Below, piece by piece: positions 1-38,057 of a stretch of 38,057 nt of DNA (positions are counted from its first letter, which is position 1; the number at the start of each line of letters is the position of its first letter). Source of the stretch: Rhodospirillales bacterium. Lineage in GTDB: Bacteria > Pseudomonadota > Alphaproteobacteria > Acetobacterales > Acetobacteraceae. The stretch covers positions 1-38,057 of the forward strand of contig JANXSM010000164.1 of NCBI GenBank assembly GCA_025352665.1. Reading direction: 5' to 3'. The translations under genes and the position numbers were made by a program. The notes beneath the pieces are model-generated. The model made no database searches. It was not told the origin of the DNA and saw nothing but the letters and a program-made list of their open reading frames with translations.

Positions 1-273
1 TTTTCGACCTGGGGGTTTGGCAAAATACGCAGTTGGAGCCTTCGGCGGCGCCGACGGCGTTGCAGGCGGGGCTGAATGTTTTTCAACTCGCCACTGCGGC
101 GGCGCAGCTCGCGAACGGGCAGACCGCGGTGGATGTGGGAATCATGATCAATCTTGCGCCGGTGGCGACGGTGACGGCATCGCTGCAAATATTCCAGCCG
201 CTGCAGACGCCGATGTTTGCGTTCGGGCCGGTGGGCGCGAGCGTGCATACCGCCCAGGTCAGGCTTTCCCTTA
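1..273 (+). pseudogene. C-terminal fragment of a TadG-like pilus-assembly/membrane protein, cut by an IS
   Basis: The frame is open from the window edge (codons start at base 3) to the IS junction. It encodes about 90 residues with the pattern seen at the C-terminus of TadG-like predicted membrane proteins: a run such as GLNVFQLATAAAQLANG, then a beta-rich stretch, then VHTAQVRLSL just before the expected end. TadG proteins belong to the tight-adherence (Flp pilus) machinery and sit in the envelope. The gene begins outside the window, so length and N-terminus cannot be judged. The reading frame runs into the IS at 274, which replaces the natural end. The assignment rests on recalled family pattern only and is tentative. 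Confidence 0.45.
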
Positions 274-290
274 GAGTCTGTCCCGGATCA
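274..290 (+). repeat. IS5 terminal inverted repeat, left copy
   Basis: This is the 17-bp outer end of the IS. It matches the reverse complement of 1189-1205 at 15 of 17 positions and directly follows the TA at 272-273. Confidence 0.8.
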
Positions 291-293
291 AAT

Positions 294-1125
294 CTAGTGC
301 TGACAGAGCTTACGGACCATCAGCCGAACTGAGGCCCAGCGGAGGAATGCCAGTCCGTTGCGGCTTAGGCACTCCCAATCTTTGGCCAGACGCCGGCAAC
401 GGTTAAGCCAGCCGATCGTCCTCTCGACTATCCAGCGCTTGGGCAGGACGACGAACTTGCCCGCGTCCGAGCGCTTCACGATCTCGACGTTCACCTGCCG
501 GCAGACCCGGCGGAGGCCTTGCTGGAATCTCGGCCCCGTGTAGCCGCTGTCGGCATATAGCTCCAGCAAGAATGGGGGTACAACCCGAACAGCGTCGCCA
601 TCAGGAGCACACCTCCATCACGGTCCTGCACGCCCGCCGAGTGAACGATCGCCTGCATCAGCAGGCCCTGCGTATCGACGAGGATGTGACGCTTTTTGCC
701 TTTGATCTTCTTCCCGGCATCGTAACCATGCGGGTCCGAGGCCCCCCTTTTTCCGCACTCTTGACGCTCTGGCTGTCAATGATCGCCGCCGACGGACTGG
801 CTTCCCGGCCAACCAGCTCACGGCATTGCACGTAAAGCGCATGATGAAGACGCTCCAACGTCCGGTCGTGGTTCCAGTCGCAGAAATAGCGGTTGACCGT
901 GCTGCGGGGCGGCAGGTCCTTCGGCAACGACTGCCACTGACAACCCGTGCTCAAGATGAACATCAGCCCGTTCATCACCTCGCGCTCATCCACCGAACGC
1001 TTGTTTCCGCCGCGTCTGGCCGGAAGGATCAGCGGCTTGATAAAAGACCAATCCTCGTCCGTCAGATCGCTCGGGTAGCGCAGCCCGCTGCGGTCGTAAC
1101 GGGCACGGTTCTCGGTCGTCCACAT
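294..1125 (-). pseudogene. IS5-family DDE transposase, two frame changes
   Basis: The N-terminal part (1125 to 658) begins MWTTENRARYDRSGLRYPSD and has the DUF4096-like DEDWSFIKPLI region and the first catalytic Asp in IIDSQSVK. Reading must slip -1 at an A5G6 run (minus strand; bases 742-752) to continue as [20 protein letters not shown]. Such runs are used for programmed frameshifting in this IS group, so that shift may be functional. A second frame change lies at a C5 run (574-578), after which [14 protein letters not shown] (second Asp) and RWIVERTIGWLNR (Glu) follow to the stop at 294. The second shift is not expected in the family and looks like a one-base deletion that would kill the enzyme. 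Confidence 0.8.
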
Positions 1126-1188
1126 GCCACTGCTCTTGCGAAGCGGCTTGCAGCCAAGAGAATCACAACTGACTCATACGAATCAAGC

Positions 1189-1205
1189 TGATTCGGGACA
1201 GACAC
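1189..1205 (-). repeat. IS5 terminal inverted repeat, right copy
   Basis: This is the transposase-proximal end of the IS, followed by the second copy of the TA target dinucleotide at 1206-1207. Confidence 0.8.
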
Positions 1206-1251
1206 TAAGCGAAATTATTTCATTGCGTTTTCTCGCGGTCCCAAGTTTTCT

Positions 1252-1734
1252 TTGTTCATGAATGCGACTCTCTCCATCACCGATCGCTTTGCGCTGAGCA
1301 TGGACAGCCGATACCGGGCTGTGGCGGCGCGGATTGCCGGGCGTGCGTCGGAAGGGCGGTTGATTGCGATGATCTGCAAGCGGTTGCGGCGAATCGAGGC
1401 TCGGGTGAACTGGCTGGTGGCGGTGATCCAGGCGGGGCGGCTGCGTCTGGCGGGGCTTGGGCGCCCCGGGCAGGCGGTTGTGCGAGATGCGGGGGCTGCT
1501 GCCGTTGTCGCGGCATCGCCGCGGCTGCCGCGCGGCACGGCCTAGCTCATCAAGCTGGTGCCGTATCAGGCGGCTGGGTATGCCAGCCAGTTGCGCCACC
1601 TGTTTGCCGATCCTTAAATGGTAGCGCTGACTTCGGCCACATCGCGGACGCAGCGGGCGTTGCGGCCGCTGTGCCGGATGCTGGGGATCGAGGTTAAGCT
1701 GTTGAAGCCGGCGGTGGTGCCGACACCAGAGTAA
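1252..1734 (+). pseudogene. conserved hypothetical protein with two in-frame stop codons
   Basis: Reading starts at the ATG at 1258 (or upstream) with MNATLSITDRFALSMDSRYR and stays coherent through AARIAGRASEGRLIAMICKR and VNWLVAVIQAGRLRLAG. A TAG interrupts at 1543-1545 and a TAA at 1615-1617. The same frame continues after each stop with sensible protein (LIKLVPYQAAGYASQLRHLF, then LRPLCRMLGIEVKLL) to a final TAA at 1732-1734. An intact product would be about 160 residues. I know similar helical, Arg-rich proteins of unknown function from Acetobacteraceae, but no function is known to me. The following 227 bases up to the next gene hold no coherent gene. Confidence 0.7.
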
Positions 1735-1961
1735 GTGCCGGTGTAGGGGTTGGCGGCCGAGGATTGCGCCGCTCCGATGGCTGATCTCGGCGAACCGGGA
1801 CGCGCCTGAGCGGTTGGTGTTGCGGAGGTGTTTGGCGGGACGGGTGGAACGGCGATCGGCAGGGCGGCCGTCGGTGAGTGGCCGACACCACTCTTATTCC
1901 CTATCTGCCGCGTTGGGCCTGCGCAACTTTGCTCGCGCTAAATGTTTTGAATTAAAACAAG

Positions 1962-3272
1962 TTAAGCGGCCAGCGCCTCGCGGCTGGCGCGCACGCGGTT
2001 GACCCTGCGGCCGTCCATTTCCAGCACCTCGAACAACCAGCCTCCGAAGACGATGCGGTCGCCGTTGCGGGGCACCCGGCGCAGCAGGGCCAGCATCAGG
2101 CCGGCGAGGGTGTGGTAGCTGCCTTCGGCTGGCAGGTTTGGCAGGTTCAGCCGGTCCTTCAACTCGTCGACCGGCGTCATGCCGTCCAGCAGCAGCGAGC
2201 CGTCCGCCTGCTCCTGCCCGCCGCCGTCAGCGTTGGTGGCGTTTTCGGTGTCGCCAACGATAGCTTCCAGCACGTCGGCCGCGGTGACCACGCCTTCAAA
2301 GCTGCCATATTCGTCCATCACCAGGGCCAGGCCGTGCGGGTCGGATTTCAGGCGTTCCAGTGCGTCCAGCGCGGTGACCGTGTCGGGCATGATGACGGGC
2401 TGACGCAGGGCTGCGGTGATGTTGAGTTCCTTGCCGTCGAGGATGTTATTGAGCAGGTCCTTGGCTTGTACGATGCCCACCACGTTGTCGACCGCGCCGT
2501 CGCACACCACGAAGCGGGAGTGCGGGGCGGATTTCAGGGCCATGGCGATGTCGCGGGCGGGGTCGGTGCGGTCGATCCACGCGATTTCGGTACGTGGGGT
2601 CATGATGGCGCGGACCGGTTTGTCGGCCAGGCGGAGCACGCGTTCGATCATGTCGCGCTCCTCGCTTTCGAGCACGCCGGTCTCCTCGCCTTCGACGAGC
2701 AGGGCCTTGAGCTCCTCCTCCGTCACGGTCTGCGGGCCGGCGCGATGGGCGCCGAACAGACGCAACACCAGGGCGGTGGAGGCGCCGAGCAGCCAGACCA
2801 GGGGACGGGCGGAGGATGCGAGCCAGCCGAGTGGGCGGGCGGCGAAGGCTGCGACCTGTTCGGGGTGACGCAGGGCGAGTTGCTTGGGCACGAGCTCGCC
2901 GAGCACCAGAGTGAGGTAAGTGATCAGAAGCACTACAATTGCCAGCGACAACGAGTTGGAAATCGGGTGGATCACCGGGACGCGGTCCAGATATGGCTCC
3001 AGCCGGGCCGCCAGGGGCGTGCCGCCGAACACGCCGGAGAGGATACTGACGCCGGTGATGCCGACCTGGACTGTGGGTAGGAAGCGTTGCGGATCCTCTG
3101 CTAGTGCTCGCGCCTGGCCGGCACCGGGCACATTTTTGCGCTCCATCACCGCCAGTCGGTTGCGATTGGCGGAGATGAGAGCCAGCTCGCCCAGGGAGAA
3201 CATGCCGTTCAACACGATCAGCAAAAGTACGACAGCGCATTCGAAGGCGAAATCCATTATCCCGATCCGCAT
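1962..3272 (-). CDS. CNNM/CorC (TlyC-like) membrane protein with CBS pair
   Basis: This 436-residue protein has the full architecture of the YtfL/TlyC 'hemolysin' family, thought to take part in Mg2+/Co2+ handling at the inner membrane. Residues about 5-190 form the DUF21/CNNM transmembrane domain, with segments such as CAVVLLLIVLNGMFSLGELAL and the ending LGELVPKQLALRHPEQVA. Residues about 210-335 form two CBS domains (MTPRTEIAWIDR; VTALDALERLKSDPHGLALV with VMDEYGSFEGVVT). Residues about 350-430 form the CorC_HlyC domain (DGMTPVDELKDRLNL, GSYHTLAGLML). The start at 3272 is an ATG; the ATG at 3257 (MDFAFE) is an alternative. It is transcribed away from the DUF3429 gene across a 127-bp gap. 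Confidence 0.9.
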   Translation of the reverse strand: MRIGIMDFAFECAVVLLLIVLNGMFSLGELALISANRNRLAVMERKNVPGAGQARALAEDPQRFLPTVQVGITGVSILSGVFGGTPLAARLEPYLDRVPVIHPISNSLSLAIVVLLITYLTLVLGELVPKQLALRHPEQVAAFAARPLGWLASSARPLVWLLGASTALVLRLFGAHRAGPQTVTEEELKALLVEGEETGVLESEERDMIERVLRLADKPVRAIMTPRTEIAWIDRTDPARDIAMALKSAPHSRFVVCDGAVDNVVGIVQAKDLLNNILDGKELNITAALRQPVIMPDTVTALDALERLKSDPHGLALVMDEYGSFEGVVTAADVLEAIVGDTENATNADGGGQEQADGSLLLDGMTPVDELKDRLNLPNLPAEGSYHTLAGLMLALLRRVPRNGDRIVFGGWLFEVLEMDGRRVNRVRASREALAA

Positions 3273-3399
3273 GTTTCCATTCGAGGAGCATACATGGAAA
3301 TGTGCCAGACCGGCATCCGATGCATGGCGTCTGGTCGGATGCCACCCCAGTTATGAGGCCATCACAGCTATGGTCGCGTAACCTTACGGAGAGACGCCG

Positions 3400-3888
3400 A
3401 TGTTGATCCGCCTGCCTCCGCTCACCTATCTGCTTAGTGTTGCAGGCCTAGTGCCATTCATTGTGTGCGGGATTGCCGCGGTGAGCAAAGCTGGCTCGCA
3501 GGCGACGGCGATGGCGGCGTTGATCGGCTACGGCGCAGTGATCCTGGCGTTTCTTGGTGGCGTGCATTGGGGCTTTGCGCTGCAGCCAGCTGACGCCGCC
3601 TTAGGCGGCGCGCCGACCTTTCAGCGCAGCCGGCTGTTGTTGGGCGTGGTGCCGTCGTTGATCGGCTGGGCGGCGCTGCTGCTGAGCCTGCTGGTCTCGG
3701 CGGAGTTCGGCCTGGTGCTGCTGATCCTGGGGTTTCTCGGCACGGTCTGGATGGAGAGCCGCTGGGCACGCCGCGAACTGGTGCCGAGTGGCTACATGGC
3801 CTTGCGCTGGGGGGTGAGTATCGTGGTGCTGATCACCTTGGTGACGGTGCTGGGCCTGCGGCTGATCGGCGCCTCAATCATCTTTTGA
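3400..3888 (+). CDS. DUF3429 family integral membrane protein
   Basis: The product is 162 residues and almost entirely hydrophobic, with about five membrane segments. It carries the features I associate with DUF3429: an opening PPLTYLLSVAGLVPFIVCG, then GYGAVILAFLGGVHWGFAL near residues 45-62, and a C-terminal pair of helices with a conserved W-x-R-x-E-L linker (SRWARRELVPSGYMALRW). No molecular function is established for this family. GGAGA at 3390-3394 is a suitable ribosome site for the ATG at 3400. It is followed by a markedly AT-rich gap (3889-3970). Confidence 0.85.
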   Translation: MLIRLPPLTYLLSVAGLVPFIVCGIAAVSKAGSQATAMAALIGYGAVILAFLGGVHWGFALQPADAALGGAPTFQRSRLLLGVVPSLIGWAALLLSLLVSAEFGLVLLILGFLGTVWMESRWARRELVPSGYMALRWGVSIVVLITLVTVLGLRLIGASIIF

Positions 3889-3989
3889 GCGCGATCGTAT
3901 TTTGAGATTTTATTCGATTTTTTAACTTTTTGCTCGAATTGCAGAACGGCTTGGTGTATGAATTCTTAATGAGAGACGAGGATCATCCC

Positions 3990-4316
3990 ATGAGCGAAAC
4001 TGCCGCGGATACCCAACCAGAGGGAGCGGTCCGCTCCGCCGACATCATCCCGTTTCCCGTCAAAGTGCTGTCGATCACAGTCCAGCTGGTGCCGCCGGCC
4101 ACTGCTCCGAGCTACGACGCGGCTTCGCTGGAGCCCTCGGAACGTCTCAAGCGGGCGCTCGAAACGTTGAATGCGGCACTTGCCGAGCAGAAGCGGGCCG
4201 TCTCGGATTGGCGCGGTACGCTGGTTGATCTCGGGGACAGCGTGTCCGGGCTGGGGTCGTCTCTGCAGCGGCTGAACGATCGTTTGGAAGACGTCAAGCA
4301 GCAAACCAAGGGCTGA
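3990..4316 (+). CDS. small hypothetical protein, predicted coiled coil
   Basis: I do not recognise this 108-residue protein. The ATG at 3990 is preferred over in-frame starts upstream because GAGG at 3978-3981 lies 8 bases before it. The N-terminal half is Pro/Ala-rich (SADIIPFPVKVLSITVQLVP). The C-terminal half, about residues 48-108, is helical with heptad-like spacing (LKRALETLNAALAEQKRAV ... LGSSLQRLNDRLEDVKQQ) and could self-associate. No signal peptide or membrane segment is present. It is preceded by an AT-rich stretch (3897-3935) that probably contains its promoter and is followed after 53 bases by the aldolase gene. Confidence 0.65.
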   Translation: MSETAADTQPEGAVRSADIIPFPVKVLSITVQLVPPATAPSYDAASLEPSERLKRALETLNAALAEQKRAVSDWRGTLVDLGDSVSGLGSSLQRLNDRLEDVKQQTKG

Positions 4317-4369
4317 GCTTCCAACCAGACGGACGGCGTGGCAGTTTCTTCGGCAAGGGGGAACTGCAC

Positions 4370-4990
4370 ATGCTACACGACAAGACGCTAAATCGCCTGC
4401 GCCAAGCCCGGGTTGTGCCGGTGGTGCGCACCCACAGCACCGCGCATGCCCGCACCGTTGTCGGTTGGCTGCGCGATGCGGGGATCAGCATTTTCGAAAT
4501 CACCATGACGATCCCGGACGCGCCGGGGTTGATCGCTGAGCTGTCGGCGGACAAATCGCTGCTGATCGGCGCTGGAACCGTGCCGGATGCGCCCGCAGCC
4601 GAGGCGTGCCTGGCCGCGGGCGCGCGTTTCATCGTGGCACCGTGGGTGGATCCCAGCCTGGGCGAGCCCTGCCGCCGCGCTGGCGCCGCCTTGCTGCTTG
4701 GCGCCATCACCCCTACCGAAGTCCGCGCGGCCCTGGCCGCTGGAAGCGACGTAATAAAGATCTTTCCGGCCAATTCTGCCGGTGGGCCCGCCCATATCAA
4801 GGCGCTGACCAGCGTGTTCCCCAACGTCGCCTTCTGCCCGACCGGCGGCGTTTCGCCGGATAACATGGGCGCCTATCTCAAGGCCGGCGCGGCCTTTGTG
4901 GGCATGGGCGGCGCGCTGGTGGACGAAGCCCGCGTGGCCGCCGGCGACCGCCAGTCGATCTTGGTCGCTGCTGGGCTGATCCTGGCGTGA
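4370..4990 (+). CDS. eda: 2-dehydro-3-deoxy-phosphogluconate (KDPG/KDPGal) aldolase
   Basis: This 206-residue class I aldolase cleaves KDPG-type acids to pyruvate and glyceraldehyde 3-phosphate (Entner-Doudoroff or sugar-acid catabolism) in the cytoplasm. Key elements are E43 in IFEITMTIPDA, LIGAGTVPDA at 65-74, the Schiff-base lysine K130 in DVIKIFPAN, and FCPTGGVSPDN near 155-165. Length and motif order match the family. The upstream AAGGGGGAA gives a good ribosome site. The stop codon overlaps the GTG start of the kinase gene by 4 bases, so aldolase and kinase should be made together as the last two steps from free KDG or its galactose analogue. Sequence alone does not separate KDPG from KDPGal specificity. 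Confidence 0.9.
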   Translation: MLHDKTLNRLRQARVVPVVRTHSTAHARTVVGWLRDAGISIFEITMTIPDAPGLIAELSADKSLLIGAGTVPDAPAAEACLAAGARFIVAPWVDPSLGEPCRRAGAALLLGAITPTEVRAALAAGSDVIKIFPANSAGGPAHIKALTSVFPNVAFCPTGGVSPDNMGAYLKAGAAFVGMGGALVDEARVAAGDRQSILVAAGLILA

Positions 4991-5925
4991 GCGCCGCCGC
5001 GCATCCGCAGTTGGTCTGCATCGGTGAGCCGATGCTGGAGTTCAACCAGCAGAGCAGCGATGCCGATGGCCGCCGCCTCTATCTTGAAGGCTTCGGCGGC
5101 GACACCTCCAACGCCGCGGTGGCAGCCGCGCGGGCCGGCGTGCGCGTGGCGTATTCCACCGGCCTGGGCCGCGACGTGGCAGGCGATCGGTTCATCGACC
5201 TGTGGACGTCTGAAGGGATCGACGTCAGTGGCGTGCATCGGTCGGACACCCATCCCACGGCAGTTTATTTCGTCAGCCACAGTAAGCTGGGCCACGAGTT
5301 CCTGTATTACCGGGCCGGCTCGGCGGCCAGCGCCTATGGGCCGGCGGATGTTCCGGAGAAGCTCATCGCACAAGCGAAGATCCTGTTCGCCTCGGGCGTA
5401 AGCCAGGCGATTTCCGACAGCGCCGCCGATGCCGTGTTCCGCGCGATCGACATTGCGAGGTCGCACAAGGTAATGGTGGCCTATGACACCAACTATCGCC
5501 CGCGGCTGTGGCCTTCGGCCCGTGCGGCCGCGATCATGCACGCAGCGCTCGCCCGCTGCGACATCGCGCTGCCGAGCCTCGAAGATGCCGAGACTCTCAC
5601 CGGTCTTCGCGAACCGGCTGAAATCGTTGATTTCTACCTCAGAATGGGCCCGAAAACGGTGGTGCTGAAGCTCGGCTCCAAGGGTGCCCTGCTCGGCACC
5701 GCGTCCGGTCAGGTTCAGGTTCCCGCGCACCCCTGCAAACCCGTCGACAGCACCGGCGCGGGCGACACGTTCTGCGGCAGTTTACTCGCCCGCCTGATCC
5801 TGGGCGACGCGCTGGAGGCGGCGGCGCATTACGCAGCGGTTGCGGCCGCGCTTAAGACGGAGGGTTACGGCGCAGTGGCCCCCATGCCGCACGCCGAGCG
5901 GGTGCTTGCGGTGCTGGCCGCATGA
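4987..5925 (+). CDS. kdgK: PfkB-family 2-keto-3-deoxygluconate kinase
   Basis: This 312-residue ribokinase/PfkB-type kinase probably phosphorylates 2-keto-3-deoxygluconate (or the galacto form), giving the substrate of the aldolase encoded just upstream. Visible features are the N-terminal substrate region CIGEPMLEF and GFGGDTSNAAVAAARAG (35-51), YDTNYRPRLWP near 166-176 as in KDG kinases, and the C-terminal anion-hole and catalytic motif DSTGAGDTF with base D260. Translation starts at GTG 4987, overlapping the aldolase stop (GTGA). The next gene overlaps its stop by ATGA. Specificity is inferred from the neighbour; other sugar acids remain possible. Confidence 0.85.
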   Translation: MSAAAHPQLVCIGEPMLEFNQQSSDADGRRLYLEGFGGDTSNAAVAAARAGVRVAYSTGLGRDVAGDRFIDLWTSEGIDVSGVHRSDTHPTAVYFVSHSKLGHEFLYYRAGSAASAYGPADVPEKLIAQAKILFASGVSQAISDSAADAVFRAIDIARSHKVMVAYDTNYRPRLWPSARAAAIMHAALARCDIALPSLEDAETLTGLREPAEIVDFYLRMGPKTVVLKLGSKGALLGTASGQVQVPAHPCKPVDSTGAGDTFCGSLLARLILGDALEAAAHYAAVAAALKTEGYGAVAPMPHAERVLAVLAA

Positions 5926-6455
5926 TCATCACCACCAAACGGCTGATCCTGCGTCCCTGGCGGGAGAGCGACCTGGAGCCGGTGGCAGCGATCACCGCCG
6001 ACCCCGAGGTGATGCGCTTCTTCCACCTCACCCGCAGCCGCGCGCAGTCCGACGCCTGGGTGGCGAGGGCCCAGGCGCGTATCGAGCGCACAGGCTTTGG
6101 CATATGGGCGGTGGAAGCCCCGGGGGTGGCACCGCTGATCGGCTTCGTCGGCCTCAATACCGTGCCCGAGGATATCCCCTGCGCGCCGGCGATCGAAGGC
6201 GTCTGGACGCTCGGCGCCGCCTATTGGCGTACGGGCTATTGCACCGAGGCCGCGCGGGCCGCGATGCAGGATGGGTTTGACCGGCTGGGGCTGCAGGAAA
6301 TCGTTGCGTTCACCGCCGTGCGAAACCTGCCGTCGCAAGGTGTCATGCGCGCCATCGGCATGACCCGCGACACGGAGGGCGATTTTGAGCACCCGCGCGT
6401 GCCCGAGGGCGACCCTTTGCGCCGCCACGCGCTCTATCGATTGCAGGCCGCATGA
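5922..6455 (+). CDS. GNAT N-acetyltransferase (RimJ/RimL-like)
   Basis: This 177-residue cytoplasmic acetyltransferase transfers acetyl from acetyl-CoA to an amine. The opening IITTKRLILRPWRESDLEPV is typical of the RimJ/RimL type. WTLGAAYWRTGYCTEAARAA around 105-125 has the acyl-CoA pyrophosphate-binding region, and VRNLPSQGVMRAIGM is the usual C-terminal motif of this group (N-x-x-S-x-x-x-M/L-x-K/A-x-G-M). The substrate cannot be read from sequence. The gene overlaps the kinase upstream and the deacetylase-family gene downstream by 4 bases each. An acetylase and a deacetylase are thus translated from the same message, which suggests, without proving, a shared substrate class such as polyamines or small amines. 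Confidence 0.85.
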   Translation: MIITTKRLILRPWRESDLEPVAAITADPEVMRFFHLTRSRAQSDAWVARAQARIERTGFGIWAVEAPGVAPLIGFVGLNTVPEDIPCAPAIEGVWTLGAAYWRTGYCTEAARAAMQDGFDRLGLQEIVAFTAVRNLPSQGVMRAIGMTRDTEGDFEHPRVPEGDPLRRHALYRLQAA

Positions 6456-7477
6456 AGGCGTTCTGGGATCCCATTCAGCTCACGCATCAGCCGGTGTTCT
6501 TCCTACAACGCGGCCAGTTGCGGCAGAACTTCGAGGTGCCGGCGCGCGCGGAAGCCCTGCTGGTCGCGTGCCGGGAGATGGGGCTTTCCATCACGATGCC
6601 TGCGAACTTGACAAATTCCGCCCTAACCGCGGTCCACAGCGCCGAATATTTGGATTTCCTCCGCACCGGGCCTTCTGCGTGGGCGAAGATGGCTGACCAC
6701 GGGCCGGAGCTGGTGGCCAACATCCACCCTTCCCCGGAAATGTTGGCCAACGGCGCACGACCGTCCGCCACCATCGTCGGGCAGACCGGGTGGTTCACCG
6801 CTGACACCTCCTGCCCGGTCGGCCCACACACCTGGCAGGCGAGCCTGGCCGCAGCCTGCGGTGCGATCGCTGCAGCCGACGAGGCCGCCGCGGGGCGCAC
6901 CGCCTATGCGTTGGCCCGCCCGCCCGGGCATCACGCCTATGCCGCGCGCGCCGGCGGACATTGTTACCTCAACAACGCCGCTCTGGCAGCGCAACGGCTG
7001 CGTGCCCGAGGGGCCGGCCGGGTCGCGGTGCTGGACATCGACAGCCATCACGGCAACGGCACTCAGGGGATCTTCTGGGAGCGGCCGGACGTGTTCTTCG
7101 CCTCGCTGCATGGCGATCCCAATGCCTATTATCCTTGGTATGTTGGTCATGCCGATGAGCGTGGCGGCGGCGATGGCATCGGCTGCACCCTCAACCTGCC
7201 TCTGCGGCAGGGCAGCGGCGATGACGTGTGGCTTGCAGCGCTTGACCATGCAATCGAAGAGATCCGCCGTTTCGGGGCCGATGCGCTGGTGGTGAGCCTC
7301 GGCTTCGATGCCTCCGAGCATGAGCCGCTGCGCTTCCTGTCGGTCACCCAGGAGGGGTTCGCTCGCGCGGCCGCTGCCATCGGCGCCACAAGGCTACCCG
7401 CCGCCATCATCCAGGAAGGTGGTTACAACACCAACGTGATTGGCGCGTTGCTGAAGCGATTTCTTAACGCATTGTGA
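6452..7477 (+). CDS. histone deacetylase family enzyme, acetylpolyamine amidohydrolase-like
   Basis: This 341-residue arginase/deacetylase-fold zinc hydrolase is predicted to remove acetyl from acetylated polyamines or a related amide. The proton-shuttle histidines sit in RPPGHHA (H160, H161). The zinc ligands are D197 and H199 in DIDSHHGNG and D286 in GFDASEHEP, and the transition-state tyrosine is Y325 in GGYN. Length and numbering (offset by two) agree closely with what I recall of Mycoplana ramosa acetylpolyamine amidohydrolase. There is no signal peptide. It is the last gene of the aldolase-kinase-acetyltransferase set and shares an ATGA overlap with the acetyltransferase. Acetylacetoin-type or lysine deacetylase roles are alternatives. 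Confidence 0.88.
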   Translation: MKAFWDPIQLTHQPVFFLQRGQLRQNFEVPARAEALLVACREMGLSITMPANLTNSALTAVHSAEYLDFLRTGPSAWAKMADHGPELVANIHPSPEMLANGARPSATIVGQTGWFTADTSCPVGPHTWQASLAAACGAIAAADEAAAGRTAYALARPPGHHAYAARAGGHCYLNNAALAAQRLRARGAGRVAVLDIDSHHGNGTQGIFWERPDVFFASLHGDPNAYYPWYVGHADERGGGDGIGCTLNLPLRQGSGDDVWLAALDHAIEEIRRFGADALVVSLGFDASEHEPLRFLSVTQEGFARAAAAIGATRLPAAIIQEGGYNTNVIGALLKRFLNAL

Positions 7478-7551
7478 AGATTGCCGCGGGGATCACGTCG
7501 GGATTGCGTCGCCATCACTATGCGGTGCCGCCCGCCTGACCAACGTGACGC

Positions 7552-8394
7552 ATGACGAACCGCGGCATGATGGCAGGCTGGCTCGCACGATGGCGCGGCG
7601 ACGGCGAGGCATTTCCGGACGCGCCGCCGCCGCGCAACCGTGGTTTCAGCGAAGGCAATGCGGCCAGGCTTACGCCTGACGAGAGCGACGATACGGTTCG
7701 CGGCGACCAGCCTTTCGCAAGCACCGGCCCACAAGGCCATCGCGCCCGCATGCGCGAGCGTCTGCTGGTGCGCGGCGGGGCAGGGCTGGCGGATTATGAG
7801 CTGCTCGAGATGCTGCTGTTTTTCGCCTTCAAGAAAGGCGACACCAAGCCGCTCGCCAAGACCCTGATCAACCGCTACGGCAGCTTCGCCAACGTAATTT
7901 GCGCCCCGCAGCGGGATTTGCTCGAAACGCGTGGCCTGGGCGTGCATTCAGTCACAGCACTCAAATTGGTGCAGGAAACCGCCCTCCGTTTGGCTCGCGC
8001 CGAGGTCATGGACCAGCCCGTGCTCAACAACTGGGACCGGCTGATGGATTATCTGAATGCAGTGCTGGCGCGCGAGAAGGTCGAGCAGTTCCGCATTCTG
8101 TTTCTCGACCCGCGAAATCGCCTGATCGCCGACGAGGCGCAGGCGCGCGGCACGGTCAATCACACCCCAGTGTATCCGCGTGAAGTTGTGAAGCGCGCGC
8201 TGGAGCTGCACGCCACCGCGATCATTCTGGTGCACAATCACCCAAGCGGCGACCCGACGCCATCACGCGATGACATCGATATGACGGAGGAGGTGAAGCA
8301 GGCCGCGTCCGTGCTGGGCGTGGTGCTTCACGACCACGTCATCGTCGGCAACGGCAAATGGCTGAGTTTCCGCAGCGAGGGATTGATCGGTTGA
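7552..8394 (+). CDS. radC: RadC family JAB/MPN-domain protein
   Basis: The protein has 280 residues. Residues about 62-125 form the helix-hairpin-helix UPF0758 N-domain (GHRARMRERLLVRGGAGLADYELLEMLLFF, quoted here only by its position and first residues GHRARMRERL). The C-terminal half is the JAMM-like metal-binding domain, with HNHPSGDPTPS beginning at H228 and an acidic residue following. The family's biochemical role is unresolved; a direct DNA-repair function was withdrawn for E. coli RadC, and links to competence and mobile elements are reported. Its first 60 residues are a low-conservation, charged extension. Its stop overlaps the TTG start of the comM gene (TTGA). Confidence 0.92.
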   Translation: MTNRGMMAGWLARWRGDGEAFPDAPPPRNRGFSEGNAARLTPDESDDTVRGDQPFASTGPQGHRARMRERLLVRGGAGLADYELLEMLLFFAFKKGDTKPLAKTLINRYGSFANVICAPQRDLLETRGLGVHSVTALKLVQETALRLARAEVMDQPVLNNWDRLMDYLNAVLAREKVEQFRILFLDPRNRLIADEAQARGTVNHTPVYPREVVKRALELHATAIILVHNHPSGDPTPSRDDIDMTEEVKQAASVLGVVLHDHVIVGNGKWLSFRSEGLIG

Positions 8395-9896
8395 GTATTG
8401 CCAGGATCAACACCTTCTCATTCTCCGGCATCGAAGCGGTGGGCGTCGAGGTTCAGGTGCAGATCGCGCCGGGGATTCCGGCTTTTCTGGTGGTTGGCCT
8501 GCCCGACAAGGCGGTTGGCGAGGCGCGGGAACGCGTGCGCGCGGCGCTGACCGCCATGGGCCTGTCGCTGCCGCCCAAGCGAGTGCTGATCAATCTGGCC
8601 CCCGCCGATCTGCTCAAGGAAGGCTCGCATTTCGACCTGCCGATCGCTCTTGCCGTGCTCGCGGCGATGGATGTGATCCCCCTTGAGGATGTGTTTGCCT
8701 ACGCGGCCCTCGGCGAGCTGTCGCTGGACGGCCGGCTCAATCCTGTGGCCGGTGTGCTGCCGGCTGCGATCGGTGCCTCGGCTCGCGAGCTCGGGCTGAT
8801 CTGTCCCGCCGCCCAAGGGGGCGAAGCCGCCTGGGCCGGGCGGATCGACGTTTTGGCAGCCCCGGATCTGCTCAGCCTGGTCAACCATTTCCGCGGAACG
8901 CAGATCCTGTCCCAGCCGGAACCGGCGGGCGTGGCGGTGCCGCCGCCATCGCCTGACATGTCGCAGGTGCGCGGTATGGAGACAGCGAAACGCGCCTTGG
9001 AGATTGCGGCCGCTGGCAATCACAATCTGCTGTTCATCGGTCCGCCTGGTGCGGGCAAGTCGATGCTGGCGGCACGCCTGCCGGCGTTGCTGCCGGATTT
9101 GTCGCCGCGTGAGGCCTTGGAAGTGTCGATGATCCATTCCGTCGCGGGCATGCTCGACGGCGGAAGGCTGGTGCAGCGGCCGCCGTTTCGTGAGCCGCAT
9201 CACAGCGCCAGCCAGGCGGCATTGGCGGGTGGCGGCCAACGCGCCAAACCGGGCGAAGTGTCGCTCGCCCATCGTGGCGTATTGTTTCTCGACGAACTGC
9301 CAGAATTTCCGCGCGCCGCGCTGGAAGCGCTGCGCCAGCCGCTTGAATCGGGCCGCACCACGGTTTCGCGCGCGGCGGCCCACGTAACCTACCCCGCCCG
9401 CTTCCAGTTGATCGCCGCCATGAACCCATGCCGCTGCGGCCATCTCGCTGATCCCGCGCGGGAGTGCGGTCGTGCGCCGCGCTGCGGCGAGGACTACCAG
9501 AACAAGGTGAGCGGCCCTCTGTTGGATCGGATCGACATCACCGTGGAGGTTCAGCCCGTGCCGCCGACCGAACTTTCGCGCGCGCCGCCTGGCGAAACAT
9601 CCGCCGTCATCGCCGAACGCGTTCGCCGCGCGCGCGACCTGCAGCGCGGCCGCGGGGACGGATGCGTGACCAATGCCGAGGCCGACCCACACAGCATGGA
9701 CCTTGCAGCAGACGCTCGCGCGTTGGCCGAGCAGGCAGCCGAGCGGCTGCATCTGTCGGCTCGCGGGTTTACCCGGACGCTGCGAGTGGCGCGCACCATT
9801 GCCGATCTCGCCGGTGTCGCGACGATCCGGCGGCAGGACGTGGCGGAGGCGCTGGCCTTCCGTGCCCGGCCGGTGGGGCGCCGCTTACCGATTTGA
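8391..9896 (+). CDS. comM: YifB/ComM family Mg-chelatase-like AAA+ ATPase
   Basis: ComM is a hexameric helicase that promotes branch migration when donor DNA is integrated during natural transformation. The start is taken as TTG 8391, because the conserved N-terminus is SIARINTFSFSGIEAVGVEV and GAGGGA-like sequence lies 8 bases upstream; the ATG at 8358 would add 11 residues inside radC. From that start, residues 1-130 are the Lon-substrate-like ChlI domain (PAFLVVGLPDKAVGEARERV). The Walker A GPPGAGKS lies near 217-224 and Walker B is LFLDELPEF. The Cys-rich NPCRCGHLADPARECG segment and SGPLLDRIDI sensor are present, and the C-terminal domain carries RGFTRTLRVARTIADL. Length about 501 residues, normal for the family. 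Confidence 0.92.
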   Translation: MSIARINTFSFSGIEAVGVEVQVQIAPGIPAFLVVGLPDKAVGEARERVRAALTAMGLSLPPKRVLINLAPADLLKEGSHFDLPIALAVLAAMDVIPLEDVFAYAALGELSLDGRLNPVAGVLPAAIGASARELGLICPAAQGGEAAWAGRIDVLAAPDLLSLVNHFRGTQILSQPEPAGVAVPPPSPDMSQVRGMETAKRALEIAAAGNHNLLFIGPPGAGKSMLAARLPALLPDLSPREALEVSMIHSVAGMLDGGRLVQRPPFREPHHSASQAALAGGGQRAKPGEVSLAHRGVLFLDELPEFPRAALEALRQPLESGRTTVSRAAAHVTYPARFQLIAAMNPCRCGHLADPARECGRAPRCGEDYQNKVSGPLLDRIDITVEVQPVPPTELSRAPPGETSAVIAERVRRARDLQRGRGDGCVTNAEADPHSMDLAADARALAEQAAERLHLSARGFTRTLRVARTIADLAGVATIRRQDVAEALAFRARPVGRRLPI

Positions 9897-10047
9897 CTGA
9901 GAAACAGTCACGACGACATATTTATCGATCCTGGATCAAAAAATAAGACACTGGTTTAGGTCTGATTAAGAGTCTCCGGCAAGACTGCTCGCAGAACGAC
10001 GGCACCAGAAGAGTGTCGGTCTTCCCCTCCTTCTGTGATCGGTCCCC

Positions 10048-11502
10048 ATGGCACATACCGTTGACTCACGCGCGGCGTTCGGCGCGCAGCTCGCTCAGCC
10101 AGATCCGGATCTTCTGCTCGATACGACTGCCGCGGACTTGGTGACACTGGCCGGTGCCACCGCCAGCCTCACCACCGTTAAAGCGGCCATGTCAGGCGCT
10201 GCCACGGTCAGTGGCAACCGTGCAGTGCCGGCGGTTGGCGCCATGATTGGGACCGGTGGCCAGAGTGTGCTGCTCTGTAGCCTGTTCAAGCTGCCAACCG
10301 GTCCTGCGGCGCCGAGAACATTGGTGCTCAATTTGCTCGACCGGATCGAATACACGGCTGGCTACAACCTCCGTGCGCTGGGTGCCCTCGTCGGCAACAA
10401 CACCACCGCAAATTTTGCCCTTGGTTGTGGGGACGCCGCAATAATCGGGGTAAGTTTCACCTATCAGGCGGCAACGGGGCGCTACCTGGACCCCAGGCTG
10501 GGCTACCTCGACCAAGTCAAATATACGCTTTCAAGCAATATCAACGACCAGGTCTCGGTCTCGCTTTACGCCAGCACTGCGGCCATGGCGGCCAACTACG
10601 CCGGTAACAGCTATGTGCTGATGAGCAATCCGGCTGTGTTCGCCTATCAGGCATCGGTCTCGGTCTCGACCCAGGCCGTGGCAGGGGCGCTGCTGCAGGC
10701 GACCGGGGGCTCCGTCGTGAATGCGGCCCTCGCCTTGGTCGGCCACGCGTGGAACGACAATGGCTGCTGGATCCTGGCCAGCACCATTGCCGACATGGCC
10801 GGTGCCTCGCTGCCGGCGACCAGCACCTCGGTCGGCATCAAGGCGCAGGCCAACGGCGAGTGGAGCGTGGCCTATGACGGCACGGTCGCGGCCAATGCCA
10901 ACTGGACGTCTCTGCTCAAGCCCGGCGAGATCGTGACCTTCGTGACCTTCGTCACCCGCGGCGGCGGCGGCCATATCACCACGGTGGTCGGCGGCTCCGG
11001 CACCGCAGCCAGCCTGATCGACAACGCGGCCTTCATCAACGCCAACGGCAGCGACTCCAACAGCGCCGACGACGGCCTAGCGCCGACATCACCATCATGG
11101 CGCCGCACGCCGCGATGGACGAATTCGCTGGGATCAACGCGCGCACCGTGTGCATCTATCAGTTGGATGCGCCGATCGTGACCGCAGGCCATCTGGCGGT
11201 CACCACGGGCACCACCGCGTCCCTGTCGAGCGCGTTCACCGCGGTAGACCCGGTGGCCGCAAAGGCGATCACCGGATGGCAGCTGTATAACGCAGCGACC
11301 ACAGACAGCATTGCGATCGGTGGTGTGCTGCAGGCGGCGGCGCACGCAGCGGTGACGGCCTGCACGACGGTATCGCTGGCCAACGTCTGCCTGGTCGTCG
11401 GCGGCGCCACACCCAGCGACACGCTTGTTCGCCCGCGCCACCAACGGGAGCTATTGGGGTGACTGGGTGAGCCTTACGGCCAGTATCACCAAGCACGCCT
11501 GA
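10048..11502 (+). pseudogene. frameshifted surface-type protein with a putative Cys/His peptidase-like domain
   Basis: I do not recognise a named family. The first frame runs 10048 to about 11080 and encodes a Thr/Ala/Gly-rich, beta-prone protein. Within it, GHAWNDNGCWILASTIADMA (C240) followed by PGEIVTF and GGGGHITTVVGG (H309) has the order and spacing of an NlpC/CHAP-like cysteine peptidase; this is inference. A one-base shift near 11080 is needed to continue as ADITIMAPHAAMDEFAGINA. A second near 11428 continues as FARATNGSYWGDWVSLTAS to TGA 11500-11502, an ending seen in large alphaproteobacterial surface proteins. Short tandem duplications (VTFVTFVT, SVSVST) occur. No ribosome site precedes the ATG. 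Sequencing error is possible but two shifts favour decay. Confidence 0.65.
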
Positions 11503-11532
11503 TTACGTCGTACTACATGGAGCAGTGGTTGC

Positions 11533-14187
11533 CTACGTCGGCTCCGGTCGGGCTGTCGCCAGGCTGGCCGGAACGACCCACGGCCGCCAACCGCCGAGCA
11601 GGCCGATCACGCCCACGACCAGCAAGCCCCAGGCCAGGTTGATGTAGGGCGGCGCATATTCGAAGTGAATTTTCGTGGCACCCGCGGGCAGGTCGATCTG
11701 CTGCATCACCTCGCCATAGGGCACGATCGGAACACCAGCGCCGTCGACGCTGGCGCGCCACCCGGAGAAGAACAGTTCGCGACGCACCAGCCTTGCTGGA
11801 GCGTCGCATCGGACTGCGACATCCGCGCGACCCTGTGCCTGCACCTGGCATGGGCCGCCCAGTGCCTCGAAATAGGGTGCGGCGTTGTCCAGTTCGTAAA
11901 TATCCATCAGCCGGTCGCGGTAAACGCGATGCGCCAAAGTCTGTGTTGGACGCAAAGTGAACGCCAGCCGTGGCACCGCCGCCGACGACTGCGAAACGGC
12001 GACCGCCTGGGTGCCGCCGATATGACGGAGCCGCCAACGCAGGGCCTCACCCGGCTGGGTTTCCAGCGGCGGGACGAGCGGTATCGCAGCAACCGCGTTG
12101 TCGGCTGCCTGGGTAAGGTCGATCTCGCCAGTGGAACATTCCGAAGCATGGCAGAGTTCGGCAACCAAGCGACCGTTGGCAGCACCCAGATAGGTGCCAA
12201 TCAGAACGCCGATCTCATCGATCACCCCGCCCGGCAACCATTTGCCCACCACTTGCCCCGCCATCTCGCCACCGGGCGGCAGCGCGACGACGCTGGCGCC
12301 CTGCGGTGCGGTGGTGGCGGTCTCGAAACTTTGAGCGAAGGGATTTTGGCCCGCCGGCGTCACCACATATCGCGTGGCGAGGTCGCGGAAGCCGGCGAGG
12401 TGGCGCACCATCTGCTCCGCATGGCTGGGCACATCTGGCGGCAGCGCCGGCGTATTGCCGCGGAAGAAGATGCGATGGGCCGACGGGTCGAGCGCTGCGC
12501 CGACATAGGTCGCCCAGTTCTCCGGGATCGGTAGATATTCGTGGTTGACCTGTGCGGTCTGAAAGAAAGCACCGTAGTTCGGTCCGTAGGGGCCGAGCGT
12601 GTAAAAGCGCTGCAGGCCGGTGTTGTGCTTGAGGAAATCCACGGCCGCCATGTCGATCGCGGCATCGCGCGGTCCCGACAGCATGGGAAGCGTGAACATT
12701 GCCGATGCGTCCAGCACCATCACGGCACTCAGTATTGCCAATCGTCGCGTGGTTGGCTGGCCGCTAAATACCCACAATGCCGCGCCGACCGTGACGGTCG
12801 CCCAGAGCACGGTGCTGGCCGGCCAGATCCAATACCTCGGAAACGCCGCGTCAAGAATGCGCATGAGATCCCAGCCCTGGTATAAGCAGAGTGCCATAAG
12901 TGCTGCCATGCCCAAGGCGGCAGCCGGCCGAGCGATTTTGACAAGCGCGCCGCGTCGCCAATCATCAATCGCGAAGGCTGCCAGAATGATGGCCGCCAGA
13001 TGCCAGGTTGAGATCACGTAGCGGGCCACAATGGTCTGACGCAGCAGCGGGACTGCGTAGAACAGATGGCCGATTCCAGGAATGCTGGCCACGCCGGCCA
13101 GGCAGACCAACACCCAGAGGAGCAGCATCCAGCGCATTGGCCGCTCCCGCCGACCCCATAAACCAACCAGCCCGACGCAGATCGGAACCGCGCCGACATA
13201 GCCGCCCATATACGCCAGTGTCACGGAGAGCACGCCGCTTGGCTCCGTGTACGATTGCAACTGACCGAACACGTAAGGAAGCAGCCACACCGACTCGACC
13301 GCTCCCGGCATGGGCGGCGTCGGCAGCGGATCAAAAATGGAGCTCAGCGCGAGGGCGTGGTTTTCGACCGTGCTATGCAGCAGCACATGGGCGAAGGACC
13401 AGAGCTGCGGCGCCGCGAGGGCGAGGCCCAGTATGCCGCCGAGAGCCACTCGTCCGGCGAAGCGCCAGCGCAGCGTCTGCCCCGCGAAGCGCCAGGCGAA
13501 CCAGACCAGCGCCATCAGCCCGTCAAGGTAGGCGGTTTCGGGAAATCCCGCATAGATGGAGAAGGCCACAGCGAGTGCCACCAGCCGGTATCCGGCTGTG
13601 CGCGCGCGCTCGATACCCAGCAGGAACAGCGGCAGGAATGGCAGAGGCATGATCGGGCCATGGCCAATCCAGGCGAAGCTGCCGTCAAAAGCGAACAGCA
13701 GCCCTCCCAGAAGGGATGTGCTCCTGCCCATGCCGAGCTGGCGCAGCAGTGCGTAGGTGGACAAGCCCGCCATGGACTGCATGACAAGCTTCAAAAGAAA
13801 CGGGCCGTTCTGGAAATCCAGCAGCAGAACGAACGGCAGGAACAGGGCGGAGGCCTGCACGACCCCCGCCAGCGGCATGCCGATACCCGAGAAGGCATTC
13901 CACCACGGCACCTGGCCATGCAGCCACTGTTGGGCGGCTAGATGGCCGAGCGCCTCGGTGGTGACGCCGACATTGAGGTCCAGATTTGGCATGCCGGATA
14001 GCAAGCCGGGGCGGCCTGCGATCAACAGCCCGCTGTTGAGGAAAATCGGGTCTGCTGAAAACCCCACCAGGGCCGGCCAGCTGGCCAACAGCGGTGCGAT
14101 CAGCAAGACCAACCAGGGCGTAATCTGCCCCAGAGAGCGCAGGTCGTTGCTGCTATTCGTCTGTCTCGTCTTCCTCGTCCTCATCAT
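11533..14187 (-). CDS. YfhO-like multi-pass membrane protein (GT-C-type)
   Basis: The product is about 884 residues with a dozen or so hydrophobic segments in the first 500 (for example TPWLVLLIAPLLASWPALVG). A polar C-terminal domain of about 330 residues follows, then a last membrane helix near the end (INLAWGLLVVGVIGLLGGW). The WWNAFSGIGMPLAGVVQASA and YNP-like loops and the ending GEVMQQIDLPAGATKIHFEY are typical of YfhO-family proteins, which are GT-C-fold, probably polyprenyl-phosphate-sugar-dependent glycosyltransferases acting outside the membrane. The start is uncertain: ATG 14187 or 14184 overlaps the end of the small acidic gene, and neither has a clear ribosome site; 14220 is also open. 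Overlap suggests translational coupling. Confidence 0.8.
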   Translation of the reverse strand: MMRTRKTRQTNSSNDLRSLGQITPWLVLLIAPLLASWPALVGFSADPIFLNSGLLIAGRPGLLSGMPNLDLNVGVTTEALGHLAAQQWLHGQVPWWNAFSGIGMPLAGVVQASALFLPFVLLLDFQNGPFLLKLVMQSMAGLSTYALLRQLGMGRSTSLLGGLLFAFDGSFAWIGHGPIMPLPFLPLFLLGIERARTAGYRLVALAVAFSIYAGFPETAYLDGLMALVWFAWRFAGQTLRWRFAGRVALGGILGLALAAPQLWSFAHVLLHSTVENHALALSSIFDPLPTPPMPGAVESVWLLPYVFGQLQSYTEPSGVLSVTLAYMGGYVGAVPICVGLVGLWGRRERPMRWMLLLWVLVCLAGVASIPGIGHLFYAVPLLRQTIVARYVISTWHLAAIILAAFAIDDWRRGALVKIARPAAALGMAALMALCLYQGWDLMRILDAAFPRYWIWPASTVLWATVTVGAALWVFSGQPTTRRLAILSAVMVLDASAMFTLPMLSGPRDAAIDMAAVDFLKHNTGLQRFYTLGPYGPNYGAFFQTAQVNHEYLPIPENWATYVGAALDPSAHRIFFRGNTPALPPDVPSHAEQMVRHLAGFRDLATRYVVTPAGQNPFAQSFETATTAPQGASVVALPPGGEMAGQVVGKWLPGGVIDEIGVLIGTYLGAANGRLVAELCHASECSTGEIDLTQAADNAVAAIPLVPPLETQPGEALRWRLRHIGGTQAVAVSQSSAAVPRLAFTLRPTQTLAHRVYRDRLMDIYELDNAAPYFEALGGPCQVQAQGRADVAVRCDAPARLVRRELFFSGWRASVDGAGVPIVPYGEVMQQIDLPAGATKIHFEYAPPYINLAWGLLVVGVIGLLGGWRPWVVPASLATARPEPT

Positions 14188-14416
14188 CTTGGTGCTCGTA
14201 GTACCAATCGAGCACGTCATCGTGAAAATCTGGATCTTTCAGCAGGCGCATGGCGAGCGCCAGCACGATCTCGGGCGCCGCCGGCATCTCGGCCGCCTCC
14301 GGTGGCACGTCACTGCCGGTGACGACGCGAACCGACATGGAGCCGTCCTCTTCGCCGATGATCAGCGCCACTTCGGTCAAATCCAGGTCCACCGTGGTGG
14401 TTTCAGCTGCAGCCAT
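14153..14416 (-). CDS. small hypothetical protein with strongly acidic C-terminus
   Basis: An 87-residue protein of unknown function. The AGAAGGAAG ribosome site 5-9 bases before the ATG at 14416 supports real translation. The N-terminal half looks beta-like (TTVDLDLTEVALIIGEEDGS) and the middle helical (EIVLALAMRLLKDPDFHDDV). The last 15 residues are nearly all Asp/Glu after WYYEHQDD. There is no signal peptide or membrane helix. Its 3' end overlaps the 5' end of the YfhO-like gene in another frame, so the acidic tail and the Lys/Arg-rich N-terminus of that protein are coded by the same DNA. It is probably the first gene of a two-gene unit. Confidence 0.62.
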   Translation of the reverse strand: MAAAETTTVDLDLTEVALIIGEEDGSMSVRVVTGSDVPPEAAEMPAAPEIVLALAMRLLKDPDFHDDVLDWYYEHQDDEDEEDETDE

Positions 14417-14811
14417 CGTCGGCTTCCTTCTATGACGTGCCGCTCAGTAGCATCCCTGTTGCGGCAAGGCACCCCGCCCACTGCATTTCAGCGCTGGCTG
14501 AGCACATCGCTCAAACAGCGCACGCTCGTCTTGGCTTCGGGGACAATATTGCAACATCTCGCAAATCGCGCTGCCAATTTCGGCGTCGGCGTCGGCGGTG
14601 CGCCGAAGCGGCAGACCGACGAAGGGTCGAACGAGAGGTCCGCAACCCGAGGCGCCTGCATGATGGCGCCGTCGCCCATCCGCGGCGCCAAAGCCAAGTT
14701 GCCGCGCATCACAAGGTTCGAAATGGTTTCAGCCCAAGACGCGACCGATCGTTCGTCAACGGATTTGCTGGTCAGCCGATACCGCGACTGGTGCCTGTTC
14801 GCGCCGATAGG
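14417..14811. other. 395-bp stretch without a convincing gene
   Basis: Only short frames are open here. A 74-residue minus-strand frame (14488-14712) is Cys/Pro-rich, lacks a ribosome site and resembles no family known to me. The part next to 14416 must contain the promoter and leader of the acidic small gene. I see no tRNA, repeat or strong hairpin. Confidence 0.4.
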
Positions 14812-15372
14812 TTATGTGCGTTGCGACGCACGCTCCACGATGTCTTGCGGAATCCAGGCGCGCATCACGCGCCAGCTGCCGTCGTGCAGTTCCATGCGAA
14901 GCCGCAAATGGGCGTCCTCTGGATCGCTGCCGGGCGTGTTCACGACGATGTTGAACGCAGTCGGCCCATCGAAGAAAGCCCAAGCGAAACAATCCAGCAC
15001 AGCGCGAAGATCAGAGTTCTGCACGACCACGCCAGGTCCGTCGCTCGCGTGCATCTGGCGCATCACCGCGATCAAATTCTGCGGCGTCACGTCGCGCTCG
15101 ACGGCGGCATCGGCGATCCCCGCGATGAAAGAAGCCCCAAACTGGGGCAGGCTATTGGCCGCTGCCTGGGTCTGCACAGGGCCAATGATGCCGTTCAAAA
15201 TGTCTTCCTTGATGCCTTCGCGAACGGATCGCCAGTCAACGCTGCGTTCAAGGGCTGCGGTGTCGCCGTGGTCTAGCGCGCTTTCCACGCGCCACAGCGC
15301 CACATAGGGTGAGGCGGCGTAGCCCAGTGCCAACAGAACGACGGCGCTGGCGACGGACATATGGGCGCGCAT
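14812..15372 (-). CDS. DUF2939 family protein
   Basis: The product is 186 residues (182 if the ATG at 15360 is used). A single N-terminal hydrophobic segment (MSVASAVVLLALGYAASPYVAL by position 5-26) is a membrane anchor or uncleaved signal. The rest matches DUF2939: SPYVALWRVESALDHGD, then a 'VDWRSVREGIKEDI' region, and a C-terminal beta-rich part with MELHDGSWRVMRAWIP, where the conserved Trp motif is found. Function is unknown; proteins of this type face the periplasm. It stands alone, 159 bases downstream of the gpt gene on the same strand. Confidence 0.82.
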   Translation of the reverse strand: MRAHMSVASAVVLLALGYAASPYVALWRVESALDHGDTAALERSVDWRSVREGIKEDILNGIIGPVQTQAAANSLPQFGASFIAGIADAAVERDVTPQNLIAVMRQMHASDGPGVVVQNSDLRAVLDCFAWAFFDGPTAFNIVVNTPGSDPEDAHLRLRMELHDGSWRVMRAWIPQDIVERASQRT

Positions 15373-15502
15373 GAAACCATCTCCCCCGTTGCCACTGGCC
15401 CAACAAGCAAGTGATCTGAAACACTCTCAAGGTCGAGCGTTTCATCTCCCTCGGTATCTGCAAGCTGACATGAAACCGCGCGCCCGTATGTAACGACTTG
15501 TG

Positions 15503-15523
15503 AAAAACGATGAACAGCGTTCA
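15503..15523 (-). terminator. possible intrinsic terminator after gpt
   Basis: On the minus strand TGAAC-GCT-GTTCA is followed within three bases by TTTTT (complement of 15503-15507), nine bases beyond the gpt stop. The stem is only 5 bp, so the call is weak. Confidence 0.3.
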
Positions 15524-15531
15524 CGCCTACG

Positions 15532-16008
15532 TTAGGTTTTGTCTCGCTTGGCAAGAGGAACCGCGAATTGGGGTTCCATGTCCCACGGGAACATGATCCA
15601 GGTATTCTGTGAGACTTCGGTGATATAGGTATCGACCAGCGCGCGGCCGGCAGGTTTCGCGTATACGGTGGCAAAATGCGCTGCGGGCAGCAGCTTGCGC
15701 ACGCAACGCGCGGTGGTGCCGGTGTCGACCAAGTCGTCGATGATCAGCCAGCCGGTGCCATCGCCTGCTGCCACGGGCAACTTGGTCACGCGCGGCTCGC
15801 TCATCACTTCCTCGTCGTAGGTGACCACGCAAACGCTTTCGATGAGCCGCAGCTCCAGTTCGCGGGCGATGATAGCGGCCGGGATCAGCCCGCCACGGGT
15901 GATCGCCACAATCCCCTCGAACGGGCCGCGTTCAATCAAGCGCCAAGCCAAGGCCCGCGCGTCGCGGTGCAACTGGTCCCAGGTGACCGAGAAATAGTGC
16001 TGCGACAT
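15532..16008 (-). CDS. gpt: xanthine-guanine phosphoribosyltransferase
   Basis: This 158-residue type I phosphoribosyltransferase salvages xanthine, guanine and to a lesser extent hypoxanthine by joining them to PRPP, at the inner face of the membrane. The opening HYFSVTWDQLHRDARALAWRL, AITRGGLIPAAIIARELELR, the PRPP-binding LIIDDLVDTGTTA near 88-100 and the Gpt-type ending TWIMFPWDMEPQFAVPLAKR are all present. Length matches E. coli Gpt (152). The ATG overlaps the last base of the csaA stop (TGATG), so the two genes are translated together. It is a PRPP consumer near a locus that also makes PRPP, but no regulatory link is visible. Confidence 0.93.
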   Translation of the reverse strand: MSQHYFSVTWDQLHRDARALAWRLIERGPFEGIVAITRGGLIPAAIIARELELRLIESVCVVTYDEEVMSEPRVTKLPVAAGDGTGWLIIDDLVDTGTTARCVRKLLPAAHFATVYAKPAGRALVDTYITEVSQNTWIMFPWDMEPQFAVPLAKRDKT

Positions 16009-16340
16009 CAGAACATACGCCCGCCGTTGGGCACTGGCTTTTCCGGTTGCAACAGCACCACCTCGCCGTCCGCATCGGGGACACCGAGAGTGAGCACTTC
16101 GCTGACGAAGGGGCCGATCTGCCGCGGCGGCAGATTGACCGCGGCCATCACCTGACGGCCCAGCAATGACTCTGTCGTGTAATGGCGGGTGATCTGGGCT
16201 GAGGAGCGTTTGCTGCCGATGTCGCCGCCGAAATCAATGGTCAAACGATAGGCGGGCTTGCGTGCCTGCGGGAATGGCTGGGCGTCAGTGATGGTGCCGA
16301 CGCGAATGTCCAGCGCTTCGAGGTTTTGGATGGTGGACAC
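16008..16340 (-). CDS. csaA: CsaA-type tRNA-binding (OB-fold) protein
   Basis: This is a stand-alone tRNA-binding OB-fold protein of about 110 residues, homologous to the C-terminal domain of methionyl-tRNA synthetase. In Bacillus, CsaA has chaperone or export-related activity. Diagnostic stretches are LEALDIRVGTITDAQPFPQA, YRLTIDFGGDIGSKRSSAQIT, LLGRQVMAAVNLPPRQIGPF and SEVLTLGVPDADGEVVLLQP. The start chosen is GTG 16340 (STIQNLEALDIRV), where the family normally begins. A TTG at 16370 would add 10 residues. No clear ribosome site marks either. The gene lies divergent from the gamma-glutamyltransferase gene across about 105 bp. Confidence 0.87.
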   Translation of the reverse strand: MSTIQNLEALDIRVGTITDAQPFPQARKPAYRLTIDFGGDIGSKRSSAQITRHYTTESLLGRQVMAAVNLPPRQIGPFVSEVLTLGVPDADGEVVLLQPEKPVPNGGRMF

Positions 16341-16445
16341 TGAAAAATCCGCTGTTGTTCGCACCCACAATCCCAGGATGGGTGCGAATTGCCAATGGGG
16401 TGGGCCTATGCCAGCGTAACATCCTGATTTTCAGGGCATGATTCG

Positions 16446-18032
16446 ATGCGAGATTTTGCGTTTCCAGGCCGTAGCCCGGCGGTATCCACCAACGGTATGG
16501 CGGCAACCTCGGTGCCGGCGGCAACCCTTGCAGCACTCGACGTGCTGCGCGCCGGCGGCAATGCGCTGGATGCGGCGGTCGCAGCGGTCGCCGTTTTATG
16601 TGTGGTGGAACCCGCCTCGACGGGCATCGGTGGCGATTGCTTTTGTCTGTATGCCCCCGCAGGCCAACCGGTGGTGGCCCTGAACGGGTCCGGCCGCGCA
16701 CCTGCTGCAGCCACGATCGATTGGTATGAGCAGCAAGGTATCCGTGCGATGGTCAACACTTCGCCCCATGCGGTGACGGTGCCTGGTGCAATTTCGGCGT
16801 GGGAGACATTGCTTGAAGCGCACGGCACCAAGGGGCTGGACGAACTTCTGCGACCCGCCATCGGCTTCGCCGAACACGGGTTTCCGGTTGGCGCCAGAGT
16901 GTCGGTGGACTGGTCGGAATCCGTCGCCAAACTCGAAGCGGGTGGCGCCACGCCGTTCCTGCCGCCGCGCGCCATGGGCGATATCTTCCACCAACCGGCC
17001 TTGGCCGAAACCCTGAAGGCAATCGCGCGAAACGGCAGTCGCGCCTTTTACGAGGGCCCGGTCGCGGCTGGCATGGTCGCAACGCTGCGCGCTCGCGGCG
17101 GTTTGCACACGGAGGCCGATTTCGCCGCCGGCCGCACTGCGGCGCATTTCGTCGACCCCATCCACACGGGCTTTCGCGGCCGCGAAATCTGGCAATGCCC
17201 GCCCAATGGCTCCGGCCTTATCACCCTCATGTTGCTGGGCATTCTCCGCGGCTGGGACCCCGCACCGGACGGCCCACTCGGCGTCACTCGGCTGCACCGC
17301 CACATCGAGGCGGCTCGCCTGGTCTACCGCGACCGTGACGCCTTCCTGGCCGACCCCGACCAAGTCGAGGTGCCAGTCGAGCGCCTGATGAGCGCAGGCT
17401 ATCTCGACAGCCTGCGCCACTTGATCCGCGACGATATCGCCATGCCCGTGATGCCACTGCCGGGCGAAGCGGCGTTGCCGCAACACAAGGACACCGTCTA
17501 TCTCAGCGTGGTCGATCGCGACGGCAACGCCTGCAGTTTCATCAACTCGCTGTTCGAAGGGTTCGGCTCCGGGATCTTTGCACCTGGCTCCGGCGTGATG
17601 CTGCAGAACCGCGGCCTCTCGTTCAATCTCGAGCGCGGCCATCCCAATTGCATCGCGCCGAACAAGCGGCCGATGCACACGATCATCCCCGGGATGGTCA
17701 CCGAGAACGGCCGCGCCGTCATGCCATACGGCGTCATGGGCGGCCATTTTCAACCGATGGGGCAGACCCTGTTCCTCAGCAACTTCTTCGACTACGGGCT
17801 CGACATTCAAGAATCGCTGGATCTGGCGCGCATCTTCCCCAGACTCGGCCGCGTACAGGCAGAGCGCAGCATCCCGCTCGAGGTGATCGACCGGCTGTCG
17901 CGCTTGGGCCACGGTGTAGATATCATGGACAAGCCGCACGGCGGCGGCCAGGCGATCTGGATCGACCACAGGCGCGGCGTGCTGATCGGCGGGTCCGATC
18001 CGCGCAAGGACGGCATGGCGTTGGGCTACTGA
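16446..18032 (+). CDS. ggt: gamma-glutamyltransferase family protein (first copy)
   Basis: The 528-residue proenzyme of the Ntn-hydrolase family hydrolyses or transfers the gamma-glutamyl group of glutathione-like compounds. The large-subunit region has LDVLRAGGNALDAAVAAVAV and VEPASTGIGGDCF. The self-cleavage site and nucleophile is T350 in KDT-VYLSVVDRDGNAC, giving subunits of about 349 and 179 residues. The small subunit has FGSGIFAPGSGVMLQNRG and NKRPMHTIIPGM. There is no signal peptide, unlike E. coli Ggt, so it probably acts in the cytoplasm. It is followed after 12 bases by a glutathione S-transferase gene and then an amidase, suggesting breakdown of glutathione conjugates or gamma-glutamyl amides. 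Confidence 0.9.
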   Translation: MRDFAFPGRSPAVSTNGMAATSVPAATLAALDVLRAGGNALDAAVAAVAVLCVVEPASTGIGGDCFCLYAPAGQPVVALNGSGRAPAAATIDWYEQQGIRAMVNTSPHAVTVPGAISAWETLLEAHGTKGLDELLRPAIGFAEHGFPVGARVSVDWSESVAKLEAGGATPFLPPRAMGDIFHQPALAETLKAIARNGSRAFYEGPVAAGMVATLRARGGLHTEADFAAGRTAAHFVDPIHTGFRGREIWQCPPNGSGLITLMLLGILRGWDPAPDGPLGVTRLHRHIEAARLVYRDRDAFLADPDQVEVPVERLMSAGYLDSLRHLIRDDIAMPVMPLPGEAALPQHKDTVYLSVVDRDGNACSFINSLFEGFGSGIFAPGSGVMLQNRGLSFNLERGHPNCIAPNKRPMHTIIPGMVTENGRAVMPYGVMGGHFQPMGQTLFLSNFFDYGLDIQESLDLARIFPRLGRVQAERSIPLEVIDRLSRLGHGVDIMDKPHGGGQAIWIDHRRGVLIGGSDPRKDGMALGY

Positions 18033-18044
18033 TAAGGAAACAAA

Positions 18045-18656
18045 ATGAAATTCTACAATAGCGTGGGACCCAACCCGCGCATGGTACGCATGTTCATGGC
18101 CGAGCGCGGCGCGGTGGCCAAACTGGTCAAGGTCGATACACGGGGTGGGGAGAACTTGCGCGAGCCATATCTGAAGAAGAATCCGGCCGGGCTGATGCCG
18201 ACATTGGAGTTGGATGACGGCACCTGCCTCAGCGAAATCACCGCCATCTGCGAATATGTCGACGAGACGACGCCAGGTCTCTCCCTGATCGGTGCCACGC
18301 CGGTGGAGCGGGCCGAGACGCGCATGTTGGTGCGCAGGGTCGATCTCAACATCGTCGAGCCGATGCTCAACGGCTTTCGCTGGTCCAAGGGGCTCTCGTA
18401 TTTCGAAGGCCGCATGCGCTGCATCCCGGAAGCGGCCGAACCACTAAAGCAAACCGCGCGAGACAAGCTGGCCTGGGTGGACGGGTTGATCAAAGGCCGA
18501 ACCTTCCTGTGCGGCGATCGGTTCAGCATGGCCGACATCTTCCTGTTTGCCTTCCTGGATTTCGGCTTCAAGATCGACCAGCCGTTCGACCCTGAGCTTT
18601 CCACCATTCCGACCTGGTATGCGACCATGGCCGCGCGCCCCTCGGCCAAGGCATGA
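18045..18656 (+). CDS. glutathione S-transferase
   Basis: The product has 203 residues with a thioredoxin-like N-domain (1-80) and helical C-domain (90-203). NPAGLMPTLELDDG carries the cis-proline, and SEITAICEYVDE the glutathione-binding Ser/Glu pair. FLCGDRFSMADIFLFAFLDF is the C-domain N-capping box. The exact class is not clear; theta/beta-like bacterial GSTs are the nearest fit. AAGGA precedes the ATG by 7 bases. Its stop overlaps the amidase start (ATGA). Sandwiched between a gamma-glutamyltransferase and an amidase, it probably makes or cleaves a glutathione conjugate in one pathway with them. Confidence 0.9.
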   Translation: MKFYNSVGPNPRMVRMFMAERGAVAKLVKVDTRGGENLREPYLKKNPAGLMPTLELDDGTCLSEITAICEYVDETTPGLSLIGATPVERAETRMLVRRVDLNIVEPMLNGFRWSKGLSYFEGRMRCIPEAAEPLKQTARDKLAWVDGLIKGRTFLCGDRFSMADIFLFAFLDFGFKIDQPFDPELSTIPTWYATMAARPSAKA

Positions 18657-20131
18657 GCGAGCCCTGCGATCTGCCGGCAACCGTTGCCCGCAGGTTGATC
18701 GGCGCCAAACGCCTGTCGCCGGTCGAGCTGGTCGGCAGCTGCATCATGCGCATCCAGGCGGTGGACCACGCGGTGAACGCCATGGTCGCGCGTGATTTTG
18801 AAGGCGCGCTCGCTGCGGCACGGCTTGCGGAGGCCGAAGTGATGCGCGGCGACCGGCTGCCGCCCTTGCACGGGCTGCCGATCGGGATCAAGGACCTTGA
18901 GGAGGCCGCGGGGCTTCCAACCACCTGGGGCAGCCCGATCTTTGCCAACCATGTATCGACGCAGGATGACGCCAGCGTGGCCCGGGTGCGTGCGGCCGGC
19001 GCCATCGTGCTGGGCAAGACCAACACGCCCGAATTCGGCGCGGGCGCCAATACCCGCAACGCCGTCTATGGCGCTACCGGCAACCCGTATGATCCGACAA
19101 AATCCTGCGCCGGCTCCTCTGGTGGTTCCGCCGTGGCGCTGGCCACCGGCATGATCCCGCTCGCCAGCGGCTCGGATGCCGGTGGCTCACTACGCAATCC
19201 CGCCGGCTTCTGTGGCATCACCGGGTTTCGTCCGAGCCAGGGGTTGGTGGCCAGCGAGCAGCGCGGGCTTGGCTGGTCGCTGATTTCCACCAACGGACCC
19301 ATGGCGCGCACCGTGCCCGATGTGTGCCTGCTGCTGTCGGCCATGGTCGGCAGCGACGGCCGCGATCCGCTCAGCGTGGCGCCGCCCGAGGCGGTGCTGC
19401 GCGGTGTGCCGGCAACGGTGGATCTGTCCGAGATACGGGCGGCCTTTTCCCCCGATCTCGGCTTCGCCCCCACAGAGCGTTTTATCCGCGACACTTTCGC
19501 CGACAAGACCGAACTGTTCCGCCACCTGTTTGCCGAAGCCCGCGATGCCACGCCCGATTGCGCGGGGGCGGACGAAGCGTTCGAGATCCTGCGCGCCGTG
19601 GGATTTCTGGCAGGTCACGCCGAGAAGGTGCGAAAGCGGCCGGACGATGTTGGACCCAATGTGCGGGCCAATGTGGCCGAAGGTCTGCGCTATACTGCGG
19701 CCGACGTGGCGCGCGCTGAAACGCTGCAGACGGCGATGTATCGGCGCTGGCAGCTGTTCTTCCGCGATGTCGATGTGCTGATCACGCCCACCATCACCAT
19801 CACCCCGAGGCCATGGCGCGAACTCGCGCCGACGCAGATTGACCGCGTCGCCACCCGCAGCTATTTCCATTGGCTGGCGCTGGCCTATGGCGTGACGCTC
19901 ACCGGCCATCCCGCGGTCAGTCTGCCGGTAGGCCTTGATGCGCACGGCATGCCGTTCGGCCTGCAGATCGTCGGTCGTCGCGGGGGCGATGCCGCGGTGC
20001 TGGGGACCGCGGCCGCATTGGAGCGGGAACTGGCGACCGATCCCCGTACATCGCGGCCGATTCCGGATCTGGTGGCACTGCTTGCGGCACCGCCGATCCG
20101 CCAGGCGGAGGGGTTTCTGGGCTTCGGTTAG
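18653..20131 (+). CDS. amidase signature family hydrolase
   Basis: This 492-residue amidase-signature enzyme has the Ser-cisSer-Lys triad. K80 lies in GLPIGIKDLEEAAG, the cis-Ser is in CAGSSGGSAVALATG (155-156), and the nucleophile is S179 in LASGSDAGGSLRNPAGFCG. The C-terminal substrate region includes GHPAVSLPVGLDAHGMPFGL. Length and layout are those of stand-alone amidases rather than GatA. Substrate is unknown. It is the last gene of the three-gene unit, with a 4-base overlap with the GST gene, and could open an amide left after gamma-glutamyl removal. Confidence 0.88.
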   Translation: MSEPCDLPATVARRLIGAKRLSPVELVGSCIMRIQAVDHAVNAMVARDFEGALAAARLAEAEVMRGDRLPPLHGLPIGIKDLEEAAGLPTTWGSPIFANHVSTQDDASVARVRAAGAIVLGKTNTPEFGAGANTRNAVYGATGNPYDPTKSCAGSSGGSAVALATGMIPLASGSDAGGSLRNPAGFCGITGFRPSQGLVASEQRGLGWSLISTNGPMARTVPDVCLLLSAMVGSDGRDPLSVAPPEAVLRGVPATVDLSEIRAAFSPDLGFAPTERFIRDTFADKTELFRHLFAEARDATPDCAGADEAFEILRAVGFLAGHAEKVRKRPDDVGPNVRANVAEGLRYTAADVARAETLQTAMYRRWQLFFRDVDVLITPTITITPRPWRELAPTQIDRVATRSYFHWLALAYGVTLTGHPAVSLPVGLDAHGMPFGLQIVGRRGGDAAVLGTAAALERELATDPRTSRPIPDLVALLAAPPIRQAEGFLGFG

Positions 20132-20137
20132 AGCGGT

Positions 20138-20165
20138 CCAGGCAGACTATCTTCAGTCTGTCTGG
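20138..20165. other. hairpin just after the amidase gene
   Basis: CCAGGCAGACT (20138-20148) pairs with AGTCTGTCTGG (20155-20165) over 11 positions with one G-U, loop of 6. It lies 7 bases after the stop. No T-run follows, so it may stabilise the mRNA end or assist Rho-dependent termination. Confidence 0.5.
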
Positions 20166-20200
20166 AAAACCTCTCGCCAAAACAATGACCTAGGGTGTTT

Positions 20201-20224
20201 CATCGTCCGCCCTTGCGGACGATG
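20201..20224. other. perfect 10-bp hairpin downstream of the amidase gene
   Basis: CATCGTCCGC (20201-20210) and GCGGACGATG (20215-20224) are perfectly complementary with a CCTT loop. A GTTT precedes it and no U-tract follows on the plus strand. The minus strand has AAAC after it. It may be a terminator lacking a U-tract or a dispersed intergenic repeat unit. Confidence 0.5.
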
Positions 20225-20321
20225 ACCTGAGCCGCTTCTAGAGCAATATCGACTCTGGTGTAATCAACTTTGCAATAAATTTGCCCGTTGAAAACGAAGT
20301 CCGTAGCCTGCTCGGTTCAAC

Positions 20322-20699
20322 TCAGCTGAAGCGAGCGGGCACGACCAGCTTCATAGTCGCCGGTGTAGCTGGAAGGCCCTTCTTTGCGGGCTTTCCGTGT
20401 TCGAGCTTAACGATGGTGTCATCGACCATCGCGTATTGCATGTCCGGATCATCCGCCACGGTGGCGAAAAGCGATTTGAAGATATCGGCTTTTTTCCATG
20501 TCCGGAAACGGACATAGACTGACTTCGCCTTGCCGAACCGAGGCGGCAGGTCAGTCCAGGGACCGCCCGTGCGCACGATCCACAACACCGCCTCGACAAA
20601 CAGTCGACAATCCTCCGACCGGCCGGGATGTTTCGATCTGCCCAGGCAGTGCGGATCCATCTTCGCCCACTGCGCATCTGTCAAACTCAAGCGATCCAT
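20322..20699 (-). pseudogene. N-terminal fragment of IS5-family transposase
   Basis: From ATG 20699 the frame reads MDRLSLTDAQWAKMDPHCLG, then FVEAVLWIVRTGGPWTDLPPRFG (DUF4096-like), VYVRFRTWKKADIFKSLF and the region around the first catalytic Asp, YAMVDDTIVKLEH. Soon after this Asp similarity ends; the tail to the stop at 20322 is unlike the expected RSRGG-TTKI region, and the second Asp and Glu are missing. It therefore cannot be an active transposase. It is a different IS5 type from the element at 274-1205. Confidence 0.75.
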
Positions 20700-20747
20700 G
20701 CCAAACACCTTTCGAGCTTTGAAACCCAAATTCCAACAGGCCCCTAG
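20322..20747 (-). mobile_element. truncated IS5-type element, one end only
   Basis: The transposase-proximal end reads GGGCCTGTTGGAATTTGGG on the minus strand from about 20742, resembling the tips of IS5-family elements. The distal half, including most of the transposase and the other terminal repeat, is missing; the left boundary near 20280-20330 is not defined. The right end abuts the stop codon of the DUF4239 gene. Confidence 0.6.
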
Positions 20748-21547
20748 GGCTTCCGCGCTTCCATCACCTTGATCACCTTGGCGATCGGTTCAGGACTGAC
20801 ATAGCTCTGCCCTTTGAACGGGCGATCGGTGATGAACACGAGGGCAAGCAGGCCGGCCACCGCGGCGACCTGCACCGCGAGGGCGACACTGCGCCAGATG
20901 GTCTGTTCGATCATGCAGGCAAGGCAGCACACCATCGCCAGCATTGCGCCGATCACCTGCCAGAATACGGTGGGCAACTGCACATTGGCATTGTCGATCC
21001 GGGCGTCCCGACTTTCGCCGAGCTCGTCGATCTTCTTCAGCATTTCGGCGTAGATGCTGGACTGGCGACCCTGCGTTGCTTCGATCGACAGCACCCCCCG
21101 GGACAACGGTGCGAAGGCTTGCCGCGCCCTGTCGCTGCCCAGGCCCAAGGCAAGCTGCGGCCAGTCGTCTGCCACAACCGCCTTTGCGTAAGTCAGCAAT
21201 ATGCCACGCAGCTCCAAAACCCTGGTGTCGCCGAAGCGCAGCAACAGGCGGTCGAGCTGGTTGATGTGGTTGGCCTCCCCGCTGACCAAGTTTTCGACGC
21301 GGTTGTAGGTGCTCTGCGCCTGCACCAGCGAGAAGCCAGACACGAAGATGCAGGCGGTGATCAGCGTCGCCTGTGCGCGGACGGCGAAATCGGTGGCATC
21401 CTGGTCCGGCTGCAGCCCTACCACCCGGCGCACCAGCCGCGGCAGGCTCAGCATGGCCAGTGCCACGGCCACGCAGAAGATGCTGGCGACCATGAGGTCG
21501 GGAAGACCGTAGAGCCAGTCCATGATGCTTGCGACTCGTCTTGCCAT
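20744..21547 (-). CDS. DUF4239-like membrane protein
   Basis: The product is 267 residues with two hydrophobic segments near the N-terminus (LMVASIFCVAVALAMLSL; AQATLITACIFVSGFSLVQAQ). A central soluble region of about 100 residues (NHINQLDRLLLRFGD ... LKKIDELGESRDARI) and two C-terminal segments (VIGAMLAMVCCLACMIEQTI; AVQVAAVAGLLALVFITDRPF) complete it. The layout and the ITDRPF-G element match DUF4239 (bestrophin-like) proteins, possible anion channels; function unproven. ATG 21523 (MDWLYGL) may be the true start. The stop codon TAG lies at the IS end, so the natural C-terminus may have been altered by the insertion. Confidence 0.72.
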   Translation of the reverse strand: MARRVASIMDWLYGLPDLMVASIFCVAVALAMLSLPRLVRRVVGLQPDQDATDFAVRAQATLITACIFVSGFSLVQAQSTYNRVENLVSGEANHINQLDRLLLRFGDTRVLELRGILLTYAKAVVADDWPQLALGLGSDRARQAFAPLSRGVLSIEATQGRQSSIYAEMLKKIDELGESRDARIDNANVQLPTVFWQVIGAMLAMVCCLACMIEQTIWRSVALAVQVAAVAGLLALVFITDRPFKGQSYVSPEPIAKVIKVMEARKP

Positions 21548-21618
21548 TCAACCGGAACGCGGTTTGCAAGCGTTATCGGAAGCGGTCCTGCCTGGCAACA
21601 CGTTGCTTTTACTGAGAG

Positions 21619-21867
21619 TCACTTCCCCATGAACGCGTTGAACGTGATCAGCGTGTAGGTATCGGCCACGCCCTCCAGCGTCTGGATCCGGTCGGTCACG
21701 AACAGGCCGGTGTCCTGGTCGGGCTGCAGGTAGAACTTGGCCAGCAGGTCGTATTGGCCGGAGGTGGAATAAAGCTCCGACAGTTCCTCGATCTGGTCGG
21801 CGGCCAGCTGCGCCACGCGGTAGGCGCGGCCCATGTCGCATTTGATTTGGACGAAAATCGCACGCAT
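21619..21867 (-). CDS. stand-alone Lrp/AsnC ligand-binding (RAM) domain protein
   Basis: This 82-residue protein is the ligand-binding half of an Lrp/AsnC regulator with no DNA-binding domain. The start at ATG 21867 is preferred because AGGGAGG lies about 6 bases upstream; a longer frame to 21981 has no such signal. The sequence begins MRAIFVQIKCDMGRAYRVA, continues with IEELSELYSTSGQYDLLAKF (the usual 'tG.yDlll' core) and ends VADTYTLITFNAFMGK, close to the typical 'v..t.T.ivl' strand. Such SMLCs (small Lrp-like proteins) bind amino acids and form decamers or mix with full-length Lrp. It stands alone between two damaged regions. Confidence 0.85.
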   Translation of the reverse strand: MRAIFVQIKCDMGRAYRVAQLAADQIEELSELYSTSGQYDLLAKFYLQPDQDTGLFVTDRIQTLEGVADTYTLITFNAFMGK

Positions 21868-21968
21868 CTCGGGCCTCCCTGCACTGACGTCGAACATGGC
21901 ATGGGACGGGCAGGCCAGCCAGTGCGCGGCCTCGCTGTGGCCGATCTCTTGCGTGGCTCGTTGCACGA

Positions 21969-22956
21969 CCAGACCCGACACCCTGCTCGCCGTGAGTGGC
22001 CTCGCCTGTCATTTCTAGCCGAAGGGCGGCCTGTTCGGCGGCTCGCCCGGCGTGGTGCGGGCGGGTAGACGGCATCGATGTCGACGTGGCCGCCGGTGAG
22101 ACGCTGGGCATCGTCGGTGAGAGCGGCTGCGGCAAGTCGGCAACCTCCCGGCTCATCATGGGTCTGGTGCGCCCGACCGCGGGAGAGGTGATCTTCCACG
22201 GGCTTGCGGTGTTCTCGGACGCCTCAGCCGGTGGCATCGTCCTGGAGGATTACTTCCGCCAAGTCCAGGCGGTGTTCCAGGACAGCTCCGCCTCGCTCAA
22301 CCCATGGCTGACGATTGCGGAGAGCATCGCCTTCGCGCCGCCCACGCAGGGCCTGGGCAAAGCCCACGCGGTCAAGCGGGCCCACGAGATGCTGGAGGCG
22401 GTCGGGCTGGAGCCCATGCGCTTCGCCCAGCGCTATCCGCATGAGCTGTCGGGAGGGCTGCGCCAGCGTGCCATGATCGCCATTGCGCTGTCCTGCAGAC
22501 CGAAGCTGCTGCTCGCCGGCGAACCCACGACGGCGCTGGATGCCACTGTGCAGATCAAGGTACTGCTGCTGCTGCTGCAGCAGCAGGAACTCGGCATGGG
22601 GGTGATCCTTGTCACCCACGACCTCGGGATGGCAGGCTGACTCACCGATCCGGTGGCCGTGATGTGTGCCGCCCGCTTTGTCGAGGAAGGCCCGGTGGCG
22701 GAGCTGATGACCGCACCCTTGCATCCTCACGCGCAGGGTTTGCTGGGAGCTACGTTACCTGTCGAACGCGGGGCGCTGCTGCCGACCATTCCCGGCAGCC
22801 CGCCAGCCACTCGACGAGGCATCGACCGGCTGCGCCTTCGCCCCGCGGTGTGCGCTGGCGGAGGCTGCATGCGGCGACGGCGTGCCAGAATTGCGACGCT
22901 TCGGCGATCGTTCCGCGCGCTGTATAAAGGTTAGGGGCATCAGGGTGGCTGCGTGA
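21969..22956 (+). pseudogene. peptide ABC transporter ATPase (Dpp/Opp type), four lesions
   Basis: Read across lesions, this is one oligopeptide-type ATPase of about 325 residues. It opens DTLLAVSGLACHF, then a TAG at 22016-22018, then PKGGLFGGSPGVVRA. An extra G near 22063-22066 shifts into VDGIDVDVAAGETLGIVGES with Walker A GESGCGKSATS, QDSSASLNPWLTI, signature [18 protein letters not shown] and a degraded Walker B ([13 protein letters not shown], where Asp is expected before EP). A TGA at 22638-22640 follows the H-loop HDLGMAG. The frame resumes as [21 protein letters not shown] further shift near 22820 leads into the oligo_HPY tail TGCAFAPRCALAEAACGD, ending at TGA 22954-22956. It is non-functional; no permease or binding-protein gene is adjacent. 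Confidence 0.85.
22563..22586 (+). repeat. CTG5-CAG3 triplet repeat inside the ABC pseudogene
   Basis: Five CTG units (22563-22577) run directly into three CAG units (22578-22586), an inverted triplet repeat that can fold on itself. In the protein it gives a Leu run followed by QQQ, where related ATPases have a mixed helix before the H-loop. It is probably a slippage product that arose in the decaying gene. Confidence 0.7.
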
Positions 22957-23010
22957 CGCGAAGCGAAATCCCGGTCTAGTGTCACCGATCACCGACTCCG
23001 GGGACAGACC

Positions 23011-24768
23011 ATGGAAACGCCGCGCAAGAAAAACCCCAAGGAGCGTCCCGGTGGGCGTGTGCTGGCCGATGCTTTGGTCGCCCAAGGGATCGACCACGTG
23101 TTCGCGGTTCCCGGTGAAAGCTATCTCGACGTGCTCGACGGGCTCTATGCCGTCAGCAAGTCGTTGCATCTGGTGACCTGCCGGTTTGAGGCGGGTGCGG
23201 TCAACATGGCCGAAGCCTACGGCAAGCTCAAAGGTCGGCCGGCCGCAGCCTTCGTGACGCGCGGCCCCGGGGCCTGTCACGCCGCCATCGGCGTGCACAT
23301 CGCCCAGCAAGACAGCACGCCGATGCTGCTGTTCGTGGGCCAGATCCCGTTCGCAGAGACCGATCGCGAAAGCTTTCAGGAAGTCGACTACCGGCGGATG
23401 TTCCAGCCGCTGGCGAAATGGGTGACCCAGATCGACGATGCCGCGCGTATTCCGGAAATCGTTGCTCACGCCGTCGACGTCGCGACCACGGGCAGGCCGG
23501 GACCGGTGGTGATCGCCTTGTCGGAGGAGATGCAGAAGCAGTTGGTCAGCGTGCCCGATATCGGGCCAGCCTCGGTCAGCCGGCCACATCCAGATCCGGC
23601 GGCGATGGCAAAGTTCATCGAGTTGCTCAAGGGATCCCGCAAGCCGCTGGCGATCCTGGGCGGCTCCGGCTGGGGCGAAACCGGGCGCGCCGATATCGGC
23701 CGGTTCCTGGCGGCATTCAACATTCCAACAACGGTCGCCTTCCGCCGGCAGTCGCTGTACGACGGCACGCATGAGACCTATGTGGGCGACCTCGGCGTCG
23801 GCTCAGATCCCGCGTTGGTCGCCAAGGTTGCCGAATCCGATCTTATTCTGGCGTTGGGCACAAGGCTCGGTGAAGCGGTCAGCCAGGGCTACACTCTGTT
23901 CGATCTCGCGGGTGGCGTGCCGATCGTGCATGTCTATCCTGAGGCCAGCGAGATCGGCCGGGTGTTCCGCCCGGCCCTGGGCATCACCACCGATCTGGCG
24001 GCGTTCGCGGCGCTGGCGGCGAAGTTGAAGCCGGGACCTTCGCGTTGGGTGGACTGGACGAAGGAACTGCGGGCGCTGCGTATGAAATCCTATGCGGTAC
24101 CGAAATACTCAGGCCCGCTCAACATCGCCCAGGTGATGCGCGATCTCGAAGGGCTGCTGGAGCCGGACGCGATCCTAACCTGCGATGCCGGCAATTTCGC
24201 CACTTGGCCGCCCCGCTTTATGAACTTCTCAGACGGCCAGCGTTTCATCGGGCCGACCAACGGCGCCATGGGCTACGGCGTGCCGTCGGCGATTGGCGCC
24301 AAGATCGCGTTTCCCGATCGCCAGGTGGTGGGTTTCGTGGGCGATGGCGGTTTCCTGATGACGGGGCAGGAGATCGCAACCGCCTTCCATCACGGCGTGG
24401 CGCCGATCATTCTGGTGTTCAACAACCAGATGTACGGAACGATCCGCATGTATCAGGAGCGTGCCTTTCCTGGCCGCGTGTCCGGCACCAGCCTGACGAA
24501 TCCGGATTTCTCCAAATTCATAGACGCGTTCGGGGGACATGGTGAAGTGGTGACAGAGACTCAGGGTTTCGCCCCCGCCTTCGAACGCGCGGTGGCCAGC
24601 GGACGGCCTGCGGTCATCGAGCTGCGCATGAACCCCGAGCAGATCACCTCGCGCGCCACCATCGCTGATCTGCGTGCGGCCGCCGGCAAGCCTGCGGCCA
24701 AACCGAAGCGGGCCACACACGCGGGGCGGGTGGGCAAACCGGGGCAGGGCAGGGCTGCCAAGCGATGA
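23011..24768 (+). CDS. thiamine diphosphate-dependent enzyme, acetolactate synthase-like
   Basis: This 585-residue ThDP enzyme has the three-domain layout of the acetolactate synthase family. The Pyr domain (about 15-180) carries the catalytic Glu E60 in CRFEAGAVNMAEAYG, and a central domain covers 200-350. The PP domain has the ThDP/Mg motif from GDGGFLMTGQEIA (444) to VFNN (about 471), then YGTIRMYQERAFPGRVSGT. The catalytic-subunit IlvB is usually coupled to IlvN; none is here, and a VOC gene follows instead, so a catabolic role (acetolactate, sulfoacetaldehyde-type or glyoxylate chemistry) is as likely as valine synthesis. The last 25 residues are an unusual Lys/Ala/Gly-rich basic tail. 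Exact reaction unknown. Confidence 0.82.
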   Translation: METPRKKNPKERPGGRVLADALVAQGIDHVFAVPGESYLDVLDGLYAVSKSLHLVTCRFEAGAVNMAEAYGKLKGRPAAAFVTRGPGACHAAIGVHIAQQDSTPMLLFVGQIPFAETDRESFQEVDYRRMFQPLAKWVTQIDDAARIPEIVAHAVDVATTGRPGPVVIALSEEMQKQLVSVPDIGPASVSRPHPDPAAMAKFIELLKGSRKPLAILGGSGWGETGRADIGRFLAAFNIPTTVAFRRQSLYDGTHETYVGDLGVGSDPALVAKVAESDLILALGTRLGEAVSQGYTLFDLAGGVPIVHVYPEASEIGRVFRPALGITTDLAAFAALAAKLKPGPSRWVDWTKELRALRMKSYAVPKYSGPLNIAQVMRDLEGLLEPDAILTCDAGNFATWPPRFMNFSDGQRFIGPTNGAMGYGVPSAIGAKIAFPDRQVVGFVGDGGFLMTGQEIATAFHHGVAPIILVFNNQMYGTIRMYQERAFPGRVSGTSLTNPDFSKFIDAFGGHGEVVTETQGFAPAFERAVASGRPAVIELRMNPEQITSRATIADLRAAAGKPAAKPKRATHAGRVGKPGQGRAAKR

Positions 24769-25136
24769 GCCGGTTCGGCCGCGCCATCGGCGGCAGCATC
24801 ATCGCCACGCATCCGATCCTGCCGGCGCAGGATCTGGATGTGACGGAGACGTTCTATGGCCAGCTCGGCTTCAGCTCTCAAGGGCGCTGGGGCAGCTATA
24901 TGATCCTGCGGCGCGAGGCGATCGAGCTGCATTTCCAAATGAACCCGGATCGCAAACTCGCAGAAAGCAGCAGCTGCTACCTGCGCACCAACGATGCCGA
25001 CGAACTCCATGCGGCGTTCGGCCAACCTGCGGGCGGCAAGGTCACGCCCCCCGAGGATCGCGCCTGGGGCATGCGCGAGTTTTACGTGATGGACCCCAAC
25101 GGCAATCTGCTGCGGATCGGACAGTTGATCGGATAA
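24765..25136 (+). CDS. VOC-superfamily (glyoxalase/bleomycin resistance) protein
   Basis: This 123-residue protein of paired beta-alpha-beta-beta-beta modules includes ATHPILPAQDLDVTETFYGQ at the N-terminus, MILRREAIELHFQMN in the first module and the characteristic ending GMREFYVMDPNGNLLRIGQL with the metal-ligand Glu/His region. The size fits bleomycin-resistance or glyoxalase-like proteins. The ATG overlaps the stop of the ThDP gene (ATGA), so it is translated with it and may process or protect against a reactive product. It meets the convergent serine-hydrolase gene with no gap (stops at 25136 and 25137). Confidence 0.83.
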   Translation: MSRFGRAIGGSIIATHPILPAQDLDVTETFYGQLGFSSQGRWGSYMILRREAIELHFQMNPDRKLAESSSCYLRTNDADELHAAFGQPAGGKVTPPEDRAWGMREFYVMDPNGNLLRIGQLIG

Positions 25137-26288
25137 CTACCCGAGCGATCGATAAACGGCGGTCTCGTAGTCGGCGAAGGCTTTGCGGGCACCGGGGTCG
25201 CCGAACGGAAGCAAGCCCGTGATGAACACGCCGCACACATCGCGTGTGCGGTCGATCCAGTAGTAGCAGTTGGACAGGCCAGCCCAGGACAGACTGTTGG
25301 CAGACCGGCCCTGCGGCGTGGGCTGGGTGTTGAGCATGAACCCCAGTGTCCATTTCAACCGCTGTTCTGGGTGGAAGTCGACGTTTGCGGAGATGTTGGG
25401 AGCTGCGCTGAGCATGGGCGTTACGTCGAGTTCGCCGATCTGGTTGGTGGTCAGTGCCTCGAACATGTCAGGGCCGAGCAAGGCTTTGTCGCCGGTGAGA
25501 ATGGCGCGCAGGAATTTGATATAGTCGTTTGCGGTGCTGTAAAGGCCGCCGCCTCCAAGCAGGAAGGGTGGTTGGTCTGGAAGCGACCAGGGAATGCGGG
25601 TGAACACGCCGTCGTCGTCATGCTGGTGCATGACGATGCGCCGGTCCTGGTGGGCTTTGTTGAGCAGAAACATCGTGTCGGACATGCCGAGCGGTTCGAA
25701 AATGGTCTCGCGCAGATGGTCTGACAGCGATTGGCCGGTCACCACCTCGATGGCGCGGCCGACAATGTCGATGTTGATGCCGTAGTTCCAGCGCGTGCCG
25801 GGGTCGAACAACAGCGGCAGCTGGCGCAGATCTTCGAGCGATTTCGGAATGCGCGGCAACCCGAGATGTGTGCGCAGATGCCAGATGGCCGGGTTCCAGG
25901 TGTCGTAGCCGTAGCCGGCGGTGTGGCTGAGCAACTGGCGCAGCGTGATCTCAGAGGGTGCCGGGTGCATAATCGGTGCGCCGTCGGTTCCGAACCGGTC
26001 GAGCACCATGGGCGCGGTCAATTCTGGCAGCTCGTCGCAGATCGTGTCGTCGAGCGAAAGCAAGTCTTGCTCCACCAGGCGCAAGGCGGCGACCGAGGTG
26101 ATGGCCTTGGTCATGGACGCAATCCAGCCCACGCTGTCGATGGTCATGGCGGCATCCACTTTCGGATCTCGCAATCCGAAGGCGGCCGCATGGATCGGCC
26201 CCTTGCTGGTGGCAGCCATGGCGGCGACGCCGACGAGGGTAGCTGTTTCCACGGCCTGCCGGAGCGGATGGTCGAGACTATCCGTCAT
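25137..26288 (-). CDS. class C beta-lactamase-fold serine hydrolase
   Basis: A 383-residue penicillin-binding-protein-fold hydrolase of the family VIII esterase/beta-lactamase class C group. S58 and K61 form SxxK in GWIASMTKAITSVAALRLVE. QLLSHTAGYGYDTW and the tyrosine motif RWNYGINIDIVG follow, and LGGGGLYSTANDYIKFLRA near 250-270 is typical. No signal peptide is seen, which argues for a cytoplasmic esterase or peptidase rather than a beta-lactamase. It lies 82 bp downstream of the second gamma-glutamyltransferase gene on the same strand, so the two are probably co-transcribed. Confidence 0.87.
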   Translation of the reverse strand: MTDSLDHPLRQAVETATLVGVAAMAATSKGPIHAAAFGLRDPKVDAAMTIDSVGWIASMTKAITSVAALRLVEQDLLSLDDTICDELPELTAPMVLDRFGTDGAPIMHPAPSEITLRQLLSHTAGYGYDTWNPAIWHLRTHLGLPRIPKSLEDLRQLPLLFDPGTRWNYGINIDIVGRAIEVVTGQSLSDHLRETIFEPLGMSDTMFLLNKAHQDRRIVMHQHDDDGVFTRIPWSLPDQPPFLLGGGGLYSTANDYIKFLRAILTGDKALLGPDMFEALTTNQIGELDVTPMLSAAPNISANVDFHPEQRLKWTLGFMLNTQPTPQGRSANSLSWAGLSNCYYWIDRTRDVCGVFITGLLPFGDPGARKAFADYETAVYRSLG

Positions 26289-26370
26289 CGTTCTCTCCCG
26301 AGTGAACCGTCCCCGCTTGCAACGGTTGGGTCTTCAACGGGCATCGTGGCCTCCGGATCCCAAACCGCGG

Positions 26371-28146
26371 TCATCTCCCGATCGCGTAGCCTTGCATGCC
26401 ACGCGGATTGGCGCCGGCGAACATCTGGCCATCTGGCTCGATGCGCGCGGCGGAGATGCGGCCTTCGGTCCAATCGCCGCCAAGCTCGGCCTTGTGGCCG
26501 CGGGCGAGCAGCGCGTTCAGCGTCTCCTGCGTGTAGCGACCTTCCAGCACCAGCTTGCCCGGCCGTGCCACGCGCGGCCAGAAGCTGCTCGGCCAATGCT
26601 CGCTGTGGAAGTTAGGCGCGTCAATCGACTGCTGGATGGCGAGGTTGTAGTGCACCATGCGCAGGAACATCACCGGCTGCCACTGGTCCTGCTGGTCGCC
26701 GCCGGGGGTGCCGAAAGTCATCCAAGGGGTTCCGCCACGCAGTGCCATGCTCGGCGACAGCGTCGTGCGCGGGCGCTTGCGCGGCCCCACCGAATTGGGA
26801 TGTCCGGCCTTGGTCCAAAACATCTGGCCGCGAGTGGACAGCGGAAAACCCAGACCGGGCACGACCGGGGAGGATTGCAGCCAGCCGCCCGATGGCGTGG
26901 CACTGACCATGTTGCCCCAGCGATCGATGACGTCGACATGGCAGGTGTCGCCGCCGGTGGCACCCAGGCGCGAGACGGTTGGCTCGCCGGCGCCGGGCCC
27001 GCCCAGCATGGCAGCGCGCAGATGGGCTTCCTGGTCGACCTGTGCGTCGAAGCCTGCAATCCGGCCCGGTCGCAGGTCCATTGAGGCGGTCTCGGTGACG
27101 AGCTTGCGACGCTCGTCGTTATAGGCGTCCGACAGCAAGGTTTCGATCGGCACTTGCGCGAAATCCGGGTCGCCATAGTAAGCCTCGCGGTCGGCGAACG
27201 CGAGCTTGAGGCATTCAACGATTGTGTGGACGAAGTCCGGCCCGACTGGATCCATGTCGTCGAGGTTGAAGCCCTTGAGCAATGCGAGGGTTTGCAGGAA
27301 GGCCGGTCCCTGGCTCCAGGTGCCGCATTTCAGCACCGTGTGGCCGTGGTATTCGACCGATATTGGCGCCTCCACCGGAGCTGACCAGCGCGCCATGTCC
27401 GCGCCGGTCAGAAGGCCGCGATGCTTGCGGCCGGAGACGTCCATCATCTCGTTGTCACGATAGAACCGGTCGATCGCCTCAGCGGCGAAGCCACGGTAAA
27501 ACGCGTTGCGGGCGGCATCGATCCGTGCTTCGCGGGTGCTGCCGACGGCTTCGCTGAGCAGTTTTTCCCAGAAATCGGCCAGCGCTGGGCGAGCGAACAA
27601 GCCTGCGGCCTGCGGGGCGCGGCCATTGAGCAGCCACACTGCGGCACTGGTCGGCCATTCCTGCTCGAACAGCGGGCGCATGGTCTCGATAGCGGCGGGG
27701 ATGCGCGGCACCAAGTGCATGCCGTGGCGGGCATAGCCAATGGCGTATTCCAGCACGTCTGTCAGTTCCCAGGTGCCCCAGTCGCGCAACATGGTTGCCC
27801 AGGCGTCGAACGCGCCAGGCACCACGGCGGGCAGCAAGCCGGTGCCGGGCACCAGATCGAGCCCGAGGTCTGCGAATTTTTTCGGCGTTGCGGCATCTGG
27901 CGCGACACCTTGGCCGCAGATCACGCTTTGCTTGCCGGTCTTGGCATCGTGAATGATGATCGGCACGTCGCCGCCAGGACCATTCAGGTGCGGTTCTGCG
28001 ACATTGAGCACAAACCCCGCGGCCACGGCGGCGTCGAAGGCATTGCCGCCTCGCTCCAGCACGGCCATACCCACGGCGCTTGCGGCCCAATGGGTGGTGG
28101 CGACGACGCCGAAGGTGGCGGCGATTTCGGGCCGTGTGGTGAACAT
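26371..28146 (-). CDS. gamma-glutamyltransferase family protein (second copy)
   Basis: The product is a 591-residue Ntn-hydrolase. The start at ATG 28146 is supported by GGAG 6 bases upstream; an open extension to 28302 overlaps the divergent gene and is not credible. MAVLERGGNAFDAAVAAGFV and VAEPHLNGPGGDVP are the N-terminal family signatures. The nucleophile is T401 in GGDTCHVDVIDRWGNMVSA, and PSGGWLQSSPVVPGLGFPL follows in the small subunit. It is only distantly like the copy at 16446-18032 and belongs to a different subgroup, as judged by eye. No signal peptide is present. It is divergent from phnN across 67 bp. Confidence 0.88.
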   Translation of the reverse strand: MFTTRPEIAATFGVVATTHWAASAVGMAVLERGGNAFDAAVAAGFVLNVAEPHLNGPGGDVPIIIHDAKTGKQSVICGQGVAPDAATPKKFADLGLDLVPGTGLLPAVVPGAFDAWATMLRDWGTWELTDVLEYAIGYARHGMHLVPRIPAAIETMRPLFEQEWPTSAAVWLLNGRAPQAAGLFARPALADFWEKLLSEAVGSTREARIDAARNAFYRGFAAEAIDRFYRDNEMMDVSGRKHRGLLTGADMARWSAPVEAPISVEYHGHTVLKCGTWSQGPAFLQTLALLKGFNLDDMDPVGPDFVHTIVECLKLAFADREAYYGDPDFAQVPIETLLSDAYNDERRKLVTETASMDLRPGRIAGFDAQVDQEAHLRAAMLGGPGAGEPTVSRLGATGGDTCHVDVIDRWGNMVSATPSGGWLQSSPVVPGLGFPLSTRGQMFWTKAGHPNSVGPRKRPRTTLSPSMALRGGTPWMTFGTPGGDQQDQWQPVMFLRMVHYNLAIQQSIDAPNFHSEHWPSSFWPRVARPGKLVLEGRYTQETLNALLARGHKAELGGDWTEGRISAARIEPDGQMFAGANPRGMQGYAIGR

Positions 28147-28213
28147 GGGGAGCTCCGTGTTTGATGCGGGGAAACTAGCGTCTTGCGGGCCGGTGTCAAA
28201 AACGGAGGGTGGT

Positions 28214-28759
28214 ATGCTGATTCTCGTGGTGGGTCCGTCCGGCGCCGGCAAGGACACGTTGTTGCTGGCCGCGCGCGCGCAGTTGCCGGTCGATGCCCCC
28301 ATTCGGTTTGCGGTGCGCGAGGTGACGCGGCCGGAAACGCCCGGTGGCGAGCAGCACGTGCCGATCGATTTCCCAACCTTCGTCGCGCGGCGTGAGAGCG
28401 GCGCCTACGCGCTGTGGTGGGAGGCGCATGGTCTGTCCTATGGCATAGCCGCCGATATCGCGGATGATCTCGCAAAAGGTGTGACGGTGGTGGCGAGCGT
28501 GTCTCGCGCCGTCATCGAGCAAGCGGCCGCAAAATTCCCGGTGCGCGTGGTGGAGATCACCGCCCCGATCGAAGTGCTCGCCGCAAGGCTTGCCGCCCGC
28601 GGCCGGGAGAGCGAGGCGGATGTCACCAAGCGCCTGCAGCGCAGCGTGCCGCTTCCGGACGGGATGGAGGTAGTGACTGTGATGAACGACGCAACGGTGG
28701 AGGAGGGGGCTACGGCTTTGCTGGAAGCGTTTGGGCTGCGGGCGAAACCATCAGCGTGA
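28214..28759 (+). CDS. phnN: ribose 1,5-bisphosphokinase
   Basis: The 182-residue P-loop kinase phosphorylates ribose 1,5-bisphosphate to PRPP, the last step in recycling the ribose from C-P lyase. It opens MLILVVGPSGAGKDTLLLAA with Walker A at 7-14, and REVTRPETPGGEQHVPID is the PhnN/guanylate-kinase-like nucleotide loop. The region ALWWEAHGLSYGIAADI and the ending MEVVTVMNDATVEEGATALL fit PhnN. GGAGG at 28204-28208 sits 5 bases before the ATG. It lies 1.1 kb from the rest of the phn operon and faces it, so it needs its own promoter in the 67-bp gap shared with the second gamma-glutamyltransferase gene. Confidence 0.92.
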   Translation: MLILVVGPSGAGKDTLLLAARAQLPVDAPIRFAVREVTRPETPGGEQHVPIDFPTFVARRESGAYALWWEAHGLSYGIAADIADDLAKGVTVVASVSRAVIEQAAAKFPVRVVEITAPIEVLAARLAARGRESEADVTKRLQRSVPLPDGMEVVTVMNDATVEEGATALLEAFGLRAKPSA

Positions 28760-28997
28760 AGTGCAGGATGTGGTGCTGCCCGCCGTGGTCGAGTTCATCG
28801 AGGGTGACGGCGTCTTCGCCGCTGAAGCCTGACGTCGGCACGTAATTGACGAGCAGGCCCGCGACCAGCAGCTGATTGCATAGGCACATTGGTGAGTGCT
28901 GCGGGGAGGCTGGATTGACCTGGCGACTTTCGATCGAGGCTGCGCTGTGTTTGGGCGGCACGGTCACCACGAGCTGGGGGCGTCCTGGGCGATGCAA
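28710..28997 (-). pseudogene. remnant of a small secreted beta-sandwich-like protein
   Basis: The frame encodes PQLVVTVPPKHSAASIESR, then a Cys-containing stretch and VNYVPTSGFSGEDAVTLDEL with HHILHFTLMVS. This is the layout of small alphaproteobacterial extracytoplasmic proteins that end '...YTPAxGFxGxDxVTv'. It has only a TTG start and no ribosome site. In a neighbouring frame just upstream (about 29060-28985) lies a signal-peptide-like MSALAGFSNVALNCIAQDA. Joining the two needs one frameshift near 28980, so the gene is probably broken. Its end overlaps the convergent phnN end by 50 bases. Function unknown. The rest of the gap to 29289 shows no convincing gene. Confidence 0.4.
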
Positions 28998-29289
28998 TTG
29001 AGTGCCACGTTTGAAAACCCGGCGAGGGCCGACATTGCCGTGTTTGAGACCTGCCGCACCACCTACTGAACCGATAGCGGTGTCGCCAGTTTGGGCGAAG
29101 GGGCTGATCGGGGTGACGCCGCGGGTCCGGGTGCCGCCGCCGGGTGGGACGACAGGCCGCGCGTGGTCAAGTCAAAGGGCATCGCGGGTGTGGTGGAGTG
29201 CCAAAGCGATGCCTGTTCCTCAGCTGGTATCCTTGAATGACGTGAGCCGACCGCAGGTCCAGGGCAGAGGGGGGCCGATGGTTGTTGCG
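28998..29289. other. intergenic stretch downstream of the phn operon
   Basis: This 292-base stretch has only short or antisense frames. It lies at the 3' end of the minus-strand phn operon, and I see no strong hairpin with a T-run that would serve as its terminator. Confidence 0.4.
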
Positions 29290-29961
29290 TTATCCCCGCA
29301 ACGGCAGCCGCTCCGCCAGGGTGAAGGGCTTGCCTTCGGCGGGCTGGACGAACAGGCAGATATCGACCACCTGGCGAGGCGCGCGCAGCGTGTCCAGGAA
29401 CACTGCCTCGGCCGCGGGGCGATATATGACGTGTTCGGCCAGGCTCAGCCGGCGAGTCAGCGTCATGTGGAAGAACCAAGTTTCGAACACATAGGGATAC
29501 CCCCAACGCACCAGCATGGCATCTTGCAAAGGTGTGAGCTTGGCACGGCGACGGCGGGCGAGTTCCGTTTCGGTCGATGGCGCCCGCAGATGGTCAAGGC
29601 CGCTAATGCAGGCGTCGCTGAGTTCTTGCAGGGGCGCGCTGGGCTCCGCATTGCACAAGGCGAGGAAGCCCTGCAGATCGGAGATTTCAAGGCGCGGAAG
29701 GGTGAAGGGAGACAAGGTGTCTGCAATGGCGTGCGCAGCCGTCACCACCTCGTGCCAGCCTAGGCCGGGCCGGATGCGCATGGGCGGTTTCAGCGTGGCG
29801 TGGAACCCGTAGCCGCACGCATCCGCGGTTATTTCGGCGATGTCCGGCAAGTCCGGCTGGCTGAGCGGAGCATTGATCTCAGGGTCTCGGCCAAGCCAGC
29901 CGGCGCCGAGGCGCCAAAGTGGGTCGTCCAGGCTTGGCGCGTAATAGACGGCGACGCGCAT
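29290..29961 (-). CDS. DUF1045 2H-phosphoesterase of phosphonate metabolism
   Basis: This 223-residue protein of the 2H phosphoesterase superfamily has both HxT motifs: H54-A-T56 in YGFHATLKPP and H165-M-T167 in WFFHMTLTRR. Such proteins hydrolyse cyclic phosphodiesters. In the C-P lyase pathway the ring of 5-phosphoribosyl 1,2-cyclic phosphate must be opened, the job of PhnP in E. coli. No PhnP is encoded here, so this protein is the likely stand-in (inference). The ATG overlaps the phnM stop (TGATG), making it the last gene of the operon. The start is supported by that overlap and by the family's usual opening RVAVYYAPS. Confidence 0.88.
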   Translation of the reverse strand: MRVAVYYAPSLDDPLWRLGAGWLGRDPEINAPLSQPDLPDIAEITADACGYGFHATLKPPMRIRPGLGWHEVVTAAHAIADTLSPFTLPRLEISDLQGFLALCNAEPSAPLQELSDACISGLDHLRAPSTETELARRRRAKLTPLQDAMLVRWGYPYVFETWFFHMTLTRRLSLAEHVIYRPAAEAVFLDTLRAPRQVVDICLFVQPAEGKPFTLAERLPLRG

Positions 29962-31097
29962 CAGGCGACGCGGGCGCCGACGCGCCAGGTCTGGCGCACC
30001 ACTGGCTGGCCCTCGAACAGGCTGACCTGGATGAAATCGGCGCGCAGGCCGGCTTCCAGGCGGCCGCGATCGGGCAGGCGCGCCATTTCCGCGGGGTTGG
30101 CCGTGATCATGGCCACCGCCTTGGGCAAAGTGATGTTGCAAAGCGCCACTGACATGAACGCCGCTTCCACCAATGCGGCCGGCACGTAGTCCGACGCATA
30201 GGTGTTGACCAACCCCTCGCGCACCATGTCGGCCGCCGAAACATTGCCCGAATGCGAGCCGCCACGGACCACGTTGGGCGCACCAGCGATCACCTTCATG
30301 CCGCTCGCATGGGCGGCCCTGGCGGCGGCGATGCGGACCGGAAACTCACTGATCATGATGCCGTCGGCGACGTTTTCGGCGATGTTCTCGACAGTTTGGT
30401 CATCGTGGCTGGCAAGCGACACGCCGAGATGCCTGACGCGCTCCAACAGGCGCTCGCGGTTTGGCCTGCGGTAGTTTTCCCGCTGGGCCGTTAGTGTTTC
30501 GATGCGCGCGTCGATTTGTGCGTCGGTGTGGCCGCCCTTGCGGCGGATCATGCGGTAGAAATCCATGTCGGCGTATTGGCCCACACCAGGCGAGTGATCC
30601 ATGAAGCTGATCATGCGCACGCGAGGATGATCCGCCACGGGGTCGACCAGATCCAGCACGTCGGTCGCCGGCATTTCGCAGCGCAGGTGCAGAAAATGCT
30701 CGCTTTTCATAAGGCCGGTATCAGCCAGCGCGTCGATGTCGCGCATGCCATCGCGGAAAGTCTTGATACGCTCGACATCGAAGCCAAGATCTCCGAGGCA
30801 CAGCGCGTCTAGCACGGTGGTGACACCGGCAGCCGCAGTCTGCGCATCGTGGCTGAGAAAGGCCGAGCGCGATGGCCAGCGCGCGTTGGAGCGCGGCTGC
30901 ACCTGGCGTTCCAGATTATCTGTGTGCACGTCGACCACGCCAGGCATCAGATAGGCACCGTCCATATCGATGGCGCCAGGAGCATGGGAGATCTGGTCGC
31001 TGATTTCAGCGATCACGCCGTCACGTATCACCAGCGTGCCACGCTGGAGCGTGTCGGGCAGGATCAGGAGGGCGTTGGTGAAGATCGTCTCGGTCAT
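29961..31097 (-). CDS. phnM: ribose 1-methylphosphonate 5-triphosphate diphosphatase (canonical copy)
   Basis: This 378-residue amidohydrolase removes diphosphate from alpha-D-ribose 1-methylphosphonate 5-triphosphate to make the monophosphate substrate of the C-P lyase. Metal-binding motifs are PGVVDVHTDNLERQVQPR (HxD), MISFMDHSPGVGQYAD, and SLASHDDQTVENIAE. The ending GAPNVVRGGSHSGNVSA and YASDYVPAALVEAAF is typical of PhnM. The start at ATG 31097 gives an ATGA overlap with phnL and fits the family N-terminus. Compare with the second PhnM-like protein at 36406. Confidence 0.94.
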   Translation of the reverse strand: MTETIFTNALLILPDTLQRGTLVIRDGVIAEISDQISHAPGAIDMDGAYLMPGVVDVHTDNLERQVQPRSNARWPSRSAFLSHDAQTAAAGVTTVLDALCLGDLGFDVERIKTFRDGMRDIDALADTGLMKSEHFLHLRCEMPATDVLDLVDPVADHPRVRMISFMDHSPGVGQYADMDFYRMIRRKGGHTDAQIDARIETLTAQRENYRRPNRERLLERVRHLGVSLASHDDQTVENIAENVADGIMISEFPVRIAAARAAHASGMKVIAGAPNVVRGGSHSGNVSAADMVREGLVNTYASDYVPAALVEAAFMSVALCNITLPKAVAMITANPAEMARLPDRGRLEAGLRADFIQVSLFEGQPVVRQTWRVGARVA

Positions 31098-31822
31098 GCG
31101 GCATCCTGCAAAGGCATTACGGCGAATTGGCGATCGGCGACGGCGTCGCGCACTTGGGTGTCGTGGAAAATGCCGACGATGGCGATGCCGGCTTGCTTGG
31201 CTTCCAAGATCATGGCGATGACGATGTCTCGGCGGGCGTTGTCCAGGCTTGCGGTCGGTTCGTCCAGCAGCAAGATCGGATGACCCCCAATAAAACCACG
31301 GGCAAGGTTGATACGCTGCTGCTCCCCACCGGAAAAAGTGGCGGGCGGAAGATTGTGCAACCGTGCTGGGATATGCAGGCGCAACAGCAGTTCCACGGCA
31401 CCGGCGCGCGCAGCCTCGGGGGTGAGGCCGATGGCGGCCTGGGCGACGATATCGACAGCGGCCACGCGCGGCACGACGCGCAGGAACTGGCTGACGTAGC
31501 CAAGAGTTTTCACGCGTAATCGCACCACTTCGCGGGGTTGTGCGGTGGCGATGTCGACCATTTCGCCCTCGTGGCGCACCAGGATCGCGCCAGAGCCTGC
31601 GCGATAGTTGCCGTACAGGCTGCGCAGTAAGGTGGTTTTGCCAGCGCCGGAGGGCCCAACGAGTGCGACGCATTCGCCAGCCGACACATGCATGCTGGCG
31701 TCAGAAAGCACGGGGATGCGAACGCCGCCTTGCAAATGCAGCAGGAACTGTTTCGAGAGATTTCGCGCCTCTAACATCGTGACCTGGCTTGCCAGGTTGC
31801 GGTCTTGATGATGCGTGTTCAT
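31094..31822 (-). CDS. phnL: C-P lyase accessory ATP-binding protein PhnL
   Basis: The 242-residue ABC-type ATPase belongs with PhnG-M; it is needed with PhnG, PhnH and PhnI for making ribose 1-methylphosphonate 5-triphosphate. Walker A is GPSGAGKTTLLRSLYGNY, the signature FSGGEQQRINLARG, Walker B ILLLDEPTASLD, and the switch His lies in GIFHDTQVRD. The first 15 residues before MLEARNLSKQFLLH are not conserved; ATG 31822 is chosen because it overlaps the phnK stop (ATGA), but ATG 31777 is possible. No membrane partner is encoded, as expected for PhnL. Confidence 0.93.
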   Translation of the reverse strand: MNTHHQDRNLASQVTMLEARNLSKQFLLHLQGGVRIPVLSDASMHVSAGECVALVGPSGAGKTTLLRSLYGNYRAGSGAILVRHEGEMVDIATAQPREVVRLRVKTLGYVSQFLRVVPRVAAVDIVAQAAIGLTPEAARAGAVELLLRLHIPARLHNLPPATFSGGEQQRINLARGFIGGHPILLLDEPTASLDNARRDIVIAMILEAKQAGIAIVGIFHDTQVRDAVADRQFAVMPLQDAA

Positions 31823-32595
31823 GCCTGCAGCACCGAACTGACCAGAAGTTGCGTGTAGGGATGCTGCGGATCGTCCAGCACCTGATCGGTGAGGCCCGTT
31901 TCCACCACCACGCCGCGCTGCATCACCATGACGCGATGGGCAAGCAATCGGGCGACAGCGAGGTCGTGGGTCACCAGGACCGCGGCGATGCCGAAGCGCG
32001 CCACCAATCCGCGGATGAGGTCAAGCAGACGGGCCTGGACGCTGACGTCGAGGCCACCGGTGGGTTCGTCCATGAACACCAGACGGGGGTGGGTGACCAA
32101 GGTGCGGGCGATCTGCAGCCGCTGCAGCATACCGCCCGAGAAAGTGCGCGGCAGGTCGTCAACGCGGTCGGCGTCGATCTCTACCTGTTCCAGCCAGCGA
32201 ATGGCCTCCGCGCGGATGTCGCCATAGTGGCGGCTGCCCTGCGCCATAAGCCGTTCGCCCACGTTGCCGCCGGCGGTGACCCCCATGCGCAGATTGTCGC
32301 GCGGGTTCTGCTGCACGAACCCCCAGTCGGAGCGATGCAGTGCCCGCAGGCTGGGCTGCGGCATGGCGTGCACGTCGGCGATCCGGCCGGCGGTGTCGCG
32401 ATACCAGACCACGCCGGACTGCGCGGCCATACGGCCCGACAGCACGTTGAGCAGCGTGGTCTTGCCGGAGCCCGACTCGCCGACGACTGCGAGCACTTCG
32501 CCTGGCCATAGGTCGGCGTCGACATTGACCAACGCCGGAATGGTCCCGAAATGCAAGTTGAGGCCGCGAGCAGACAGCAAGGTCTCGTCGCTCAT
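31819..32595 (-). CDS. phnK: C-P lyase ATP-binding protein PhnK
   Basis: The 258-residue ABC ATPase docks on PhnJ of the core complex. Walker A is GESGSGKTTLLNVLSG, the signature TFSGGMLQRLQIARTL, Walker B RLVFMDEPTGGLD, and the switch His lies in VLVTHDLAVARLL. NLHFGTIPALVNVDADLWPG precedes Walker A, and the PhnK-typical WGFVQQNPRDNLRMGVTAG segment is present. The start ATG 32595 overlaps the phnJ stop (ATGA), and the stop overlaps phnL. Confidence 0.94.
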   Translation of the reverse strand: MSDETLLSARGLNLHFGTIPALVNVDADLWPGEVLAVVGESGSGKTTLLNVLSGRMAAQSGVVWYRDTAGRIADVHAMPQPSLRALHRSDWGFVQQNPRDNLRMGVTAGGNVGERLMAQGSRHYGDIRAEAIRWLEQVEIDADRVDDLPRTFSGGMLQRLQIARTLVTHPRLVFMDEPTGGLDVSVQARLLDLIRGLVARFGIAAVLVTHDLAVARLLAHRVMVMQRGVVVETGLTDQVLDDPQHPYTQLLVSSVLQA

Positions 32596-33449
32596 GCGGC
32601 AACTCCTTCCGAACCGACATGACCGACATCCCTGTGTGTTTCACAATGATCAGTGTCGGAGCACACGAACAGCCGGCCGCCGCGATCGTCGGTGACGACT
32701 TCGTCGAGATACGAATCTGTCGCCCCGCAGAGTCCGCAGGCGTGTGGTGCGCGCGTGGTGCGGAACGGATGGTCGTCGAAGTCCAGGCTGACAACTTTGG
32801 TATAGGGCGGAATGGCGTAAATGCGCTTCTCGCGCCCCGCGCCAAACAGCTGCAGGGCTGGCATCATGTCCATTTTGGGATTGTCGAAGGCGGGGATCGG
32901 GCTGGGCGCCATCAGGTAGCGATCGTTGACCATGACCGGGTAGTCGTAACTGAGCGAGACATGGCCGAAGCGTGTGATGTCCTCATAGAGCTTCACGTGC
33001 ATCAGCCCGTATTCGGCCAGCCCATGCATGCGCGTGGTTTCGATGCGCGAGGATTCCAGACGCGACAGCGGCTCGGGCTGCGGCACCTGATAGACGATGA
33101 TCTGGTTCTCGTGCAGCTTTTGCTCGGGGATGCGGTGGCGGGTCTGGATGATCGTTGCCTCTGCCGTGCGCGTGGTGGTGGCAACGCCTGCGGTGCGGGC
33201 GAAGAAGCGGCGGATGGAGACGGCGTTGGTGGTGTCGTCCGCGCCCTGGTCGATTACCTTCAACGTATCGTTCGGGCCGAGCACGGCTGCGGTCACCTGA
33301 ATGCCGCCAGTGCCCCAGCCATATGGCAGCGGCATTTCGCGCGAGCCGAAAGGCACTTGGTGGCCGGGAATCGCGACGGCCTTGAGCAGGGCGCGGCGGA
33401 TCATCCGTTTCGTCTGTTCATCCAGATAGGCGAAGTTGTAGCCGGTCAC
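32592..33449 (-). CDS. phnJ: carbon-phosphorus lyase radical SAM enzyme PhnJ
   Basis: The 285-residue PhnJ breaks the C-P bond of ribose 1-methylphosphonate 5-phosphate by radical SAM chemistry. The four cysteines C238, C241, C263 and C269 keep the C-x2-C-x21-C-x5-C spacing of E. coli PhnJ (241/244/266/272); the first three bind the 4Fe-4S cluster and the last is the thiyl-radical cysteine. GYGWGTGGIQVTA-like sequence (PYGWGTGGIQ, residues 42-51) covers the glycyl-radical region. Translation starts at GTG 33449, overlapping the phnI stop (GTGA) and giving MTGYNFAYLDEQTKRMI; longer forms would read into phnI in another frame. Confidence 0.95.
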   Translation of the reverse strand: MTGYNFAYLDEQTKRMIRRALLKAVAIPGHQVPFGSREMPLPYGWGTGGIQVTAAVLGPNDTLKVIDQGADDTTNAVSIRRFFARTAGVATTTRTAEATIIQTRHRIPEQKLHENQIIVYQVPQPEPLSRLESSRIETTRMHGLAEYGLMHVKLYEDITRFGHVSLSYDYPVMVNDRYLMAPSPIPAFDNPKMDMMPALQLFGAGREKRIYAIPPYTKVVSLDFDDHPFRTTRAPHACGLCGATDSYLDEVVTDDRGGRLFVCSDTDHCETHRDVGHVGSEGVAA

Positions 33450-34534
33450 TGCGCGGCCTCCTGTAAGATGTCGCCGATGGCATCGGCGCGCATGCGGCGG
33501 ATGGTCTCCAGCTCGCTTTGGAAATCCACGTAGTGCGGTAGCTTGAGATGCTCGACGAAGCCGGTCGCCTCGATGTTGTCGCAGTGGGAGACGACGAACT
33601 CCACGTTCTGCGCCGGTGCCGCGACGGTTTCGCCAAGCTCCTGTGCCCGCATGGCGCGATCCACCAGCGCCATCGCCATCGCCTTGCGTTCGCCGTGGCC
33701 GAACACCAGGCCGTAGCCGCGCGTGAATTGCGGGCGCACGGTGCGGGAGCCGGCAAACTGGTTCACCATCTGGCATTCGGTTAACGTGATGTCACCGATG
33801 TCGATCTCGAACCCCAGTTCGGGCGGCGTGAGAAACACGCTCGCCTCGCCGACGCGAATTTCGCCGACGAACGGATGTGTGCCGCCCCAGCCGCGCTGGG
33901 TGGAGTAGCCCATGGCGAGCAGGAAACCTTCGTCACCACGGGCCAGCGCTTGCAGGCGCAGGTCGCGCCCGGCGGGAAAGGCAAGTGGCTCGCGGGTGAG
34001 GTCGAACGGCTCGCCGCCAGCGGGGGTGTCGCGCTCAATCAGGCCTTCGTGGTCGAGAATGCCGTGGACATGCGGGATGGCCACCGGTTCGGCCGGCATT
34101 TCGGCAGGCTTGGGCGGCGGCGTGCCGGCGGCGATGGTAAAATCCAACAGGCGATGCGTGTAGTCGTAGGTAGGGCCGAGCAACTGTCCGCCGGGCATGT
34201 CCTTGAACACGGCGGAGATGCGACGGCGGACCTGCATCTGGTCGGTTTCAACAGGCATCGAGGCGGCAAAGCGAGGCAAAGTGGTGCGGTAGGCGCGCAG
34301 CAGAAAAGCGGCTTCGATCAAATCGCCTTGCGCCTGCTTGATTGCCAGCGCTGCAAGGTCGGGATCGTAGAGCGAGCCTTCGGCCATGACCCGATCGACG
34401 CTGCGGCCAAGCTGTTCGCGGATTTGGTCGGTGCCGAGGTCTGGCACGTCCGGGTTGCCGCGACGGTCTTCGGCAAGCCAGGCATGGGCGTTGTCGATGG
34501 CGCGTTCGCCGCCTTTGACGGCCACATAGGCCAT
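33446..34534 (-). CDS. phnI: C-P lyase core subunit PhnI
   Basis: The 362-residue PhnI is the nucleosidase-type catalytic subunit that, with PhnG, PhnH and PhnL, swaps adenine of ATP for methylphosphonate. It opens MAYVAVKGGERAIDNAHAWL, with QIREQLGRSVDRVMAEGSLYDPDLAALAIKQAQGD soon after (shown here by position, about residues 37-71). YDYTHRLLDF, the DHEGLIE region and GYGLVFGHGERKAMAMALVD follow, and it ends SELETIRRMRADAIGDIL. Length equals E. coli PhnI (354) within a few residues. GAGGAG lies 6 bases before the ATG, one base after the phnH stop. Confidence 0.95.
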   Translation of the reverse strand: MAYVAVKGGERAIDNAHAWLAEDRRGNPDVPDLGTDQIREQLGRSVDRVMAEGSLYDPDLAALAIKQAQGDLIEAAFLLRAYRTTLPRFAASMPVETDQMQVRRRISAVFKDMPGGQLLGPTYDYTHRLLDFTIAAGTPPPKPAEMPAEPVAIPHVHGILDHEGLIERDTPAGGEPFDLTREPLAFPAGRDLRLQALARGDEGFLLAMGYSTQRGWGGTHPFVGEIRVGEASVFLTPPELGFEIDIGDITLTECQMVNQFAGSRTVRPQFTRGYGLVFGHGERKAMAMALVDRAMRAQELGETVAAPAQNVEFVVSHCDNIEATGFVEHLKLPHYVDFQSELETIRRMRADAIGDILQEAAQ

Positions 34535-34535
34535 A

Positions 34536-35111
34536 TCAGATCTCCTCGACGGTTAGGCTGCGGGGCAAGGCTGCGAGCGTCTCGCCGACGCACAGGATAA
34601 GGTCGACGCCTCGCGGATACAGCGCGTGGTTGGCCGCCCAGATGGCTGCGAAGTCATGGGGCAGGCCGGTCACCCGAAGTGTTGCAGGCGCTGCAAGGCC
34701 GGGCCCGGAAATACGCCACGCCGAGCCGATTCCAAGAGCTGCCACGTCCAGGATGACCGTCGTTCCCGCCTCGGGCGCATCGTCGCTGCCGGTTTTCAGC
34801 GGAGCAAGGTCGGGTAGGGCGAAGGCGACACAGAAATCGGCCTCCGCGGCGCTGGCAGCGAATGGAGTGCCGGCATGAAAAGCAAGCCAATCTCGGGCCG
34901 GCTCTGCTTCCTTCGCCAGATGCAAACTGGTGTCGACGTCAGTCAACGTGAGCAGCACAGCCGCCATGGCGGGGGCGAGCGGCGCGGGCGGCGTGAGGCC
35001 CACGCCTGCCGCCTGGATCGTGCCGGGGCACGACATGGCTGACAGCACTGCGCGAAAGCACGATTGGGCGTCGAGCACCGCATCGGAAAAGCCTGGCAGG
35101 TCGAGGCTCAT
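34536..35111 (-). CDS. phnH: C-P lyase core subunit PhnH
   Basis: The 191-residue PhnH is a PLP-transferase-fold protein without PLP that dimerises in the C-P lyase core. It opens DLPGFSDAVLDAQSCFRAVL, has SCPGTIQAAGVGLTPPAPL near 29-47, LTLTDVDTSLHLA, and ends YPRGVDLILCVGETLAALPR and the PhnH-typical RSLTVEEI. Start ATG 35111 overlaps the phnG stop (ATGA). Length is normal. Confidence 0.93.
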   Translation of the reverse strand: MSLDLPGFSDAVLDAQSCFRAVLSAMSCPGTIQAAGVGLTPPAPLAPAMAAVLLTLTDVDTSLHLAKEAEPARDWLAFHAGTPFAASAAEADFCVAFALPDLAPLKTGSDDAPEAGTTVILDVAALGIGSAWRISGPGLAAPATLRVTGLPHDFAAIWAANHALYPRGVDLILCVGETLAALPRSLTVEEI

Positions 35112-35581
35112 GTGCTCCTCATCGTGGCAAGAGTGAAGAACTGCACGCGGGTGGCGGCGGCCTTGCGGGCGGATTGGGCGGCTCGCGCTGTTTGCAGTTC
35201 GGCAAGTGGTGCGATGACCGCCTCGGCGTAGTCATCGTGCCGCGATGCGTCTTGCAGAACGGCATCAAGTCGCGCCGCCAGTTCTGCTTGCGCGGCATCG
35301 CGGCCTTTCACGTAGGCATGGCCGATGTGCCCGTCCGTGTCGCGCACGCTGCAGCGGGTGATGGTGATCTCGCCAAGGTTGAACGGAGCACCACCGCCTC
35401 CGGTGCGCCCACGCACCATGGCAAGGCCAGCTTCCGGCGCGCGCAGCCGGGTGAATGCGGGAAGCGGTGGAGCGGCCTGCAGAAGCCTGACAAGCTCGGG
35501 CTGACTGGCCCGGGCAAGCACCGCCATCCAGCTTTGGCGCCGCGGGATCTGTGCGTCTGGAAAGGGCATTTGGAAACTCAT
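35108..35581 (-). CDS. phnG: C-P lyase core subunit PhnG
   Basis: The 157-residue PhnG forms the core hexamer face with PhnH and PhnI. RQSWMAVLARASQPELVRLL near 14-34, APEAGLAMVRGRTGGGGAPFNLG and GEITITRCSVRDTDGHIGHAYVKGRD (about residues 70-95) are diagnostic; PhnG normally ends with a Thr-Arg-Val-x-F-F element, here TRVQFFTLATM. It is the first gene of the minus-strand operon. No ribosome site precedes ATG 35581 or ATG 35569: the 20 bases before the start are occupied by the inverted repeat at 35587-35606, so the message may have a very short leader. Confidence 0.92.
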   Translation of the reverse strand: MSFQMPFPDAQIPRRQSWMAVLARASQPELVRLLQAAPPLPAFTRLRAPEAGLAMVRGRTGGGGAPFNLGEITITRCSVRDTDGHIGHAYVKGRDAAQAELAARLDAVLQDASRHDDYAEAVIAPLAELQTARAAQSARKAAATRVQFFTLATMRST

Positions 35582-35586
35582 GCTGT

Positions 35587-35606
35587 TTAGACGTCTAGAC
35601 GACTAA
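35587..35606. promoter_or_regulatory. probable PhnF (GntR) operator
   Basis: TTAGACGTCTAGACGACTAA is a 20-bp inverted repeat; 9 of 10 positions match between the half-sites TTAGACGTCT and TTAGTCGTCT. The centre is the CTAG of GTCTAGAC, a core common in operators of HutC-type GntR regulators. It lies between divergent phnG (ends 5 bases before its ATG) and phnF (49 bases before its ATG), where a bound repressor could control both transcripts. Confidence 0.85.
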
Positions 35607-35628
35607 GCCTGCGCGGACCTAAGGTCAA
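35600..35628 (-). promoter_or_regulatory. possible phnG operon promoter overlapped by the operator
   Basis: On the minus strand TTGACC (35628-35623) is followed after 17 bases by TAGTCG (35605-35600), a fair -35 with a poor -10. The -10 lies inside the inverted repeat. Transcription would then start 10-15 bases before the phnG ATG, which fits the absence of a ribosome site. Confidence 0.4.
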
Positions 35629-35655
35629 GACGATGTCGCACGACGGAGACGGAGA

Positions 35656-36396
35656 ATGGATGACATTGCTATGAACCCACCTGGCCGAGAGCCCGGCGTC
35701 ACGCTGTGGCGGTCGATCGTCCGCGCCATCGAGGGTGAGATCGCCGATGGCACGCTGGTCCCTGGTGGCAGGCTGCCGACCGAGGCACAGCTTGCCACTC
35801 GCTTCGCCGTCAATCGCCACACCGTGCGTCGCGCGATCGAGGAATTGTCACGCGGCGGCCTGGTCCGCGTGGAGCAAGGCCGCGGCAGTTTCGTGGCTGA
35901 GGACGTGCTGGACTACGCGATCGCGCCGCGCACGCGATTCTCCGAATGGATCCGCCGGCACAACAAGGAACCATCTGGCACCGTGCTCGAATTGCGGGAA
36001 ATGGCGGCAGACCAGACCATCGCCGGCGGCCTCGGCCTGCGCGTGGGGGCAAAGGTGGTGTTTGTGGAAAGGCTGGGATTGGCCGACGAGCGGCCGGTGG
36101 GGCTGAGCGCGCATTATTTCCCTCAGGCCCGCTTCCCCGGCCTCTACGTGGCACTGCGCGACGGGGCGGGGATCAGCGAGGCGCTGGCGCTGTTCGGGGT
36201 GCCCGATTATCGCCGCCAGACCACGCGGGTGACAGCCCGCCTGCCGCAGCCCACCGAGGCCAGCCTGCTGCGCATGCCGCGCAACCGTCCGCTGCTCGTC
36301 ACCGAGAACATCAATGTCGATCCTGAAGGTAGGATCGTCGAATACGGCGTCTCCCGCTACCCCACTCCACGCGTGCAACTCGTGTTCGAACCTTAG
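35656..36396 (+). CDS. phnF: phosphonate utilisation transcriptional regulator PhnF
   Basis: This 246-residue HutC-type GntR regulator has a winged helix at about 10-77 (ATRFAVNRHTVRRAIEELSR and VRVEQGRGSFV) and a UTRA effector domain at about 95-245 (TRFSEWIRRHNKEPSGTVLE; LGLADERPVGLSAHYFP; GRIVEYGVSRYPTPRVQLV). It probably represses the divergent phnG-M operon and itself through the 20-bp repeat upstream, and releases DNA on sensing a phosphonate or pathway metabolite (inference). GGAG 7 bases before the ATG at 35656 supports this start; ATG 35671 is an alternative. The second phnM follows after 9 bases. Confidence 0.92.
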   Translation: MDDIAMNPPGREPGVTLWRSIVRAIEGEIADGTLVPGGRLPTEAQLATRFAVNRHTVRRAIEELSRGGLVRVEQGRGSFVAEDVLDYAIAPRTRFSEWIRRHNKEPSGTVLELREMAADQTIAGGLGLRVGAKVVFVERLGLADERPVGLSAHYFPQARFPGLYVALRDGAGISEALALFGVPDYRRQTTRVTARLPQPTEASLLRMPRNRPLLVTENINVDPEGRIVEYGVSRYPTPRVQLVFEP

Positions 36397-36405
36397 GACA
36401 TCCCG

Positions 36406-37548
36406 ATGCCAGCTCTCATCATTTCAGGCGGACAGGTGCTGCGCGGCGCTGGTTTCGCGCCGGAGGATCTCGTGCTCGCCGACGGTCTGATCGCTGCGGG
36501 TCCAACCGCAGCGGGCACGGCGCGGCGTTTCGATGCCGGCGGCCTGCTGGTGCTGCCGGGGATCGTGGACATCCACGGCGACGCGTTCGAGCGGCAGATC
36601 CAGCCGCGCCCCGGCGTGACGTTTCCGGTGAAGCTGGCGCTGGAGGACACCGAACGGCAGTTGCTGGCCAACGGCATCACCACGGCGTTCCACGGCGTGA
36701 CCCTGTCGTGGGAGCCTGGCCTGCGCAGTGCCACTGCGTGGCGGAGCCTGGTGGATGCGCTCGCGGCCCAAAGCTGGACCTGTGACATGCGCGTGCATCT
36801 GCGCTGGGAGGCCTTCAACCTCGAAGCACTCGACATGGCGCTTGCCGACATCGCGGCCGGTCGTGTGCACCTGCTGGCGTTCAACGACCACACCGCCTCG
36901 ATCCTGGGCAAGCTCGACAACCCTGTCGAGGCAGGTAAATACGCGGGCCGTGCCGGCATGAAGACCGAGTTGTTCCGCGCCCTTGGCAGCCACATCGCCG
37001 GCCGCGCGGGTGAGGTGCCGGAAGCGCTCGATCGCATCGCAGCCGCTGCCCGTGCGGCAGGCCTGCCGATGGCAAGCCACGACGACGATACCATCGCGAT
37101 GCGCGATGCCTTTTCCGCCCGCGGGGCGCATATCTGCGAATTCCCGGTCACCGAAGCTGTCGCCGTGCATGCCCGCTCCCGCGGCGATGCGGTCGTGATG
37201 GGCAGCCCCAACGTGGTGCGCGGCGGTTCGCATCTCGGCTGGGCGTCGGCGGCAGACCTCGCGGAGCGCGGGCTGTGTACGGTGCTTTCGTCAGATTACT
37301 ATTACCAGGCGATGCTGCAGGCGCCCTTCATTTTGGGGCAGCGCGGCGTGCTCGGTCTCGCGGCCGCCTGGGCGCTGATCTCGGCCAATGCCGCCACCGC
37401 CGCGAAGCTCACGGATCGCGGCCAGCTGGCGACAGGTCTGCGGGGCGACGTCGTGGTCGTCGATCCTACCACCCGAACGCCGATCGCCACGTTCGTTGCT
37501 GGCGACCTGGCCTGGATCGGGCCCGACGCCATCGCTCGTCTCGAGTGA
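36406..37548 (+). CDS. second PhnM-like amidohydrolase
   Basis: The 380-residue PhnM paralogue carries all metal motifs: PGIVDIHGDAFERQIQPRPG, LLAFNDHTASILGKL, MASHDDDTIAMRDAF and MGSPNVVRGGSHLGWASAAD. It differs clearly from the canonical copy: HGD instead of HTD, a distinct AFHGVTLSWEPGLRS loop, GRVHLLAFNDH instead of the FMDHSPG element, and SDYYYQAMLQAPFIL at the end. It may act on a related phosphonate ribosyl triphosphate or be a specialised side-reaction enzyme. AGGA, overlapping the phnF stop, precedes the ATG by 8 bases, so it is co-transcribed with phnF and not with phnG-M. Confidence 0.9.
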   Translation: MPALIISGGQVLRGAGFAPEDLVLADGLIAAGPTAAGTARRFDAGGLLVLPGIVDIHGDAFERQIQPRPGVTFPVKLALEDTERQLLANGITTAFHGVTLSWEPGLRSATAWRSLVDALAAQSWTCDMRVHLRWEAFNLEALDMALADIAAGRVHLLAFNDHTASILGKLDNPVEAGKYAGRAGMKTELFRALGSHIAGRAGEVPEALDRIAAAARAAGLPMASHDDDTIAMRDAFSARGAHICEFPVTEAVAVHARSRGDAVVMGSPNVVRGGSHLGWASAADLAERGLCTVLSSDYYYQAMLQAPFILGQRGVLGLAAAWALISANAATAAKLTDRGQLATGLRGDVVVVDPTTRTPIATFVAGDLAWIGPDAIARLE

Positions 37549-37579
37549 TGCGCCTGCCGTGTGTCGATCGTTTTCAGTT

Positions 37580-37622
37580 CCGCTCCGGCGGGTCCATAAC
37601 AAGCATTGACCCGCCGGAGCGG
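37580..37622. other. perfect 15-bp stem hairpin after the second phnM
   Basis: CCGCTCCGGCGGGTC (37580-37594) is exactly complementary to GACCCGCCGGAGCGG (37608-37622), with a 13-base loop. It begins 31 bases after the phnM stop. No T-run follows in either direction, so it could be a Rho-assisted terminator, an mRNA-stabilising end, or the tip pair of a small mobile element. Confidence 0.65.
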
Positions 37623-37917
37623 CACTGACCTCGACAGAATGAACGGATCCGGGCAGCCCGGCACGTCCTCGATGTCAGCCGTTCCACCCCGGGAAGACCA
37701 TCGACGCGGCGAGGACAGGCCGTCGTGCATCCACCGCCGGGTTTACGCATGCGATGCCCCAGGATCTTCTGATCGGCGCCGCAGACGAAATCCGCCTCCG
37801 CCGGGATCTCTCCCCCACCGCTCTGAGCACACGCCCGGCCGACCGCAGGCCGCGGGTGGGCGGCCTGCTCGACGTTCACGCTGGTTTTTGACAAAACGGC
37901 CAAGAGAACCGTCATTA
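37623..37917. other. stretch between hairpin and IS630 end without a gene
   Basis: Open frames on both strands are Arg/Pro-rich shadows typical of high-GC non-coding DNA. None has a ribosome site or known motif. Confidence 0.4.
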
Positions 37918-38057
37918 GAGCGGGATGTGTTGAGGCTGACTCGAGAGGGTGATTCCCGAATCGGCTAAGGTTTGGTTCAAGGTGCTGGCTGGGCGGGAGG
38001 CCAGCTTGCATGGGTCGCCCTTATTCGATGGATCTTCGTGAGCGCGTGATAGCGGCG
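37918..38057 (+). mobile_element. start of an IS630-family element, cut by the window edge
   Basis: The transposase start is at 38010. The left end is placed near a TA at 37916-37917, as IS630/Tc1 elements insert at TA and duplicate it. The sequence GAGCGGGATGTGTTGAGG following it could be the terminal repeat. The other end is outside the window, so the boundary is not verified. Confidence 0.5.
38010..38057 (+). CDS. IS630-family transposase, N-terminal 16 residues
   Basis: The reading frame from ATG 38010 to the window end gives MGRPYSMDLRERVIAA. This is the standard opening of IS630-family transposases from alphaproteobacteria, leading into the helix-turn-helix that binds the terminal repeat. 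Everything after residue 16 is outside the window. Confidence 0.8.
   Translation, partial: MGRPYSMDLRERVIAA

Follow-up and report, generated by a model that had tools for sequence, protein, structure and literature searches.

Genes and a candidate operator between phnG and phnF

The window analysed herein (i.e., the whole stretch of 38,057 nucleotides from a Rhodospirillales bacterium of the family Acetobacteraceae) carries two divergently oriented sets of phn genes. On the reverse strand, the phnG-M operon begins with phnG (35108–35569; PF06754, 169 bits at a cut-off of 32.4), whose start was set by comparison within the genus and whose longest open reading frame (ORF) begins at 35581, and it continues with phnH (34536–35111; TIGR03292, 167.7 bits, cut-off 91.5) and phnI (33446–34534; PF05861, 538.8 bits). 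On the forward strand lies phnF (35656–36396; TIGR02325, 240.9 bits, cut-off 156.8), which encodes a GntR/HutC-type regulator with a UTRA domain. Its product scores above the cut-offs of both PF00392 (GntR) and PF07702 (UTRA), belongs to the GntR/HutC subfamily and is the sole protein of the genome above the TIGR02325 cut-off. A likely ribosome site for phnF, GGAG, is found at 35645–35648 (forward strand; best duplex −6.6 kcal/mol), and 9 nt past phnF follows a second phnM, phnM2 (36406–37548, forward strand), with 407.4 bits against NF011987 (cut-off 253) and 318.1 bits against TIGR02318, which is under the cut-off of 390.55 for that profile. A phnM-like gene was also found downstream of phnF in 63 of 80 loci from named genomes. 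Within PhnI we saw a weak PhnG-like stretch (19.9 bits, under the cut-off), and similar weak second matches occur in many relatives. Further along, on the strand opposite to phnG-M, a kinase-like ORF at 28205–28759, which we take to resemble phnN, gave profile matches to general AAA/kinase families only, while the window end (38010–38057) presumably holds the start of a transposase gene.

The gap between the longest phnG ORF (35581) and phnF (35656) measures 74 bp, as the original prediction had it, and the 20-bp inverted repeat that was described there is indeed present, as the near-palindrome TTAGACGTCTAGACGACTAA (35587–35606, 18 of 20 positions palindromic, no strand assigned). Its occurrence is beyond chance in the window, where the symmetric 20-mer pattern with at most three mismatches matched once, compared with no match in 100 shuffles; the core GTCTAGAC (35593–35600, a sequence match) likewise matched once, with a shuffle mean of 0.08 and at least one match in 8 of 100 shuffles. 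A scan of the 5.27-Mb genome for the same inverted repeat, which had been proposed as a check, returned 35587–35606 as the sole match at up to three mismatches (reversed control pattern: three per strand), and a looser pattern returned this site plus one site with a single mismatch on contig C118 (reversed control: eight per strand). The latter, at 39106–39123 (locus L223), is a weaker operator-like site of 14.6 bits.

The core agrees with the consensus NyGTMTAKACNy given for HutC regulators (PMC4494728), i.e., a palindrome with a GTMTAKAC core, and the arrangement is that of a single-site divergon, with one site between the regulator gene and the structural operon. The parts of that paper covered here name PhnF once, as a binder of alkylphosphonate, and do not contain this operator. 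Our literature search, in which most papers were screened by title only, found no description of it, although one may exist in print or in a regulon database. Taken with the comparison across relatives below, TTAGACGTCTAGACGACTAA is very probably where the repressor PhnF binds, as its single operator, and the site is a conserved yet ordinary kind of bacterial control site, in very compact form.

Conservation of the operator and its link to PhnF

Among 200 genomes of the same family (Acetobacteraceae), phnG was found in 103, of which 102 were over the cut-off. We analysed 101 loci, the window included, after dropping one match below the cut-off (G106) and one truncated match (G004); in G182, 568 nt upstream were readable, and phnF was scored there as not seen rather than as absent beside phnG. 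The loci are species of one family and hence not independent samples, and the 20-bp operator matrix (threshold 8 bits) was built from the loci that it scores, so that the rate in shuffles serves as the control. Using this matrix, a site above 8 bits was detected in 95 of the 101 loci compared with 0.1% of shuffles, comprising 88 of the 90 loci where a divergent phnF was seen and 7 of the 11 where it was not. A second set of 80 loci, collected by PhnF similarity in named genomes, had the operator in 76 and a divergent phnG in 76; it shares several genomes with the 101-locus set, and several others lie outside the family.

The presence of the operator tends to follow that of PhnF even where the genes are apart. 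Seven genomes have the operator but no divergent phnF in the sequence read, and each of them encodes a PhnF over the cut-off elsewhere; of the four operator-less genomes without a divergent phnF, three have no PhnF over the cut-off and the fourth (G003) has two. Three genomes count against the link, namely G059 and G045, where a divergent phnF is present with no site above 8 bits (7.6 in G045), and G003, which encodes PhnF yet has no operator above threshold before phnG. Of eight PhnF loci that lie away from phnG, six gave no match above 8 bits to the operator matrix in the sequence covered, while L190 had a weak one (11.0 bits) and L193 one of 19.6 bits. In the window's own genome, no site above 8 bits was found in the stretches read before two phnCDE-type gene sets. 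Overall, the comparison supports two elements of the original prediction, i.e., that the repeat is a PhnF/HutC-type operator and that one site could serve both directions.

Two predicted promoters interlock at the operator

The phnG promoter is predicted from a −35 element TTGACC (35623–35628, reverse strand) and a −10 element TAGTCG (35600–35605, reverse strand), the latter inside the operator at a 17-nt spacer. Of 95 loci, 59 have a TTGAC that begins ahead of the operator by 22 nt (43 loci), 23 nt (13) or 21 nt (3), which leaves 16–18 nt to a TA that is found at operator positions 2–3 in 71 of 95 loci; by chance, a TTGAC would be expected somewhere within 35 nt in 2.6% of cases. The remaining 36 loci have no TTGAC at the expected place, and 29 of them have none anywhere within 35 nt. 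The position of the −10 would put the transcription start at 35592 (about ±2 nt, reverse strand).

A second conserved TA (positions −15/−14) accompanies the divergent phnF in 73 of 88 loci and is missing in the other 15; none of the seven loci without a divergent phnF has it (p = 1.5e-5, the seven representing three genera only). In the 13 loci where TTGAC lies one base further out, this TA mostly keeps its distance to the operator (T 0.69, A 0.85). It is probably best read as the −10 of phnF, TAAGGT in the window (35620–35625, forward strand), which overlaps the phnG −35 by 3 bp and would be paired, at 18 nt, with a −35 inside the operator, TAGACG (35596–35601, forward strand), for which the evidence is weaker than on the phnG side; the phnF start would then fall at ~35632 (forward strand). 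Thus read, the operator holds the predicted −10 of phnG and probably the −35 of phnF too. A simple consensus promoter scan of 35500–35760 found no promoter, and the phnG −10 TAGTCG is far from TATAAT, so both promoters rest on comparative conservation. In Gluconobacter the mapped −10 is weakly conserved, according to the parts of PMC5756330 covered here, and weak −10 elements are hence normal there. As an interpretation, the original prediction found comparative support for its operator and for the service of both directions, and it lacked the interlocked −35/−10 elements and the PHO-box-like element reaching into phnF described below, both of which emerged from the comparison.

The start of phnG and its ribosome site

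The original prediction started phnG at 35581, which would place the operator at −6 to −25 with no room for a normal ribosome site, and it proposed that operator and a leaderless or near-leaderless start appear to be merged. Comparison within the genus does not favour this start: an ATG follows the first base of the operator by 37–38 nt in seven of eight genomes including the window, where it is the in-frame ATG at 35569 (37 nt), and the eighth genome (L215) has one only at 53 nt, whereas the ATG at operator +25 (35581) occurs in the window only, with TTG at that place in one genus relative. The longest-ORF start at 35581 is thus probably wrong, and with phnG starting at 35569 the operator comes to lie at −18 to −37, so that space for a ribosome site exists. 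What did hold is a phnG start with no detectable ribosome site, as none was seen in the window (best anti-Shine-Dalgarno duplex −2.2 kcal/mol) and the family is not clearly above shuffles.

A start candidate was available in 94 loci; their best duplexes before phnG averaged −3.63 kcal/mol, with 30% of loci reaching −4.4 or lower, and, when restricted to the predicted transcript, −3.41 (29%), compared with −3.33 (28%) in shuffles of the same stretches. Allowing only the most downstream ATG or GTG (88 loci) gave −3.10 (23%) versus −3.00 (23%) in shuffles. The positive control phnI (27 loci) had a clear ribosome-site signal, at −9.17 versus −5.92 kcal/mol when shuffled. No such signal was found for phnH (30 loci with crudely assigned starts; −2.85 versus −3.92), and phnF across the family, at −4.77 versus −5.10 kcal/mol, was not above its shuffles either, so no contrast between phnF and phnG is claimed.

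In the window, the predicted phnG leader (35570–35592, reverse strand) is 23 nt long with the conserved start or 11 nt to the first ATG, both lengths depending on the inferred start point, and no Shine-Dalgarno motif was seen in it. The definition of a leaderless gene in PMC5756330 allows no more than 3 nt of 5′ leader, which both predicted lengths would exceed; in the parts of that paper covered, 5% of the leaders mapped in Gluconobacter are this short, meaning that leaderless genes exist in the family. Measured from the predicted start point, the distance to the first start candidate in the 94 loci is 0–3 nt in 9, 4–10 nt in 17, 11–30 nt in 50 and more than 30 nt in 11, while in 7 the candidate precedes that point; the median predicted leader is 19 nt. 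Judged by these predicted start points, the phnG leader in the family is usually short rather than absent, with no ribosome-site signal. An ATG falls exactly at the predicted start point in four loci (G133, G182, G057 and G096), and a leaderless phnG start touching the operator may exist in a few such relatives; it is unlikely in the window genome, where the conserved start lies 12 nt further on. A further idea, that an ATG within GTCTAGATG has been selected as an in-frame leaderless start, was rejected, since 7 of the 19 sites with an ATG at this position were open and in frame where about one third is expected.

A PHO-box-like element just inside phnF

Just inside phnF we observed a PHO-box-like element, GGTTCATAGCAATGTCAT (35660–35677, reverse strand), and its near-fixed distance from the operator is a new observation. 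Across the family, 81 of 88 loci contain the element, nnGTCATnGnAACTTCAnCCA, at more than 6 bits, compared with 0.2% of shuffles, and in 75 of these 81 it starts 69–74 nt before the operator. A PHO matrix derived from 18 of 30 pstS promoters of the same family had its best match between −75 and −68, relative to the operator, in 76 of 88 loci where 2.6 were expected, in agreement with the family PHO-box pattern. The window copy, at 9.4 bits on this matrix, is a weaker match than the family mean of 14.1. The 30 pstS promoters yielded a CTGTCATCGAAGCTTCAT-like logo (aligned on the very consensus that it reports), in which a TAG −10 follows the start of the box by about 50. At the phn loci the box start precedes TTGAC by 49–51 in 49 of 56 loci, and precedes the operator TA by 72 at the commonest spacing, which is 22 more than from box to −10 at pstS.

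Glutamate is encoded as GAA 62 times and as GAG 4 times in the element, versus 347 and 886 times in the rest of phnF, and in three of the 25 loci listed (G195, G038 and G197) the element does not keep the reading frame of phnF; both the GAA bias and the out-of-frame cases argue against a purely coding cause. Before six of the eight PhnF genes away from phnG the element scores below 0 bits, and the other two are L190 (13.8 bits, at its operator-like site) and L193 (17.0 bits, the second PhnF of G003). The PHO element at a nearly fixed distance upstream suggests a PhoB input here too, i.e., that PhoB acts at the phn promoter region. Elsewhere, L185, L187 and L188 (two Kaistia and one Hyphomicrobiales MAG) carry a PHO-box-like CTGTCATCAAATCGTCAC (TTGTCAT... 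in L188) 31 nt before the operator, a shorter spacing than in Acetobacteraceae. In the window's own genome, the phnCDE-type sets L220 (on C20) and L221 (on C147), with two phnE pairs over the cut-off, have PHO-like boxes with 12 and 13 of 14 consensus bases.

Discussion

From the site itself, its conservation, its spacing to promoter-like elements and its co-occurrence with PhnF, we infer binding, repression, a ligand and the transcription start points, and we give the resulting model of a single operator in interlocked promoters a probability of roughly 85% as a whole. The operator would lie inside two opposed promoters. On the phnG-M side it would cover the −10 and the start, and for phnF-phnM2 it probably includes the −35; the predicted −35 of phnG in turn shares bases with the predicted −10 of phnF. 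One bound PhnF dimer should block both directions, which amounts to repression of the operon together with autorepression. Release of PhnF, presumably by a phosphonate-derived ligand, would open both promoters, RNA polymerase would occupy only one direction at any time, and translation of phnG would begin after a short leader that has no Shine-Dalgarno site.

Three other readings bear on this model to different degrees. A palindrome that served chiefly as a core-promoter or RNA element, and not as a repressor site, would suit the overlap with the predicted −10 and start point, but we regard this as very improbable, because conservation extends beyond the −10 to both sides of the core, operator and PhnF co-occur, and the predicted transcript contains only the last 6 bases of the palindrome. 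An RNA element was also sought by an Rfam search of 35000–36400, which gave no match at the gathering threshold. Translation of phnG from 35581 on a leaderless or near-leaderless transcript, with the operator replacing the ribosome site, draws on an ORF that is open to that ATG, on the 11-nt predicted leader and on the lack of a clear Shine-Dalgarno signal at phnG, as well as on G133, whose sole start candidate coincides with the predicted transcription start, and on 12 of 95 loci with no start candidate beyond operator position 20 (0-based), where the leader would be at most 6 nt. It is nevertheless an unlikely reading, as the genus shares the ATG at +37/38 and not the one at +25, and as the predicted leader typically exceeds the leaderless range.

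A reading that extends the single-operator model rather than excluding it is a two-input gate, in which PhoB at 35660–35677, two helical turns more distant upstream than at pstS, would act as an activator of the phnG promoter, PhnF would repress this promoter, and PhoB at the phnF start may also hinder phnF transcription. We lean towards this extension, given the enrichment of PHO matches at one position, the regular distance from box to TTGAC with a pstS-like logo, the codon and frame evidence, and the low scores before most distant PhnF genes. Against it stand the scores of L190 and L193 despite their separation from phnG, the weak copy in the window, a position that is far upstream for a PhoB site, the possibility that A-rich early codons partly mimic the element, and the alignment of the pstS logo on its own consensus. 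We consider doubtful the still more compact version in which ~90 bp (35587–35677) would hold the whole decision on phosphonate use. There, a PhoB box that adjoins or overlaps the start codon of the repressor, mutually exclusive promoters and one PhnF site doubling as −10/−35 would let phosphate starvation activate the C-P lyase operon while lowering the repressor, with truly leaderless phnG touching the operator in some relatives.

The single-operator model offers a testable rule for how Acetobacteraceae may switch on phosphonate breakdown, and the combined signature of operator and PHO box could serve for predicting how these genes are regulated in genomes not yet studied. The locus is also a case where the longest open frame hinted at a leaderless fusion that close relatives do not support.

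Several known systems resemble the proposed arrangement in part. Single-site divergons of the HutC subfamily of GntR regulators, as described in the parts of PMC4494728 covered, likewise have one GTMTAKAC-type palindrome, which lies nearer the structural operon, whereas the phn site falls within the two predicted core promoters and has a PHO-box-like element at a nearly constant distance. In Mycobacterium smegmatis, the covered parts of PMC7866108 describe a phnF that is likewise divergent from its neighbour operon, phnDCE, and whose product represses that operon from a bidirectional promoter region; two sites and a phosphate transporter are involved there, compared with one site and C-P lyase genes here, and the likeness is one of description and not of operator letters. 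The bidirectional promoters of PMC12825309, in the parts covered, are likewise opposed promoters that polymerase cannot occupy at once. They share a −10 and have starts mostly 18, 10 or 23 bp apart, whereas the −10 elements predicted here are separate, each overlapping the −35 of the other, and the predicted starts are 40 bp apart. Lastly, the PHO box/PhoB promoters of pstS in the same family likewise have CTGTCAT-type 11-bp repeats, which at the phn locus point at the phn operon, with ~22 bp more between the PHO-like box and the −10 than pstS has.
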